64,000 bases of DNA from an uncultured Alphaproteobacteria bacterium (lineage in GTDB: Bacteria > Pseudomonadota > Alphaproteobacteria > UBA11222). Under the pieces are notes generated by a model that was not told the origin of the DNA, did not search any database, and was given only the letters and a program-made list of their open reading frames with translations. The stretch lies in NCBI GenBank assembly GCA_947258435.1, contig CAMYID010000004.1, forward strand, positions 186,001-250,000, in the 5' to 3' direction. This document shows, in pieces, positions 1 to 64,000 of the stretch. The translations under genes and the position numbers were made by a program. Within the stretch, counting starts at the first letter, position 1, and each line of letters starts with the position of its first letter.

Positions 1-1
1 G

Positions 2-517
2 GGCTGGGGAGAGACGGCCTATTCGGGGGTGACATTCCCGCTTGTCAAACCCGCGCTTGAGCATGTGGCGCGGCTTGGCTATCGCCGTATCATTGTGTTC
101 CCTTACTTTCTGTTTACCGGTGTGCTGGTCAAGCGGATCTATGCCCAGACCGATGCGGTGGCGGCGCGGCATCCGGCTATCGAATTCATTAAAGCCGGAT
201 ATCTCAACGACCATCCGCTTGTGCTCGATACCTTTGCGGAGCGGGCATTGGATATTCTTGGCGAGCGCAACAATATGAATTGCCAGCTTTGCAAGTATCG
301 CGAACAGGTGCTGGGGTTCGAGGCGGAGGTCGGGTTGCCGCAGGAAAGTCATCACCATCATGTGGAAGGGATTGGCACAGGCGCGGTTTCGCCACCTGCC
401 GGTGAACAGGGGCAGCCGCATGGGCATGATCATGAGCACGCCCATACCCATACCCATCATCCCTATCCGTTTGCCGATCACCCGCATGGGCCGGTCACGC
501 TGACGGAAAAGGATTGA
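2..517 (+). CDS. cbiX: Sirohydrochlorin cobaltochelatase CbiX, C-terminal part (partial, 5' end outside window)
   Basis: The frame is open at the first bases of the window, so only the C-terminal part is present. CbiX inserts cobalt into sirohydrochlorin, the early metal step of the oxygen-independent cobalamin route. Visible features are a chelatase-fold segment (GYRRIIVFPYFLFTGVLVKR), a Cys-x2-Cys pair in NMNCQLCKY as in long CbiX proteins, where these cysteines are linked to an iron-sulfur centre, and a long tail very rich in His (HGHDHEHAHTHTHH) that probably binds or stores metal. The downstream corrin genes follow at once on the same strand. It could be a shorter CbiX form, since the N-terminal half is not visible. 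The family call is firm. Confidence 0.9.
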   Translation, partial: GWGETAYSGVTFPLVKPALEHVARLGYRRIIVFPYFLFTGVLVKRIYAQTDAVAARHPAIEFIKAGYLNDHPLVLDTFAERALDILGERNNMNCQLCKYREQVLGFEAEVGLPQESHHHHVEGIGTGAVSPPAGEQGQPHGHDHEHAHTHTHHPYPFADHPHGPVTLTEKD

Positions 518-541
518 TGAGCAAACGGGCAGGCAGCGGTG

Positions 542-1177
542 ATGCGTGAATTTGACTATCTGCGCGATCCCGAGGCGATCTACCGCGCCTCTTTCGCGGC
601 CATCGACCAGGTGGCGGACTGGGGCGGGATCGATACGGATATGGTGCCGGTTTATCGGCGGCTCGTGCATGCCTGTGGCATGGCCGATATCCTGTCCGAT
701 CTGCGTCACGGTAATGATATCGCCGCCGCCGCATCCGCCGCACTTGTTGCCGGTATGCCCGTAATTACCGATTGCGAGATGGTCGCCCATGGCATCATTC
801 GCCGCTTTCTGCCCGCCGAAAATCCGGTTCTCTGTTTCCTTAACCGCGACGGGGTTGCCGAGCATGCGCGACAGTTGGGCACAACCCGCTCGGCAGCCGC
901 AATTGCGCGGGCGGGGGCAGAGCTGGAGGGGGCGGTGATCGCCATTGGCAATGCGCCGACAGCCCTGTTTGCGCTGCTTGAGACGATGGCACAGGAAGGG
1001 TATCGACCGGCTGCAATCCTCGGTTTCCCGGTCGGCTTCATCGGCGCGGCGGAATCCAAACAGGCACTGGTTGAGCATCATCGGGGCGTTGGTTATGTGA
1101 CGCTTCTGGGGCAGCGCGGGGGCAGTGCACTGGCTGCTGCGGCCGTTAATGCGCTTGCGGTGGAGAGTGTGCGGTGA
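542..1177 (+). CDS. cobH: Precorrin-8X methylmutase (CobH/CbiC)
   Basis: This enzyme moves the C-11 methyl group to C-12, turning (cobalt-)precorrin-8 into (hydrogeno)cobyrinic acid. From ATG 542 the protein is 211 aa, usual for the family, and starts with the typical REFDYLRDP segment. The catalytic histidine in RLVHACGMAD falls at residue 43, the position known for CobH, which favours ATG 542 over the adjacent GTG 539. The NAPTALFALLE and GFPVGFIGAAESK segments are characteristic. It follows cbiX by 24 nt. An 11-codon frame starts with ATG at 517, overlaps the cbiX stop and ends at 549, past the cobH start, which may couple translation. The next gene overlaps by 4 nt. Confidence 0.95.
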   Translation: MREFDYLRDPEAIYRASFAAIDQVADWGGIDTDMVPVYRRLVHACGMADILSDLRHGNDIAAAASAALVAGMPVITDCEMVAHGIIRRFLPAENPVLCFLNRDGVAEHARQLGTTRSAAAIARAGAELEGAVIAIGNAPTALFALLETMAQEGYRPAAILGFPVGFIGAAESKQALVEHHRGVGYVTLLGQRGGSALAAAAVNALAVESVR

Positions 1178-2382
1178 GCGCATGGCTCAGCATCGTTGGT
1201 ATAGGCGAGGACGGTTTGGCCGGACTTGCCCCCACCGCCCGTGCCCGGCTTGCCGATGCGCGGCTGATTGTCGGCGGTGCACGACATCTTTCGCTGTTGC
1301 CCGCCGATGACGAGCGCCCGCGCCTCGTCTGGGAGAGCCCGCTTTCAAAGACAGTCGAGCAGCTGCTGACATATCGTGGGACCCCGGTCGTGGTGCTTGC
1401 AACCGGTGATCCGCTGCATTGCGGGATCGGCGTGACTTTGCTGCGGCATCTGCCCGTGTGCGAAATGACGATCCTGCCGGGGCTGTCCGCCTTCACACTG
1501 GCTTGCGCAAGGCTTGGCTGGGACCGTGAAACAGTCACAACTATGAGCCTGCATGGCCGTGCCTTTGACCGGCTGAACCGAGAATTGGCGCCAAACCGGT
1601 GTCTTCTTCTGTTAAGTGAAGATGCGGCGACACCGGCCGCGGTTGCGGCGCGGCTGACCGAAACAGGTTTTGGCGACAGCGTCATGCATGTGTTTGAGCA
1701 TATGGGCGGACCGAAGGAGCGCCATATCGAGGGGGTGGCTGCGCATTGGGATGCGGAACCGGGGGCCGACCTCAATACAATTGCGGTTGACTGCCGTGCC
1801 GCACACACGGCGCGCATTTTTTCACGCGCGCCGGGATTACCCGATAATGCCTTCACCCATGACGGGCAGTTGACCAAGGCGGAAATTCGCGCGGTCACGC
1901 TTGCCGCGCTTGTGCCGTTGCCGGGCCAGCTATTGTGGGATGTGGGAGCGGGATCGGGTGCTGTCGCCATCGAATGGCTGCGTGCAGCGTCCGACAGCCT
2001 CGCCATCGCGATCGAGGATGTTGCCGCGCGCCGTGCCATGATCGAACGCAATGCGGCTGCATTAGGTGTGCCGGGGTTGCAGATCGTTGCGGGGCGGGCA
2101 CCGGAAGCGCTGACCGGGCTGCCGGTACCTGATGCGGTTTTTATCGGCGGGGGTGCAGTTGTTTCAGGTCTGTTTGAATCCTGCTGGCAGGCGTTGAAAC
2201 CCGGCGGGCGGCTTGTCGCCAATCTTGTCACGCTGGAAGGGGAAGCGGCCGCGCTTGGCTGGCATGCCGCTCATGGGGGCGAGTTGCGCAGACTGGCTGT
2301 CAGCCGGGCGGAAGCAATCGGCGGTCGCATTGGTTGGAAACCGCTGCGGCCGGTTACTCAGTATATAGTGCGGAAAATATGA
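1174..2382 (+). CDS. cobL: Bifunctional precorrin-6Y C5,15-methyltransferase (decarboxylating), CbiE-CbiT fusion (CobL)
   Basis: CobL methylates precorrin-6Y at C-5 and C-15 and decarboxylates the acetate side chain at C-12. It has 402 aa and two domains. Residues about 1-205 are a tetrapyrrole methylase of CbiE type (ATGDPLHCGIG, LPGLSAF). Residues about 220-402 are a Rossmann methyltransferase of CbiT type with SAM motif WDVGAGSGAVAIEW and VFIGGGAV. The GTG start overlaps the cobH stop in a GTGA, and its own stop overlaps the cobI ATG in an ATGA, so translational coupling is likely. The fused form is common in alphaproteobacteria. Confidence 0.95.
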   Translation: MSAWLSIVGIGEDGLAGLAPTARARLADARLIVGGARHLSLLPADDERPRLVWESPLSKTVEQLLTYRGTPVVVLATGDPLHCGIGVTLLRHLPVCEMTILPGLSAFTLACARLGWDRETVTTMSLHGRAFDRLNRELAPNRCLLLLSEDAATPAAVAARLTETGFGDSVMHVFEHMGGPKERHIEGVAAHWDAEPGADLNTIAVDCRAAHTARIFSRAPGLPDNAFTHDGQLTKAEIRAVTLAALVPLPGQLLWDVGAGSGAVAIEWLRAASDSLAIAIEDVAARRAMIERNAAALGVPGLQIVAGRAPEALTGLPVPDAVFIGGGAVVSGLFESCWQALKPGGRLVANLVTLEGEAAALGWHAAHGGELRRLAVSRAEAIGGRIGWKPLRPVTQYIVRKI

Positions 2383-3083
2383 CAGGAATTCTTTACGGGC
2401 TTGGCGTTGGCCCGGGTGATCCGGAACTCATTACGCTGAAGGCGCATCGGATTTTGCGTTCTGTACCGGTGGTTGCCTATCCCGCGCCCGATCAGGGCGA
2501 CAGCCTCGCGCGTGCCATTGTCGCGGACTATTTTCCTGGCGGGCAGACCGAAATCGTTATCCGTACGCCAATGTCGCTCAACCGGTTTCCCGCGCTTGAG
2601 GTTTATGACAAGGCGGCAGCCGAGGTCGGGACCCATCTCGATGCAGGGCGCGACGTCGCGATTCTGTGTGAAGGGGATCCGTTCTTCTATGGCTCCTTCA
2701 TGTATCTTTATGCGCGGCTCGCGGAATGCTATCAGGTGGAAATTGTACCCGGCGTGTCCTCGCTCATGGCTTGTGCGGCGCGGACAGCTGCGCCGCTTGC
2801 CGCGCGCAATGACATTCTTGCCGTGCTGCCTGCCTTATTGCCGACAGCCGAGCTTGAAGCCCGCATTGCCGCGGCCGACGGGGTAGCGATTCTCAAAGTC
2901 GGTAAGCATTTTTCGAAAATCCGTGATCTTGTGGTCACTATGGGCATTGCCGAACATTGCCGGTATGTCGAACGTGCAACCATGGCATCCGAGCGGATCC
3001 TGCCGCTCGATGCGGTCGTGCCCGACACGGTACCCTATTTTTCGATGATCCTGATCCATAAGCGCGGGCAAGCCTGGCAATGA
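2379..3083 (+). CDS. cobI: Precorrin-2 C20-methyltransferase (CobI/CbiL)
   Basis: This SAM-dependent tetrapyrrole methylase adds the C-20 methyl to (cobalt-)precorrin-2. From ATG 2379 it has 234 aa and begins with the expected GILYGLGVGPGDPELITLKA. The frame extends 15 codons upstream, but those overlap the end of cobL and lie outside the domain, so I chose the ATG that overlaps the cobL stop in an ATGA. Family segments include CEGDPFFYGSFMYL and VPGVSSLMACAART, and AILKVGKHF near the C terminus. Its stop overlaps the next start by 4 nt. Confidence 0.94.
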   Translation: MTGILYGLGVGPGDPELITLKAHRILRSVPVVAYPAPDQGDSLARAIVADYFPGGQTEIVIRTPMSLNRFPALEVYDKAAAEVGTHLDAGRDVAILCEGDPFFYGSFMYLYARLAECYQVEIVPGVSSLMACAARTAAPLAARNDILAVLPALLPTAELEARIAAADGVAILKVGKHFSKIRDLVVTMGIAEHCRYVERATMASERILPLDAVVPDTVPYFSMILIHKRGQAWQ

Positions 3084-4876
3084 CAACGAATATTGCGATC
3101 ATCCAGCTGGGTCCGGGAAGCGCGGAGTTGGCGGTTCAGATTAAAGAAGTGCTTCGGGGCGCGGAAATTCACTGCCGGGCAGGTGCCGGGAAAGGCGATG
3201 TCGGTTTTACCGAGATCGGTGCACATCTGCGAGCCCTGTTCGCACAAGGCCGACCGATTGTCGGGATCTGCGCCTCCGCAATCCTGATCCGCTGTCTCGC
3301 CGGTCGGTTGAGCGACAAGACTGCCGAACCACCCGTGATTGCCGTGGCGGAAGACGGCTCGGCGGTTGTGCCGCTGCTTGGGGGGCATGGGGGCGCAAAC
3401 AAACTGGCGCGGCAGCTTGCCCTTGCGCTTGGTTCGGTGGCAGCGATTACCACTGCCAGCGAGACGCGCTTCGGGATCGCCCTTGATGAACCGCCCGAAG
3501 GGTATCGCCTCGCCGACCGGTCATTGGTCAAGCCTTTCGTCGCACAATTGCTGGCCGGCGCGCGCTGCCGCCTTGAAGGGGAGGCAGACTGGCTGCGGCA
3601 GTCCGACTTGCCAACTGCCGATGAGGGCGCGTTAACGATTGCGGTAACCGATCAGGCGGCGTGTCCTGGACGCGACAGGCTTGTTTACCATCCTGCAAAT
3701 CTTGCCCTGGGCGTGGGCTGCGCCCGCGATGCGGACCCTGCGGAGCTGATTGCGCTTGTCCGCGACAGCCTGGCGGATGCGGGGCTTAGCCCGCTGTCGA
3801 TTGCCGGCATTTTCTCGATCGATGTGAAGGCGGATGAAGGGGCCATGCATGCACTGGCCGCGGAGTTGGGCGTGCCCGCACGGTTTTTCACTCCCGACCG
3901 GCTGGAAGAAGAGCGACCGCGGCTTGCCAATCCTTCAGAGCTGGTTTTTGCGGAAGTGGGTTGCCATGGTGTGGCGGAAGGGGCTGCACTTGCGGCGGCG
4001 GGGGGAGAGGCAGATCTCATCCTGCCGAAACGGAAAAGTACCAATGCGACCTGCGCGGTGGCGCGCGCGCCCACCCCGATCGATGCGCAGGCGTGTGGGC
4101 GGGGCCGGGGGCAGCTTGCGATTATCGGTATCGGGCCGGGTAAAGATGACTGGCGTACGCCTGAGGCAAGCGTGCTTGTTGGACGGGCAGAATGTCTTGT
4201 CGGTTATGGATTATATCTCGATCTGCTGGGGGAGCTTGCTGACGGGAAAGAGCGGCATGAATTTCCCTTGGGGGCAGAGGAGGCGCGGGTGCGGGCCGCG
4301 CTTGACCTTGCTGCGGAAGGGCGCGATGTAGCGCTGATTTCATCAGGGGATGCGGGGATTTATGCAATGGCGAGCCTCGCATTTGAGTTGCTTGCAACCG
4401 CGCAGAATCCGGGCTGGGCGCGTATTGCTGTGCGTGTCGCGCCCGGTATTTCCGCGCTGCAGGCCGCCGCCGCCCGCGCTGGCGCGCCGCTTGGCCATGA
4501 TTTCTGCGCAATCTCTTTGTCAGACCTGCTGACGCCATGGGGTGCGATCCGTAAGCGGATCGAAGCTGCGGCTGTGGGAGATTTTGTGGTCGCGTTCTAC
4601 AATCCGGCATCGAAGAAAAGACGCCATCAGCTTGATGAAGCCATGACTGTTTTGCGCGCGCATCGGCCCGATGATACGCCGGTCATCCTTGCGCGTAATC
4701 TTGGCCGTACGGAAGAACATATTGTCTTTACGACTATTGCCGCATTCGATTCCGATCAAGTGGATATGCTGACGCTTGTGATGGTGGGGGCATCGAGCAC
4801 GCGCCGGATCAGCCAGGGCCATAGCGGGGAATGGGTGTTTACCCCGCGCGGATATGAAGGGAAAAACAATTCGTGA
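3080..4876 (+). CDS. cobJ: Fused cobalt-precorrin-5A hydrolase (CbiG) / precorrin-3B C17-methyltransferase (CobJ/CbiH)
   Basis: One 598-aa chain carries two activities. Residues 1 to about 340 are CbiG-like: an N-terminal segment with [16 protein letters not shown], a middle part, and a CobE/CbiG C-terminal domain with [10 protein letters not shown] and [13 protein letters not shown]. This part opens the ring-A delta-lactone and releases the C-20 fragment as acetaldehyde in the cobalt-early route. Residues about 350-598 are CobJ/CbiH ([41 protein letters not shown]), which methylates C-17 and contracts the ring. The two halves act at or near ring contraction. The start overlaps cobI in an ATGA and the stop overlaps cobM in a GTGA. 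Similar fusions are known; this one is full length and undamaged. Confidence 0.93.
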
Positions 4877-5637
4877 CGGTTTACTTTATCGGCGCGGGGC
4901 CGGGCGCGCCCGATCTTCTGACCCTGCGTGGGCGCGATCTTATTGCGCGCTGTCCGGTCTGCCTGTATGCCGGTTCGCTGGTGCCCAAGGAGGTGATTGC
5001 CTTTGCCCCTGCCGATGCGCGCATTGTGGATAGCGCGCCGCTCAATCTAGATGAAATCATGGCCGAAATCGCTGCAGCCCACGCCCGGGGAGAGGATGTT
5101 GCACGGGTGCATTCGGGCGATCCGTCGATTTATGGGGCGATTGGCGAACAAATCCGCCGGCTTGCGGATCTGGGGATCGCTTATGAAATCTGCCCCGGTG
5201 TCCCGGCATTCGCTGCCGCCGCCGCAGCTCTGGGTAGCGAGTTGACGCTACCTGACATCAGTCAGACAATCATCCTGACACGGACGAGTATGAAGGCGTC
5301 CGCCATGCCGCAGGGTGAAGCGCTGGCGCGGCTTGGTGCCTCGCGCGCGACACTCGCAATACATCTGTCGGTACGCAATTTACGCGCCGTGGTAGATGAT
5401 CTGACCCCGCATTATGGGGCGGATTGCCCGGTTGCTGTCATCTATCGTGCAAGTTGGCCCGATGAACAGATCGTGCGCGGGACATTGTCCGATATTCGCG
5501 CAAAGGTACGGGCGGAAAAGATCACCCGCACCGCGCTCATTCTGGTGGGGGCGGTGCTCGATGCCCAGGATTACCGCGATTCGGCGCTGTATGACCCGGC
5601 CCATGCGCATATTCTGCGCCATGCCCATAAGAGTTAG
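4873..5637 (+). CDS. cobM: Precorrin-4 C11-methyltransferase (CobM/CbiF)
   Basis: CobM transfers a methyl group from SAM to C-11 of (cobalt-)precorrin-4. The 254-aa protein opens with [20 protein letters not shown] and has [25 protein letters not shown] and [15 protein letters not shown], all typical of the family. The start is GTG, overlapping the previous stop by 4 nt. It is the last gene of this + strand run. It meets cobK tail to tail with 19 nt between the stops, and I see no clear terminator there. Confidence 0.95.
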
Positions 5638-5656
5638 TCTGCCTGCCCGATCAAAC

Positions 5657-6415
5657 TCATCCGCTTGACTGTTGCCTAACCCAAGCAAGCGTATCGTCGA
5701 TTGTTGTCGAAGTGGTGCTGTCTGGCGGGGCAGGGGGGCGATCAATCATCACGACCGGAAGGCCAAGCAGGCGGGCGGCCGCAATCTTCCCATAGGTTGC
5801 GTTGCCACCGCTGTTCTTGGTGACCAGACAATCAATCCTTTCCTTGCGTAGAAGCGCGGCCTCGTCCGCCGCGTCAAAGGGGCCGCGCGCGGAAATCCAG
5901 CGATGCCGCGCGGGCGCTGTGTCTGGATCGGGCTGCTCGATCGAGCGGATCAGGAACGATCGGTCACGGCAGTTTGCATAGGCACCGATCTCCTTGCGGC
6001 CTATGGCAAGAAAGACGCGCATACCATAGCCTGGCAGCATCTGTGCAGCTTGTTGATGACTGGCAGCCGCGATCCATCGATCGCCTGCCTGCTTCGACCA
6101 GGGGGGACGGTTGAACCGCAGTAACGGTAGCCCGGTTTGCTGCGCAGCCGCATGAGCATGGAAGGTGATCTGTGCGGCGTAGGGATGGCTTGCATCGATC
6201 AGCAGGGCAACCCGCTCTCGTGTGAGATAGTCGGCAAGCCCTTGCGTGCCACCAAAGCCGCCGGTCCGCACTTTCCCCGCGCCGGGCAGGGCGGGGGTGC
6301 GGGTCGCGCCTGACAGCGAAAGCCTTACGTCCCGGTACCCTGATTGCACAAGGCGTTCGACGAGGGTCCGCGCCTCCCCGGTTCCTCCCAGAATGAGGAT
6401 CGGGCGTGCTGCCAT
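5657..6415 (-). CDS. cobK: Precorrin-6A reductase (CobK/CbiJ)
   Basis: CobK uses NADPH to reduce (cobalt-)precorrin-6A to 6B. The chain has 252 aa from ATG 6415. It begins MAARPILILGGTGEARTL, the family's dinucleotide-binding loop, and includes LLIDASHPYAAQ, SARGPFDAADEAALL and CLVTKNSGGNATYGK. Three in-frame ATGs stand 15 nt apart (6445, 6430, 6415), made by a short duplication of ATGGTTGARGCA. The first overlaps the cbiD stop, so the true start could be up to 10 codons earlier. It is transcribed after cbiD and convergent with cobM. Confidence 0.93.
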   Translation of the reverse strand: MAARPILILGGTGEARTLVERLVQSGYRDVRLSLSGATRTPALPGAGKVRTGGFGGTQGLADYLTRERVALLIDASHPYAAQITFHAHAAAQQTGLPLLRFNRPPWSKQAGDRWIAAASHQQAAQMLPGYGMRVFLAIGRKEIGAYANCRDRSFLIRSIEQPDPDTAPARHRWISARGPFDAADEAALLRKERIDCLVTKNSGGNATYGKIAAARLLGLPVVMIDRPPAPPDSTTSTTIDDTLAWVRQQSSG

Positions 6416-6437
6416 TGCTGCCTCAACCATTATTGCT

Positions 6438-7523
6438 TCAACCATTGCTCCGGCCTGCAAGCTGTCCCTGCCGGTCGAAGATCAGTATCTCGATTGCGAT
6501 CTGGGGGCCTGCGATTTGCCGGGCCTGATCCGCCGCGCGCCGCGCGACAAGATCGGCAAGCGGTATTTTCGCCGCCTCAGCCATTTGCAAAATCTGCATG
6601 CCGCTATTGGCCGATGCGCAGCGCGCCGCAAGTTCAGTGCCGCCGCCCAGGCTGGTCACCGCATCGGCAAGCCATTTCCGATCGAGACTACTGCGTCCTG
6701 AATGCAGGTCGAGATGACCTTGCGCGAGTTTTGCAAGTTTGGCAAAGCCGCCGGCAATGGTCAGATGTGGCACCGGATGCCGGCGGAGATATTTGAGAAG
6801 TCCGCCTGCGAAATCCCCCATATCGATAAGTGCGGTGTCGGGCAGGTGGTAAAGCGCCCGCACCGCCGATTCAGAAGTCGACCCGGTCGCCGCCGCCACA
6901 TGCGACAACCCCGCCGCGCGGCACACATCGACCCCGCGATGGATCGAGGCGATCCAGGCGGCGCAGGAAAACGGCACAACCACCCCGGTGGTGCCAAGAA
7001 CCGACAATCCACCCACAATTCCAAGCCGCCCGTTCAACGTATGGCGGGCAAGCTCCGCCCCGTCGGGGATGCTGATTTCGATCTCCACATCGCCGGGCAC
7101 GTCGTGGCGGGCGGCCAGTTCTGCGACCGTCTCGCGCATCAGTTGTCGCGGTACCGGATTGATCGCGGGCTCACCGGGCGGAACAGGCAGACCCGGACGG
7201 GTGACAGTGCCCACCCCGGTTCCCGCGCGAAAGTGAATGCCGGTACCTGGCGCTGCATGACGCACTGTTGCAAGGATCAGCGCCTTATGGGTCACATCGG
7301 GGTCATCACCCGCATCCTTGATGATACCGGCCATCGCGAAATCAGGCTCAAGTTGCTGGCGGGCGAGTGCAAATTCCGGGCATTGTCCGCGTGGGAGTGT
7401 TATACGGACCGGATCGGGAAATGTGCCGGTCAAAAGCGCGCTAAAGGCGGCGCGTGTCGCCGCGGTGGCGCAGGCGCCGGTTGTCCAGCCGCGGCGGAGC
7501 GGCGATGTGGGTTTGCCGATCAT
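6438..7523 (-). CDS. cbiD: Cobalt-precorrin-5B C1-methyltransferase (CbiD)
   Basis: CbiD methylates C-1 of cobalt-precorrin-5B in the anaerobic pathway. From ATG 7523 it has 361 aa and starts MIGKPTSPLRRGWTTGACATAA, the usual N terminus. Other family segments are DDPDVTHKA, GTGVGTVTRPGL, PGDVEIEISIPDGAE and GTTGVVVPFS. The frame continues upstream to 7601 with a hydrophobic stretch, but this reaches to within 15 nt of the divergent cobA start and is not part of the family, so I rejected it. Its presence, with CbiG and CbiX and without CobF, CobG or CobN here, argues for the early-cobalt route. Confidence 0.93.
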   Translation of the reverse strand: MIGKPTSPLRRGWTTGACATAATRAAFSALLTGTFPDPVRITLPRGQCPEFALARQQLEPDFAMAGIIKDAGDDPDVTHKALILATVRHAAPGTGIHFRAGTGVGTVTRPGLPVPPGEPAINPVPRQLMRETVAELAARHDVPGDVEIEISIPDGAELARHTLNGRLGIVGGLSVLGTTGVVVPFSCAAWIASIHRGVDVCRAAGLSHVAAATGSTSESAVRALYHLPDTALIDMGDFAGGLLKYLRRHPVPHLTIAGGFAKLAKLAQGHLDLHSGRSSLDRKWLADAVTSLGGGTELAARCASANSGMQILQMAEAAKIPLADLVARRAADQARQIAGPQIAIEILIFDRQGQLAGRSNG

Positions 7524-7615
7524 GACATGTTTATAGAAACGGGTGCGCTTGGTGGCTATTAAAAGCAGCAGTAATATTGCAATCAGTCTTTCGCCCGCCA
7601 CATTGGGAGTTTGTT

Positions 7616-8470
7616 ATGGCGGATCTGCGTGATGCCTTATCTGTGGATTTACCGGAGTTTGAGCCGGGATGGGTCTGGCTTGTCGGGGCGGGACCGGGTG
7701 ATCCGGGGCTGCTGACCCTGCATGCACTGCACGGGCTGCGGCAGGCCGATGTGATCGTGTATGATGCGCTGGTCGACAGCAGTGTGCTGAAACTTGCAGG
7801 TCCCAATGCCGCGCTCGAATATGCCGGTAAGCGCGGCGGTCGTCCCTCGCCGCAGCAGCCCGATATTTCCAACCGGCTTGTGACATTGGCGCGGCAGAAA
7901 TTACGGGTCTTGCGGCTTAAGGGCGGCGATCCTTTTGTGTTCGGCCGGGGTGGGGAAGAAGCGCTGACCCTGACCCAGAACGGCATCCCCTACCGGGTGG
8001 TGCCGGGCATTACCGCCGGCATTGGCGGGCTTGGCTATGCCGGAATTCCCGTGACCCACCGGAATATCAACTCCGCTGTCACCTTCGTGACCGGACATGC
8101 GGCCCACGGAGATGTGCCTGGCGATCTTGACTGGGCCGCGATTGCGCGCGGTTCGCCGGTAATTGTCATCTATATGGCGCTGCGGCAGATGCAGGCGATC
8201 GCCGAGCGGTTGATTGCTGCGGGTCGTAGCTGGTCGGAGCCTGTGGCTATCGTCTCCAAGGCGACGACATCGCAGCAGCAGGTGGTGATCAGCGACCTTG
8301 CCAATTGCGCGGCTGACGCTGAAGCGCGTGAAATCCAGCCACCGGTTATGATTGTTGTGGGGCAGGTTGTGCGGTTGCAGGGCGGGCTCGACTGGGTTGG
8401 CGCGCTGGCCGGTCACAAACTCGATCCCGATCCGCTTGGGCTTGAGAAGACGGACAAGCCCGCTTCCTGA
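7616..8470 (+). CDS. cobA: Uroporphyrinogen-III C-methyltransferase (SUMT)
   Basis: SUMT methylates uroporphyrinogen III at C-2 and C-7 to give precorrin-2, the branch point to cobalamin and siroheme. From ATG 7616 the protein has 284 aa. GGGAG at 7605-7609 lies 6 nt before this ATG, which supports it over the in-frame upstream start at 7577. Motifs are VWLVGAGPGDPGLLTLHALH, YDALVDSSVL, GGDPFVFGRGGEEA and GIPVTHR. The N terminus has about 20 extra residues before the catalytic fold, as in some fused or longer SUMTs, but no CysG oxidase domain. It is divergent from cbiD, and the 92-nt gap must hold both promoters. cobB follows 36 nt downstream. Confidence 0.95.
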   Translation: MADLRDALSVDLPEFEPGWVWLVGAGPGDPGLLTLHALHGLRQADVIVYDALVDSSVLKLAGPNAALEYAGKRGGRPSPQQPDISNRLVTLARQKLRVLRLKGGDPFVFGRGGEEALTLTQNGIPYRVVPGITAGIGGLGYAGIPVTHRNINSAVTFVTGHAAHGDVPGDLDWAAIARGSPVIVIYMALRQMQAIAERLIAAGRSWSEPVAIVSKATTSQQQVVISDLANCAADAEAREIQPPVMIVVGQVVRLQGGLDWVGALAGHKLDPDPLGLEKTDKPAS

Positions 8471-8506
8471 CCGGGTGGTTTGCGCAGTGAACAGGGGCTT
8501 GCAGTG

Positions 8507-9910
8507 ATGTTTCCCGTCCCCGGATTTGTAATTGCGGCACCCGCATCTGGCAGTGGCAAGACGCTTGTCACGCTTGGCCTGTTGCGTGCCTTTCGGGATG
8601 CGGGGATAAGAATCGCCAGTTTCAAGACCGGCCCGGACTATATCGACCCCTGTTTTCATGCCGCGGCAACCGGGGTGGTCTGCCCCAATCTTGACTCCTG
8701 GGCAATGCGTCCCGCCACCCTTGCAGCGATCGCCGACCGCATTGCGACCGGTACGGGGGTAAAGGGGGGTGGGGCTGCGGAACTTGTCATCGGGGAAGGG
8801 GTGATGGGACTGTTTGACGGGGCGGCTGATGGCAGCGGGTCAACGGCCGATCTAGCGGTTGCCTGTGGCCTGCCGGTTATCCTTGTGGTCGATGCGCGCG
8901 GGATGTCTGATAGCGCGGGGGCGCTGCTGCGGGGATTTTGCACCCACCGCGCTGATTTGCAGATTGCGGGTGTGATCTTCAATCGGGTTGGTGGGGCAGG
9001 GCATAAGGCCGCGCTTGCCCGCGCTGTTGCCGGTCTGCCACCGCGTTTGCTTGGATTTCTGCCGCGTGAGGTGGATCTGAGCCTGCCTGCCCGGCATCTT
9101 GGCCTTGTACAGGCGCGCGAGCATGAGGCGCTCGACGAATTTATCGGGCGTGCGGCGCAATGGGTCGCGCAGCATCTTGATCTCGGGACGCTGCGCGCTA
9201 TTGCGACAGAGACGGCCGGTGCCCTCACCAGGGCCAATCATGCAGAACCCGGCGTCAGCCGTTCAGATACAGGGCATGGTTTGCCGCCATTGGGGCAGCG
9301 CATTGCTGTCGCCCGCGATGACGGCTTTGCTTTTGCATATCCGCATCTTATTGCTGACTGGCATGCACAGGGGGCAGAAATCACATTCTTTTCGCCACTG
9401 GCGGATGCGCCGCCGCCTGCGGGTTGCGATGCGATTTATCTGCCCGGTGGTTATCCGGAACTTTTTGCGGGTCGGATCGCGGGGGCCGCCACATTCTTGT
9501 CTGGTCTGCGCAATGCGGCGCTGGACGGACGAGCCATCTATGGGGAGTGCGGCGGCTATATGGTGCTGGGCAACCGGCTTGCCGATGCCGAAGGAACGGT
9601 GCATCAGATGGCGGGTCTGCTGCCCCTCACAACCAGTTTTGCGAATCGCGCATTGCATCTTGGCTATCGCCGCGCTGTTTTTGCCGCGGACCATCCGCTC
9701 GGTCAGGCAGGATTGGAAGTATGCGGTCATGAGTTTCACTATGCCACCGTCATGGAAGAGGGAGCAGAAGCACCGCTTTTCCGTGATGTCGAGAATGCGC
9801 GCGGCGAGGCGTTGCCCGATATGGGGTGCCGTTCAGGTTCGGTTGCGGGGAGTTTTCTGCATCTGATTGACCGGGCGGTCTGGAGCGCGCGCATCGGTTT
9901 GTCGCAGTGA
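8507..9910 (+). CDS. cobB: Cobyrinic acid a,c-diamide synthase (CobB/CbiA)
   Basis: CobB amidates the a and c side chains of (hydrogeno)cobyrinic acid using glutamine and ATP. The chain is 467 aa from ATG 8507 (GTG 8504 is adjacent in frame; the frame itself opens at 8480). The N-terminal half has the P-loop APASGSGKTLVTLGLLRAF and GVMGLFDGAADGSGSTADLA. The C-terminal half is a type-1 glutamine amidotransferase with nucleophile Cys in IYGECGGYMVLGN and a later CGHEFHYA. It follows cobA by 36 nt, probably as one transcript, and is the last corrin gene in the window. Confidence 0.95.
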   Translation: MFPVPGFVIAAPASGSGKTLVTLGLLRAFRDAGIRIASFKTGPDYIDPCFHAAATGVVCPNLDSWAMRPATLAAIADRIATGTGVKGGGAAELVIGEGVMGLFDGAADGSGSTADLAVACGLPVILVVDARGMSDSAGALLRGFCTHRADLQIAGVIFNRVGGAGHKAALARAVAGLPPRLLGFLPREVDLSLPARHLGLVQAREHEALDEFIGRAAQWVAQHLDLGTLRAIATETAGALTRANHAEPGVSRSDTGHGLPPLGQRIAVARDDGFAFAYPHLIADWHAQGAEITFFSPLADAPPPAGCDAIYLPGGYPELFAGRIAGAATFLSGLRNAALDGRAIYGECGGYMVLGNRLADAEGTVHQMAGLLPLTTSFANRALHLGYRRAVFAADHPLGQAGLEVCGHEFHYATVMEEGAEAPLFRDVENARGEALPDMGCRSGSVAGSFLHLIDRAVWSARIGLSQ

Positions 9911-9990
9911 TCGTAAGGCTGTGCGGGTAGCAGCACAAATGCTAGGCTTGCAAAAACAACCGATAGACAAAGCAGGAAACAAGCCTACCC

Positions 9991-10758
9991 ATGTCCCAAT
10001 CTTTGATCCTTGTTGAAAAATCCGGTGGCATTGCCACGATCACGCTCAACCGGCCAGAAGCGCTCAATGCCCTGTCGATCGCATTGCGCGGTGAACTTGC
10101 CTCCGCCATCGATGCATTGGAAGAAGACCCGGAAATTCGGGTGCTGATTTTGACCGGGGCGGGACGGGCCTTTTCCGCAGGTGTTGACCTTAAGGAACTG
10201 GGTCAGAAGCAGGGGGCGCTACGCGGGGTTGATGTGATGGGGGCAATGGGGCGTTTTTCAGGGCCGATTATCGGTGCCATTAACGGTGTTGCCGTAACAG
10301 GTGGTTTTGAACTGGCGCTTGGTTGTGATGTATTGATCGCATCGGAAGAAGCGCGGTTTGCCGATACCCATGCGCGGGTCGGGGTGCTGCCGGGCTGGGG
10401 ATTGAGCCAGCGATTATCGCGTGTCGTCGGCATCTACCGTGCAAAGGAATTATCGCTCACCGGTAATTTCCTGTCGGCGGCACAGGCGGAAGCCTGGGGT
10501 CTTGTCAATCGGGTGGTTGCGCCCGATGCGTTGATGTCGACTGCGCGCGCGCTGGCGGAAGATATGCTCTCCACCGTGCCTGAGCTTCTGGTCAACTACA
10601 AGAAACTGATCGATGAAGGTTTTGGTCAGGACTTTGCGACAGGCCTTGAGACCGAGCAGCACTATTTCAAGGCGGCAAACCGCTCTCTGACGCCCGAGGC
10701 GGTGGAAGCGCGGCGTGAAGCTATACGTACGCGCGGCCAGACACAGGCAAAGGAGTAG
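9991..10758 (+). CDS. Enoyl-CoA hydratase/isomerase (crotonase) family protein
   Basis: This 255-aa crotonase-fold protein has the acyl-CoA pocket and oxyanion-hole segments GRAFSAGVDLKELG and INGVAVTGGFELALGCDVL. The first catalytic glutamate of hydratases is present (GGFELALGCD). At the second catalytic position the sequence reads FADTHARVGVLPGWG, where true hydratases have PE, so a His stands where Glu is expected. It may therefore be an isomerase, hydrolase or lyase, or a hydratase with a different mechanism. An 80-nt spacer separates it from cobB. It converges with the next gene with 23 nt between the stops. Confidence 0.85.
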   Translation: MSQSLILVEKSGGIATITLNRPEALNALSIALRGELASAIDALEEDPEIRVLILTGAGRAFSAGVDLKELGQKQGALRGVDVMGAMGRFSGPIIGAINGVAVTGGFELALGCDVLIASEEARFADTHARVGVLPGWGLSQRLSRVVGIYRAKELSLTGNFLSAAQAEAWGLVNRVVAPDALMSTARALAEDMLSTVPELLVNYKKLIDEGFGQDFATGLETEQHYFKAANRSLTPEAVEARREAIRTRGQTQAKE

Positions 10759-10781
10759 GGGTGAGAGACCGGTAGCCCTTG

Positions 10782-11981
10782 TTATTCTTCCCTGGGCGGC
10801 CCGCCGATCAGCGGATCCCAGCGGCCCTTGCCAATCAGGGCAAGGCCGAGATTTTCGTAATTCTCGTCGCTGACAACCCCATGCTGGCTGGCGGTGTAAA
10901 TATCGCGCAGGCAGCGTTGCAAAGGATGCGACTGATACAAAGCGGCGCCGCTGCCATAGCGATAGGCGAATGTCGTTACTTCCGCTGCGACCTCAGTCAC
11001 ATAGGTCATTGCGGCGCGGCATTCGCCCCAGGCGACAAGGGGTAGTCTTTCGCCATTGACTGTTGCCTCCCAAATCCGGTTGAGGGTGTCGAGTGCAAAC
11101 AGCCGCGCGCCGGCAAGCTTGCTGGCATTGATCCCCAGCTCCTTGTGAAATGCCCCGCGGTCGGCAAGCGAGACACCGCTTAGTTTGCGTTTTTTCTTTT
11201 CCGCCATCGCGGTGATTTCGTTAAGGGCGCGTTTGGCAACCCCCATGGCAAAGCCCGCATGGCAGGCCGCGACATAGCCATAGGTCGGGATCCGGTATAG
11301 TGCGCCGCCCCGGCTGGCCGTTGCCCGGTCAAGCAGGAAGCTGTCGGGCACAAATTTATCCTCAATGCGATAGTGGGAACTGCCCGTGCCGCGCAGTCCG
11401 TTTGAAAACCAGTTATCCTCGATCGTCACATCCGCAATTGGCACGCAAATGGAAATCACCTCCGGCGCGCCGTCGGGGCCGCGTTTCGGGGCGCCATTTT
11501 CGGCAACCATCGCACCCGTCGATACCCAGTCCGCATGATGAATGGCGCTGCCGAATGCCCAGCGACCGCTGACCCGGTAGCCGCCTTCCACCCGTTCTGC
11601 CAGGCCAGAGGGGACGACTGTGCCCGAGGCGCGTGGAATATGGCCATCCGCAAAGACAGTGGGTAAGGCCGCGTCACTGATCATACTGCCGAGCATGCCG
11701 ACCGAGGTTGCCCCGATAACCAGACACCAGCCCGCAGCGCCGTTCATTTCGCTCACCGCTTCATAGACTTCCGCCTGGGTGACAGGGTCGGCCTCAAGCC
11801 CGCCAAGCGCGCGTGGTACGCAGATATTGAGAAGCCCGGATTCATAAAGTGCATCGATCGCCGGTGTGGTGAGGGTGCGGTTGGCTTCGCTTGGTTCGGC
11901 TTCAGCTTCGATCACATCCCGGATTGACTGGGCTTTCGCCAGAAGTTCGCCACGCTCGGCGATTTGCAGTGGATAGGTCAT
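10782..11981 (-). CDS. Acyl-CoA dehydrogenase-fold flavoprotein, possibly a flavin-dependent (group D) monooxygenase
   Basis: The 399-aa protein has the acyl-CoA dehydrogenase fold. It has a helical N-terminal domain (LGGLEADPVTQAEVYEAV), a central beta domain (YRVSGRWAFGSAIHHADW) and a C-terminal helical bundle ending in a SQHGVVSDENYENLG segment. The pattern GYRVSGRWAFGSG-like and RGTGSSHYRIEDKFVP is typical of p-hydroxyphenylacetate or indole-acetate hydroxylase-type oxygenases and desulfurisation monooxygenases. The Glu-Gly-Thr base of true acyl-CoA dehydrogenases is missing. I therefore favour a two-component monooxygenase or a dehydrogenase-like paralogue; the substrate is unknown. No flavin reductase is next to it. 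Confidence 0.75.
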   Translation of the reverse strand: MTYPLQIAERGELLAKAQSIRDVIEAEAEPSEANRTLTTPAIDALYESGLLNICVPRALGGLEADPVTQAEVYEAVSEMNGAAGWCLVIGATSVGMLGSMISDAALPTVFADGHIPRASGTVVPSGLAERVEGGYRVSGRWAFGSAIHHADWVSTGAMVAENGAPKRGPDGAPEVISICVPIADVTIEDNWFSNGLRGTGSSHYRIEDKFVPDSFLLDRATASRGGALYRIPTYGYVAACHAGFAMGVAKRALNEITAMAEKKKRKLSGVSLADRGAFHKELGINASKLAGARLFALDTLNRIWEATVNGERLPLVAWGECRAAMTYVTEVAAEVTTFAYRYGSGAALYQSHPLQRCLRDIYTASQHGVVSDENYENLGLALIGKGRWDPLIGGPPREE

Positions 11982-12043
11982 GGCGCATCGTTCCTCACCC
12001 GATTAAGATTATTATTGTTCGTGCGTTAATTCGCTGCCCGATT

Positions 12044-12090
12044 GGGAAAAGTGTGCGGTGTTTGCACCGCTGCCGCAACTGTGACGAGGA
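12044..12090 (+). promoter_or_regulatory. Cobalamin-riboswitch-core-like leader before the sulfotransferase gene
   Basis: The leader contains GGGAA (12044-12048), a perfect hairpin GCGGTG-TTTG-CACCGC (12055-12070) and then TGCCGCAACTGTGAC (12070-12084) just before the ribosome-binding site GAGGA (12086-12090). This order and wording match the 5' half of the cobalamin aptamer core (GGGAA, GGTG hairpin, GCTGCC, GCAACTGT). The expected 3' half would have to lie inside the coding sequence, where GCCACC (12128-12133) and CCAGGAGA (12154-12161) occur. That is unusual and could be chance. Confidence 0.35.
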
Positions 12091-12096
12091 ATAATA

Positions 12097-13023
12097 ATGA
12101 ACAATATGCGTTGGCCCGAGCGTACCGCCACCTATCGCAGTTTTGCCTATGACTCCAGGAGATGGGATGATTTTGTACCGCGGGCGGGAGACATTGCCAT
12201 TTGCACACCGCCAAAATGCGGCACCACATGGATGCAGATGATCTGTGCTCTGCTGATTTTTAAGAAAACGGAATTCGACCGTCCCCTAAGCGGTTATTCG
12301 CCGTGGCTCGATATGCTGATCTCACCCGTGGAGGCGGTGCTCAACAATCTTGAGACGCAGATAAATCGCCGATTTATCAAAACGCATACGCCGCTTGACG
12401 GCCTGCCCTATTACGAGCAGATGTCCTATATCTGCGTCGGGCGCGATCCACGTGATGCCTTCATGTCGATGGAGGCGCATCAGCGCAATGTCCGGCCCGA
12501 GGCAATGGCGAAAATGATGGAAAATGCGACATTTCCACTGCCCGCCTTTGACCCCGGCCCGAAAGAACCGGAGGCGCGTTTCATTCGGTGGATCAAAGCA
12601 TCGGGCAAGCCCGGGGATGAAAAGGACCCGCTATCGAGTTCGGTTCTGCATTATGTGGAAACATTCTGGCAGTTCCGGCATCTGCCCAATATTCTGATGG
12701 TGCATTATAACGATCTGAAGGCGGATCTTTCAGGCGAAATGCGCCGGATTGCGGAATTTCTTGAAATCAGAGTGGACGATGAACTGTTGCCCGAACTTGT
12801 AGAAGCAGCAACTTTCGAGAATATGAAAGCGAATGCAGATCAGCTTGCCCCGGATGCGGAAGCAGGTATCTGGCAGGATAATTCCGGCTTCTTCAATAAA
12901 GGTAAAAGCGGTCAGTGGGCGGATATATTGGGGGAAGAGGCGCTCGCTGCCTATGAGGCGGAAATGCGCGAGCGCCTTGGCCCTGAGCTTGCCCATTGGC
13001 TTGAGCATGGGCGGCTGGACTAG
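12097..13023 (+). CDS. PAPS-dependent sulfotransferase
   Basis: This 308-aa cytosolic-type sulfotransferase transfers sulfuryl groups from PAPS to an acceptor hydroxyl or amine. The 5'-phosphosulfate loop is PPKCGTTWMQ (about residues 40-50), the 3'-phosphate-binding motif is YICVGRDPRDAFMSM, and the C-terminal KxxxGxxGxW-type loop is FFNKGKSGQWADIL. A fragment MRWPERTATYRSFAYDS matches the usual family N terminus, so the ATG at 12097 or 12106 is right. The acceptor cannot be told. CysDNC and CysQ elsewhere in the window would supply PAPS and remove PAP. It converges with the methylmalonyl-CoA mutase (17 nt gap). Confidence 0.9.
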   Translation: MNNMRWPERTATYRSFAYDSRRWDDFVPRAGDIAICTPPKCGTTWMQMICALLIFKKTEFDRPLSGYSPWLDMLISPVEAVLNNLETQINRRFIKTHTPLDGLPYYEQMSYICVGRDPRDAFMSMEAHQRNVRPEAMAKMMENATFPLPAFDPGPKEPEARFIRWIKASGKPGDEKDPLSSSVLHYVETFWQFRHLPNILMVHYNDLKADLSGEMRRIAEFLEIRVDDELLPELVEAATFENMKANADQLAPDAEAGIWQDNSGFFNKGKSGQWADILGEEALAAYEAEMRERLGPELAHWLEHGRLD

Positions 13024-13040
13024 AAACCACTCTCGGTCTC

Positions 13041-15188
13041 CTATTCCGCCGCGAGCGGTTGCTGACTGCGAATGAGCTCAAGTATCCGCGCTGCCGCCGC
13101 CGGGATATTTGTGCCCGGCCCGAATATTGCCGCGGTGCCCGCCTTGTACAAAAAGTCGTAATCCTGCTGCGGGATGACGCCGCCGCAAACGACCAGGATA
13201 TCGTCTGCCCCTTCTTTTTTCAGGGCGGCAATCAGTTCAGGTACAAGCGTCTTGTGCCCGGCCGCCTGGGACGAAACACCCACCACATGAACATCGTTTT
13301 CGACCGCGTCCCGGGCAGCCTCATCAGGCGTCTGGAACAGCGGCCCGACATCGACATCGAAACCGATATCGGCAAATGCGGTGGCAATCACCTTGGCGCC
13401 GCGATCATGGCCGTCCTGGCCCATCTTGACCACGAGCATACGCGGGCGGCGGCCTTCCTGTTTGGCAAATTCGGCAATGTCGCTCTGAATTTTCTCAAAT
13501 CCCGCATCGCCTTCATAGGCCGCACCATAGACGCCTGCGATTGACTGGACTTCGGCGCGATGCCGGCCGAATACCGCTTCCATCGCATCTGAAATCTCGC
13601 CCACCGTGGCGCGCGCGCGGGCGGCATCAACGGCCAGCGCGAGCAGATTGCCTTTGCCTTTTGCGCCATCGGTCAGTGCTTTCAGTGCTGCCTGGCAGTC
13701 ATCTTCATTCCTGTCGGCGCGCAGCTTTTTGAGTCGGGCGATCTGAGAATCCCGGACCTGGCTGTTATCGACCTCGAGGATTTCAATCGCTTCCTCGGTT
13801 TCGGGTTTGTATTTGTTGACGCCGACAATGACCTCCTCGCCCCGGTCAATGCGCGCCTGTTTGCGCGCAGCAGCTTCTTCGATCCGAAGCTTGGGCATGC
13901 CCGAGGCGACAGCTTTTGTCATGCCGCCCATTTCTTCGACTTCGGCGATCAGCGTGCGGGCTTCATTGACAAGCTCATTGGTCAAGGACTCGATATAGTA
14001 AGAGCCGCCAAGCGGGTCGACCACATTGCAGATGCCGGTTTCTTCCTGCAGGATAAGCTGGGTATTGCGTGCGATCCGGGCCGAAAAATCGGTCGGCAGG
14101 GCGATCGCCTCATCGAGCGCGTTGGTGTGCAGGCTTTGGGTGCCGCCAAGGCCCGCCGCCAGTGCCTCCACCGCTGTGCGGATCACGTTATTGTAGGGGT
14201 CTTGCTCGGTCAGGGAGACGCCGCTTGTCTGGCAATGGGTGCGCAGCATGGCGCTTTGCGCTTTCGCGGGATTGAACTCGGACATGATTTCTGCCCACAG
14301 GAAACGGGCGGCGCGCAACTTGGCTATTTCCATAAAGAAATTCATGCCGATGGCGAAGAAGAAGGATAGCCGCGGCGCAAAATCATCGACATCAAGACCC
14401 GCAGCAAGCGCCGAGCGGACATATTCCTTGCCGTCGGCCAGGGTGAAGGCAAGCTCCTGCACCTGCGTCGCGCCAGCTTCCTGCATATGGTAGCCCGAAA
14501 TCGAGATAGTGTTGAATTTCGGCATATGTTCGGACGCAAAGGCGATGATATCGGCAACGATCCGCATGCTGGGTTCGGGGGGATAGATATAGGTGTTGCG
14601 GACCATGAATTCCTTCAGAATGTCGTTCTGAATGGTGCCTGCGAGTTTGTCGGGGCTTACACCCTGTTCCTCGGCTGCGACGATATAGTTCGCCATGATC
14701 GGGATCACAGCGCCGTTCATCGTCATCGATACAGACATTTCATCAAGCGGGATGCCGTTGAACAGGATTTTCATATCCTCGACAGAATCGATGGCGACAC
14801 CCGCCTTGCCCACATCGCCCACAACCCGGGGATGATCAGAATCATAACCGCGATGGGTGGCCAGATCGAAAGCGACAGACAGCCCTTTTTGCCCCGCCGC
14901 CAGATTGCGCCGATAGAAGGCATTCGATTCTTCGGCTGTGGAAAAACCTGCATACTGCCGCACGGTCCAGGGGCGGCCTGCATACATGGTTGCCTTGACG
15001 CCGCGCGTATAAGGCGCAAAACCGGGCAGGCTGTTCTGGTCGGCAATCGCGTCGAGATCGGCAGCGGTATAAAGCGGCTTGACGGCAATCCCTTCAGGGG
15101 TCTGCCAGACAAGCGCGTCCGGGTCACGCCCTTTCAGTTCTTTTTCCGCAAGGCTCCGCCAATCTTCAAGCGTTGGTTTTTTAGCCAT
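13041..15188 (-). CDS. scpA: Adenosylcobalamin-dependent methylmalonyl-CoA mutase, single-chain (ScpA/MutA type)
   Basis: The enzyme interconverts methylmalonyl-CoA and succinyl-CoA, the last step of propionate breakdown. The 715-aa chain has the full TIM-barrel substrate domain ([37 protein letters not shown]) and, from about residue 575, the B12-binding domain with the cobalt-ligand motif DGHDRG, then [13 protein letters not shown] and [12 protein letters not shown]. Length and order match homodimeric mutases. The MeaB chaperone and epimerase are not adjacent. A TATAAT-like element lies on the - strand at 15222-15227. This is a consumer of the cofactor made by the 1-10 kb genes. Confidence 0.95.
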
Positions 15189-15272
15189 CGAACTTCCCTC
15201 ATCTGCCGCGTTACGCTGTGAATTATAACTTATCGGGCGCCGTCTGCGCCATTCGGGCGGAGTATTGCCTCT

Positions 15273-15306
15273 GCGCGCGGGCGGGTCAATTAGTCTGCCC
15301 GCGCGC
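15273..15306 (-). terminator. Strong GC stem-loop downstream of the EmrB-type gene
   Basis: The arms GCGCGCGGGC (15273-15282) and GCCCGCGCGC (15297-15306) pair over 10 bp with a 14-nt loop, 5 nt past the stop of the efflux gene on the - strand. There is no T tract after it, so it may act as an mRNA 3'-end stabiliser or a Rho-aided stop. Confidence 0.5.
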
Positions 15307-15310
15307 GCAG

Positions 15311-16960
15311 CTATTTGGCCGGTGTGGCGGATTTGTCGGGGATTGCCTCGATCGGGGCGGGGCGATCCTTGCCGATCAGGTATGCCGGTATCAGCGTCAG
15401 CAGAAAGACACAGGTCAGAAGATAAAAGCTATCGCGGAAGGCGAGCATATAGGCCTTGAAGTAAACCATCTGCCCCAGAAAACCGTAGGCGACCGCCGAT
15501 TGCGTCAACTCCGGCAGGCCCGCATTGGCAAGCAGCCCGGCAACGATATCGAGCACTTCCATGGTTGCTGTATTATCCGCTGTTTGTGAAGCGGTCAGCC
15601 CGTCGGAGAAGAACTGCGTACGCTGGGCAAGAAAGATGGCGGTGATATTAATACCGAACGCCCCGCCCATCTGCCGCACGAAATTATTCGCCCCCGAACC
15701 CTGGCTGATCAGATGCAGCGGCAATCTTGCAAGTGAAGCCGCCTGAATCGACGGCATCACCATGCCCAGGCCAATGCGTCCGACGATCACCCAGATTGTC
15801 ATCAGCAGAAACGGCGTATTGACATCGACATTGGTCATCAGCGCACAGGACAGTGCAAAAATGGCAACGCCAATCATGATCGGACGACGCGGCGATACCT
15901 TGTCGGCCATTGCGCCTGATATCGGGAAGACGATTGCCATGGTAAAGCCCGCCGGCATCAGTAACAGCCCCGCCGACAGGGCTGTGCTGCCCTGAACCGT
16001 TTGCAAGAATAACGGTGCAAGATAGGTCGAGCCGTAAAGCCCCGCGCCGAACACAAAGGTTACGACAGCGGCAGGTGCATACCCCTTGATTGTGAACAGG
16101 CGCAAATGCAGCAACGGTTTGTCCACGACAAGTTCCCACCAGATAAAGGCGGCAAGCGATACAGCAGACGTGATCAGACAGAACATCACGAAATTTTCGT
16201 GCCAGCCGCGATCCTGTCCCTCGGTCAATCCCACCAGAATCGTTGTCACGAAAATCGAGACAAGTATAAGCCCGGTCCAGTCAAAACTGTCGCGCGGGCC
16301 ATCGGTTTCCCGCTCTGTCAGAAACAGGGTGCCGAACGCAATTGCAACGAATGAAAGCGGTAGTTCCAGAAAGAAGATATAGCGCCAGCTCAGTGCATCG
16401 ATGATCAGGCCGCCAAGGCTGGGACCCAGCGCCGGGGCCATCACGACGCCCATGCTGAAGATCCCCATGGCGCGTCCGCGCTGGTCAGGCGGGAATACCT
16501 GAAACATGATCAGCATTGAAAGCGGGGTGATAAGCCCTGCCGCCGCACCCTGGAAGACGCGAACAAATATCAGCATATCGATGGATGGAGCAATGAGCCC
16601 GCCGATCGACCCGACCGAGAAACAGGCAATCGCGGCGACAAAGGTAAACCGGACACCAAAAGCGTGCACCATCCACGCATTGGCCAGCATGGTGATCGTG
16701 CTCGCCGCCAGAAAGCCTGTCGCCAGCCACTGTGCCTGGTCCTGGCCGATGCCATAGGCACCCATGATTTCAGGAATAGCCACATTGATAACGGTTGCAG
16801 GCAGCAATGTAGCCAATGAGCCGAGCATGGCCGTCGCAACGGCCAGCCATCGGTAGACCGGGCCGAATTCATCGAATTTGGCAGCAATTCCGGGGCTTGT
16901 CTGCTGCATAGCCGGTGGGCGGGGTTGGGCGGGGTTATCGGCCTGGGATGTCAATGGCAA
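15311..16960 (-). CDS. DHA2-family MFS multidrug transporter (EmrB/QacA type)
   Basis: This 549-aa integral membrane protein should have 14 transmembrane helices. It shows the family marks: [19 protein letters not shown] near helix 1, a [32 protein letters not shown] stretch containing the A/A2 motif, and [10 protein letters not shown] (antiporter motif C). It is expected to export drugs or hydrophobic compounds by proton antiport. It overlaps the upstream HlyD-type gene by 26 nt, so the two form an EmrAB-like inner-membrane/periplasmic pair. An outer-membrane TolC partner is not in the window. Substrate is unknown. Confidence 0.92.
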
Positions 16961-18068
16961 GCTCCACCATCATGCCGGGCTTGAGCATGTTATCGCGTTG
17001 TTCGACATCAACCTTGACCTCGATCCGCTGTGTGATCTTGGTAAAATTACCGCTCGGGTTCGGATTAGGCAGCAGGGCGAACTGACTGGTTGCCGCATTG
17101 CCGATACGTACGACTTTGCCCGCAAATTCTTCTCCCGGATAGGCATCGACGCTTACATCCACATGGGCGCCCAGTTTGACATGCCGGATCTCGGTTTCCT
17201 TGACATTGGCAATTACCCAGACCTTGCGCGGATCATGGATCATCAAAAGCCGTTGGCCGGGTCGGACATATTCGCCGACATCGATAAAGGTTTCGTCGAC
17301 AACACCTGCTAGCGGGCTACGGATCGCGCGGTCCGCGACATCAAGTGACTGGCGGTCGCGCTGAGCCTCCACCCGGGTCTTTTCCGCTGCCATCATCATC
17401 AGCCGCTGCTCGATCACCTCAAGCTCCAGCCGTTCCGCGCGGGCTTCCTCCAACGCCGCAGTGGCGGTATCGACATTCGCCTTGGCGCGCTGGAACTCCT
17501 GCTCTGCCTTGCGCCGGCGATTGCGGTCATTTTCCCAGCGCTGTCTGGAAATCACCTTTTCTGCAAGCAGCTTTTCGGCACGATCAAAGTCATTGCGTGC
17601 CTGTTCGAAATCGGACTTGGCGCTTTCAAAGCGTGCGCGCGCCTCCGCCAGACGCGACTGGAACATATCAAAACTACTTGCGGTGCGGCGGTCGACCAGT
17701 TCGCGTTGCGCGCGCAGGCTGGCCTGCTCAGCCGCAAGGCTTTGCAGTCGGGCATCAAGTTCGGCAAGCTGCAGCCGTGCATCGCGCGAGTCGATATCTA
17801 TCAGCAATGTGCCTTCCTCGACCCGCTGTCCCTCATCGACGGGAAAAGCTGTGATCCAGCCGGGCACACGGCTGCTGATTGTCACAATGGTCGCGGAAAG
17901 GCGGGAATCCTGCACATAGACATGGCTGTAGCGGGCATAAAGCCAACTGATGACGGTGATAGTGGTAACCACCGCCATGAGACCCATAATACCGTAACGC
18001 GCACGCCGGGAGGCCAGAAGCCCGCGTCCTTTTCGGGGCTCTGCCGTTGCTGCTTCCGTTTCACTCAT
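16935..18068 (-). CDS. HlyD/EmrA-family membrane fusion protein
   Basis: The 377-aa periplasmic adaptor has a short cytoplasmic N terminus, one transmembrane helix (about residues 25-45, GLMAVVTTITVISWLYA) and a split lipoyl/barrel-sandwich domain (VSSR-like ISSRVPGWITAFPVDEGQRVEEG and IRSPLAGVVDETFIDVGEYV). Between these lies a long heptad-rich coiled-coil hairpin (about 100-225). The last part is the beta-barrel domain. It links the adjacent MFS pump to an outer-membrane channel. Three tandem copies of a purine-rich unit containing the ribosome-binding site lie just upstream. Confidence 0.92.
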   Translation of the reverse strand: MSETEAATAEPRKGRGLLASRRARYGIMGLMAVVTTITVISWLYARYSHVYVQDSRLSATIVTISSRVPGWITAFPVDEGQRVEEGTLLIDIDSRDARLQLAELDARLQSLAAEQASLRAQRELVDRRTASSFDMFQSRLAEARARFESAKSDFEQARNDFDRAEKLLAEKVISRQRWENDRNRRRKAEQEFQRAKANVDTATAALEEARAERLELEVIEQRLMMMAAEKTRVEAQRDRQSLDVADRAIRSPLAGVVDETFIDVGEYVRPGQRLLMIHDPRKVWVIANVKETEIRHVKLGAHVDVSVDAYPGEEFAGKVVRIGNAATSQFALLPNPNPSGNFTKITQRIEVKVDVEQRDNMLKPGMMVELAIDIPGR

Positions 18069-18589
18069 TGACTACCTCTGGGACTACCCCCTGGGACTAC
18101 CCCTTCGGGCGTTCTGTCGCGCCCTTTCGATAATATTGCCACGCGGCGACCAGATATTTTTTGTGTGAACGCCGTTCCCTCGGCTTTTCTTATACCTTTT
18201 TCCTGTCGGGGCAATCATTAAGTTTCATTATAAAACTAACAAATTTCCCCCGCTGTCGCGGATCGCTGTCACCGGGTTGGCAACAATCAAACGTTGAACG
18301 CAGGGACGAATCGGTTTTCAATGGGGGCGTACCACAAGATATTGGGCGTGAACGAATCACGAAAACGACAGTTTTTCCGATTCGGACATGGCTTGTTCTC
18401 TATAAGTTCTGGCTTGTGGATTAGTTTATGGCATGTGCCGCAATTTTTGCCTGTTCCCGACAATCACAATCCGCTGCGATCTGTGCCTTCTGGCCCGGTC
18501 GGCTTAGCTCCGACAGGCCCAGTTTGAAAACATATGAGCTTTCATTCCGAAAGTCCGGCATACATGCACTCGCAAAGCGATAGGCCTAT
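18069..18589. other. Intergenic region between divergent emrA-like and helicase genes
   Basis: This is 521 nt with no credible gene. At its left edge are three tandem imperfect copies of GACTACCCCCTGG (18070-18108) against the adaptor start. The middle is AT-richer (18180-18250), including TTAAGTTTCATTATA at 18216-18230, one element short of a CtrA box. Promoters for both genes must lie here, but I cannot fix them by eye. Confidence 0.5.
18070..18108 (-). repeat. Triplicated Shine-Dalgarno-containing unit
   Basis: Three head-to-tail units, GACTACCTCTGG (18070-18081), GACTACCCCCTGG (18082-18094) and GACTACCCCTTCGG (18095-18108), lie immediately 5' of the adaptor start. On the coding strand each carries a purine run (AGAGG, AGGGGG, AGGGG) followed by GTAGTC, so the ribosome-binding site itself seems to have been copied. 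Confidence 0.7.
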
Positions 18590-21500
18590 ATGATCGAAAG
18601 AGCCCCGGCTGACAATGTGACCGCTGTGTTGGGCCCGACCAACACCGGCAAGACACATTTGGCTGTCGAGCGGATGCTTGGTTATGCAAGCGGAATTATC
18701 GGATTGCCGCTCAGGCTGCTGGCGCGCGAAATTTACGACCGGGTTGTCGCGCAGCGGGGTACGGGCGCTGTTGCGCTGATTACAGGGGAAGAGAAAGTCC
18801 TGCCCGCCAATCCGCGCTACTATGTATGCACGGTCGAATCGATGCCGCTTGGTATTCAAACCGAGTTTCTTGCGGTTGATGAAATTCAGCTTTGTGCCGA
18901 TCCCGATCGCGGTCATGTGTTCACAAACCGTTTGCTGCATGCGCGCGGGCGCTATGAAACGATGTTTTTGGGAGCCGAGACGATGCGCCCGGTGATCCGG
19001 CGTTTGTTGCCCGATGCGCAGTTTGTGACCCGGCCGCGTTTTTCAAGTCTCAGCTATGCGGGATCGTGCAAGCTGGCGCGGATGCCGCGCCGTTCCGCGG
19101 TAGTCGCATTTTCCGCAGACCAGGTTTATGGCATCGCTGAGTTGATCCGCCGCCAGCGTGGCGGGGCGGCTGTCGTGATGGGGGCATTGAGCCCGCGTAC
19201 ACGGAATGCGCAGGTGGCGCTTTATCAATCGGGGGAAGTCGATTTTCTGGTGGCGACCGATGCGATCGGCATGGGGCTTAACATGGATGTCAATCATGTC
19301 GCCTTTGCAAGTCTTGCCAAGTTCGACGGGCTTCGGCACCGGCCGCTCTGGCCGGCAGAGGTTGCACAGATTGCGGGCCGCGCCGGACGATACCGGAATG
19401 ATGGCAGTTTCGGCACCACGGGCGAGGCCGGTCTGCTTGATGAGGGGCTGGTCGAGCAGGTGGAAACCCACAGATTCGATCCGGTTCGGGCCATCAAATG
19501 GCGTAATGCGCGGCTTGAATTCGGCAGTTTGCGCCGACTGATCGACAGTCTGGAGGCGCCGCCGCCATTGCGCGGGCTCGGCCGCACACGGCAGGCAAGT
19601 GATATCGGCGCGCTCAAATTACTTGCTGCGGACACTGAAATTGCACAGCTGAGCACAACCCCTGATGCGGTTCGGCTGTTGTGGCAGGTGTGTCAGGTGC
19701 CTGATTTCCGCAAGCTCAGTCCCGACAGTCATACCCGGCTGCTTGCCGAATTGTTTCATCATGTGATGAGCGATGCCGGCGTGCTGCCCGAGGATTATAT
19801 TGCCCGGCAGGTAAACAGGCTCGACCGGGCGGATGGGGAGATACATACTCTGGCGGCACGTATCGCCAATATCCGCACCTGGACTTTTGTCGCAAACCGT
19901 TCGGGCTGGCTGCGCGACAGCGCACATTGGCAGGGGCGCACGCGTGAGGTTGAGGATAAATTGTCCGATGCGTTGCATGAACGGTTGACACAACGCTTTA
20001 TTGATCGCAGGACCAGCGTATTGATGAGGCGTTTGCATCAAAAGGAAGAGCTCATGGCTTCGCTCACCCCGGACGGGGATGTGCTGGTCGAAGATCAGTT
20101 TGTCGGAAAGCTGAAGGGATTTCGGCTGGAAGTGGACCCGCAGGTGTCGGGTGCGGAATCAAAAATGCTGCGGACTGCGGCGCACCAGGCCTTGCAGGGT
20201 GAAATGGCTGCCCGTGCGTTCCGTCTGGAGCGGCATGCGAGGATCGATGAGGGGAAGATCATCACCGTCGATCCGGAAGGGCAGATTTTATGGGAAAATC
20301 AGCCGGTGGCCCGGCTGTTGCCCGGCCATGACATGGTAAGCCCCCGGATCGACATGATCGCGGATCAGGAATTGCTCGGTGATCAGGCGATAGCTTCCCT
20401 GATCGAGGCCTTGGGGGCATGGCTGGGGCGACATATTGCGCGGGTGCTCGAACCGTTAGTGCAGCTCAAGGCCGCAGACGGGCTTGACGGATTGACGCGT
20501 GGATTTGCCTTCCAGCTTGCTGAAGCAATGGGGACGTTGCGCCGTGATGCGGTGGCGGCGACGGTGAAGGAGCTTGATCAAACTGAACGGGGCAAGCTGC
20601 GTAAACTTGGGGTGCGTTTCGGGGAGAGGCATATCTATCTGCCCGCACTCATCAAGCCCGGGCCGGCGGCTTTGAAACTCAGCCTTTGGCGGGTTGTGCA
20701 TCAGCCGGCGCTGGATGCGGCCGCGCGGGCGGTGGTTGCGCCTGGACCGGGGTTGTCCTCGGTGCCCGTCGATCCGCATGCGGTTGAAGATTTTTATCTG
20801 ACTGCCGGGTTCGAGGTTTGTGGTCCCCGTGCCATCCGTATCGATATGCTTGACCGGCTGGTGGCGCAACTGCGCGCGCTGAACAGCGATGGACCGTTTC
20901 CGTTAACGGCATCGCTCTGGTCGCCGGTCGGCTGTGGGGTCGAGGATTTCGAGGCGGTGATACAGACACTTGGTTATGTCAGGGTGGGGGAACGCCCGGT
21001 TCCCGCCACGCAGCCGTCAGTTGCCGCCCCATCCGGGGATCATCAGGTGTCGCAGACAAATAGCGGTGGCGTTTCCCCGGCTGATGCGCCAGTCGAGGCA
21101 AACGTGAAGAATGCTGGATTGGACATGGCTGTCGCAGGCGGTTCGGGTTCGGAAGAAGCGGCGGTAAAATCTGACATGCCCGACTTGCCACAAGAAGCGG
21201 CAATACCGGCAGAAGCGGAAAATCATCAGGCAGCCGAGCCGGAAGAAGCTGCACCCGCCGGGGGTGAGCCGGTCGAAACTGCGGCAATCGCGGCGACTGT
21301 GGAATCCGATGCCCCTGCGGCAGGCGAGGATGCCGCGCCTGTCATGCAGAGTTTATGGCGTTTTAAGCCAAAGCCAAGGGCAGGGCGTGATGGCCCGCGT
21401 GCAAAAACGCCGGGCGGGCGGCGTGCCAAGCCGGCCAAAGCGCGGGGTGAGGGGGCCAAACGCGGTGGCCAGAAACCGCATCGCCAACGTGATGCAAAGT

Positions 21501-21592
21501 CGGGCGGCAAACGACCGGCCAAACAAATGGATCCGGATTCGCCCTTCGCGGCCCTGCAGCAACTGAAGGAGCAGATGAAAGCGAGGGAATGA
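18590..21592 (+). CDS. SUV3-like DExH RNA helicase
   Basis: The 1000-aa protein has the helicase core of the alphaproteobacterial/mitochondrial SUV3 family. It has Walker A GPTNTGKTHLAVERML (about residues 15-30), DEIQ-type motif II (LAVDEIQLCADPDRGH), motif III-like FLGAETM, and motifs V-VI in ATDAIGMGLNMDVNHVAFAS and QIAGRAGRYRND. A helical middle region follows, and from about residue 800 a low-complexity acidic/alanine tail ends in a strongly basic stretch (PKPRAGRDGPRAK, GGRRAKPAKARG) that likely binds RNA. It overlaps the S4 gene by 4 nt. The order helicase - S4 - ferredoxin - CarD is conserved in many alphaproteobacteria. Confidence 0.92.
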   Translation: MIERAPADNVTAVLGPTNTGKTHLAVERMLGYASGIIGLPLRLLAREIYDRVVAQRGTGAVALITGEEKVLPANPRYYVCTVESMPLGIQTEFLAVDEIQLCADPDRGHVFTNRLLHARGRYETMFLGAETMRPVIRRLLPDAQFVTRPRFSSLSYAGSCKLARMPRRSAVVAFSADQVYGIAELIRRQRGGAAVVMGALSPRTRNAQVALYQSGEVDFLVATDAIGMGLNMDVNHVAFASLAKFDGLRHRPLWPAEVAQIAGRAGRYRNDGSFGTTGEAGLLDEGLVEQVETHRFDPVRAIKWRNARLEFGSLRRLIDSLEAPPPLRGLGRTRQASDIGALKLLAADTEIAQLSTTPDAVRLLWQVCQVPDFRKLSPDSHTRLLAELFHHVMSDAGVLPEDYIARQVNRLDRADGEIHTLAARIANIRTWTFVANRSGWLRDSAHWQGRTREVEDKLSDALHERLTQRFIDRRTSVLMRRLHQKEELMASLTPDGDVLVEDQFVGKLKGFRLEVDPQVSGAESKMLRTAAHQALQGEMAARAFRLERHARIDEGKIITVDPEGQILWENQPVARLLPGHDMVSPRIDMIADQELLGDQAIASLIEALGAWLGRHIARVLEPLVQLKAADGLDGLTRGFAFQLAEAMGTLRRDAVAATVKELDQTERGKLRKLGVRFGERHIYLPALIKPGPAALKLSLWRVVHQPALDAAARAVVAPGPGLSSVPVDPHAVEDFYLTAGFEVCGPRAIRIDMLDRLVAQLRALNSDGPFPLTASLWSPVGCGVEDFEAVIQTLGYVRVGERPVPATQPSVAAPSGDHQVSQTNSGGVSPADAPVEANVKNAGLDMAVAGGSGSEEAAVKSDMPDLPQEAAIPAEAENHQAAEPEEAAPAGGEPVETAAIAATVESDAPAAGEDAAPVMQSLWRFKPKPRAGRDGPRAKTPGGRRAKPAKARGEGAKRGGQKPHRQRDAKSGGKRPAKQMDPDSPFAALQQLKEQMKARE

Positions 21593-21876
21593 CGGCAAAT
21601 CTGCGAGAACCAGAGCAATCCCGGATGCGCATCGATAAGTGGCTGTGGTATGCGCGTTTCTTCAAAAGTCGTTCCATGGCGGCGCGTTTCGTCGCCAATG
21701 GTAAAATTCGCATCAATCGGCAAAGAACACTTAAGGCCAGCCGCCCGGTCCGGCCTGACGATGTGCTGACTTTTGTCCTCCACGACAAGCTTTGGGTGAT
21801 CCGGGTATGTGCGCCGGGTATGCGCCGCGGCCCCGCGGTTGAGGCACGTGACCTATATGAGGAATTGACCGGCTGA
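21589..21876 (+). CDS. S4-domain RNA-binding protein (Hsp15/HslR-like)
   Basis: The 95-aa protein consists almost wholly of an S4 fold: MRIDKWLWYARFFKSRSMAARFVANGKIRINRQ is the typical start, followed by VRPDDVLTF. Hsp15 binds stalled 50S subunits carrying nascent chains. The ATG overlaps the helicase stop in an ATGA, so translation is coupled. The short C-terminal extension after the S4 domain (RRGPAVEARDLYEEL) is usual. Confidence 0.9.
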   Translation: MTANLREPEQSRMRIDKWLWYARFFKSRSMAARFVANGKIRINRQRTLKASRPVRPDDVLTFVLHDKLWVIRVCAPGMRRGPAVEARDLYEELTG

Positions 21877-21993
21877 GTCCGTTCCGTTTGCCTGCCATTG
21901 TATTTATGGCCCGGGCATTGTGATGCACTCTTTTGCGCCTTTCTGTGGGGGCGCTTGCTTGCGAGGTGCAGCGTGCCGTGATAGGGGGTGTCG

Positions 21994-22461
21994 ATGATTA
22001 ATCGTCTGAAAAATTTGTTTGCGCGATCCCCGGAAGAAGAAGCTTCGCTTGCAGGGAAGCACGATCTGGAGGACAAGCATATTGCTGCTGCAGCCTTGCT
22101 TGTTGAGGCGGCCTGTCTTGATGATCATTTCGGAGACGACGAGCGGCAGGTGATCGAGCGGCTGGCGCGCGACAGGTTTTCATTATCTTCCGATGAGACC
22201 GAGACATTGCTGACGCTTGCGGCCGCGCAGCAGGATGAGGCCAATCACCTGTTCCGCTTCACGCATCAGATCAAACAGTCCTATGCGCCAGAAGAACGGG
22301 TCGAGCTGATGGAAATGCTTTGGGAGGTGGTGTATGCGGACGGTGAACTGCACGATTTTGAGGCAAATCTTTTGCGGCGGATCGGTGGCTTGCTGTATGT
22401 CTCCGACCGTGAGAGCGGTGATGCGCGTAAAAGGGTGATGGAGCGGCTTGGCATTGGCTGA
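21994..22461 (+). CDS. TerB-like (DjlA N-domain type) helical protein
   Basis: The 155-aa protein matches the TerB/DjlA-N helical fold: AAALLVEAACLDDHFGDDERQVIERL and a second half VELMEMLWEVVYADGELHDFEANLLRRI with paired acidic D-x-H/D-G-E segments that can bind a metal. The function of these stand-alone proteins is poorly known. ATG 21994 is preferred because AGGGGG ends 5 nt before it; GTG 21988 lies inside that signal. It sits between the S4 and ferredoxin genes. Confidence 0.85.
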   Translation: MINRLKNLFARSPEEEASLAGKHDLEDKHIAAAALLVEAACLDDHFGDDERQVIERLARDRFSLSSDETETLLTLAAAQQDEANHLFRFTHQIKQSYAPEERVELMEMLWEVVYADGELHDFEANLLRRIGGLLYVSDRESGDARKRVMERLGIG

Positions 22462-22567
22462 GCGACGTGATATTCGGGCGGCAATGCATATTACAAGGAA
22501 CTTGCCCGGAAGACGGGATCGATGCCGGAGAACCGGGTCGGCAGTGTTCGGGTTTAGGGAGTAACTT

Positions 22568-22906
22568 ATGACTTATATCGTCACGGAAGCCTGCATTAAG
22601 TGCAAATATATGGATTGCGTAGAGGTCTGCCCGGTGGATTGCTTCTACGAAGGGGAAAATATGCTGGTTATCAGCCCCGATGAATGCATCGATTGTGGGG
22701 TATGTGAACCGGAATGTCCGGCGGAAGCCATTGTCCCTGATGTTGAGGGCGGTCATGAAAAGATGGCGGAAGTAAACCGCGAATATGCGGCTAAATGGCC
22801 CAACATCACCATTGCGGGCACCCCGCCCGACGATGCGGACGAGTATAAGGGCCAGGACGGCAAATTCGAAAAATATTTCAGCGATAATCCCGGCGAAGGC
22901 AGCTAA
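22568..22906 (+). CDS. fdxA: Seven-iron ferredoxin FdxA
   Basis: The 112-aa ferredoxin carries a [3Fe-4S] and a [4Fe-4S] cluster. The first motif is [20 protein letters not shown] and the second is [16 protein letters not shown], the exact FdxA layout. The C-terminal extension ([18 protein letters not shown]) is also typical. It serves as an electron carrier for unknown partners. An AGGGAG ribosome-binding site stands 8 nt before ATG 22568. A terminator-like hairpin follows at 22943-22979. Confidence 0.95.
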
Positions 22907-23316
22907 CCACCTGCTTTCGGACTGATTTTTGATGTTAAGCAGCGCCCGCGCGGCATCGCCGCCTGCGGGCGTTGTTGTTGCGTGCGAGTTGCGGCGTGAT
23001 CAGCGAGTATGTTTCCCGTAACCTGTTAATATAAATAGTATTTTTTGCAGTTTTCTTACAAGCTTTCGAAAATCGCTATTTCATGGTATATTCGGGCATT
23101 GCAATGATATCGGGATACCCGCCGATACCGGAACTGAACCGGCCGTTGCATATGGTCCACGTGCCTATAGTCCACGCCTTTTACCTGATGTCATGAGCCA
23201 GACTCTTGGGCGATGTCTTCTGGCAGGGGAAGGTCGGGCTCTGATGATGGGGCATCAGGCAGCTTGTGGATGACAGGCAGGCGGGCAGTCCTGAGTTGAG
23301 AGAGTGAGAAGAACGC
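22907..23316. other. Intergenic region between fdxA and carD
   Basis: This is 410 nt with no gene. It holds the fdxA terminator (22943-22979), then an AT-rich stretch about 23025-23095 likely to contain the carD promoter, then a direct repeat TATGGTCCACG / TATAGTCCACG (23151-23161, 23166-23176). Confidence 0.55.
22943..22979 (+). terminator. Rho-independent terminator after fdxA
   Basis: The arms CGCCCGC (22943-22949) and GCGGGCG (22965-22971) enclose a second GCGGC/GCCGC pairing. TTGTTGTTG follows. It lies about 37 nt after the stop. Confidence 0.75.
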
Positions 23317-24021
23317 ATGGCGAAACGCGAAACAACGGCCGAAAAGGCCAAAGCCGCACCGAAGAAGGCGGCATCTGCGCGCAAAGCTGCGCCGCGTAAG
23401 AAGGTTGTAGCCAAGAAAACCGAACCGGAAGCGCGCGACAACACTGCCAGTAAAGCTGGTACCGATAAGCCCGCCAAGAACAGCAAAGCCCCCGCACGCA
23501 AGCCGGCGGCCAGGAAAAAGCTGTCTGACGGTGTATTCAATGTTGGTGATTTCGTGGTTTACCCGACCCATGGCGTCGGCAGGATCACTGATCTTGAACG
23601 TCAGGAAGTGGCGGGCACCAAGCTCGAATTATTCGTCATTTCGTTTGAACAGGACAAAATGATCCTGCGCGTGCCCGTTGGTAAGGCGGAAAGTTCCGGT
23701 ATGCGTGTTCTGTCCAGCCGGGATACAGTCCGCAACGCTTTGAAAACACTTAAAGGTCGTGCCCGCGTCAAGCGCACCATGTGGAGCCGCAGGGCACAGG
23801 AATATGAAGCCAAAATCAATTCCGGCGATCTTGTTGCCATAGCCGAGGTTGTGCGTGATCTGCATCGCGGCGAAGGTCAGCCAGAGCAGTCCTATAGTGA
23901 GCGGCAGATTTATGAATCCGCACTGGACCGCCTTGCCCGAGAAGTTGGCGCGGTGGAAGAGCTTGATACAGAAGGTGCGCTCAGGCGGGTTGAAGGCGCC
24001 TTGTTGAAGGCAGCGGCCTGA
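23317..24021 (+). CDS. CarD/CdnL-family RNA polymerase-binding transcription regulator with basic N-terminal tail
   Basis: The 234-aa protein has two parts. Residues 1 to about 70 are a Lys/Ala/Pro-rich tail (AKAAPKKAASARKAAPRKK, KAPARKPAARKK) like histone H1 tails. From about residue 72 the CarD/CdnL domain starts (GDFVVYPTHGVGRI), including KMILRVPVGKAESSGMR and the helical DNA-contacting half with MWSRRAQEYEAKINSGDL. The family binds the RNA polymerase beta subunit and stabilises open complexes at stable-RNA and other promoters. The basic tail is longer than in many relatives and may give extra DNA contact. A strong terminator follows. Confidence 0.92.
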   Translation: MAKRETTAEKAKAAPKKAASARKAAPRKKVVAKKTEPEARDNTASKAGTDKPAKNSKAPARKPAARKKLSDGVFNVGDFVVYPTHGVGRITDLERQEVAGTKLELFVISFEQDKMILRVPVGKAESSGMRVLSSRDTVRNALKTLKGRARVKRTMWSRRAQEYEAKINSGDLVAIAEVVRDLHRGEGQPEQSYSERQIYESALDRLAREVGAVEELDTEGALRRVEGALLKAAA

Positions 24022-24061
24022 TAGTTATTGCCGCCCGCAAGCAGCCAGGGCTTTTTCTGGT

Positions 24062-24092
24062 GGGGCGTATCGGAAACGATACGCCCCTTTTA
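24062..24092 (+). terminator. Strong bidirectional Rho-independent terminator
   Basis: An 11-bp perfect stem GGGGCGTATCG / CGATACGCCCC (24062-24072, 24077-24087) is capped by GAAA and followed by TTTTATTT. It stands between the convergent carD and M48 protease genes. Confidence 0.92.
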
Positions 24093-24131
24093 TTTCGTAC
24101 CTTTCAGTCCCAGGTCAAATTCAGCCCCAGG

Positions 24132-25640
24132 TCAGTTTGAGTCGGAGACCAGTTTCAGTTTCATGCCCGGTATCAGTTGCTGATTGGCGGCAAGCCCGTT
24201 CAATGTGCGCAGGCGGTCGCGTTTGAAATCGGTATAGGGCAGGCGCGCCGCCAGGCTGTCGAGTGTGTCGCCTGCGCGCACCGTATGAATTTTGATGCGA
24301 TAGGGTTTGAGCGCCGCCGCTTCTGCTTCGCTCAACCTTTTGAAGCCATAGGTCATGCGTTGCAGTTCCTGTCGCATTTGGGCGGATGTCGAATTGGGAA
24401 TTGCAATGATAAAGCGTGCAACCCGGTTTTGACTGTAGCGGATCGCCATCAGCCGGATCTGACCGGCACCGGAGGATAGCCGGACATTGGCGGCACCTGT
24501 CGCCGCTTCCATGCCATTGACAGTGACGGTAGCGGTATCGGTAAGCCGCAGACCTTGCCCCCATTCATCGGTCAGATAGCGAAGAACCGAGCTGCCAGGG
24601 GCCAGGGGTGCCATGTCGAATTTGACCTGGATACCCGATTGACCCGATTGCCCTTTTGCAATCACGGCGGCTGGCTGATTGATCAGCCGTAGCCCGCTTG
24701 GCACAGTGAATTGAAACCGTAATTTGGGGTGCGCGAAGGTTTGACCGCGGATATAGCCATGTTCGGGGCTGCCGCCAAAAATCAACCCGTCAATCTGTTC
24801 AAGAAAACGGTTGCGCAGGCGCGGCCGCGCTTCGACCGGAACACCCGAGGCACGTGCCGCGTCCACCGCTTGGCGGGCGCGCTTTGCGGTTTGCGGATGG
24901 GTGGCAAAGAATTCGCTGTTCTGGCCGTTTTTCTGCCCGCTTAAATGGGCCTCAAGTGCAGCATAATTTTCAAGCGATTGCAGAAAGTCCGCTTCTGCAT
25001 AAGGATCGTAACCGGTTCTGACAAGATACCGGATGCCAAGCTGATCGGCCTCGTATTCCTGGCTCCGTGAATAGCCCAGCAGATAAAGTTGTGCCCCTTG
25101 CTGGATGAGATCGCTGGCGACCTGATTGCCGATCGCCGCGCCGAGGATAGCGCCGCCCAGTGAAAGTCCGATTGCCTGATTGTAGCGTTGTGCGGTGTGC
25201 CGTCCGGTGACATGGCCGATCTCATGGGCCAGTACGCTGGCAAGTTCGGCTTCACTGTTTGCCAGCGCAACAAGCCCGCGCGTGACATAGATATAACCGC
25301 CGGGAAGGGCAAAGGCGTTGACAATATCGGAATCCAGCACGGTGAAGCGGAAATTGAGGTTCGGCAGCTCTGAATTTGCCGCAAGCCGGCCACCGATCTG
25401 GGCAACATATGCGCCGATTCGCGGCTCATCATACGCCCCGCCAAATTCCTGCAGCACCTTCGGGTGTTCTTCCGCGCCGACCTGCTTTTCCCGCTCGGGT
25501 GACATCAGCGGGGTGAATTCCTGTTTGCCGGTCGCGGGGTTTGTCGTGCAGCCGGTCAAGGCGGGGCTTGCAACAGTAATCGTGAGAATGACTGTGACCT
25601 GAATTAACTGCCGCGACAGGCGGCGCAAATTGGCGATCAT
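24132..25640 (-). CDS. Lipoprotein M48-family zinc metalloprotease with C-terminal LysM-like domain
   Basis: The 502-aa protein has a lipoprotein signal ending in the lipobox ALTG-C31. The catalytic zinc site is HEIGH at residues 139-143, with the third ligand in EYEADQLGIRYL. The middle carries the post-protease region (VRFTVPSG-like FQFTVPSGLRLIN). The C terminus (about 445-500, HTVRAGDTLDSLAARL ... IPGMKLKLV) is LysM-like and could hold peptidoglycan. It resembles BepA/YfgC-type quality-control proteases at the outer membrane. The ATG overlaps the stop of the upstream thermonuclease gene by 4 nt. Confidence 0.92.
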   Translation of the reverse strand: MIANLRRLSRQLIQVTVILTITVASPALTGCTTNPATGKQEFTPLMSPEREKQVGAEEHPKVLQEFGGAYDEPRIGAYVAQIGGRLAANSELPNLNFRFTVLDSDIVNAFALPGGYIYVTRGLVALANSEAELASVLAHEIGHVTGRHTAQRYNQAIGLSLGGAILGAAIGNQVASDLIQQGAQLYLLGYSRSQEYEADQLGIRYLVRTGYDPYAEADFLQSLENYAALEAHLSGQKNGQNSEFFATHPQTAKRARQAVDAARASGVPVEARPRLRNRFLEQIDGLIFGGSPEHGYIRGQTFAHPKLRFQFTVPSGLRLINQPAAVIAKGQSGQSGIQVKFDMAPLAPGSSVLRYLTDEWGQGLRLTDTATVTVNGMEAATGAANVRLSSGAGQIRLMAIRYSQNRVARFIIAIPNSTSAQMRQELQRMTYGFKRLSEAEAAALKPYRIKIHTVRAGDTLDSLAARLPYTDFKRDRLRTLNGLAANQQLIPGMKLKLVSDSN

Positions 25641-26449
25641 GGCAATAATTCAATCTGCTCTGGGTGGGTCGCTTCGATCATGGGTCCATTTCGTTTTGTC
25701 AGCCAGCCGCGAACGCGAACCTGCTTACCTTTTAATTTAGCCGGCGTCATTTTTGCGGCATCGAATTTTCGCCAATAGCGTTTCGCGACAGAAATTGTGA
25801 AGTCTGTGCGATAGTCGCTGCCAAAATTGAGATACATGTATTTGCCGACACGTGCGGCTTTGCGGATCTGCCCCTCCACCAGCTGAAAGCTGTCTATATC
25901 CTGCGCCAGCCTGTCATCCCCCGCCTGCCTTACCGCATAGTAAGGCAAATGCCAGATCCCCCGATCTGCCTGCCGTGCCGCGCGTTCAAGTGATAGCATC
26001 TGAGCCACATGCGCGCGATTATCGGCAAAACTATACACGCGCGCGAGCCCTGCGCGCAGCAGTTCTCCCTGTACCCAGCGTCCGTCGGGCAGATGCAGAT
26101 GGGCGAGCGCCCGGCCATGCCTGTCGATACGGGTGCCGCCATAAGAAAGTGTAACGCGCGTACCCTGCGTCAGTTCAGCCAGCGCCTGGCGTGCTTCTTC
26201 CGCCATTGGCCAAGGGGTGAAGTTGGGGCGGTCCAGCGGTAACTTCGGTGCCTGAATTCCGACCAGCCGGACAGCCCTGCCGTCTTCGAGCGTCAATGTG
26301 TCACCATCGACGATAGTTGCCACCTGGCCAGCCCCTGCCGTCACCAGTTTATGCCCGCGCAGCCCGGCCTGCATTGCGGCGGCAGGGCGGGATGTCAGAA
26401 AAATCAATGATAGCGGGAGACCGCCAAGCAAGAAGCTGCGCCTGTGCAT
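25637..26449 (-). CDS. Secreted thermonuclease-family (SNase-like) protein
   Basis: The 270-aa protein opens with a signal peptide carrying a twin-arginine-like start (MHRRSFLLGG) and an AAA cleavage region. The staphylococcal-nuclease fold follows, with VDGDTLTLEDGRAVRLVGIQAP, YGGTRIDRHGRALAHLHLPDG and GLARVYSF. The acidic and arginine catalytic positions look kept. The last 80 residues (GKYMYLNFG, VRGWLTKRNGPMIEATHPEQIE) form an additional OB-like domain described in alphaproteobacterial members. It is likely periplasmic and shares a transcript with the M48 protease. Confidence 0.87.
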   Translation of the reverse strand: MHRRSFLLGGLPLSLIFLTSRPAAAMQAGLRGHKLVTAGAGQVATIVDGDTLTLEDGRAVRLVGIQAPKLPLDRPNFTPWPMAEEARQALAELTQGTRVTLSYGGTRIDRHGRALAHLHLPDGRWVQGELLRAGLARVYSFADNRAHVAQMLSLERAARQADRGIWHLPYYAVRQAGDDRLAQDIDSFQLVEGQIRKAARVGKYMYLNFGSDYRTDFTISVAKRYWRKFDAAKMTPAKLKGKQVRVRGWLTKRNGPMIEATHPEQIELLP

Positions 26450-26576
26450 GACACAAATCTACCATATATTGCGGCAGAAATAAGAACAGTTGAGCGGCTG
26501 GATATTGTGCCCGGGGCCGGTTCGGCTTACATTCGCGCGCATTGCGGAAATTGCGTGGGTGAATAGGGTGAAATTG

Positions 26577-27095
26577 ATGTGGTTGGCCAGAAGTTTGGGT
26601 GTGTTTGGTCTTTTTTTGGGGCTTTGCGTGATCGCGGGGCCGGTCAGGGCCGCGCCTGAGGACGGGGACCTGCTGGCGCTGTCCGCAGCCTATTTTGATG
26701 CCAACCAGCGCGATGAGGATGCAGCCGAAGCGCGGATTGAATACCGGTCCGACAAGCAAATCTGGTGGTTCAAGCCATTTGGTGGCGTCATGGCGACCAG
26801 TGATGGCGCGGCGCACGGATTTGCCGGTGTGCTGATCGATTTTGCCCTGTTTGACCGGTTTTACATCACGCCGAGTTTCGCACCGGGCCTTTATCACGAT
26901 GGCGATGGTAAGGATCTGCATCATACGCTTGAATTTCGCAGTCAGATCGAATTGAGCTACCGGTTTCGCAGCGGCAGCAGGTTGGGGGTCAGTTTCAACC
27001 ATATCTCCAACGCCAATCTGGGTGAAGATAATCCCGGTGTGGAAAGCGCGGCGATCACCTATATCCTGCCGCTTGAGCGGTTTTTCCGCCGCTAG
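26577..27095 (+). CDS. PagL-like lipid A 3-O-deacylase (acyloxyacyl hydrolase)
   Basis: The 172-aa protein has a signal peptide (about 24 residues, ending GPVRAA) and an outer-membrane beta-barrel pattern ending in a C-terminal aromatic strand (LPLERFF). The PagL catalytic triad is recognisable: His and Ser in FNHISNAN, and Glu in NPGVES exactly 12 residues after the Ser. PagL removes the 3-linked acyl chain of lipid A. ATG 26577 was chosen because it begins the signal peptide and AGGGTG stands upstream; the frame opens at 26490. It is divergent from the thermonuclease gene. Confidence 0.88.
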   Translation: MWLARSLGVFGLFLGLCVIAGPVRAAPEDGDLLALSAAYFDANQRDEDAAEARIEYRSDKQIWWFKPFGGVMATSDGAAHGFAGVLIDFALFDRFYITPSFAPGLYHDGDGKDLHHTLEFRSQIELSYRFRSGSRLGVSFNHISNANLGEDNPGVESAAITYILPLERFFRR

Positions 27096-27125
27096 CCAGG
27101 CTGCCCCCTGTCTCTTGCAAGAAAC

Positions 27126-28055
27126 CTAGGACAGGCTTGCAAGATAATCCGCAAGCCCTTCCTTCAGGCTTGTTTCGGGCGCAACTCCCAGTGCCGCCCG
27201 CAGTTTTGCGCCATTGCCGATGCTCGATTTGATATCGCCAATCCGGGCGGTCTCCCAACTGATGTCGGGGGCCTGCAATCCGCAGGTTTCGGCAATCGTT
27301 TCAGCAAGCTGCACAACGCTTGTACCCACCCCTGTGGCGATATTATAGACCTCCGCCCCCTGCCAGGGGGTTTCCATCGCCCGCCGCAGGATGCGCACAA
27401 CATCGCGAACATAGATGAAGTCGCGGGTCTGTTGCCCATCGCCGAAAATCCGGACCGATTGTTTCTGGCGCAGACGGTCGGCAAAGATTGATACCACGCC
27501 GGCATAGGGGTTGTCGGGCTGTTGGCGCGGACCATAGACGTTGAAGAAGCGGAATCCCCGGCTTGGGATCTGATGCACCTCCCAGCCGACGAAGCCATGC
27601 TGCTCGCAACCGAGTTTATCAGCGCCATAGGCGGTTAGCGGCACGGTGGCAGCCTGTTCATCAAGCGGCAGATATTCCGGTTTACCGAAGACTGCCGCCG
27701 ATGATGCATAGACGACCGGTAGGGGCGGATTTCCACCGCTCCCGCGCGCATGATCGAGCACGTTGACCGTGCCTGAAAGATTGACGTCATGGGTGCGGCG
27801 CCATTCCTCATTTGATCGCTGAACCGAGGCGATGGCAGCCAGATGAAAGCAGCCATCCATACCTTCCATCGCTGTACCGACGGTGGAATGGTCGGCCACA
27901 TCCCCTTCGATCAATGTGACATTTTCGGGCAGATTTTCTGCCAGCCCGGTTGAAAAATCGTCCAGAACGCGGACCTGATGGCCTGCCTCCAGCAAGGTAT
28001 CAACAAGGTGGGACCCGATGAATCCGGCGCCGCCAGTGACCAGATAAGCAGACAT
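27126..28055 (-). CDS. NAD-dependent nucleotide-sugar epimerase/dehydratase (UDP-glucose 4-epimerase-like)
   Basis: The 309-aa extended-SDR protein begins with the NAD loop TGGAGFIGSHLVDTLL. It has the catalytic pair in TAYGADKLGCEQ (YxxxK), SSAAVFGKPEYLPL, and the substrate segment FRFFNVYGPRQQPDNPYAGV. These fit UDP-glucose or UDP-N-acetylglucosamine 4-epimerases of the short form. It would feed surface polysaccharide or LPS precursors; no glycosyltransferases are nearby. It converges with the PagL-like gene (30 nt gap). Confidence 0.88.
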   Translation of the reverse strand: MSAYLVTGGAGFIGSHLVDTLLEAGHQVRVLDDFSTGLAENLPENVTLIEGDVADHSTVGTAMEGMDGCFHLAAIASVQRSNEEWRRTHDVNLSGTVNVLDHARGSGGNPPLPVVYASSAAVFGKPEYLPLDEQAATVPLTAYGADKLGCEQHGFVGWEVHQIPSRGFRFFNVYGPRQQPDNPYAGVVSIFADRLRQKQSVRIFGDGQQTRDFIYVRDVVRILRRAMETPWQGAEVYNIATGVGTSVVQLAETIAETCGLQAPDISWETARIGDIKSSIGNGAKLRAALGVAPETSLKEGLADYLASLS

Positions 28056-28275
28056 GTGAAATCTCCCAACGAATTAAAACACGACACAAAAACAAAGAGT
28101 TGAAATCGCTTTTGGGCACCGCGTACCGCGTGTCATCACCTGTTGAATATAGCCCTATCGCATAACAGGAAAAATTCCACTAACATTTCGGTTGAGGCGG
28201 CGATGCTATGGATAGCCGGCAAAATCCGGTTTCCTGGCCGACGATTGCGCGATAACAAGAAAAAGGAAGCACGCA

Positions 28276-29553
28276 ATGTTCTATGGCTGGAAGCTACTTG
28301 TCGGACTATGCGCGATATATTTTCTGACGACCGGTTCGTTGTTCTACGGTTTTGGCGTCGTGCTGCCGGCTATGATCGCCGATATGGGGTGGAGCCGCAC
28401 AGAAGCCAGCGTGGGATTTTCGGTATTGGCGCTGGTTATGGGAATGTCGGGCCCGGTTGTTGCGATTGTGGTTAAGCGGTTCGGTGCACGCCGCACAATT
28501 GCCCTTGGTGGGGTAATGGCGGCGCTGGGTGCGATCAGTGTTTATCACACGGCCGGGCTTCTGCAATATTATCTGAGTGTCGGCATTCTTATCGGTATCG
28601 GTATGGCGATGCAGACCGTTATTCCCGGCATGCAGCTTATCACCAACTGGTTTGCGCGCCGTCGTGCCCTGGCGCTGGGTTTGTTCATGGCAATGGGGGG
28701 TGCCGGCGCTTTTGTTGCGGCGCCCGCTTTTGCCTATCTGCTGGAAATTTCAGGGAACTGGCGGCTGATTTGGGCTGTAATGGCAGTCAATACGCTGATT
28801 AGTTCGCTCATTGGTTTGATCATTGTACGTGAACGGCCTCAGGATATCGGGACCTTCACAGATGGAATTGACCCTGAAACCGCTGCTGCTGCCCCGGAAA
28901 GCAAAGTTGTGCGCAAACCCGTTCACCAGACTACGGAATCATGGGAAGTGCGCGATGCCGTTCGTACCGTGTCATTCTGGCTGATTGTTACCGCAGCGAC
29001 ATTTGTTGTGGCGGGGGGTACGATCGTCAATAGTCAGGGCGTCATTCATTTGCAGGATCTCGGGATTGATACGGTGACTGCTGGTGCGGCACTGGGCACG
29101 GTCGGTATGCTGAGTGCCTGCGGACGGCTTATGACAGGCCTTTTGGGCGATCGCTTTGATCCGCGCTTTATGCTTGCCGGAGGGCTTGCAATCGAATTGC
29201 TGGCGATTCTGATGTTCAATTTCACGACGACCGAGCCACTCGTCTATCTGTTTGCTGTTCTGTTCGGTGCCGGCAATGGGCTGGCGGTCGTCGCAAGCCC
29301 CGCGATCGTTGCCAATTATTTCGGGCAAACCAACTATGCTGCCATTATTGGTATTCGTGGGCTGATCATTACACCGATGGCGGCCATCGGCCCGCTGATT
29401 GCCGCATCCTGTTTTGATTGGGTGGGCAGTTACGCCCCGGTCTTTTATGGTTTTGCGGTGCTGGCTGCCATTCCTGCGTTGGCTGCCCTTTTGATGCGGC
29501 CTCCGATTTCCAAGACGGTTTCTTCCGCAGCGCAAACGCAGGCGGTGCCTTGA
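28276..29553 (+). CDS. MFS transporter, OFA/monocarboxylate-type
   Basis: The 425-aa protein should have 12 transmembrane helices. The N terminus MFYGWKLLVGLCAIYFLTTG and the pair MGWSRTEASVGFSV and GPVVAIVVKRFGARR match oxalate/formate and monocarboxylate transporter-like MFS proteins. A hydrophilic central loop lies around residue 195-220. It may import an organic acid for catabolism; the substrate is unknown. The stop shares one base with the start of the ChaC gene, so the two are co-transcribed. Confidence 0.88.
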   Translation: MFYGWKLLVGLCAIYFLTTGSLFYGFGVVLPAMIADMGWSRTEASVGFSVLALVMGMSGPVVAIVVKRFGARRTIALGGVMAALGAISVYHTAGLLQYYLSVGILIGIGMAMQTVIPGMQLITNWFARRRALALGLFMAMGGAGAFVAAPAFAYLLEISGNWRLIWAVMAVNTLISSLIGLIIVRERPQDIGTFTDGIDPETAAAAPESKVVRKPVHQTTESWEVRDAVRTVSFWLIVTAATFVVAGGTIVNSQGVIHLQDLGIDTVTAGAALGTVGMLSACGRLMTGLLGDRFDPRFMLAGGLAIELLAILMFNFTTTEPLVYLFAVLFGAGNGLAVVASPAIVANYFGQTNYAAIIGIRGLIITPMAAIGPLIAASCFDWVGSYAPVFYGFAVLAAIPALAALLMRPPISKTVSSAAQTQAVP

Positions 29554-30197
29554 TGCGCGAAGCAAGTCGACAGTGGAACGAAGTTGCGCCGGGCCGTGAG
29601 CCAATCTGGATATTTGGCTATGGCTCATTGATGTGGGATCCGGGGTTTGATTATGCGGAACGTCACTGGGGCAGGCTGGATGGGTGGCATCGGCAATTCA
29701 GCATTTGTTCGACCCGGGCATGGGGAAACGTTAAGCAACCCGGGTTATGCTTGGCTTTGCATGCGGGCGGGGCCGCGGCAGGCATGGTTTATCGTTTGAA
29801 CGGCGTCGGCTCCAGGGCGGTAATGGCGGCACTGGATCAGCGTGAGCGCGCATATCGCAGGATTTCCGTCAATGTGAGTTTGCCTGATGCGGAAACTGTA
29901 TCGGCAGTCACCTATGTGTATGACCCGGCACATCCACGCAGTCGTCACGGATTGTCGCTTGCCGAACAGGCGGCACTGATCGCGGGCGGTGCCGGGGAGA
30001 AGGGCGCGTCACGGGACTATCTTGAAAAAACTGTTGCGCTGCTGGCACAAAATGGCTGTGCCGAGCCTTACTTGACGGCGCTATATCGTGCGGTTGCCCA
30101 ACATGACACTATATGTTCAGTGCCAATCGTGTCGTCTTCCAACAATGTTATTTTTCGTAGTGTAGAGAGGGAAGCAGATGACGTTATTCGATCTTAG
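29553..30197 (+). CDS. ChaC-like glutathione-specific gamma-glutamylcyclotransferase
   Basis: The 214-aa enzyme splits glutathione to 5-oxoproline and Cys-Gly. The N-terminal substrate loop IFGYGSLMWDPGFDY and the middle ALDQRERAYRRISVNV with its acidic residues are family marks. ATG 29553 overlaps the stop of the MFS gene (TGATG). The frame opens upstream at 29418, but that part lies inside the transporter. The last 20 nt overlap the next SDR gene. Confidence 0.88.
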   Translation: MREASRQWNEVAPGREPIWIFGYGSLMWDPGFDYAERHWGRLDGWHRQFSICSTRAWGNVKQPGLCLALHAGGAAAGMVYRLNGVGSRAVMAALDQRERAYRRISVNVSLPDAETVSAVTYVYDPAHPRSRHGLSLAEQAALIAGGAGEKGASRDYLEKTVALLAQNGCAEPYLTALYRAVAQHDTICSVPIVSSSNNVIFRSVEREADDVIRS

Positions 30198-30951
30198 CGG
30201 CAAGGTTGCCATCGTCACAGGATCGACCAAGGGCATTGGTGAGGCGATTGCCCATCGTTTTGCTGAACATGGCGCAAAGGTTGTGGTTTCAAGTCGCAAA
30301 GCGGATATGTGCGACAAGGTGGCTGGCGAGATTAACGAAAAATGGGGCAAGGGGGATGAGGTTGCCTATCCCGTGCCGTGCAATATCGGCGTGAAGGAGG
30401 AGTTGCAGAACCTTGTCGACAAAACCAATGAAAAATGGGGCAAGGTGACATCGCTGGTTTGCAACGCAGCGGTCAATCCGTTCTTCGGGTCGACACTTGA
30501 TATTCCCGATGACGCATTCGAGCGGATCATGAAGTCGAATATTCAGTCCAACCATTGGCTTTGCAATATGGTCCTGCCACAAATGATCGAACGCCGCGAT
30601 GGCAGCATTACCATCATATCCTCAATCGGCGGACATCACGGTAACACCGTGATCGGTGCCTACTGCATCTCCAAAGCCGCTGACATGCAGCTTGCGCGGA
30701 ATCTGGCAGCAGAGTTCGGTGAACATAATATCCGCGCCAATGCGATTGCGCCGGGTCTGATTAAAACCTATTTCGCCAAAGCTTTGTGGAGCGATCCGGA
30801 GATTCTAGAAAACTCAACCTCCGGTTCAGCGCTCAAGCGGATCGGGGCCCCTGATGAAATTGCGGGGGCTGCGGTTTTTCTGGCATCGGCGGCAGGCGCG
30901 TTTGTCACCGGGCAAACGATAAATGTGGATGGTGGTGTGACCGCGCTTTGA
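30178..30951 (+). CDS. Short-chain dehydrogenase/reductase
   Basis: The 257-aa classical SDR has the cofactor loop VTGSTKGIGEAIAHRF, NAAVNPFFG, and the catalytic Ser and YxxxK in ISSIGGHHG and AYCISKAAD. The C terminus GQTINVDGGVTAL is typical. It probably acts on a 3-hydroxyacyl or cyclic alcohol substrate. It overlaps the ChaC gene end by 20 nt. The Crp/Fnr regulator gene follows 127 nt later. Confidence 0.9.
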   Translation: MTLFDLSGKVAIVTGSTKGIGEAIAHRFAEHGAKVVVSSRKADMCDKVAGEINEKWGKGDEVAYPVPCNIGVKEELQNLVDKTNEKWGKVTSLVCNAAVNPFFGSTLDIPDDAFERIMKSNIQSNHWLCNMVLPQMIERRDGSITIISSIGGHHGNTVIGAYCISKAADMQLARNLAAEFGEHNIRANAIAPGLIKTYFAKALWSDPEILENSTSGSALKRIGAPDEIAGAAVFLASAAGAFVTGQTINVDGGVTAL

Positions 30952-31078
30952 TTCGCTGCGCCGGGGTAATGCGATCTGCCCGGATGGCGGGGATTGCGGA
31001 CTTTGAAACCGAATGCTGGCATCGGCATCGCAAATTCGGCACAATAGGGGGATTTCTTGGATAGCCTGAGAGGCAGGA

Positions 31079-31834
31079 GTGACTGAATTGACAGATGATC
31101 TGCCGGGCCTTGTGTTACCCGCAAACAGTCCCGGTAACAGTCTTGCCGCAATTGGATTATTTGCGGGTTTCGGGGCTGATGAACTGCGCCAGGTCGAACA
31201 GAAATGTATTTGGCGCAAATGCGATGTGGGGGAGGAGATCCTGACCCCGCAGAGCGGCAACCGCGATGTATTCTTTATCGCTGATGGTGAGGTCCGGGTC
31301 GTCAATTACTCCCTGACCGGACGAGAGGTTGCCTATGCGGAGCTGAAGGCGGGCGATTTTTTCGGGGAGCTTGCCGCGATTGACGGGGAAGCGCGATCGG
31401 CTGCGGTCGTTGCGCATAGCGCCTGCACGCTTGCGGCGCTCCCGCCTGAGATGTTTCGCGCGGTCATTGCGGAACATCCGAGTGTTGCTATTGCGTTGAT
31501 TGAGAAGCTTGCCCGTATTGTGCGCATTTGTGATGACCGGATCATGGATCTGGCAACGCTCGGCGCGCATCAGCGGGTGTATCGCGAACTGCTTAAGCTT
31601 GTTTCCCAGGATCCAGTGCGCGCCAATAGCTGGCTTATCTACCCGATGCCGACACAGGCGGCGATTGCTGCCAAGGCCAGTACCACGCGGGAGACGGTGG
31701 CGCGTGTCATGAGCCAGCTGGCCAGTGCCGGTATTGTCGAGCGCAAAAGCAAAACGCTCTATATTCGCGATCTCGAACGGCTTGACCGGCTGGTTTCCAA
31801 TGTTGGTGAGGCGCATGAAACCGGCGGTCGCTGA
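31079..31834 (+). CDS. Crp/Fnr-family transcription regulator
   Basis: The 251-aa protein has an N-terminal cyclic-nucleotide-binding-type sensor (VFFIADGEVRVVNYSLTGREVAYAELKAGDFFGELAAIDGEARSA region; the GELAAIDG-x-RSA signature resembles cAMP sites). It continues with a long dimer helix and a C-terminal winged helix-turn-helix (TQAAIAAKASTTRETVARVMSQL). It lacks the N-terminal Cys cluster of Fnr, so it probably senses a nucleotide. The frame opens at GTG 31079, but AGGAG at 31075-31079 sits ideally for TTG 31088, so the start may be there. Its targets are unknown. Confidence 0.88.
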   Translation: MTELTDDLPGLVLPANSPGNSLAAIGLFAGFGADELRQVEQKCIWRKCDVGEEILTPQSGNRDVFFIADGEVRVVNYSLTGREVAYAELKAGDFFGELAAIDGEARSAAVVAHSACTLAALPPEMFRAVIAEHPSVAIALIEKLARIVRICDDRIMDLATLGAHQRVYRELLKLVSQDPVRANSWLIYPMPTQAAIAAKASTTRETVARVMSQLASAGIVERKSKTLYIRDLERLDRLVSNVGEAHETGGR

Positions 31835-31840
31835 CGTCTG

Positions 31841-31922
31841 GCTGTAACCCCAATTTTCGCTGTAACCGCAATTTTCATAGCAAAGCAAAAAATACCCTGC
31901 GCAAAGCAAAAAAATACCCTGC
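31841..31922. repeat. Two adjacent tandem duplications
   Basis: An 18-nt unit GCTGTAACCCCAATTTTC (31841-31858) is repeated with one change at 31859-31876. It is followed closely by a 21/22-nt unit, which starts GCAAAGCAAAAAATACC and ends CTGC, at 31880-31900 and again at 31901-31922 with one extra A. Confidence 0.85.
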
Positions 31923-32049
31923 GACCCGATGGGCGGCAGGGCTGAGGTATGCCTTCCAGAAAACCCGAGGCATGGGGGAGGTCACGACATTCATCGAATG
32001 TCCATGATGTCGATACGATGCCAGATGGGGTTTGGATCACAAATTGCAA

Positions 32050-32065
32050 TGTGATCGTGATCACG
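32050..32065. promoter_or_regulatory. CRP-like palindrome
   Basis: TGTGATCGTGATCACG fits TGTGA-N6-TCAC(A). The inner arms GTGATC and GATCAC are perfect. No gene start lies close downstream, so a regulatory role is doubtful. Confidence 0.3.
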
Positions 32066-32165
32066 TGGTTGTGTTTTTGGGCAAGACTGGTCCGGCAAGT
32101 GCTTTGCGGGCTTGTAGTCCCGACAGACATCGCCTCAGCAGCGGGGTGTTATCCGTGCCTTGGAG

Positions 32166-32209
32166 TGACAACCTGTCCCATGGTGATCTCACCATCGGAC
32201 AGGTTGTCA
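32166..32209. repeat. 44-nt near-perfect palindrome
   Basis: The outer arms TGACAACCTGTCC and GGACAGGTTGTCA (13 bp) and inner arms ATGGTGA and TCACCAT (7 bp) are all perfect. One C-C mismatch separates them and a TC forms the turn. GTTTTC follows on + only. It could be a transcription barrier between convergent genes, a transcript-stabilising hairpin or a protein-binding palindrome. Confidence 0.85.
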
Positions 32210-32287
32210 GTTTTCAGGGCACCCTCTCTATTGTGTCCTTATCTGCGGTTCGCCGCATCACGCTTCACACGGGCGCAGCATTTTGTA

Positions 32288-32899
32288 TCAGGCGGCGGCA
32301 CTCGGCCGTGAGGCCATACGTTCCTGCCAGGCTGCGAGATTCTTGCAGTCCGCAGGCAGGGTCTGACCAATTCCCGCACCGAATGCGAGGAAGCAATAGA
32401 GCAACACATCGGCAAGCGTGATCCTGTCGCCGGCGATAAATTCCTTGCCGTCCATCTGTGCGTCCAGCCATGCCAGATTGGCCTGAGCGATCTTTTTCAA
32501 CCCGTCGGAAGCCTCGGGGATCGTAATAATCCGGTCCTTGAACAAACCAAGCCCTTCGCCAAAACGAAAGCCGTTTGCCATCGGTTCACAGATATTGAGA
32601 TCAATGCGGCGAACCCACATACGTGTTTCGGCACGTTCTTCGGGCGTGTTGCCGATCAGCGTTTTGCCAGATGTAATATCGTCAAGATATTCACAAATGA
32701 CTGTAATTTCGCAAACGGCATTGCCGGCATCATTGATGAGCGCGGGCATTTGCCCCATCGGATTAACTTTAAGGAAATCGGCTTTCCGGTTATCGCCGGC
32801 CATCAGGTCGACTTCCTCGGTCGGCACCTCGATACCAAGCTCTTTGATAAACATCCGCACCACATGCGGATTGGGGCCGATAGAATTGTACAGTTTCAT
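32288..32899 (-). CDS. Glutathione S-transferase family protein
   Basis: The 203-aa protein has an N-terminal thioredoxin-like domain (MKLYNSIGPNPHVVRMFIKELG, NPMGQMPALINDAGNAVCEITVICEYL with the cis-Pro and SNAIL-like motif changed to CEI) and an all-helical C-terminal domain (AWLDAQMDGKEFIAGDRITLADVLLY, the usual N-capping box). It probably conjugates or isomerises a substrate with glutathione. It stands alone, upstream of which lies the amidohydrolase operon end. Function in detail is unknown. Confidence 0.88.
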   Translation of the reverse strand: MKLYNSIGPNPHVVRMFIKELGIEVPTEEVDLMAGDNRKADFLKVNPMGQMPALINDAGNAVCEITVICEYLDDITSGKTLIGNTPEERAETRMWVRRIDLNICEPMANGFRFGEGLGLFKDRIITIPEASDGLKKIAQANLAWLDAQMDGKEFIAGDRITLADVLLYCFLAFGAGIGQTLPADCKNLAAWQERMASRPSAAA

Positions 32900-33046
32900 G
32901 GGTTCGCTCCCTGCTGGATCAGTTATGGGCGGTGGTCGCGCTGCTCTCCACCGGCAATTGCAGGCCGATCATATACTGCCTGAAAATAAAAGTCCGGGAC
33001 TGAATGCACAGCCCCGGACACGGTTGATTGAGTGAATGTGACCGGT

Positions 33047-34252
33047 TCAGATCAGCTTGCTTGGCGGTACGTCAAATTTGAACAGCCGCGCAGCGTTCAG
33101 CCCAAGGATCTTCATCCGCGATTCATGCTTCAGATGACCCATGGTCCGCTCAATGGCTTCGGGTGAATGTGGCCATGTGCCCTCGTGATGGGGGTAGTCA
33201 TTCGCCCACATGAAATTATCGACCAGGTTAAACGGCTCGGCCAAAGCCAGCCCCGCCGGATCTTCCTGGAAGCTTGAGAAACCCTGTGCACGGTAATAGT
33301 CGCTTGGCAGCCCCTGCAGTTTGGGACGCGCCCACATATGGTGCTTGCGATAGGCTTCATCCATTGCCTCAAGCGCCCAGGCGACCCAGCCGATGCCGGC
33401 TTCAATGGTTGCGAACCGGATTTTCGGATGTCGCTCAAGCACGCCTGACGAACACAGATTTGCCAGCGGTTCGATGGTCGGGGCCAGCGAATGCGACACA
33501 TAGTTAATGACCGCGCCGCCATGGCCTTTGGAGGCGCGCGGATCGCGGCCCGTCGACACATGGAAGGTGATCGGAAGATCAACTTCCTCGATCAGGTCCC
33601 ACATCGGCTCGAATTCCGGCAGATTATAGTTGAGATCGTCATGGTCATGTGCGCCGAAGATCGGCTTGCAGGGCAGGCAAAGGCCTTTGAAGCCAAGCTT
33701 GGCGCAACGGGCGATTTCTTCCATCGCGGTGTCGATATTGGCGGTTGCAATACCGGCCATCGGTGCCAGCCGGTCATTGTGGGGGCCGAAAACCTCCCAC
33801 GCCCAGTCGTTCCAGACCCGGCACATGGCGGTCGCGAACTCCGCGTCGCGTGTCGCCCACATCATCAGCCCCTTATTGGGGAACAGGATTTCGGCATCCA
33901 CCCCGTCAAGGGCCAGATCGCGGATCCGTTCTTCAGGTTCCTTACCTGCCTTGCTGCGTACCTTGTCTTCGCCTTCAAAGGAGCTTTCACGCAGTTTTGT
34001 CGGTCGAAAACCCTCTGAAATATGCCATTTGCCGCCTTTCTCATCGATTTCCACGCGCGGCACGCGGGAGCGGAATTCTTCCGGCAACCGTTCAGCAAAC
34101 AGATTCGCCGGCTCATTCACATGCCCGTCGGCAGAAACCAGAAACATTTTGTTCGGATCGGTTGGCCGTGCCGTGCGGGGCCAGCCTGCCGAACCAGGCG
34201 ATTCCAGCCGCCAAAGATTGGGTTCGTTAACTTCAATTTCCAACGCGTCCAT
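33047..34252 (-). CDS. Amidohydrolase-2 family TIM-barrel metal-dependent hydrolase/decarboxylase
   Basis: The 401-aa protein has the metal-binding start SADGHVNEPANLF (D-x-H type), the mid-barrel His in LPITFHVSTGRDP, and the C-terminal NDYPHHEGTWPHS with the conserved Asp. The family includes decarboxylases (ACMSD type) and C-C or lactone hydrolases for ring-derived acids, and the long N terminus with NLFAERLPEEFRSRVPR is typical of proteins annotated in steroid- and terpenoid-degradation clusters. It follows the DUF35 gene by 109 nt on the same strand, so it likely belongs to the thiolase-DUF35 operon. The reaction is not known. Confidence 0.85.
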   Translation of the reverse strand: MDALEIEVNEPNLWRLESPGSAGWPRTARPTDPNKMFLVSADGHVNEPANLFAERLPEEFRSRVPRVEIDEKGGKWHISEGFRPTKLRESSFEGEDKVRSKAGKEPEERIRDLALDGVDAEILFPNKGLMMWATRDAEFATAMCRVWNDWAWEVFGPHNDRLAPMAGIATANIDTAMEEIARCAKLGFKGLCLPCKPIFGAHDHDDLNYNLPEFEPMWDLIEEVDLPITFHVSTGRDPRASKGHGGAVINYVSHSLAPTIEPLANLCSSGVLERHPKIRFATIEAGIGWVAWALEAMDEAYRKHHMWARPKLQGLPSDYYRAQGFSSFQEDPAGLALAEPFNLVDNFMWANDYPHHEGTWPHSPEAIERTMGHLKHESRMKILGLNAARLFKFDVPPSKLI

Positions 34253-34361
34253 TGTCCCGTCCTCTTTCAGTTCAGCCAGTTTGGGTGGCAGTGCGTTATC
34301 CCTCCGGCTTGCCGCCGGTTTTTCTTATGCGTGCAGCCGGAAATCTCCGGCCCAGGTCGCC

Positions 34362-34811
34362 TCAGCCGGCGACCCGCCATTGCACGAGAGTAAAGGGCAT
34401 TTTCGCATCCTTGTGATGCTCGAATACCGCTTCCACATCGGCGCCGATCTCGATCTCCTGCCGCGGATCGCCAAGCAGATTGCCGACCATGCGGATATTG
34501 CCCGCATGTGGCAGTTCGATCAGCGCAACAATGTAGGGGCCGTGATCCTTCAGCGCCGGGTGCACCGGGTGCCAGGCGCGTTCCCAGCTGTAGATCCTGC
34601 CAGTCGGCGCGACCTCTTCCCAGCCCAAATCGAAGGAGTGACATTTGTGACAGATCCATTCCGGGCCCCATTGCCAGGTCTTGCAATTGTTGCAACGCTG
34701 AACGATCAGCTTGTCTTCCTCCAGCCCCTTACGATAGGGCAGGTCGAGCCCGTCGCGCGCCGGCATTGGCGCAGGCAGGCCTTCGGGCAGATAATAATCT
34801 GTATTGCTCAT
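34362..34811 (-). CDS. DUF35 Zn-ribbon/OB-fold protein, partner of thiolase-like enzyme
   Basis: The 149-aa protein has a rubredoxin-like zinc ribbon (CNNCKTWQWGPEWICHKCH, two Cys-x2-Cys pairs) followed by an OB fold (RIYSWERAWHPVHPALKDHGPYIVALIEL). DUF35 proteins pair with thiolase-like proteins, and in steroid side-chain cleavage the pair acts as a retro-aldolase. The start shares one base with the stop of the thiolase-like gene, so the two are made together. Confidence 0.92.
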   Translation of the reverse strand: MSNTDYYLPEGLPAPMPARDGLDLPYRKGLEEDKLIVQRCNNCKTWQWGPEWICHKCHSFDLGWEEVAPTGRIYSWERAWHPVHPALKDHGPYIVALIELPHAGNIRMVGNLLGDPRQEIEIGADVEAVFEHHKDAKMPFTLVQWRVAG

Positions 34812-35992
34812 CAGAGAACCTCCTCACTGCCGAAAATCGAATTGCTGACCGGGGTGACCATCGGGCCCGAGGTCACCATGGCAACCTTGGCATTATCGAC
34901 CTGATTAGGAGATTCGCCCCGGATCTGCCGCACCGCTTCGGTGATGAGTTCAAGCCCGTGCATGTAGCATTCCGCCAGATTGCCGCCGCTTGTATTGAGC
35001 GGTAGTTTACCGCCTTTGGCCAGCAGGTTCTCATAGGTGAGGAATTCATTGGCTTCCTCATGGCTGCAAAAACCATGTTCGATGATCGACATCACCACGC
35101 CGCCTGTGAAGTTCTCATAGCTTTGCAGTACATCGACATCTTTGGGGCCGATCCCCGCCATTTCGTAAAGCCGCGGCGCCAGCGAGGTGAAGCTCGATGT
35201 CGCGTAAAGCGGCGCGTTATGGCAGGGCGCGCCATTACGATATTCCGACCCCGCCGTCGCACCCAGAATATAGGCGGGTTTCTGCTTCAGATCCTTCGCA
35301 CGGTCGGCCGAGACGATCAAAAGCGCCGCCGCGCCGTCATTTTCCATACAGCAATCGTAAAGCTGATAGGGTTCGACGATCCAGCGTGCCTCGTCATACT
35401 TTTCAGGCGTGAGGGGGCGACCATACATCACCGCACGCGGATTATTCTGCGCATGGGCATAGGTTGCAAGCGACACAGCCTTGTAAGTATCCCGGGTTAC
35501 GCCGGTTTCATGCAGATGCCGGGTGCAACGCATAGCAAACATCTGCGCTGGTGACATCATGCCATAAGGGATTGTGTAGGCAGGTTCACCGGCGACGCCC
35601 GGTGCCTTTGGTCCCTGGCCAAAACGCGCAAACTGCCCCTGCGCCAGCGCGCGGAACACAACCACGCAATCCGCCACGCCGGTGGCTACCGCGGCTGCTG
35701 CATTTGCCACAGCGCCGGATCCGCCGCCGCCGCCGCCGCCCCATTGCATATTGGCGAATTTCAGCTCTTTAATGCCCAGCGCCGCAGAAATACGCGAGGG
35801 GTCATTCCGGTCATTGCTGTAGGAGGCGAAGCCGTCCACCTCGCGCGGGTCGATCCCGGCATCCTCGCAGGCCGCCAGGATAGCTTTCAGGGCTAACACG
35901 AATTCCGCGTCTTCCGCCCCGCCGCGCTTGTAATAGGTAGTTTCGCCGACACCGGCGACCGCTACCTTTCCCCTCAAGGTCCGTTCCGTCAT
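34811..35992 (-). CDS. Thiolase-like (SCP2/lipid-transfer type) protein lacking the nucleophilic Cys
   Basis: The chain is 393 aa from ATG 35992 (an in-frame ATG 15 nt upstream is less likely). It has the thiolase fold, opening with VAVAGVGETTYYKRGG and carrying DCCMENDGAAALLIVSAD and NTSGGNLAECYMHGL. The N-terminal active-site Cys of real thiolases is missing: the place reads MQWGGGGGGGSGAVANA, a run of glycine. This is typical of Ltp2-type proteins that work with DUF35 as retro-aldolases, releasing an acyl-CoA and a ketone. Genes downstream are DUF35 and amidohydrolase, with PrpD divergent. Confidence 0.88.
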   Translation of the reverse strand: MTERTLRGKVAVAGVGETTYYKRGGAEDAEFVLALKAILAACEDAGIDPREVDGFASYSNDRNDPSRISAALGIKELKFANMQWGGGGGGGSGAVANAAAAVATGVADCVVVFRALAQGQFARFGQGPKAPGVAGEPAYTIPYGMMSPAQMFAMRCTRHLHETGVTRDTYKAVSLATYAHAQNNPRAVMYGRPLTPEKYDEARWIVEPYQLYDCCMENDGAAALLIVSADRAKDLKQKPAYILGATAGSEYRNGAPCHNAPLYATSSFTSLAPRLYEMAGIGPKDVDVLQSYENFTGGVVMSIIEHGFCSHEEANEFLTYENLLAKGGKLPLNTSGGNLAECYMHGLELITEAVRQIRGESPNQVDNAKVAMVTSGPMVTPVSNSIFGSEEVL

Positions 35993-36007
35993 TTCTCCCC
36001 GCTTCAC

Positions 36008-36308
36008 ACTGTCTGTTCTTTATCAGCCCCCTTCATGCAGCCGCATTTCTGCAGGCTGCAGGGCATGTTCGCGCTAATATAATGCGAAGTGGTTATGGGT
36101 GGCAAACCCTTACACTTAATTGGGGCGTTTTAACTTTCCTGTTGCCTGTCGGGTGTGTCGTGGCGATGAAAATCCTGACCGGCGGCACATTGGATGCTGA
36201 TTGTGCGCTTTTGCCTCTGGTATTTTGCGGCAGGCGGAGTCAGAATCGGGTTAAGTTCCGCGCGGCGTTTAAATTCCCGGGAAACAAGGGAAGCTGGCGA
36301 AAAACAGG
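36008..36308. other. Divergent promoter region of the acyl-CoA block
   Basis: About 300 nt separate the thiolase-like gene (-) from the MmgE/PrpD gene (+). An inverted repeat TGCAGCC-N11-GGCTGCA (36036-36060) lies 44-68 nt upstream of the thiolase-like start, well placed for an operator. An AT-rich CTAATATAATGCG (36075-36087) may be a -10 region. No gene is seen. Confidence 0.5.
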
Positions 36309-37700
36309 ATGACAGCAGGGAAGGAAATGGAGATGGCGACGGCGGATTCGACTCACCTGGCGGGGTTGACGGAAAAGCTTGCTGAACAGGCTGCGGCCTA
36401 CAGCTATCAGAATCTGCCGGTCGATGCGGCAACCGTGGCAAAACATTGCCTGCTCGATTTTCTTGGCGTGACGCTGCCCGGTGCGCAGGAACCGCTCACT
36501 GAAATTCTGCGCGCGGAAGCCTATGCTGAAGGCGGCGCACCGCAGGCGAGCCTGATCGGTTCGGATCAGCAGGTCAGCGCCAGTCAGGCGGCGCTGATTA
36601 ACGGTTCCGCTTCCCATGCGCTCGATTATGACGATGTGCAGATGCATCTGTCCGGTCATCCCACCGTGCCGGTCGCACCCGCGGTGCTGGCGCTGGCCGA
36701 ACAGCACCGGCTGTCCGGTGAACAGTTGATCGCGGCTCTGGTGGCGGGGGTGGAAACCGAATGCCGGATCGGTGCTGCCGTGTCACCCAGCCATTATCAG
36801 CGGGGCTGGCACGCGACGGCGACGATCGGCACGTTCGGCGCGGCGGCGGCATCGGCCAATGCGCTGGGGCTTGATGCGGCGCAGACTGCGATGGCGCTTG
36901 GTATCGCCGGAACGCAGGCCGCGGGTCTTAAATCCATGTTCGGCACGATGTGTAAGCCGTTCCATGCGGGGCGGGCGGCGGCAAGCGGGCTGATGGCCGC
37001 CCGGCTTGCAGCGCGCGGTTTTTCCAGCCGTCCCAACGTGCTGGAAATCGAGCAGGGCTTTGGTGAGACCCAATGCGATGCCCTGCGCGCGGACGCCGCG
37101 CTTGCCGATCCACAGGGGGGCAGTCATATCCGCAATACCCTGTTCAAATATCATGCCGCCTGCTACCTTACCCATTCGAGCCTTGAGGCCGCGCATAGCC
37201 TGCGCAAACAGCATGATATCGCGCCCAAGGATGTGCAGGCGGTGAAAGTGCTGGTCGATGGGGGGCATTTGCGGGTGTGCAATATCCTTGAGCCGCAGGT
37301 CGGGCTTGAGACGAAATTCAGCCTGCGCATGACCACAGCCTTCGCGCTGACCGGTCTCGATACCGCGCGGATCGAAACCTATAGCGACGCAAATGCGACG
37401 CGGCCTGATCTTGTTGCATTGCGCGACAAGGTGAGTATTGAGGTGCATAACAAGCCAGCCGCGCAGGAAAGCGAGGTCGTCGTCGATCTGGCTGGCGGCA
37501 ACAGCTATTCAGCGACAGCGAATGTGGCGATTCCGGCATCTGATCTTGATTTGCAATGGGAGAAGCTGCTGGCCAAATTCCATGCGATTGCTGACCCGGT
37601 TATGGGGCATGGACGGGCGTCGGAGCTTGCGGCTGCGATCGCTGAGCTTGAAAATTGTGAGAATTTTGCCGAAGTCGCGCAGTTGATGCGGGTGCATTAG
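36309..37700 (+). CDS. MmgE/PrpD family dehydratase/isomerase-like protein
   Basis: The 463-aa protein belongs to the 2-methylcitrate dehydratase/cis-aconitate decarboxylase fold: VAKHCLLDFLGVTLPGAQEPLTEIL, NGSASHALDYDDVQMHLSGHPTVPVAPAVLALAE (start of the helical domain) and FGTMCKPFHAGRAAASGLMAARLAARGFSS-like segments. Members dehydrate methylcitrate, decarboxylate aconitate or process succinate-type epimers. With the neighbouring CoA genes a role on a C5-C7 branched dicarboxylate is plausible. Several starts are possible (36309, 36327, 36333); GGAAATGGAG before 36333 is a fair ribosome-binding site. Confidence 0.87.
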   Translation: MTAGKEMEMATADSTHLAGLTEKLAEQAAAYSYQNLPVDAATVAKHCLLDFLGVTLPGAQEPLTEILRAEAYAEGGAPQASLIGSDQQVSASQAALINGSASHALDYDDVQMHLSGHPTVPVAPAVLALAEQHRLSGEQLIAALVAGVETECRIGAAVSPSHYQRGWHATATIGTFGAAAASANALGLDAAQTAMALGIAGTQAAGLKSMFGTMCKPFHAGRAAASGLMAARLAARGFSSRPNVLEIEQGFGETQCDALRADAALADPQGGSHIRNTLFKYHAACYLTHSSLEAAHSLRKQHDIAPKDVQAVKVLVDGGHLRVCNILEPQVGLETKFSLRMTTAFALTGLDTARIETYSDANATRPDLVALRDKVSIEVHNKPAAQESEVVVDLAGGNSYSATANVAIPASDLDLQWEKLLAKFHAIADPVMGHGRASELAAAIAELENCENFAEVAQLMRVH

Positions 37701-37813
37701 GCGTTCGCCGCTGCCTTGCGTTAAGATGCGGGCAGTCAGCGCGGGCGGGGCAACCGTCCCGTCGGATATACCGTCACGTCAGACAATAATGAAACACAGG
37801 CAGGGGAGTTTGT

Positions 37814-38296
37814 ATGTCGGAAGATTTCCGCGAAAAGGCGCGGTTAATCCCGAAGGGAAATCACTATGATGTCTTTGAGATCGGGCAGGTCTACGAGCAT
37901 CATTGGGGCCGCACGATCAATGCAGGGGACAATTCGCTCTTCACGACGCTGACCCTGTCCTACAACCCGCTTTATTTCAATGCGGAATATGCCAAGGCGC
38001 ATGATCATCCCGGAATTGTCGTTAATCCGCTGCTTGTCTTCAACACGGTCTTCGGGCTGACGGTCGAGGATCTGAGCGAGGGGGGCGGGCCGTTTCTTGG
38101 CGTTGATGAGCTGACCTATCACCGCCCGGTCTATGAGGGCGATACGGTGACCGCGCGTTCCACGGTGAAGGATAAGCGCGTCTCCAAGAATATGAAGGGT
38201 TTTGGGATCGTCACCTGGCATACCGAAGGCTTCAATCAGAATTCCGAATTGGTGGTTGATTACCGCCGCTCCAATCTCGTGAGGATCAAGAAATGA
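37814..38296 (+). CDS. MaoC-like hot-dog protein, probably non-catalytic partner
   Basis: The 160-aa single hot-dog domain resembles R-specific hydratases, but the catalytic SGDxNPxH motif reads TLSYNPLYFN, so both the Asp and the His are missing. The remaining fold marks are kept (HDHPGIVVNPLLVFNTVFGL, GVDELTYHRPVYEGDTV). Such chains act as structural partners of a catalytic MaoC in heteromers (HadAB, ChsH1-ChsH2). The second MaoC lies two genes downstream. It overlaps the next gene by 4 nt. The start at 37814 has AGGGGAG just upstream. Confidence 0.82.
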   Translation: MSEDFREKARLIPKGNHYDVFEIGQVYEHHWGRTINAGDNSLFTTLTLSYNPLYFNAEYAKAHDHPGIVVNPLLVFNTVFGLTVEDLSEGGGPFLGVDELTYHRPVYEGDTVTARSTVKDKRVSKNMKGFGIVTWHTEGFNQNSELVVDYRRSNLVRIKK

Positions 38297-39522
38297 GTGC
38301 GACCGACAGTAAGGCTGGTGCTGCCTGGGATACAAATCCGGATGCGCCGGAAGGCTATATGACAGAAGAGCGCCGCCTGATTAAGGAATCGGCGCGCGAA
38401 TTTACGATGAAAGAGGTGCTGCCGGTCGCCAATGAGCTCGATCCGGTGCAGGGCAAGATCCCGATGGAGTTGCGCCAGAAAATGGCCGATATGGGCTATT
38501 TCGGGATCACCATTCCCGAGCAGTATGGCGGGCTCGGGCTTGGTTGTTTTGAATATTGCCTTGTTGCCGAGGAGCTTGCGCGCGGCTGGATGAGTGTGGC
38601 GAGCCTGATCGCGCGGGGCAATGGTCTGATCGGCGCGCGCGGCATGAGCGAGGAAGAACTGCAGGAGCGGCTGCCCAAGGTGGCGCGCGGCGAATGGCTT
38701 GGCGCGTTTTCACTGTCTGAACCGAATGCTGGGTCGGATGTGGCGAATGTGTCCTGCCGTGCGGAGCAGGATGGTGATGAATGGGTTATCACGGGCAACA
38801 AATACTGGTGCACCTTCGCCGATGATGCGGATTACATCTATGTTGTCGCGCGGACAGAGCCAATGGATCCCGCCAAGCGGCATAAGGGCTTGTCGGGCTT
38901 TATTATCGAGAAGCCGCGCGGTGAATTGCCCCAGGGGTGCCAGGGCGCTGCGATTCCCAAGATCGGCTATTTCGGCTGGAACACGTTCGAGCTTGCCTTT
39001 GATGGTTGCCGCGTGCCGTTGAGCGCGCAGGTTGGCGGCAAGCGTGGCGGCGGCAATGCCTTCTATCAGGTGTCGAGCGGTCTTGAGCGGGCCCGCGCGC
39101 ATACCGCGGCGCGTTCCATCGGTTTGGCGCAAGGGGCGCTTGAGGATGCGATCGAATATGCTCAGCAGCGCGAACAGTTCGGCCGCCCGATCGGGGAATT
39201 CCAGGCAATCCGGTTCAAGATTGCCAAGATGGCAACCGATATCGAGGCGGCGCGGCAGCTCATGTATTTCGTCTGCCATCAGATCGATACGGGCAAGCGC
39301 TGCGACAGGGAAGCGGCGATGGTAAAACTGTTTGCCTCTGAAATGTCCGAACGGGTGACGAGCGAAGCGCTGCAGATCTTTGGTGGCGCGGGCTATACCA
39401 AGCTTAACGCGGTGGAACGCTATTGGCGCGATGCGCGGCTCACCAAGATTTTTGAAGGCACGTCCGAAATTCAGCAGCGGATCATTTCCGACAGTCTGCT
39501 CGGTCGTCCGTCCAAGAGGTAA
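38293..39522 (+). CDS. Acyl-CoA dehydrogenase
   Basis: The 409-aa FAD enzyme has SLSEPNAGSDVANVSC (substrate/FAD loop), YFGWNTFELAFDGCRVP, AQQREQFGRPIGEFQAIRF and the catalytic Glu in KIFEGTSEIQQR. It is a medium/short-chain type, here possibly acting on a dicarboxyl- or branched acyl-CoA. It sits between two MaoC genes with a 4-nt overlap to the first, so it is in the same operon. An electron-transfer flavoprotein is not in the window. Confidence 0.92.
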   Translation: MSATDSKAGAAWDTNPDAPEGYMTEERRLIKESAREFTMKEVLPVANELDPVQGKIPMELRQKMADMGYFGITIPEQYGGLGLGCFEYCLVAEELARGWMSVASLIARGNGLIGARGMSEEELQERLPKVARGEWLGAFSLSEPNAGSDVANVSCRAEQDGDEWVITGNKYWCTFADDADYIYVVARTEPMDPAKRHKGLSGFIIEKPRGELPQGCQGAAIPKIGYFGWNTFELAFDGCRVPLSAQVGGKRGGGNAFYQVSSGLERARAHTAARSIGLAQGALEDAIEYAQQREQFGRPIGEFQAIRFKIAKMATDIEAARQLMYFVCHQIDTGKRCDREAAMVKLFASEMSERVTSEALQIFGGAGYTKLNAVERYWRDARLTKIFEGTSEIQQRIISDSLLGRPSKR

Positions 39523-39527
39523 GCATC

Positions 39528-40001
39528 ATGGCATTGACGGGTACGGATAATTATTTCGAGGACTTCACGGTCGGTGACGTCTACCGCCATGCGCGCGGCA
39601 AGACCATTATGGAATATGACAATGTAGGCACGACCCTGCAGGTCATGAATACCGCGGAAGGTCATTTTAACGAGCATCTGATGCAGAACTCGGGTGCGAT
39701 CTTTCCGCAGCGGGTGAATTTCGGGGGTGTCACGATCGCAACCGTAGTCGGCCTTGCCATGCAGGATACGGGCGAAAACGCGCTGCGGGAGGTCGGCATG
39801 GACAAGATCCGGCTGAAATCGCCTGTGTTCCACGGCGATACCCTTTACGCGTTTACCGAAGTGCTCGGCACGGAAGCAGGGGACGAGCCTGATACCGGCA
39901 TCGTTCATTTCAAACATTACGGTGTCAATCAGGATGACAAGCTGGTGTTTGAAGGTGAACGCCGCGTGCTCGTCAAAAAGCGTGGCTGGGGCGCAAAATG
40001 A
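39528..40001 (+). CDS. MaoC-like hydratase, catalytic candidate
   Basis: The 157-aa single hot-dog protein starts NYFEDFTVGDVYRHARGKTI and has the helix MNTAEGHFNEHLM, where an acidic residue and His remain at the active-site turn, unlike the MaoC at 37814. It also has VNFGGVTIATVVGLAM and KSPVFHGDTLYAF. It likely hydrates an unsaturated acyl-CoA, in a heteromer with the first MaoC. It overlaps the CoA-transferase gene by 4 nt. Confidence 0.88.
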   Translation: MALTGTDNYFEDFTVGDVYRHARGKTIMEYDNVGTTLQVMNTAEGHFNEHLMQNSGAIFPQRVNFGGVTIATVVGLAMQDTGENALREVGMDKIRLKSPVFHGDTLYAFTEVLGTEAGDEPDTGIVHFKHYGVNQDDKLVFEGERRVLVKKRGWGAK

Positions 40002-41218
40002 TCGCCTCGCCGGTTGAGAACGGCGCGCTGAAGGGGCTCAAGGTCATCGATCTGACGATGATGCTGGCAGGCCCCTTCTGCACCATGCTGCTGGGCGATC
40101 AGGGTGCCACAATCGTCAAGGTGGAGCCTGCGCGCGGCGGTGATACGACTCGCGGTGTTCATCCGGGAAAGGATGAAATGCCTTTTGGCGGCTATTTTCA
40201 GAGTATCAACCGTAACAAGCTGTCGATCGGTCTTGACCTGAAGACGGAGGAAGGCAAACAGGTGCTGCGCCGGCTTGTGAAAGAGGCGGATGTGTTGGTC
40301 GAAAACTACCGTGTCGGGGTGATGGAGCGGCTCGGCCTGTCCTATGAAGAGCTGGCAAAGATCAACCCGCGTCTTGTCTATGCGGCCATTCGTGGGTTTG
40401 GCGATCCGCGCACGGGCAAAAGCCCCTATGCGGACTGGCCGGCTTTCGATGTGATTGCGCAGGCGATGGGCGGTATCATGGGGATTACCGGCCCTGATCC
40501 CGACACACCGCTCAAGATCGGGCCGGGCGTCGGCGATATTGTGCCTGCCATGCTGACGACCATCGGAATCCTGTCAGCGGTACGGCACGCGGAGAAGACC
40601 GGGCAGGGGCAATTTGTCGATGTGGCGATGTATGATGGAATCCTCGCCCTGTGTGAACGGATCGTCTATCAGCACAGCTATGACGGCGCTGTGCCGGGGC
40701 CAGAGGGCAATGCGCATCCGTTGCTTTGTCCGTTCGGCCTGTTTCCGGCCAAGGATGGCTGGGTATCGATTGCCTGCCCCAAGGATCATTTCTGGATCAT
40801 ACTGACCGAGGCAATGGGCCGGCCTGAACTGGGCGAGGATGAGCGTTACGCGCTCAACATCGCGCGGGTGCAGCGCAACGCCGAAGTTGTCAGTATGGTC
40901 GGGGACTGGACGAGCACGCTCAGCAAGAAAGAGCTGATCGACAAGCTTGGCGGTAAAATTCCGTTCGGACCGGTCAATAATGTCGCTGATATTTTTGACG
41001 ATCCCCATACCAAAGTGCGCGAGATGCTGCCTGAGGTCGAGCAGCCCGGGCTTGGTCCGGTACGGATTGCGGGAACGCCGATCCGGATGACAAAGACCCA
41101 GGGGGGCGTGGCACGCCGCGGCGCGTTGCTGGGAGAAGATACGGAAGCGATTCTGGAAAGCCTCGGCTTTAGCGCGGAAGAAATTGCGGAGATGCGGGAA
41201 AAACGCGCGATCCGCTAA
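39998..41218 (+). CDS. CaiB/BaiF-family (class III) CoA-transferase
   Basis: The 406-aa protein starts LKGLKVIDLTMMLAGPFCTMLLGDQGA and has KVEPARGGDTTRG, SINRNKLSIGLDLK and the catalytic-Asp region VDVAMYDGILALCE. It moves CoA between acids, for example between carboxyl groups of a dicarboxylate (mesaconate, itaconate, succinate donors). The start overlaps the MaoC stop by 4 nt. A lyase gene follows 45 nt downstream. Confidence 0.92.
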   Translation: MIASPVENGALKGLKVIDLTMMLAGPFCTMLLGDQGATIVKVEPARGGDTTRGVHPGKDEMPFGGYFQSINRNKLSIGLDLKTEEGKQVLRRLVKEADVLVENYRVGVMERLGLSYEELAKINPRLVYAAIRGFGDPRTGKSPYADWPAFDVIAQAMGGIMGITGPDPDTPLKIGPGVGDIVPAMLTTIGILSAVRHAEKTGQGQFVDVAMYDGILALCERIVYQHSYDGAVPGPEGNAHPLLCPFGLFPAKDGWVSIACPKDHFWIILTEAMGRPELGEDERYALNIARVQRNAEVVSMVGDWTSTLSKKELIDKLGGKIPFGPVNNVADIFDDPHTKVREMLPEVEQPGLGPVRIAGTPIRMTKTQGGVARRGALLGEDTEAILESLGFSAEEIAEMREKRAIR

Positions 41219-41263
41219 GGGCGCGCCGAAACGAATTCAAAATCAATATGCAGGGAGAATAAT

Positions 41264-42181
41264 ATGGCTAACAGACCCAAACGTGCCCGCCGGTGCCAAC
41301 TATCGGTGCCGGGCAGCAGCGAAAAGATGATGACCAAGGCGGCTGCGATGGAAGGGCTTGATCACGTTTTCCTCGATCTTGAGGATGCGGTTGCACCGAG
41401 CGCGAAACCCGGCGCGCGCGGCATGATCGTCGATGCGCTCAATAATCTTGATTTTGGCAAGAAGGTCCGTTGTGTGCGGATCAATGACTGTGAAACCGAA
41501 TGGTGCCATGACGATATCATTGAGGTTGTGACAGGGGCTGGCAAGAACCTTGATACCATCATGCTGACGAAGGCAAAATCGGCTGCCGATCTGTCATTTG
41601 TCGATACCATGCTCAATCAGCTTGAGCGCAAGCTTGGCCTTGAGGAAGGCCGGATCGGCATCGAAGTCCTGATCGAGGAAGTCGAAGGCCTGATGAATGT
41701 CGAGGAAATTGCCCGCTCGACACCGCGCCTGGAATGCCTGATCTTCGGTATGGGGGATTATTCCGCAAGCCAGGGAATCGATGTGCGCCATATTGGCGGC
41801 GAATCCGGTTACCCGGGCGATATCTGGCACTATACCCGTTACAAGATTACGGTTGCCGCGCGGGCCCACGGGCTTGATCCGGTCGACGGGCCGTTCGCGA
41901 ATTTCCGTAATCCGGATGCCTATCGTCGCGAGGCGCAGCGGGCGGCCATCCTCGGCATGGTCGGCAAATGGGCCATTCACCCAAGTCAGGTCGAAATTGC
42001 CCAGGATGTTTTCTCGCCCGAGCAGGCGGAGGTCGACAATGCCCGCAAGCTTGCGAAAGCCTATGAAGAAGCGGTCGCGCGCGGTGAAGGTGCGGTTCAG
42101 ATCGATGGGGTGATGGTCGATGCCGCGTCCGTCCGCATCGTGCAGAATGTTGTCGATAAAGCCGATCTTTACGGCATGTAG
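41264..42181 (+). CDS. HpcH/HpaI (CitE-like) CoA-ester lyase
   Basis: The 305-aa TIM-barrel enzyme has QLSVPGSSEKMMTKAA, FLDLEDAVAPSAKPGAR (acidic metal ligands), VRCVRINDCETEW, IGIEVLIEEVEGLMNVEEIA and IFGMGDYSASQGIDVRH. These fit malyl-, methylmalyl- or citramalyl-CoA lyases and the CitE-like beta-hydroxyacyl-CoA lyases. Its likely job is the C-C cleavage step to acetyl-CoA or propionyl-CoA plus glyoxylate or pyruvate at the end of the preceding gene set. A purine-rich GGGAGAA precedes the ATG. Confidence 0.9.
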   Translation: MANRPKRARRCQLSVPGSSEKMMTKAAAMEGLDHVFLDLEDAVAPSAKPGARGMIVDALNNLDFGKKVRCVRINDCETEWCHDDIIEVVTGAGKNLDTIMLTKAKSAADLSFVDTMLNQLERKLGLEEGRIGIEVLIEEVEGLMNVEEIARSTPRLECLIFGMGDYSASQGIDVRHIGGESGYPGDIWHYTRYKITVAARAHGLDPVDGPFANFRNPDAYRREAQRAAILGMVGKWAIHPSQVEIAQDVFSPEQAEVDNARKLAKAYEEAVARGEGAVQIDGVMVDAASVRIVQNVVDKADLYGM

Positions 42182-42218
42182 CCATCGGCGCGTTGTGCCA
42201 TGCGGTGCGGGAGGAAGT

Positions 42219-43028
42219 TCAGTCTTCCGCGCCGCGGGCGATAAAATGCGGATTGCGGAATTCCGCCTTGCCGTACAGAAAGGGCGATCCGTCCATTCGC
42301 TTCACCGTTCCCCCGGCGCCGGACAATACCGCGTGACCGGCGGCGGTATCCCATTCCATCGTCGGGCCGTGCCGGGGATAGAGATCGGCCTCCCCCGCTG
42401 CAACGACACAGAATTTGAGCGATGAGCCGGCCGCCACCAGTTCCTTCACATCATACTGCCGTAACAGCTCGTCAGTTTTCTTGTCGCGATGGGACCGGCT
42501 GGCAATAACGATCAGCCCGTCCTTGCCGGGCTTTCTGACCGCGATTTTCCGCGGTGGGCCATCAACGTCGCGGCTGTTGCCCTGATGCGGATCGACGCGC
42601 TGCTCAAAAGCCGCCCCGGGGCCTGACGCGTAAAAGAGCCGTTTGACCGCAGGTGCATAGACCACGCCGAGCACAGGCTCACCATGATCGATCAGCGCAA
42701 TATTCACGGTGAACTCGCCGTTCTTGTTCAGAAACTCTTTCGTCCCATCAAGCGGATCGACAAGCCAGAACCGCTGATCGACGCGCGGCAGATTTCCCGC
42801 CGCGGCAAGTTCTTCTGCAACGATCGGGATATCGGGGTCGAGTTTACGCAGCCGCTCGAGGATGAAATCTTCTGTCACCTCATCGGCAATTGTGACAGGC
42901 GATTTGTCGCCCTTTTCCCGCACATCGAGATCGTCTTCGTAATAATGCATGATGATCCCGCCGGCTTCGACCGCAATATCGCGGATCGCTTCGGTCAGGC
43001 AGTCGCGGTCGGATGCCGAAAAGCTCAC
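42219..43028 (-). CDS. cysQ: 3'(2'),5'-bisphosphate nucleotidase CysQ
   Basis: CysQ dephosphorylates PAP (and PAPS), clearing the by-product of sulfotransferases and PAPS reductase. The 269-aa protein has the lithium-sensitive phosphatase motifs: VREKGDKSPVTIADEV, IVAEE, WLVDPLDGTKEFLNKN (metal-binding DPLDGT) and MEWDTAAGHAVLSGAGG (WDxAAG). A sulfotransferase and CysDNC occur elsewhere in the window. It is divergent from chpT. Confidence 0.93.
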   Translation of the reverse strand: MSFSASDRDCLTEAIRDIAVEAGGIIMHYYEDDLDVREKGDKSPVTIADEVTEDFILERLRKLDPDIPIVAEELAAAGNLPRVDQRFWLVDPLDGTKEFLNKNGEFTVNIALIDHGEPVLGVVYAPAVKRLFYASGPGAAFEQRVDPHQGNSRDVDGPPRKIAVRKPGKDGLIVIASRSHRDKKTDELLRQYDVKELVAAGSSLKFCVVAAGEADLYPRHGPTMEWDTAAGHAVLSGAGGTVKRMDGSPFLYGKAEFRNPHFIARGAED

Positions 43029-43167
43029 ATCTTTCCCTTTTCTGTGGTTGGTATGATTGCTGATGCGGGCAGCGTTCCCGACAGGATGAAAAGCAATCCA
43101 AAACTGTTCGCATTGCTTAATAGCGGCAATCGGCCGCGCTTGTACAGGGCTGCGCCCGGGCGTGCCG

Positions 43168-43183
43168 TTAACTATTGGTTAAC
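43168..43183 (+). promoter_or_regulatory. CtrA-type box upstream of chpT
   Basis: TTAACTATTGGTTAAC is a perfect TTAA-N7-TTAA(C) site, 75 nt before the chpT ATG, and is also a palindrome of GTTAAC around TATTG. CtrA in alphaproteobacteria binds this pattern. Confidence 0.6.
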
Positions 43184-43257
43184 CATCTTGTATGATGCAT
43201 GGACAGTCCGATTAGCGAAACAGCCGCCCGATAGTGCGGCGACAGGGTGGAATGCGT

Positions 43258-43896
43258 ATGTCCGAATTGGCGATTTTTGAAATGGCCTCACTTTTGAGTT
43301 CACGGCTTTGCCACGATCTGGTCAGTCCCGTGGGTGCGGTCACCAATGGGCTTGAAGTGCTTGAGGATGAGGATGATGCGGAAATGCGAGAAATGGCCTT
43401 CCGCCTGATCCGAGAGAGTGCGGAGCGGACGGCCAACAAACTGCAATTTGCACGGCTTGCCTATGGCGCGGCTGGCGGGCCGGGTGCCGATATCGATTTG
43501 GGTGAGGCGCGGAAGGTCTGCACACAAATACTGGGTGACCATAAAGTCACGCTGGACTGGCAGTGCGACCTGGCTGCAGTTGATCGCCTGATTGCAAAAT
43601 TATTTGTCAATCTCATTTATCTGTGTGCTGAGAGCCTGCCGCGTGGCGGTTCGGTTGCCGCACAATTATCGGTGCAGGGTTCAGGCGCTGAGATTGTCGT
43701 CAAAGGCGAGGGGGCGATGCTCAGGCCTGCCGAGGGGACGGCGCAGGTTCTGGGTGGCGAACGCGAATTGAATGGCTTATCGCCGCGCGCCGCGCAAGCC
43801 TATTATACCGGGCTTGTAGCCCGCTGCCTGAATGCCAAAGTCGACATGGTTGAGCGTGACGAACTGCTGTCATTTGTCTGCCATACCCAGCTCTAG
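43258..43896 (+). CDS. chpT: Histidine phosphotransferase ChpT
   Basis: ChpT passes phosphate from the hybrid kinase CckA to CtrA and CpdR. The 212-aa protein has the helix bundle with the phosphorylated His in LSSRLCHDLVSPVGAVTNGLEVL and a degenerate ATPase-like C-terminal domain. ATG 43258 gives the usual MSELAIFEMASLL start and leaves AGGGTGGA as ribosome-binding site; the frame opens at 43234 and ATG 43252 is possible. A terminator follows, so cheA is probably a separate unit although adjacent. CckA and CtrA are not in the window. Confidence 0.92.
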   Translation: MSELAIFEMASLLSSRLCHDLVSPVGAVTNGLEVLEDEDDAEMREMAFRLIRESAERTANKLQFARLAYGAAGGPGADIDLGEARKVCTQILGDHKVTLDWQCDLAAVDRLIAKLFVNLIYLCAESLPRGGSVAAQLSVQGSGAEIVVKGEGAMLRPAEGTAQVLGGERELNGLSPRAAQAYYTGLVARCLNAKVDMVERDELLSFVCHTQL

Positions 43897-43926
43897 TCCA
43901 TCCTTTTTGTTCTTTCTGCCCGCACG

Positions 43927-43965
43927 AAAGCCGTAAAACCCCAACGTGAGCTTTACGGCTTTTTA
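43927..43965 (+). terminator. Terminator after chpT
   Basis: The stem AAAGCCGTAAA / TTTACGGCTTT (43927-43937, 43952-43962) is followed by TTAA within a T run. It lies 31 nt after the stop. Confidence 0.85.
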
Positions 43966-44054
43966 ACGCCACTCCGATATCCATGTGACATTAGCGAATT
44001 AAGGCCCCCTGGCCTGAGGGGGCTCCCATATGGGTGTATTGCAGGGTTGGCGAA

Positions 44055-46916
44055 ATGGATGATTTACTTAATGAGTTTCTGACGGAGACGAATGAAAGCC
44101 TCGATGTAGTCGATGCGGAACTCGTAAGGTTTGAAAAGGACCCCAATGACAAGGCGGTTCTGGACAATATTTTCCGGCTTGTACATACGGTCAAGGGGAC
44201 ATGTGGCTTTCTTGACTTGCCGCGATTGGAAGCCGTTGCCCATGCTTCTGAAAATGTTCTGGGCAAATTCCGCGATGGTGAACTTCAGGTCACGACGGAA
44301 GCGGTTAGCCTCATCCTCGAATCGATTGACGCGATTAAGTCGATCATGGCCGATCTTGAGGCGACCGAAAAAGAGCCCGAAGGCGATGATAACGAGCTTA
44401 TCGGGAAGCTAAACTGTGTCGCCGCCGGCCAGGCCCCTGACGGTGGTGAAGCAATTGCGCAAACGGATATGCTCCAGGCCGAGCCTGAGCCGGAACCCGT
44501 CGCGCAGGAAACTGAGCCCGATATCAATCCAACTCTTGATCGCCCGTTACGGCCCGGCGAGGTGTCGCTCGAGGAACTTGAAGCGGCCTTTGCTGCAGCA
44601 CCCGGGCCGGATGCAGAAGCCGGGGCAAGTGCGGGTAACGCAGCAGATGACGCGTCTGCTGACATCGCGAGTGAGGCGCCGGCAGCTGAGTCCGTTGCTT
44701 CGGCAGATAGCGCAAAAGCGCCTGAACAGCCGGTGCCGGCAGTCGCGCCCGCAGCAAAAGCTGAAAGTGAAAAAGCGGAAAAGCAGGGTGGGAAGTCTGA
44801 AAAGGCAGAACCCTCTGTCGCGACGCAGTCGGTTCGGGTCAATGTCGACCTTCTCGAAGACCTGATGACGATGGTCAGCGAGCTGGTGCTGACGCGTAAT
44901 CAGCTGCTGCAGATTGTCCGGCAGCAGGAGGATAGTGAGTTCAATGTGCCCTTGCAGCGGCTTAACCTGGTGACAACGGAGCTGCAGGAAGGTGTCATGA
45001 AGACCCGCATGCAGCCGATTGGCAATGCCTGGCAGAAGCTGCCGCGTATTCTGCGCGATCTCAGCCATGAGCTTGGCAAGAAAATCGATCTTCAGATGAG
45101 CGGCGCTGACACCGAACTCGATCGCCAGGTGCTGGAGCTTATCAAGGATCCGCTGACGCATATGGTGCGCAACTCCGCCGATCACGGCCTGGAAAGCACC
45201 GAAGGCCGGATTGCGGCGGGCAAACCACCGGTGGGTGTGATCAAGCTCGATGCCTATCATGAAGGCGGGCACGTTATCATCCGGATTTCTGACGATGGCG
45301 GTGGGCTGAACCTGGAGAAGATCAAGTCCAAAGCACTGGCGGTCGGGTTGACCAGCGAAGGCGAACTCGATCAGCTCAGCGAACAGCAGATCAGCAACTT
45401 TATCTTCAAACCGGGCTTTTCCACCGCGCAGGAAGTGACCAGCGTTTCGGGGCGCGGTGTCGGCATGGACGTCGTGCGGAGCAATATCGAGAAAATCGGC
45501 GGCACGGTGGAAGTGCGCAGCGAGGTCGGTCGTGGCTCCGTCTTCACGATCAAGATTCCGCTGACGCTTGCAATTGTATCGGCTCTGGTGGTCGAGTCCT
45601 GCGGTGAGCGTTTTGCCATTCCGCAAATCAGTGTCGTGGAGCTTGTCAGGGCATCAAGCAATTCCGAACATCGTGTTGAGAAGCTGAAGGAGACGCCGGT
45701 ACTGCGGTTGCGCGACCAGCTGTTGCCGCTTGTCTATCTCAGCGATGTATTGGGGCTTGAGGCCGATCCGGACATCGCGGTGCAGCAAGATGATGAAGCG
45801 GATGTAGCGGCCGGCAACGACAGGCAGCCAGACGCAAAGAACGATGATGAATTCGTCGTTGTCACACAGGTCGGCACCTTCCGCTTTGGTATCGTTGTCG
45901 ACCGTGTGTTCGATACCGAGGAAATCGTCGTCAAGCCTGTTGCGCCGATTCTGCGCGACATCAGCGTCTTTTCCGGAAATACGATTTTAGGCGATGGCAG
46001 TGTCATCATGATCCTCGATCCCAACGGGATTGCCGATGCATGCGGTGATGTGAAGGATGAAAATGATGAAGCCGCGCTCGAAGCTGCAAATGCGCAGGAC
46101 AGCAGTGAAAAGATCTCGATACTGATCTTTAATACCGGTAGTGCCGAACCCAAGGCTGTGCCGCTTTCGCTTGTCTCGCGACTTGAAGAAGTTGAATGCA
46201 CTGATATCGAACGTTCTAACGGCATTGATGTCGTGCAGTATCGCGGCCAGGTTATGCCGATCCTGCGAATTTCCGACAGCTATGAACTGCGCAAGGAAGG
46301 GCGGCAGCCGCTGCTGGTGTTTGCAGATGAGACCCGCACGATGGGACTGGCCGTCGATGAGATCGTCGATATCGTCGAGGAGCAGTTGAAAATCGAATTG
46401 CCGTCGGATTGCGAAGGGATGCTTGGCACCGCGGTGGTTAACGGGATGGCGACGGAAATTGTCGATGTCAGCCATTATCTCGTCAAAGCCTTCCCTGACT
46501 GGTTCGATGAAAACCGTCAGGAACGTGCAAAATCCAATAAACATTTGTTGCTCGTCGATGACAGCAGCTTCTTCCGCAACATGCTCGCCCCGCTACTTGC
46601 GACCGTCGGCTACAAGGTGACCGCTGTTGAAAATGCCGACCGCGCGCTTGAACTGCGGGAGCTGGGAAATCACTTCGATGTGATCGTCAGCGATATCGAG
46701 ATGCCCGGAATGGACGGGTTTGATCTGGCATCCGAAATCCGCAGTGACGAGCGCTGGGGCAAGACGCCGATCGTGGCGATTTCGTCGCACGGAACCCCGC
46801 AGGATTTTGATCGTGGCCGAAGCGTCGGGTTTACCGACTATGTCGTGAAGACCGACAGGCGAGGTCTGCTTGAGAGCATTCAGGAAACATTGCACATGGA
46901 AGGAAGCGCGGCATGA
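44055..46916 (+). CDS. cheA: Hybrid chemotaxis histidine kinase CheA with duplicated CheW-like domain and C-terminal receiver
   Basis: The 953-aa kinase has these domains in order: Hpt with phosphorylated His44 in RLVHTVKGTCGF; an Ala/Glu/Pro-rich linker (about 125-255) without a clear P2; a dimerisation domain (MTMVSELVLTRNQLL); the ATPase (about 330-475; MVRNSADHGLE, ISDDGGGLNLEKI, SGRGVGMDVVRSNI); a CheW domain; a second CheW-like domain (about 655-800, ending near DWFDENRQER); and a receiver from about 829 with Asp880 in VSDIEMPGMDG. The second CheW-like domain and receiver are additions beyond enteric CheA. ATG 44055 begins the Hpt. It overlaps cheW in an ATGA. Confidence 0.95.
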   Translation: MDDLLNEFLTETNESLDVVDAELVRFEKDPNDKAVLDNIFRLVHTVKGTCGFLDLPRLEAVAHASENVLGKFRDGELQVTTEAVSLILESIDAIKSIMADLEATEKEPEGDDNELIGKLNCVAAGQAPDGGEAIAQTDMLQAEPEPEPVAQETEPDINPTLDRPLRPGEVSLEELEAAFAAAPGPDAEAGASAGNAADDASADIASEAPAAESVASADSAKAPEQPVPAVAPAAKAESEKAEKQGGKSEKAEPSVATQSVRVNVDLLEDLMTMVSELVLTRNQLLQIVRQQEDSEFNVPLQRLNLVTTELQEGVMKTRMQPIGNAWQKLPRILRDLSHELGKKIDLQMSGADTELDRQVLELIKDPLTHMVRNSADHGLESTEGRIAAGKPPVGVIKLDAYHEGGHVIIRISDDGGGLNLEKIKSKALAVGLTSEGELDQLSEQQISNFIFKPGFSTAQEVTSVSGRGVGMDVVRSNIEKIGGTVEVRSEVGRGSVFTIKIPLTLAIVSALVVESCGERFAIPQISVVELVRASSNSEHRVEKLKETPVLRLRDQLLPLVYLSDVLGLEADPDIAVQQDDEADVAAGNDRQPDAKNDDEFVVVTQVGTFRFGIVVDRVFDTEEIVVKPVAPILRDISVFSGNTILGDGSVIMILDPNGIADACGDVKDENDEAALEAANAQDSSEKISILIFNTGSAEPKAVPLSLVSRLEEVECTDIERSNGIDVVQYRGQVMPILRISDSYELRKEGRQPLLVFADETRTMGLAVDEIVDIVEEQLKIELPSDCEGMLGTAVVNGMATEIVDVSHYLVKAFPDWFDENRQERAKSNKHLLLVDDSSFFRNMLAPLLATVGYKVTAVENADRALELRELGNHFDVIVSDIEMPGMDGFDLASEIRSDERWGKTPIVAISSHGTPQDFDRGRSVGFTDYVVKTDRRGLLESIQETLHMEGSAA

Positions 46917-47407
46917 CCGACAATTTGGTGACTGACGTCCAGGCCATGGGCGGTGATATAAAAGATAGCGGGCAGAGCTTTGTCACCATGATCGTTGCCG
47001 ATCAGCTGTTCGGTGTGCCGGTGCTGGATGTGCATGATGTATTTATTCCCACCAAACTTGCACATGTTCCGATGGCGGCACCAGAGGTTGCAGGCGTGCT
47101 GAACCTGAGAGGCCGTATTGTCACGGCCATCGATCTGCGTCGCAGGCTTGGCTATCCACTGCTGGAGGAAGGCAAGCAGGTGATGGCCGTCGTTATCGAG
47201 CATCACGGTGAGCCCTATAGCCTGTTAATCGACAGTGTCGGCGAAGTGCTTAACCTTGCTGATGCGTCCTGCGAGCGAAATCCGGTCAATCTGGATCAGC
47301 GGTGGCGCGATGTATCGGGCGGCGTTTACCGACTGGAGGACAAGCTGATGGTGGTCCTGCAGCTCGACAAAATAATCGAAACAGGAAATGGCGCGATAGC
47401 CGCCTAG
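46913..47407 (+). CDS. cheW: Chemotaxis coupling protein CheW
   Basis: The 164-aa CheW fold has FVTMIVADQLFGVPVLDVHDV, NLRGRIVTAIDLRRRLG and VVIEHHGEPYSLLIDSVGEV, the marks of the linker between receptors and CheA. Its start overlaps the cheA stop by 4 nt. The cheY-like gene follows 38 nt later. No chemoreceptor gene lies in this window, so receptors are elsewhere. Confidence 0.95.
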   Translation: MTDNLVTDVQAMGGDIKDSGQSFVTMIVADQLFGVPVLDVHDVFIPTKLAHVPMAAPEVAGVLNLRGRIVTAIDLRRRLGYPLLEEGKQVMAVVIEHHGEPYSLLIDSVGEVLNLADASCERNPVNLDQRWRDVSGGVYRLEDKLMVVLQLDKIIETGNGAIAA

Positions 47408-47445
47408 ATTTACTCCCCCCAACTTGCGCACCGGAGTGGTGAAAA

Positions 47446-47811
47446 ATGAAATCTTGTCTGATCGTCGATGACTCTAGGGTGATCCGGAAAGTCGCCCGAC
47501 AGATTCTGGAAGAGCTGCATTTTACGACCGTTGAAGCGGTTGACGGAAAGGAAGCGCTTGACTGCTGTCGCGACAGCATGCCCGACGCGATCCTGCTTGA
47601 TTGGAACATGCCAGTCATGAGCGGGATCGATTTTCTGCGCAAGCTGCGGCAGGAACAGGGCGGTGAGTTGCCTGTCGTCGTCTTTTGTACGACGGAAAAT
47701 GATATCGAGCATATCACGGAAGCTATTCAGGCGGGTGCAAACGAGTACATCATGAAACCGTTTGACCGCGATATCATCGAAACCAAATTCACTGAAGTCG
47801 GCCTCGTTTAG
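47446..47811 (+). CDS. cheY: CheY-like single-domain response regulator
   Basis: The 121-aa receiver has the acidic pair DD8-9 (IVDDSRVIRK), phosphorylated Asp52 in LLDWNMPVMSG, Thr in FCTTENDIE and Lys104 in YIMKPFDRD. It is the likely output of the neighbouring CheA, acting at the flagellar motor or as a phosphate sink. It lies between cheW and cheB in the same operon. Confidence 0.93.
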   Translation: MKSCLIVDDSRVIRKVARQILEELHFTTVEAVDGKEALDCCRDSMPDAILLDWNMPVMSGIDFLRKLRQEQGGELPVVVFCTTENDIEHITEAIQAGANEYIMKPFDRDIIETKFTEVGLV

Positions 47812-47844
47812 TCGCAGCCATTCAGGAGCCAGGGCAAATATATC

Positions 47845-48993
47845 GTGACGAGCAATAATTCCGCCGCGGCAAAACAGGTTATAGCGAACAAAAAATCCGC
47901 ACAGCCATATCGGGTGATGCTTGTGGATGATTCGGCCGTGATCCGTGGCAAGCTGACCCAATGGCTGGATGCCGATCCGAATTTTTCCGTCGTGGGATCT
48001 TACTGCAATGGCCTGCAAGCGGTTCAGAATGTGAAGAGTTGTGGCGCTGAGATTGCAATTCTCGATATTGAAATGCCGCAAATGGACGGTCTGACGGCCC
48101 TGCCGAAACTGCTTTCGGAGGTGCCGAAACTGCGGGTCATCATGGCCTCGACCCTGACAAGACGTAATGCGGATGTCAGCCTGAAAGCGCTGTCGATGGG
48201 GGCTGTCGATTACCTGCCGAAACCGGAAAGCGCCAAGGCGGGTACAGGAACCGAGGACTTCCATCGGGATTTGATTGCCAAGCTGCGTGCAATCGGTGCC
48301 GGCCTGCGGCGTCAGGCGGCCGATAGCGCACCGCGCACTTTGCGCGGAGCAGCGGAAGCGCTGGCTAAACCGCCCGCACAGTTGCCTGCGATGCGGGCGC
48401 GCTCGCTCGTCAGGCCTCGGGTGCTGGCGATTGGCAGTTCAACCGGCGGGCCACAGGCATTGTTTAAGGTGCTTGGTGGCATGGGCAAGGGTGAGCTGAC
48501 GGTACCGGTTATTGTTACGCAGCATATGCCACCGACTTTCACCGCAATCCTGGCTGAACATATCCAGAATATGACGGGATTGCCGGCGAGTGAGGCAAAG
48601 AATGGTGAGCGGCTGCAGCCCGGTCACGTTTATGTGGCACCTGGCGATTATCATATGACCGTGCAGAAACGTGGCGGCGATATCGTTCTGGCTCTCAATC
48701 AGGGGCCACAGGTGAATTTCTGCCGTCCGGCTGTGGATCCGATGTTCGAAAGCGTGGCGTCGGTATATGGGGCTGCCGGTTTGTGCCTATTGCTGACCGG
48801 TATGGGGCAGGACGGGCGCGAGGGTGGCAAAAAGGTTGTCGGTGCCGGTGGCACCGTGGTCGCTCAGGATGAAGCAACAAGTGTGGTTTGGGGAATGCCG
48901 GGGGCGGCAGCAGAGGCAGGAATTTGTGCAGCGGTACTGCCTTTGCCGGAAATCGCCAGCACGTTGCAGCGGTATTTTCGGGGAGCCCCGTGA
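47845..48993 (+). CDS. cheB: Chemotaxis protein-glutamate methylesterase CheB
   Basis: The 382-aa protein has a receiver with Asp74 (ILDIEMPQMDG) and a C-terminal methylesterase with Ser in AIGSSTGGPQALF, His in TQHMPPTFTAIL and Asp in TGMGQDGREGG. It removes methyl groups from chemoreceptors when phosphorylated. The start is GTG with a CAGGGC 8 nt upstream. Its stop shares one base with the cheR ATG. Confidence 0.95.
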   Translation: MTSNNSAAAKQVIANKKSAQPYRVMLVDDSAVIRGKLTQWLDADPNFSVVGSYCNGLQAVQNVKSCGAEIAILDIEMPQMDGLTALPKLLSEVPKLRVIMASTLTRRNADVSLKALSMGAVDYLPKPESAKAGTGTEDFHRDLIAKLRAIGAGLRRQAADSAPRTLRGAAEALAKPPAQLPAMRARSLVRPRVLAIGSSTGGPQALFKVLGGMGKGELTVPVIVTQHMPPTFTAILAEHIQNMTGLPASEAKNGERLQPGHVYVAPGDYHMTVQKRGGDIVLALNQGPQVNFCRPAVDPMFESVASVYGAAGLCLLLTGMGQDGREGGKKVVGAGGTVVAQDEATSVVWGMPGAAAEAGICAAVLPLPEIASTLQRYFRGAP

Positions 48994-49865
48994 TGAACAA
49001 GAGCGATTTTGACTTCCTGTGTGATTTCCTTCGGCAGCGTTCAGGTCTTATTCTCAGCCAGGACAAAATGTACCTGATTGAAAGTCGTTTGCTTCCTGTT
49101 GCGAAGAAAAATGGCCTCAAGAGCCTTGAAGAGCTGGTGGCTGCTATTCGTAGAGGGCAGGACAAGAAACTTGTCCAGCTCGTCACCGAAGCGATGACGA
49201 CAAATGAATCGTTCTTCTTTCGGGACAAAACGCCTTTCGACACGCTGCGCGATCAGGTCTTGCCCGCTTTGATCGAAGCGCGCGGCAGTTCCAGGCAGTT
49301 GCGGATATGGTCTGCCGCGGCTTCGACAGGACAAGAGCCTTATTCGATTGCCATGATCCTCAAGGATCTGCAGGCAAGGATGCAAGGCTGGCGCCTGGAT
49401 ATTATCGGCACTGACTTGTCCCACGAGGTGTTGGAAAAAGCGCGCGCCGGAATGTACAGCCAGTTTGAGGTGCAGCGCGGTTTGCCAATTCAGATGCTGG
49501 TCAAGTATTTCAAGCAGATCGGTGAAATGTGGCAGATTGACGCGGGCTTGCGCGCGATGGTCAATTTCCAGCCCGGCAATCTGCTTGAACGCTTCGACAG
49601 TCTGGGCAAGTTCGATATCATTTTCTGCCGCAACGTGTTGATCTACTTCGATCAGGAAACCAAGAAGGACATACTTGAGCGCATGGTTCGTCAGATGCCC
49701 GAAGACGGTATGTTGTTTCTGGGGTCCGCCGAGACTGTGCTGGGTGTGACTGATCAGTTGGCCGCGGTCAAAGGCCTGCGGGGGGTTTACTGCAAAAAAT
49801 CACTGTTAACGACGGTCTCGTCGCCAAGGCCGGCAGCAGCCCCGCTTGCCGCAAAATCTGCATGA
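48993..49865 (+). CDS. cheR: Chemotaxis protein methyltransferase CheR
   Basis: The 290-aa SAM enzyme methylates receptor glutamates. It has the helical N domain (DFLRQRSGLILSQDKMYLIESRL), TTNESFFFRDKTPF, the SAM region IWSAAASTGQEPYSIAMIL and IIFCRNVLIYFD. ATG 48993 overlaps the cheB stop; the frame continues upstream inside cheB and was not used. The operon ends with a clear terminator. Confidence 0.94.
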   Translation: MNKSDFDFLCDFLRQRSGLILSQDKMYLIESRLLPVAKKNGLKSLEELVAAIRRGQDKKLVQLVTEAMTTNESFFFRDKTPFDTLRDQVLPALIEARGSSRQLRIWSAAASTGQEPYSIAMILKDLQARMQGWRLDIIGTDLSHEVLEKARAGMYSQFEVQRGLPIQMLVKYFKQIGEMWQIDAGLRAMVNFQPGNLLERFDSLGKFDIIFCRNVLIYFDQETKKDILERMVRQMPEDGMLFLGSAETVLGVTDQLAAVKGLRGVYCKKSLLTTVSSPRPAAAPLAAKSA

Positions 49866-49907
49866 TCATCGCGAGATCCTGCCTGAGACAGATTGCCCGA
49901 ATTGAAA

Positions 49908-49944
49908 AATGCCGGCCTGCCACTTGCAGACCGGCATTATTTTT
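49908..49944 (+). terminator. Terminator of the chemotaxis operon
   Basis: AATGCCGG (49908-49915) pairs with CCGGCATT (49931-49938), with an inner CTGC/GCAG pairing, followed by ATTTTT. A 19-nt unit TTTTTAAAGAAACCTGTGG then occurs twice in tandem (49940-49958 and, with two changes, 49959-49977), seemingly copied from the tail. Confidence 0.85.
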
Positions 49945-50024
49945 AAAGAAACCTGTGGTTTTTAAAGAAACCCGTGTTCTTTCAAAGTCTAATCCGTGCG
50001 CTTTAGGCGTGCCCGGTGGGCTAT

Positions 50025-51632
50025 TCAGGCCGCGCTCGGGGCCGCATTACGGACATCGTCGCATACATGCCGCTCAAACTGTGCAAAGTTTTCAATGAAC
50101 ATCGTCACAAGTTTGCGTGCTTGCGCATCATAGGCCTGCTTGTCGTCCCAGGTCCCCCGCGGATCGAGGATTGACTGATCCACACCGGGCACCGCAATGG
50201 GTACAAGAAATCCGAAATTCGGATCAGGCCGCATATCGACCCTGGACAATGAGCCGTCAAGTGCGGCTGTCAGCAAGGCGCGGGTTTCCCGGATCGGCAT
50301 GCGGTGGCCGATGCCATAGGGACCGCTTGTCCAGCCCGTATTCACCAACCAGCAATCCACCTCATTTGCAGCGATCTTCTCGCGCAGCAAATTGCCGTAC
50401 TCGCTCGGGTGGCGGGGCATGAACGGCCCGCCGAAACAGGTTGAGAAAGTGGCCGTCGGTTCCGTCACACCCTTCTCCGTACCGGCCACTTTCGCAGTAT
50501 AGCCTGACAGGAAATGATATTCGGCCTGCGCCGGGGTCAGCTTGGCAATCGGCGGCAGGACGCCAAATGCATCCGCCGTCAGCATGATGATATTCTTCGG
50601 ATGCCCCTGGGCAACACCGCTGTCGCTGGCATTCGAAATATAGGAAATCGGATAGGCACCCCGGGAGTTTTCCGCCAGGCTGTCATCGTCGAGATCCAGC
50701 TCGCGGGTTTCAGGGTCGATCACCACATTCTCCAGCACCGTGCCGAATTTGCGTGTGGTCGCGTAAATGTCGGGTTCCTGTTCCTCTGACAGCCGAATCA
50801 TCTTCGCGTAACAGCCGCCTTCGAAATTGAACACCGTAGTGTCGGCCCAGCCATGTTCATCATCGCCGATCAGCGTGCGGGCAGGGTCGGCGGACAGAGT
50901 CGTTTTGCCTGTACCCGACAATCCGAAAAAGATGGCCGAATCGCCTTTGTCACCCACATTGACCGAACAATGCATCGGCATGATGCCGCGTTCGGGCAGG
51001 AGATAGTTCAGGATCGTGAAGACGGACTTCTTGATTTCGCCGGCATAGCTTGTGCCGCCGATCAATACCATGCGTTCAGCAAAGTTCACCGCGATCATGG
51101 TTTCCCCGCGGCTGCCGTGCAGTTCAGGCGTCGCCTCGAAATCTGGCATGTGCAGGATGGTGAAGTCCGGTGTGAAGTCGGCAAGTTCAGCCAATGCCGG
51201 TTCCACCAGAAGGTGGCGGATAAACAAAGCATGCCATGCATGCTGGGTCACGACGCGTACATTGATGCGGTTCTGCGGGTCCGCACCGCCAAACAGGTCC
51301 TGAACCCACAGCTCCTTACCCTGCGCATAGCCCAGCATGCTTTGCCGCAGATTGTCGAACTGCTCAGATGTCATGGACTTGTTATTGTCCCACCATACCG
51401 TTTCTTCGGTATGCGAATCGCGGACTGTGAACTTGTCCTGCGCGGATCGCCCTGTATGCGCGCCGGTTTGCACGACAAGCGGGCCATCCCTGGCTACCAG
51501 CCCTTCGCCGCGTTCGACTGCCATTCCATAGAGCGCTGCGCTTGTATCGTTCCAATGTACCAGCGAAGCATTGCGCAGCCCATGTTTGGCGAGCCCGAAT
51601 GCACTTATGTGTCTACCCGTATGTTTCACCAT
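50025..51632 (-). CDS. pckA: Phosphoenolpyruvate carboxykinase (ATP)
   Basis: PckA converts oxaloacetate to phosphoenolpyruvate in gluconeogenesis. From ATG 51632 the chain has 535 aa, the usual size; an upstream in-frame extension to 51701 is not part of the family. It shows [16 protein letters not shown] (P-loop), [24 protein letters not shown] and the substrate segment [11 protein letters not shown]. It is - strand and convergent with cheR. It lies next to chvI/chvG as in many alphaproteobacteria, though here a HugZ-like gene stands between. Confidence 0.95.
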
Positions 51633-51947
51633 TTCCTCCCATGTTCCCGGCATCGCGCGGCCGTGAATCATGTTGATAATCAACAAGCGTTCTGGCGACA
51701 CACCACTGACCCGCCGGATATCGCGGACAGGTAGCTAACGGGTTTGTCGACTTCTCATTGTGCATTCAGCGAAGGCATACGGACTTTGCTCAATGCACGC
51801 TCAACACCACCATCTCTAACTGGCCAGCCAGATTTCCGACTGGAAATCAGCGACCGGTAGCGAACCTTGTTTGCCACAAAATTCTGCTCCGGTGCGTAGC
51901 CAATGTCACATGCTTGCAACATGCTGAATCCAATTCGATCAGGCAAC
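51633..51947. other. Region upstream of pckA
   Basis: This is 315 nt without a gene. Two perfect 7-bp inverted repeats are visible: GTGCATT / AATGCAC (51760-51766, 51792-51798, 25 nt apart) and a tight hairpin GATTTCC-GACT-GGAAATC (51831-51848). The first could be a pckA operator and the second a weak hugZ-side terminator; neither role is proven. Confidence 0.4.
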
Positions 51948-52745
51948 CTATTTTTCACCTGTCAGGGCGGCTTTTTTCGCCGCCTGTTGCGCATGGTCCA
52001 CCAGCGCCCTGCGAACCTGCGTTGCAGTGTAGGCGGGTGCGTCGAACGGCAGCCGGATATGGGTGGTTTCATCACGCAGATCGCAGCCCAGCGGATCGCA
52101 GCCACACAGTTCCCACCTGTCATGTGCGGCCTGCCCAAGCAGAACCGATGCATAACGCGCCACGGCATCGGCATGATCGCTGTTCATATGCGCGATGATT
52201 CCTGCTTCGGCGGCAGCGATTTCCGCACATGCTTCCGGCTGAAGCAGGAAAAGCCGCGTATCCAGCCATTCAATTTTACCGAAGCCGGCAACAAGGTGTG
52301 CCGCATGGGGCGTGAAACGGTAAAAGGCGAAATCCTTGAAGCCCGCATACTGACGGGCTTCGGGGTGGCGGTTGAGGTAACGTGTGGCATCTTGTTCCGA
52401 TGCCCGCGCAATGTTGCCGACCAGTGTGACGCGCAGACCGGTAAGCGGGCTGGCAAGTCCCCCGACATTTTCGTACAGCAATGAAGCACGCCGATCCCTG
52501 GCCAGGTTGCGGGTATGTTCAGCAAGCTGTGAGAGCAGCAGGACGGGCATGCCTTCCATGCTGCTGGCGACCTGTACCAGACTGCCATAGGGGTAACCGG
52601 CAAAGTCTTTGCCGGGCAGGTCCGCAAGCGTTGTCGATTGCCGGAACAGGGTTGCAAGCTGTGCCGTCCTGGCGCTGCGCACCAGCATCTGCAATTGATG
52701 TACGACTTCCTGGGTCGGGGGGCTGAGAGGGTTTTCTGTCATCAA
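51948..52745 (-). CDS. HugZ-like protein: split FMN-barrel plus DUF2470 domain
   Basis: The 265-aa protein has an N-terminal pyridoxamine-5'-phosphate-oxidase-like FMN/heme barrel (AQLATLFRQSTTLAD ... FAGYPYGSLVQVASS, PVLLLSQLAEHTRNL) and a C-terminal DUF2470 domain (about 175-255, IIAHMNSDHADAVARY). Related proteins bind or break down heme, or act as FMN-binding oxidoreductases. It is divergent from chvI. Its place between pckA and chvI is not known to be functional. Confidence 0.85.
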   Translation of the reverse strand: MMTENPLSPPTQEVVHQLQMLVRSARTAQLATLFRQSTTLADLPGKDFAGYPYGSLVQVASSMEGMPVLLLSQLAEHTRNLARDRRASLLYENVGGLASPLTGLRVTLVGNIARASEQDATRYLNRHPEARQYAGFKDFAFYRFTPHAAHLVAGFGKIEWLDTRLFLLQPEACAEIAAAEAGIIAHMNSDHADAVARYASVLLGQAAHDRWELCGCDPLGCDLRDETTHIRLPFDAPAYTATQVRRALVDHAQQAAKKAALTGEK

Positions 52746-53036
52746 GGCGACCTGTTCCGAAAATTCCGCGCGTCAGGGGAGTGCGGTTGTGGCACTATCT
52801 GTTTTGCGCACAAGGATAGAATTGCCGACAACGTCTGGCCACCTATATAGCGATTGTGCTCCAATTGGCGGGATATGCATTGATCCCGATGCGGTCCGCA
52901 CCGGGCGATTGCCTGATTTTCGGCATATTTCGGCCATGAAGCAGGCATACTCGCCGGGGACTGTGTTTCAGGTCCGGTCGTGACAGGCGACCGGGGCGAT
53001 ACGTACAAACCGGATAACAAGGGATAGAGGGTGCAG

Positions 53037-53738
53037 ATGGCGACAATCGCACTTGTGGATGACGATCAGAATATTCTTACTTCCGTGGCGATTGCGCTGG
53101 AGGCGGAAGGATTTCACGTCCGGACATATCATGAAGGTGCAACGGCGCTATCGGCACTTGATGCCAATCCGCCCGATCTGGCTGTGCTCGATATAAAGAT
53201 GCCACGCATGGATGGTATGGAGCTGTTGCGGCGATTGCGGCAGAAGGGCAATCTGCCAGTGATATTCCTGACGTCAAAAGATGAAGAGCTGGATGAAATG
53301 CTGGGGTTGAAGATGGGCGCGGATGATTACATCCGTAAACCTTTTTCCCAGCGTCTGTTGATTGAACGGATCCGTGCCGTGCTGCGCAGAACGGCGCCTG
53401 ATGCGGGGGGGCAGTCAGCGGCGGGCGAGCAGGCGGCGCCGATTGTGCGCGGTCGGCTTGTGCTTGACCCGTTGCGGCATGCCTGCGGCTGGGACGGAAA
53501 AGATGTAACCCTGACGGTAACCGAATTCCTGATCCTGCAGGCATTGGCCCAGCGGCCCGGCTATGTGAAAAGCCGCGATCAGCTGATGGATGCGGCCTAT
53601 GACGATCAGGTTTATGTGGATGACCGGACAATCGACAGTCATATCAAGCGGTTGCGCAAGAAATTCAAATCCGTCGACCCTGAATTTGCCGCAATCGAGA
53701 CACTATATGGGGTCGGGTACAGATATGATGATGTGTGA
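53037..53738 (+). CDS. chvI: Response regulator ChvI (OmpR/PhoB type)
   Basis: The 233-aa regulator has a receiver ([11 protein letters not shown], Asp52 in [22 protein letters not shown]) and a winged-helix DNA-binding domain ([39 protein letters not shown]). It is the partner of the overlapping ChvG and controls envelope-stress and acid-response genes in alphaproteobacteria. ATG 53037 is preferred to GTG 53031 because AGAGGG stands just upstream. Confidence 0.94.
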
Positions 53739-55435
53739 CGGTGAATGTGGGGCGTAACTGGCGGCAGTTTTTCTTGCGCCGGCCGCAGAAACGCGGACCG
53801 ATATCGCCGCTGACCCGGCAGATTCTGGCGGTTAATTTTGTCGGGCTTGGTTTATTTGCCGCCGGCGCGCTCTATCTCAATCAGTTTCGGTCCGGGCTGA
53901 TTGAAACACGTATCCAGTCCCTTATCACTCAGGCTGAAATCATTGCCGGCGCGATTGCGCAGACAAGTGCGCGCGGACCTGCGGCAACCCGTGTCAACCC
54001 TGTCATAGCATCGCAGATCGTGCGCCGGATCGTCCTGCCGACGCAGACCCGTGCACGCTTGTTCAATGTGGAAGGGACGCTTGTTGTCGACAGCCGCGAT
54101 CTGGTCTTCCCCCAGCCGGTGCGCAGCTATGCCTTGCCACAGCCGGGCAAAGCCCCCGACACCGGGCAAAGCTGGATTGTGCGCCTGGAACAATCCTATG
54201 CGCGTCTGGTTGAGTGGCTGTTTCAGCGCGACCGCCCCCTATATCAGGAGGTCGAAAGCGCAAGGGCGAGTGACTATCCCGAGGTAACGGCTGCTCTGCA
54301 GGGCGACATTTCGGGCATTGTACGCGAAAACAGCCAGGGCGAGCCGATCATCAGTGTTGCGGTGCCGGTGCAGCGGTTTCGGGTTGTGCTTGGTGGGCTG
54401 ATGCTGACAACCGAAGCTGCCGATATCGATGAAATCGTTCGTGCGGAACGGCGTGCGATTATTGAGGTCTTTCTTGTGGCACTGGCGGTTGCCACCGCGA
54501 TGTCGCTTGTGACGGCAGGCGCGATCGTTCGCCCCATCAAGCGGCTTGCGGAAGCCGCCGACAGGGTTCGTTTGTTCAAAACCGAACGGGCGCCGATTCC
54601 CGATATGTCCCGCCGCAATGACGAGGTGGGCGATCTATCGGTCGCGCTGATCGAAATGACGACGGCATTATATGACAGGATCGATGCGATTGAGCGGTTT
54701 GCCGCCGATGTCGCCCATGAAATCAAGAATCCGCTGACATCGATCAATAGCGCAATCGAAAGCCTTGCTATTGCCAGGGATGACAAGAGCAAGGCAAAGC
54801 TGATGGCGATCATCCATAATGACGTGCGGCGCATGGATCGGCTGATCAGCGATATTTCAGCCGCTTCAAGACTTGATGCGCAATTGTCGCGCGCCAAGCC
54901 CGCACCTGTCAAAATCGTTCCGCTGCTGCGTGCGCTCGTCGATCTGTTCCGCGAGACGCAGGAGAAAGCCGTTACCTACCAGTTGCAGACTACCGACCTG
55001 CAGCCGGGCGGGGAAGCAACTACCGTCGTGCGGGGTGAAGAAGGACGTCTGGTTCAGGTCTTCCGTAACCTGCTTGAAAATGCCCTGTCCTTCAGTCCCG
55101 AGGCCGGCACAATCAGAATTCGCGTCCGCCCTGACGGCAATATGATTGTTGTTTCCATTGAGGATGAGGGGCCGGGTTTTCCGCTGTCCAATCTGGAGCG
55201 GGTTTTTGAGCGCTTCTATACAGACCGGCCCGAAATGGCGAAGGAGGATGGCCATTCGGGTCTGGGCTTGAGTATCTCAAGACAGATTATTGAAGCCTAT
55301 GGTGGGACAATTCAGGCGGAGAACCGATATGCGGGCAAACCGGCCCATGCTTCGGGTGCAAGTGATACAGGCGATGCCGGCGATACGCCGCAGCCCGTCG
55401 GGGCGCGGCTGACCGTCAGGTTGCGGCGCTATTGA
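53735..55435 (+). CDS. chvG: Sensor histidine kinase ChvG
   Basis: The 566-aa kinase has TM1 (about 28-48, [19 protein letters not shown]), a periplasmic sensor domain of about 200 residues, TM2 (about 248-268) and HAMP ([16 protein letters not shown]). These are followed by the phosphoacceptor His in [17 protein letters not shown] and an ATPase with [19 protein letters not shown] and [17 protein letters not shown] short low-complexity insert rich in Ala/Gly/Asp lies before the end. It starts with GTG overlapping the chvI stop. In rhizobia HPr kinase usually follows, but here the next genes are sulfate-assimilation genes. Confidence 0.94.
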
Positions 55436-55501
55436 TCCGCAGGCTGACGCCCCGACGGCGTCGTCCGTAAGAAGACATCGTCACTGCCTCTTGCCTTGCG
55501 C

Positions 55502-57403
55502 CTAACCCAGATAGCCGCGTTCTTCAAGATAGGCAAAAATCTGATCTGCGGCTTCTTCCGCGGTAAGCCTGGTTGTGTCGATATGGATTTCGGCGGCGCG
55601 CGGCGGCTCATAAGGGCTGTCGATGCCGGTGAAGTTCTTGATCTCGCCGGCGCGGGCTTTCTTGTAGAGCCCTTTGACGTCGCGCTGTTCGGCAACATCG
55701 AGCGGTGTGTCCACGAAAACCTCTATAAACTCGTCCGGCTCCACAACATTACGCGCCATCTGTCTTTCTGAGCGGAACGGTGAAATGAAGGAAACAAGCG
55801 TGATAAGGCCCGATTCCACCATCAGTTTTGAGACTTCGGCCACACGGCGGATATTCTCCACCCGGTCTGCATCGGTGAAACCGAGATCCCGGTTCAGCCC
55901 GTGCCGCACATTATCACCGTCAAGACTTGTTGTATGACGGTTGATCCCACACAGCTTGCGTTCCAGCAGATTGGCAATGGTCGATTTGCCTGACCCGGAC
56001 AGGCCTGTGAACCACAAAATGGCAGGTTTCTGGTTTTTCAGGCTGGCGCGGGCATGCTTGTCGACATCCATCGCCTGCCAGTGGATATTGGCGGAGCGGC
56101 GCAGGGCAAAATTCAAGAGTCCCATGCCGACTGTATTATTGGTCAGCCTGTCGATCAGGATGAAGCCGCCTGTCTTGCGGTTGTCGTCATAGGGGTCAAA
56201 GGGAATCTGCTGATCGAGGGCGATATTGCAGACACCGATTTCATTAAGTTCAAGCTGCTTGGCCGCCAGCTCTTCCAGCGTGTTGACATTGACCTTGTAT
56301 TTCGGTTGCGCCGGCATGGCGGTAACCGTCCGTGTGCCAATCTTCATCAGATAGGGGCGGCCGGGCAGCATCGGCTGATCCGACATCCACAGAATGCGTG
56401 CCTCGAACTGATCGGAAACAGGGCAGGGGGAGGTTGCTTCGGCGATCATATCACCGCGTGAAATATCGATCTCGTCGGCCAGTGTCAGGGTTACGGATTG
56501 GCCGGCGCACGCCTCTGACAGTTCACCGTCATAGGTGACGATGTTGGCAACCTGGCTTTCACGCGCGGATGGCAGAACCTTGATCCTGTCGCCGGGGCGG
56601 ATACGACCACTGACAATTTCACCCGAAAACCCCCGAAAATCGAGATTGGGCCGGTTGACCCATTGAACCGGCATGCGGAATGGCTTTTCCTGCTCCTCGG
56701 TTTCCACCTGTACGGTTTCAAGATGCTGCATCAGGGTTGGTCCCTGATACCAGTCGGTCGTGTCGCTGGCTGTAATGATGTTGTCGCCACGTAACGCCGA
56801 CATCGGGATTGCCACGATATGTTTCAGTCCCAGCGAGGCCGCGAACTCGCGATATTCTTCATCAATGTCATTGAAGACTTTCTGTGAATAATCGACAAGA
56901 TCCATTTTGTTGATGGCCAGCACGACATGCTTTACGCCCAGCATGGAAATAATGAAGCTGTGCCGCTTTGTCTGGGTCAGCACGCCCTTACGCGCGTCGA
57001 TCATCATGATCGCAAGGTCGGCGGTCGAGGCGCCAGTTGCCATATTGCGGGTATATTGTTCATGACCAGGCGTATCGGCGACGATGAATTTGCGCTTTTC
57101 AGTAGAAAAGAAGCGATAGGCAACGTCGATTGTGATGCCCTGTTCGCGCTCGGCGGCAAGCCCGTCCACCAGCAGTGCAAGATCGAGTTCTTCGCCCTGG
57201 GTGCCCATTTTTTTGGACTCCGCTTCCAGTGCGCTCAGGTGATCCTCGAAAATCAGTTTCGATTCATAAAGCAGCCGGCCGATCAGGGTGGATTTACCGT
57301 CATCGACCGATCCGCAGGTGATAAAGCGCAACAGGCTCTTGTTTTCATGTGCCTTCAGATAGGCATTGATATCGCTGGCGATGAGATCTGATTGGTGGGC
57401 CAT
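55502..57403 (-). CDS. cysNC: Bifunctional sulfate adenylyltransferase subunit 1 / adenylylsulfate kinase (CysN-CysC)
   Basis: The 633-aa fusion first carries the GTPase CysN ([34 protein letters not shown]) with beta-barrel domains (about 240-440). From about residue 450 it carries APS kinase CysC ([33 protein letters not shown]). With CysD it makes APS from sulfate, and CysC then phosphorylates it to PAPS. ATG 57403 is one base after the cysD stop, so the genes are co-translated. It is convergent with chvG (66-nt gap). Confidence 0.95.
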
Positions 57404-57404
57404 C

Positions 57405-58307
57405 TCAGAAATAGCCCTCCTGCTTTTTCTTTTCCATCGATGCGGCGCTGTCATGATCGATCACCCGGCCCTGCCGTTCCGAGGTCGTCGTCAGCAGCAT
57501 CTCCTGAATGATTTCGGGCAGCGTTGTCGCATGGGATTCGATCGCGCCGGTCAACGGGTAGCAACCCAGCGTGCGGAAGCGCACCATCTTCTCCATCGGC
57601 ACTTCACCCGGATGCAGCTCCATCCGGTCGTCATCGACCATGATCAGGGTGCCGTCACGTTCAACGACCGGGCGTTTTGCGGAAAAGTAAAGCGGTACGA
57701 TGGGAATATCCTCAAGATAGATATATTGCCAGATATCGAGTTCGGTCCAGTTGGACAGGGGAAAGACCCGGATCGACTCGTTCATGGCCTTACGTGCATT
57801 ATAAAGGTTCCAAAGTTCGGGCCGCTGGTTCTTCGGGTCCCAGCGATGCTGTGCCGACCGGAACGAGAAAATCCGCTCCTTGGCCCGGGACTTTTCCTCA
57901 TCGCGCCGCGCACCGCCAAAGGCTGCATCGAATTTATACTTATCCAACGCCTGTTTGAGTGCCTGGGTTTTCATGATGTCTGTATGCACGGCCGATCCAT
58001 GGGTGAATGGACCAATCCCCTGCGCGACACCTTCCTCATTAATATGGACGATCAGCTCAAGCCCCAGCTTTTTCGTCAGCGTATCGCGGAATTCAATCAT
58101 TTCCCGGAATTTCCATGTGGTATCCACATGCAATACCGGGAAGGGGGGTTTTGAGGGATAAAACGCCTTCATGGCCAGGTGCAGCATCACCGCGCTGTCC
58201 TTGCCGATGGAATAGAGCATGACCGGGTTTTCTGTCTCCGCCACCACTTCACGCATGATATGGATGCTTTCGGCTTCCAGCCGTTGCAGATGCGTTAGTT
58301 GGGTCAT
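57405..58307 (-). CDS. cysD: Sulfate adenylyltransferase subunit 2 (CysD)
   Basis: CysD is the ATP-sulfurylase subunit that adenylates sulfate. The 300-aa protein has the PP-loop [35 protein letters not shown] and the C-terminal [16 protein letters not shown]. It is the first gene of a cysD-cysNC operon. The 274-nt upstream region has no gene; I see no clear CysB or SahR site. Confidence 0.95.
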
Positions 58308-58561
58308 CTTGTTACTCCAAAACCTTCCCGCGTCAGGCCTTCGCCCAACCTCAGCTTGTCTAGTTGTTCGGTGATTGCTGGGAGCGTTAGCATAAGATTG
58401 CGTGCTTGTTTAGTCTAACTGCCTCAATCAGTCCAGAAGACGGTGACCATCGGGTTCGCAGGACGCCTATGGGCGGCGCTCAAGCAGGGCATATTGACAA
58501 AATGCCGTGCCTGTCTGGGTGCAAGACGCCAATTTACAAATTCGTAAAATTCATGCTATCC

Positions 58562-58576
58562 TTAAGTATTCATTAA
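58562..58576 (+). promoter_or_regulatory. CtrA-type box before a small uncharacterised gene
   Basis: TTAAGTATTCATTAA is an exact TTAA-N7-TTAA, only 6 nt before the ATG at 58582 and 30 nt before ATG 58606. A further TTAAC stands at 58586-58590. Confidence 0.5.
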
Positions 58577-58581
58577 GAAAA

Positions 58582-58971
58582 ATGGTTAACGCGCAGCTTA
58601 TTGCAATGTCTGGCGAACTCACAATTTCTTCATCGGGACGGTTTGCGGCGATCCGTCCGGTTGCGCCTGTGGAAAATCGCGGCGGCATGCATCGGGAGAA
58701 TCGTAACCAGTTTGCGGGCGATCATGCTCCCTATCGTCGTGACGAGGCAGCACGCGTGATTGCCGGATCTGATGCTGCGGAAGCATTGCTCTGCGAGCGG
58801 GGGCAGCGTTTGGCCAGATTGCGTGTGATGGCGCAGATTTTAGGTCAGAAGGCACCGGTCCACGCCCTGAATGGGAGCGATCATCGGTCACCGGCTTTAT
58901 CCCGGCTTGTCAGGCAATATCAGCCGGCGACAATGCCGCCGCCCGGTCCTGCCCGGCGGCTCTATCTTTAG
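58582..58971 (+). CDS. Small uncharacterised protein under a CtrA-type box
   Basis: The frame gives 129 aa from ATG 58582 or 121 aa from ATG 58606 (MSGELTISSSGRFAAIRPV). I do not recognise a family. The middle is charged (RRDEAARVIAGSDAAEALLCERGQRL) and probably helical. The tail is Pro/Arg-rich and ends PARRLYL. It has no signal peptide or membrane segment. A CtrA-type site just upstream makes a cell-cycle or motility-linked gene plausible. If the CtrA site is a repressor or lies over a promoter, the later ATG is the better start. The reading frame could still be spurious. Confidence 0.45.
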   Translation: MVNAQLIAMSGELTISSSGRFAAIRPVAPVENRGGMHRENRNQFAGDHAPYRRDEAARVIAGSDAAEALLCERGQRLARLRVMAQILGQKAPVHALNGSDHRSPALSRLVRQYQPATMPPPGPARRLYL

Positions 58972-59064
58972 GGTGCATGAGCTGGCTTTGGCTGTTTTTT
59001 GTTCTGTCTTTGACACGCTGCGTCGGACGGGCATCACCGCACAAATAGCTGTCGCTGATTGGTT

Positions 59065-59445
59065 TCAGTCCGGGCCGGAACGACGGTTGAGCAGTGCCGC
59101 GTGAATATCGGCAAGCGATTGCTCAAGTCGGGCAAGCCGTCCCTCAATTCGTGTCAGACGATCCCCAAGCGCCGCTATCCTGTCATGGGGCAGGCTGGAG
59201 GTTGACGGGGCATCCTGTTCTGCTGAACTAGTCGACACACCGCATCTGCTGGCAATTTCATCGCGGCTTTCGTCAAGAAAAACCGCGATCATTGCAACCT
59301 CTGAGGGGCTGACTTCGCGTTGATCCTTCCAGATATCGTTGATTTCAGGCTCACTCACCCCGAGGATTGCAGCCAGTTCGGTGCGGTTCGTTCCTTGTGC
59401 GGCAAGTTTGCGGTCAAACCACTCCTGATCGAAAAACAATGCCAT
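59065..59445 (-). CDS. Small helix-turn-helix protein with C-terminal coiled coil
   Basis: The 126-aa protein has an XRE-like helix-turn-helix (WFDRKLAAQGTNRTELAAILGVSEPEINDIWKDQREVS region, residues about 8-50). After a Ser-rich linker comes a heptad-patterned coil (ALGDRLTRIEGRLARLEQSLADIHAALL). This is a common alphaproteobacterial type of unknown target. It lies 15 nt before the parvulin gene end on the same strand, so the two are probably co-transcribed. Confidence 0.8.
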   Translation of the reverse strand: MALFFDQEWFDRKLAAQGTNRTELAAILGVSEPEINDIWKDQREVSPSEVAMIAVFLDESRDEIASRCGVSTSSAEQDAPSTSSLPHDRIAALGDRLTRIEGRLARLEQSLADIHAALLNRRSGPD

Positions 59446-59460
59446 TGCGCAAGGCGTGTC

Positions 59461-60366
59461 CTACTCCGCTGTCTCACTTTTTTCTCCGCCCAGTCCTTCT
59501 GGCGGGAATGTTTCGATCGTCGCGTTATCACGCAGACCTTTGACTAAATCCGCGACGATATCGTTATTGGCGGCTGAACGTAGTTCCGGCAGGGCTTCCT
59601 CAAAACCCGGTGCCTGCACGGGCCGTTTTTGTTCGACCTTGATCACATGCCAGCCGAATTTGCTTTCTACGGGTTCGCGGCTCACGCTGCCCGGCGACAG
59701 GGCGAAGGCGGCCTCTTCAAAGGCGGGCACCATCTGACCACGCTGGAAAAACCCCAGAGAGCCGCCCGACTGGGCTGATGGTCCGACTGAGTTTTTCCTG
59801 GCAAGTTCGGCGAAATCGGCCCCATCGATGAGCTGTTTAATCAGCGCTTCCGCTTCTTCCCGGCTGCGCACCAAAATGTGGCGTGCCTCAACCTCTTCCT
59901 TTCCGGACAGATCTGCTTCAAGCCGGGCATATGCCGCACGCAATGTCTCGTCAGTCAGAAGCGCATTGACCTTCTTGCTGACAAAAGCGGTAAGCACCAC
60001 ATCCTCAATCGCGTACTGGGCTCGGCGCAGTGTTTCCTTGTCCTCAAGTTGCTTGTTGTCGAAAGCTTCTGCTGTAAGAAGCTTGCGGTCGATGAGGCGA
60101 GCGACCAGCTGTTCATAAATATCCTGCAGCGGAATTTGCTGATATTGTGGCGGCAGGTCCTCATAGAGCAAAATCAGTTCCGAGACATAGACCGGCTGAC
60201 CATTTACCCTGGCAATGACCGTATCATCGGGCACCTCCCGTCCGGCCATTTCACGTAGTGCATCCGGGGTCATGTCCGTTGCGTTATGTGGCGATTGTGC
60301 GCCGGCAGAACCAAGCATCAGCATGATCATCGTGCCGGCAAAAGCGGCGGTTATCGGCGTTTTCAA
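59461..60366 (-). CDS. Periplasmic parvulin-type peptidyl-prolyl isomerase
   Basis: The protein has a signal peptide (KTPITAAFAGTMIMLMLGSAGA), a SurA-like helical N domain (VARVNGQPVYVSELILLYEDL-like), and a PpiC parvulin domain (about 175-265: EARHILVRSREEAEALIKQL, GGSLGFFQRGQMVPAFEEAAF, SKFGWHVIKVE). It folds or chaperones exported proteins. I chose TTG 60366, because it directly begins the signal peptide and GAGAG lies upstream. The frame opens 73 codons earlier, but that part has no protein character. Size from the TTG is 301 aa. Confidence 0.87.
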   Translation of the reverse strand: MKTPITAAFAGTMIMLMLGSAGAQSPHNATDMTPDALREMAGREVPDDTVIARVNGQPVYVSELILLYEDLPPQYQQIPLQDIYEQLVARLIDRKLLTAEAFDNKQLEDKETLRRAQYAIEDVVLTAFVSKKVNALLTDETLRAAYARLEADLSGKEEVEARHILVRSREEAEALIKQLIDGADFAELARKNSVGPSAQSGGSLGFFQRGQMVPAFEEAAFALSPGSVSREPVESKFGWHVIKVEQKRPVQAPGFEEALPELRSAANNDIVADLVKGLRDNATIETFPPEGLGGEKSETAE

Positions 60367-60494
60367 GGAACAGGCTCTCTTTCGGTTTCGGTTGACAGAT
60401 TGCAAGGAAGCTGACGACTGAAGCTGTTTCTCTGCAGACTGCGGTATCAACTTTCCTAGTCTTATGCTGCCGGCCCTGAAGCTGGCAAGTTGCG

Positions 60495-60743
60495 TTATCG
60501 TTTGCGAAACAAATCCCAGGCGCGAATGGCAAGCCAGATGGGTACAACGATAACTGCGCCCAGTATAATTGTCGGCATCGCCCATTTGACTGCATCAACA
60601 GCCCAATCGGTTATTTGCCGCATCGTTTCACCCAGATCCTGCCATACCGTCCAGGGTGTCATATCCAGAAAAGACATCAATGCACCGACGAGAAATGACA
60701 GAAATAATAACCGAATTGTGAGTTTCACGGGATTGCTCGGCAT
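60495..60743 (-). CDS. Small DUF6460-like inner-membrane protein
   Basis: The 82-aa protein has two hydrophobic segments (LTIRLLFLSFLVGALMSFL and AMPTIILGAVIVVPIWLAIRAW) and ends in positive residues (LFRKR). The layout and PIWLAIR ending match small alphaproteobacterial membrane proteins of the DUF6460 type. Function unknown. Confidence 0.7.
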   Translation of the reverse strand: MPSNPVKLTIRLLFLSFLVGALMSFLDMTPWTVWQDLGETMRQITDWAVDAVKWAMPTIILGAVIVVPIWLAIRAWDLFRKR

Positions 60744-60948
60744 GATCTGGGTCCTTTTTTACCCGCGACTGACGTGAAGATGATAGCTGTCATGTTATGT
60801 TGGCAGAACGGACTGTGCAGCTGGGGAGCCCGTCTGGTGTGGCGCAATAATCCGATACAACTCAAACTAGGATGCAGCTCAAACTAACAAGTTTTTGCGT
60901 AGGGGCAACAAGGTTGAGCGGTTTGATAGCAGGAAATGGGAACAGATG

Positions 60949-61596
60949 ATGATCGAGGCGGTAATCTGGGACTTTGGCGGCGTGCTGACAAGCAGTCCCT
61001 TTGAAGCATTCAACCGATATGAAAGAGAACATGGTATCCCGACAGACTTTATACGCAAGGTGAATGCAACAAATCCCGATACCAATGCCTGGGCGCAGTT
61101 TGAGCGCAGCGAAATCTCACTTGATGAATTTGACGGGCGCTTTGCGGCTGAAAGTAAAGCATTGGGATATGCTGTGCCGGGTCGGGAAGTTATTTCACTG
61201 CTGGGAGGTGATCTGCGGCCTGAAATGGTTCGTGCCTTGCAGATTTGTCAGGGCAGATATCGCGTTGGCTGCATCACCAATAATGTTTCGGCCGGGGAAG
61301 GGCCCGGTATGGCTCGCGATCAGGGGCGTGCGCAGGCCATCGCCGATGTGATGGCGCTGTTCCACCATGTCGTTGAATCACGGTTGGCCGGCGTGCGTAA
61401 GCCGGATCCGCAAATATATTTGATGGCATGTGACGCGTTGGGTGTTTCACCGGGACGGGCTGTTTATCTCGATGATCTGGGGGTCAACCTCAAGCCTGCG
61501 CGCGAACTGGGCATGCAGACGATCAAAGTCGGTGCCCCTGCCGCCGCGCTTGATGCGCTTGAAGCTGTTCTGGGTCACAGCCTGCGCGGCGGGTGA
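60949..61596 (+). CDS. HAD-superfamily hydrolase (epoxide-hydrolase-N/ACAD10-like)
   Basis: The 215-aa protein has the HAD motif I IEAVIWDFGGVLTSSP (a WDFGGV form), motif II CITNNV, the lysine in SRLAGVRKPDPQIYLMACDALGVSP, and motif IV VYLDDLGVNLKPARELGM. The WDFGGV, KPDP and YLDDLG sequence set resembles the N-terminal domain of soluble epoxide hydrolase and ACAD10, which dephosphorylate small substrates. ATG 60949 (or 60946) is used because GGAAATGGGAACAG precedes it; the frame opens at 60895. A terminator follows. Confidence 0.87.
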   Translation: MIEAVIWDFGGVLTSSPFEAFNRYEREHGIPTDFIRKVNATNPDTNAWAQFERSEISLDEFDGRFAAESKALGYAVPGREVISLLGGDLRPEMVRALQICQGRYRVGCITNNVSAGEGPGMARDQGRAQAIADVMALFHHVVESRLAGVRKPDPQIYLMACDALGVSPGRAVYLDDLGVNLKPARELGMQTIKVGAPAAALDALEAVLGHSLRGG

Positions 61597-61656
61597 TGCT
61601 ATGCTCCCAATTCATTTAAACTGTGCCAATGACTGTCAGGGCGAGGCCCTGAAAAG

Positions 61657-61688
61657 AAAAAGCTGCCCGACCAGTCGTGGCAGCTTTT
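61657..61688. terminator. Bidirectional terminator
   Basis: AAAAGCTGCC (61658-61667) and GGCAGCTTTT (61679-61688) pair perfectly around an 11-nt loop. The A run and T run serve both directions, between the HAD gene (+) and the YCF48-type gene (-). Confidence 0.85.
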
Positions 61689-61766
61689 ATCTGTTTCCCG
61701 AAAATTGATCCTTGGCCGGTGCGGCAAGGGGGCGGCGCATCTGCTACAGAGTTACCGCCAGGGGGG

Positions 61767-62810
61767 TCAGCTTGAAGGCGGGGTCTCAGGCTGCAGAACA
61801 ACGCCTGATTCGCCGAAGATGACAACCTGATCCCCTGCTGCATCGGTCACATCCGACAGGCCGATGCGCGAGGGCAGGATCGTTGCGGTAAAGCTTTTGC
61901 CCTCATCTGTACTGTACAGGATGGCACCGCCCAGACCGACAACGACCACCGTTCCGTCATCAAGCTGCACACTGCCGCTCAGGGACTGATTGGTGCCGGT
62001 GTCAACCTCGGTCCAGCTATCCCCCATATCGTCGCTGACGAACATATTGCCACGCATGCCAAGCGCCAGAATACGGCCATTGCGTAACGTTATCCCGCCC
62101 CAGAATGAGCCGTCATAGGGTGTTTGCAGTTCTTCCCAGGTTTGTCCTGAATCGTTTGAGCGGAAGAAGTAGCCTGCTTCTGCGGAAATCAGGACTTGTG
62201 AGCTCTTGTCCGGTCCCCAGAAGATGTTGTTCAGATGCGGGGCATAGAAATCTTCCGGCGGGTTTTCCAGAAGATCACGAACTTCCCAGCTTTTGCCGCC
62301 ATCGAAGGTTTCGATCATAAAACTGAAAGCGCCCGCAGCGATACCATGCTGTGCATTTTCGAACCAGACAGTCAGCAAAGGCGTCTCGGCAGGGGGGTCG
62401 GAATATTGCATTTCCCAGTTTTCCCCGCCGTCTGCTGTGTGCAGAACGATGGCATCATGTCCAACGGCCCAGCCATTTTTCTCATCGGCGAAATAGACTG
62501 AAGTCAGCGTATTGCGGGTCGGTACCGACTTTGCCTGTCGCCAATTTAGGCCGCCATCATCAGACAGAACGACATGCCCCCAATGGCCAACTGCGACCAG
62601 TCTTTCGCCCGCCTCGGCGACGCTCAGCAACAGTGTCTTGGTTGCAAGCTTTGATGGGATTGCATATTCAATCGGCGCTGTCTCAGGCGTCGGCCCACCT
62701 AATTTCTTGGGCGTTTGCGCCAAAGCTGCCTGGGCGGTCATTACAAAGAAGCCGGCGGCGACTGCGAACAAGGCAGTTGTCCAGCGGCTCAGGTGCGCGC
62801 TTTGTTGCAT
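61767..62810 (-). CDS. Exported YCF48/BNR-repeat (photosystem II assembly factor-like) protein
   Basis: The 347-aa protein has a signal peptide (about residues 1-32, ending AALAQ). The rest is a repeated beta-propeller of BNR/YCF48 type: LSDDGGLNWRQAKSVPTRNTL, GWAVGHDAIVLHTADGGENW, TFDGGKSWEV, FFRSNDSGQTWEEL, SDDMGDSWTEVD, STDEGKSFTATILP. Such proteins often lie with DUF1302, DUF1329 and RND genes used for export or uptake of hydrophobic substances. It is probably periplasmic. Role otherwise unknown. Confidence 0.88.
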   Translation of the reverse strand: MQQSAHLSRWTTALFAVAAGFFVMTAQAALAQTPKKLGGPTPETAPIEYAIPSKLATKTLLLSVAEAGERLVAVGHWGHVVLSDDGGLNWRQAKSVPTRNTLTSVYFADEKNGWAVGHDAIVLHTADGGENWEMQYSDPPAETPLLTVWFENAQHGIAAGAFSFMIETFDGGKSWEVRDLLENPPEDFYAPHLNNIFWGPDKSSQVLISAEAGYFFRSNDSGQTWEELQTPYDGSFWGGITLRNGRILALGMRGNMFVSDDMGDSWTEVDTGTNQSLSGSVQLDDGTVVVVGLGGAILYSTDEGKSFTATILPSRIGLSDVTDAAGDQVVIFGESGVVLQPETPPSS

Positions 62811-63243
62811 GATACTTACTTCCCACAGACGTTTCTTGTCAGGACATGAGGTAGAGCCGGTCGATGCTGGCAGCGCATGTCCCCTTATTTATCCCTTGTC
62901 AGCCCCGTTTGTAGCGGATCGATGCAGCCGATGCCAGCGGATCTTGCAGCAAGATAGGTCAGAATCGTGCGATTTGCACTGAAATCAGTCCTGTTTAAAA
63001 GGGAAATCGGCCGGGCAGCGGGATTTGTGCGCTATTTCAGCTGGTTTTTGCCTTCCGAGTGTTGCCTGACCGTGTGCCAACCGCTCCGTGATGCGGCGGT
63101 GCAAAGAGAAACCGGCTGGAGCGGTGAGGTAGGGGCGCGGCCAGCCGGCAGGAAATCGGAAACCCGCCGTTGCGCCCCGGCTTGCGGGCCGGGGCTGATC
63201 GGGGGCTGTTTATTGATTTATTTCGTTTGACTATGCACCTCTG
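62811..63243. other. Intergenic region between the DUF1302-type and YCF48-type genes
   Basis: This is 433 nt with no supported gene. A GC hairpin GCCCCGGC-TTGCGG-GCCGGGGC (63174-63195) lies about 50 nt downstream of the DUF1302-type gene, without a T tract. The promoter of the YCF48-type gene is presumably at the left side. Confidence 0.5.
63174..63195 (-). terminator. GC-rich stem-loop after the DUF1302-type gene
   Basis: Perfect 8-bp arms GCCCCGGC and GCCGGGGC with a 6-nt loop. No T run follows on the - strand, so this is only a possible terminator or mRNA end. Confidence 0.4.
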
Positions 63244-64000
63244 TCAGAAAGCGTAGGAGATGTTGATGGAGGCAAAGTCCCGGTCATCAAGCGGTGCGTC
63301 GGGACCGAAATTATGCGTCCAGCTGATCGAACCGGCCCAGCTTGCCAGATAGGTGGCATTCATGCCGAGCGAGATGGATTTGCGGTCTTCCTGATAGTTG
63401 GAGAAGGGCGACGGCGTGCGGCCGTTGATATCCCAGCGCCAGTTGAAGACCGGGCTGAGATTGATCGGCGTGCCGAATGCCCGGTTATAGGTCAGCCCCA
63501 CGCGCCCCTGCGCACCCCAGGAGAACCGGGTTGCGTAATGGCGGGCTGATTCGAGCTCGGCGCTGAGCTTGTAGGTGCCCGCGGCAAGCCCGTTGAGCAG
63601 CCCCGAGGAGCCGCTGGCCGACAGTGCATCCTGCGCTGAGATGCCGGGCAGATACACCATGCCGATCTCGGTGATCACGACCCCCTGATCCGCGCCCATC
63701 GTTGTGACGAACGGATTGGAGGCAAACAGGATCGAGGTCAGTGTGGTCTGTGCGGTGAAGACATCTTCCTTGGCGATGCTGGCAAAGCTGCCCGGCGCGC
63801 CGAAGCGGCTGGGGTCAAGGCTGGATGCTCTGACCTGTGGCGTCGCCACATTTGCGTGTGTCAGGAAGGCAACGTCCGCCGGCGAGGCATTAAATACCGC
63901 GGTGGCGGCGCTGGCGCCATCGGCCCCCGCTACACCGGCCACACCGCCAGGGTTAAATTGCGTGTCCAGTGCAATAAACTGCCCCTGTGCGGCCGCGGCA
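63244..64000 (-). CDS. DUF1302-type outer-membrane beta-barrel protein, C-terminal part (partial)
   Basis: The frame is open through the window end, and no stop or certain start is seen upstream; GTG 63942 is merely an internal codon. The visible 251 residues look like an outer-membrane barrel: alternating hydrophobic strands and a C-terminal pattern SINISYAF with final Phe. Segments such as WGAQGRVGLTYNRAFG, LSPVFNWRWDINGRTPSP, and SISLGMNATYLASWAGSISWTHNFG are like the C-terminal part of DUF1302 proteins, which are usually 500-700 aa. It likely handles hydrophobic compounds at the outer membrane, with the YCF48-type gene next to it on the same strand. Confidence 0.8.
   Translation of the reverse strand, partial: AAAAQGQFIALDTQFNPGGVAGVAGADGASAATAVFNASPADVAFLTHANVATPQVRASSLDPSRFGAPGSFASIAKEDVFTAQTTLTSILFASNPFVTTMGADQGVVITEIGMVYLPGISAQDALSASGSSGLLNGLAAGTYKLSAELESARHYATRFSWGAQGRVGLTYNRAFGTPINLSPVFNWRWDINGRTPSPFSNYQEDRKSISLGMNATYLASWAGSISWTHNFGPDAPLDDRDFASINISYAF

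Follow-up and report, generated by a model that had tools for sequence, protein, structure and literature searches.

The window, by which we mean the whole 64-kb stretch of DNA analyzed here, holds a chpT gene that shares its intergenic region with a divergent cysQ gene and is followed by chemotaxis genes. The features of the locus are as follows.

42219–43028, minus strand: cysQ, 3'(2'),5'-bisphosphate nucleotidase, divergent from chpT (TIGR01331, 294 bits against a cut-off of 229)
43168–43186, plus strand: candidate CtrA box TTAACTATTGGTTAACCAT, of the form TTAA-N7-TTAACCAT (motif match, kept in six of six family genomes)
43168–43173, plus strand: −35-like hexamer TTAACT, overlapping the first CtrA half-site (sigma-70-type consensus scan)
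43191–43196, plus strand: −10-like hexamer TATGAT, identical in the sister species G001 (sigma-70-type consensus scan)
43258–43896, plus strand: chpT, histidine phosphotransferase (PF10090, NCBIfam, and structure matches)
43952–43967, plus strand: CtrA-like box TTTACGGCTTYTTAA with one mismatch (TTTA-N7-TTAAC), before cheA (recurrence in six genomes)
44055–46916, plus strand: cheA, the first gene of cheA-cheW-cheY-cheB-cheR, downstream of chpT

The gene at 43258–43896 is a genuine chpT and the single match in the genome. Its product carries the ChpT C-terminal domain (PF10090, E = 1e-24), and its closest solved structures are those of ChpT (4qpj, 4fmt, and 4fpp), with the Cys-His-Asp phospho-acceptor motif aligned; the domain and the alignment together give a ChpT-type fold with a His phospho-acceptor. 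Two ChpT equivalogs were the sole NCBIfam families matched, at 198 and 176 bits, below the respective cut-offs of 240 and 225 of these models, both of which were calibrated on other orders. The genome also has one clear copy of ctrA. The receiver domain of its product matches the CtrA of the ChpT–CtrA structure entry 4qpj, and its DNA-recognition region is identical to that of a Caulobacter CtrA sequence.

In the window, chpT heads the cheA-cheW-cheY-cheB-cheR cluster (43258–49865), and downstream of chpT most of the 34 alphaproteobacterial loci examined likewise show a cheA-like start in the same orientation. In G003 and G006 (L070 and L074), ctrA lies at the far end of the chpT-che cluster. 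The CtrA-like box TTTACGGCTTYTTAA is present in exactly one copy in each of the six family genomes, always between chpT and cheA, and other families have comparable stretches, TTCA- or TTTA-N7-TTAAC, ahead of cheA. A terminator scan found no terminator between chpT and cheA; a hairpin, AGCCGTAAA...TTTACGGCT, with T's behind it lies there in the present genome (G000) and in similar form in G001, and is absent from the other genus.

The initial annotation had placed an exact TTAA-N7-TTAAC at 43168–43183, and both the sequence, TTAACTATTGGTTAAC, and the coordinates proved correct. This 16-mer, separated from the chpT ATG at 43258 by 74 nt, belongs to a longer CtrA match, TTAA-N7-TTAACCAT, which ends 71 nt before the ATG and whose form recurs at other CtrA-like targets found in the genome. 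Within the window, TTAA-N7-TTAAC occurs at one place, which is read on both strands because of its GTTAAC palindrome; dinucleotide shuffles of the window gave a mean of 0.04 matches, and at least two matches appeared in 1 of 100 shuffles. Only 4 places carry TTAA-N7-TTAAC in the whole 2.88-Mb genome, and TTAA-N7-TTWACCAT is found at 2 places versus 0 for the reversed-pattern control. The shorter TTAA-N7-TTAA occurs at just 10 places versus 45 for its reversed control, indicating that this motif is avoided overall in the genome. Its one other occurrence in the window, TTAAGTATTCATTAA at 58562–58576, lies approximately 255 nt upstream of a sulfate-adenylyltransferase-like gene.

Based on the consensus scan, TTAACT and TATGAT, separated by 17 nt, form the sole promoter-like pair before chpT on the chpT strand. 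With these hexamers at 43168 and 43191, the CtrA box covers the −35 region, and transcription would be expected to start near 43203; the ribosome-binding sequence AGGGTGGA precedes the ATG. In Caulobacter, full CtrA motifs with their 5' base near −35 are associated with activation in the predivisional cell (PMC4287350, PMC11264516), and CtrA repression goes with sites closer to the transcription start (PMC4287350). The 5' base of the present site likewise falls near the −35 of the predicted promoter, and thus its geometry fits the activating class of CtrA sites. In the second genus of the family, however, the downstream half-site reads TTTA and there is no clear −10, which counts against the box as a CtrA operator.

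To judge conservation, six family genomes from two genera, of 2.5–3.5 Mb each, were compared. TTAA-N7-TTWACCAT precedes chpT in all six, as TTAACTATTGGTTAACCAT, TTAACCAATCATTAACCAT, TTAACACTCCGTTTACCAT, TTAACGATGTGTTTACCAT, TTAACCAACCGTTTACCAT, and TTAACCCTCCATTTACCAT, so that conservation in close relatives, the test proposed in the initial annotation, favors the site. Across the family, the spacer of the box is altered and the half-sites are not. Each family genome has 2–4 TTAA-N7-TTWACCAT sites and none of the reversed-pattern control, and the chance of a correctly oriented site within 300 nt before one given gene is therefore 1e-4 to 2e-4 per genome. In five of the six genomes the box begins 90–101 nt ahead of where the ChpT match starts, and in G004, where extra sequence intervenes, 266 nt ahead of it; at this locus (L012, G004:C235), approximately 165 extra nt, including a short tandem repeat, lie between the box and chpT. 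The genomes of the first genus agree in the block TTAACCATCTTGTATGATGCATGG together with the −10 and differ in the spacer and flanks. In a MAFFT alignment, the flanks of the chpT upstream regions proved diverged; the regions were anchored on the motif, whose columns are thus invariant by construction and carry no statistical weight.

The family has no closer sister family among the genomes compared, and the wider comparison covered 57 other chpT upstream regions, most of them from different families of the class. TTAA-N7-TTAA was found in 2 of these 57 (G009 and G010), TTAA-N7-TTAACCAT within one mismatch in 0 of 57, and TTAA-N7-TTAAC with at most one mismatch in 9 of 57, where shuffles average 3.1 over all 63 regions. 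A class-wide chpT box was rejected on the first two counts, and collectively the three counts mark the box as a family trait with possible scattered parallels rather than a general feature. Its absence from most relatives beyond the family is a point against the box as a CtrA operator. Separately, four Rhodobiaceae-type loci (L013, L038, L039, and L040) carry a TTAACCAT half-site on the opposite strand approximately 15–20 nt before the chpT start.

Across the genome, CtrA-pathway transcription units account for five of the ten TTAA-N7-TTAA places: chpT, divL, cpdR, and two at the cckA operon. The gene behind the box at G000:C22 encodes PAS, HisKA, and HATPase domains; it was considered as cckA and rejected, since its product has Tyr instead of His at the phospho-acceptor position (HISYQLRTPL in G000 and G001), which identifies it as divL. 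In G003, divL has one in-frame stop codon (L067 near 2302, G003:C26), reflecting a sequencing error or a broken gene. The cpdR box lies at G000:C4:57601, and a box also precedes cpdR in G001 and G005. Two boxes 40 bp apart (L129:3802–3856, G000:C23:117801–117855) lie between flgBC-fliE-(fliQ)-fliR-flhB-cckA and the divergent fliO-fliP, flagellar names that were read from protein sequences rather than by family search. Here cckA begins approximately 13 nt after flhB, the last flagellar gene of the operon, and the boxes are also paired at this promoter in G001, G002, and G003, giving four family genomes. Additionally, a one-mismatch TTAT-N7-TTAACCAA stands upstream of ctrA in its promoter, at 45 nt in both G000 and G001 and at 42 nt in G003.

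Of the five other TTAA-N7-TTAA places, one is in a flagellar gene region, between flgE and fliF, and another precedes trmFO (G000:C11:56854, L133:1855) and is also kept at G001:C57:765 (L136), so that the two species of the genus share it. The sister genus has sites before pilA (G005), before Tad pilus genes (G002), and before the gene for a PilZ protein (G004); pilus and PilZ-type genes are of the sort that is under CtrA control elsewhere. Together, the boxes at divL, cpdR, the cckA operon, ctrA, pilA, and the Tad pilus genes form a predicted CtrA regulon of the expected kind. Furthermore, three of the four perfect TTAA-N7-TTAAC places lie at pathway genes (P roughly 4e-6 with a list of 14 genes of our own choosing, to be taken as a guide only). 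With chpT, divL, cpdR, the cckA operon, and ctrA all boxed, CtrA might act directly on every layer of its relay, with its strongest sites on its own circuit and flagellar and pilus genes as further targets, a scheme that we advance tentatively. We know of no described organism in which this complete set is under CtrA boxes.

We propose that 43168–43186 is a CtrA operator in the −35 region of the chpT promoter, through which phosphorylated CtrA (CtrA~P) would activate chpT and set the gain of the relay; we give this reading as a whole a probability of roughly 0.78. Binding of CtrA at the box is very likely, and activation of chpT is likely. Alternatively, CtrA may bind but repress chpT, say by covering the −35 of a CtrA-independent promoter, which would create negative feedback. 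Some Caulobacter promoters are CtrA-repressed, and TTAACT-17-TATGAT might work alone as a sigma-70 promoter; however, full sites with their 5' base at −35 go with activation and repressing sites lie nearer the start (PMC4287350), and we regard repression as unlikely, if the most credible of the alternatives.

The GTTAAC-N5-GTTAAC palindrome, an inverted repeat that is perfect in the window, might be the operator of another dimeric regulator, with the CtrA match a coincidence, as the initial annotation had also considered. This suggestion did not hold up well: the palindrome is incomplete in G001 and absent from the second genus (CTTAAC...GTTTAC), which nevertheless keeps TTAA-N7-TTWACCAT, and the fading of the palindrome while the direct repeat stays favors CtrA over an unrelated dimeric regulator. 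The same motif moreover marks divL, cpdR, and pilA, and such a regulator appears very improbable. Equally improbable is a chance match or functionless relic; the motif is short and AT-rich, but it stands in the right place and orientation in six genomes that have so few sites each, against the 1e-4 to 2e-4 expected per genome for a given gene. Least probable of all, the box may mainly serve the divergent cysQ, as TTAA-N7-TTAAC can be read from either strand in the window and the sister species; however, only the chpT orientation is kept by the CCAT extension and in the second genus, and the −10 is also on the side of chpT.

ChpT serves as the phosphate carrier between CckA and CtrA and in Caulobacter passes phosphate to CpdR as well. 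On the reading of the box as an activating operator, CtrA~P would bind the direct repeat TTAA-N7-TTAACCAT and would most likely recruit RNA polymerase to the TATGAT −10, and the level of ChpT would rise. The gain of the relay would increase through such a loop: with CckA acting as a kinase, CtrA~P would be reinforced, and with CckA acting as a phosphatase, CtrA~P would be lost faster. Because ChpT moves phosphate both ways, more ChpT would amplify whatever CckA does, and the loop would amount to gain control rather than simple positive feedback. Since the candidate site lies exactly at the predicted chpT promoter and is kept in all six of the sequenced family genomes, it is very probable that CtrA acts on the circuit by which it is itself controlled, a type of wiring that had been suspected in some other bacteria. 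The idea raised in the initial annotation, that CtrA feeds back on its own phosphotransferase gene, thus gains support from the six family genomes. Beyond this, the box overlaps a −35/−10 pair in what is probably an activating position, and CtrA-like boxes also stand at divL, at cpdR, at the cckA operon, and probably at ctrA.

The idea of CtrA acting at chpT has been raised before. In Sinorhizobium meliloti, a CtrA motif lies upstream of the mapped chpT transcription start, as had been predicted earlier, and S. meliloti and the present family are alike in this respect (PMC3616915). S. meliloti belongs to a different order of Alphaproteobacteria, however, and the passage on its chpT motif mentions no comparable boxes at divL and the cckA operon (PMC3616915). 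The present chpT box is thus a well-supported and well-conserved new case of a feedback of known kind. Similarly, CtrA feedback on its own phosphorelay genes was predicted for "cluster B," with CtrA control of cckA and divL (Brilli 2010, PMC2877005); chpT is not named there as a target, whereas the present genome has sites at chpT and cpdR. In Dinoroseobacter shibae, ctrA and cckA are CtrA-controlled and chpT is stated not to be (PMC7232146, PMC4046655), in contrast to the CtrA box at chpT here. No CtrA site was found before chpT in Ruegeria KLH11, and its full CtrA site at cckA is without effect on expression (PMC3692519), so that a site alone is no proof of regulation. Hyphomonas neptunium shares the TTAA-N7-TTAAC consensus with the chpT box, and its CtrA was bound at its own promoter; its cpdR is not CtrA-regulated (PMC7200025), whereas the present family has a conserved box at cpdR. 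Judged against the open-access literature, the combination of CtrA boxes over the whole relay may be unusual.

Across the Alphaproteobacteria, the CtrA circuit has been rewired repeatedly. Since ChpT is a shared phosphate carrier in both directions, CtrA control of chpT would alter the gain of the relay and would be more than one added output. The family offers a case, conserved and defined at the sequence level, in which chpT, divL, cpdR, and the cckA operon all have CtrA boxes, and, set beside lineages in which chpT is free of CtrA, it opens to direct comparison the question of why autoregulation is found at some relay genes and not at others.
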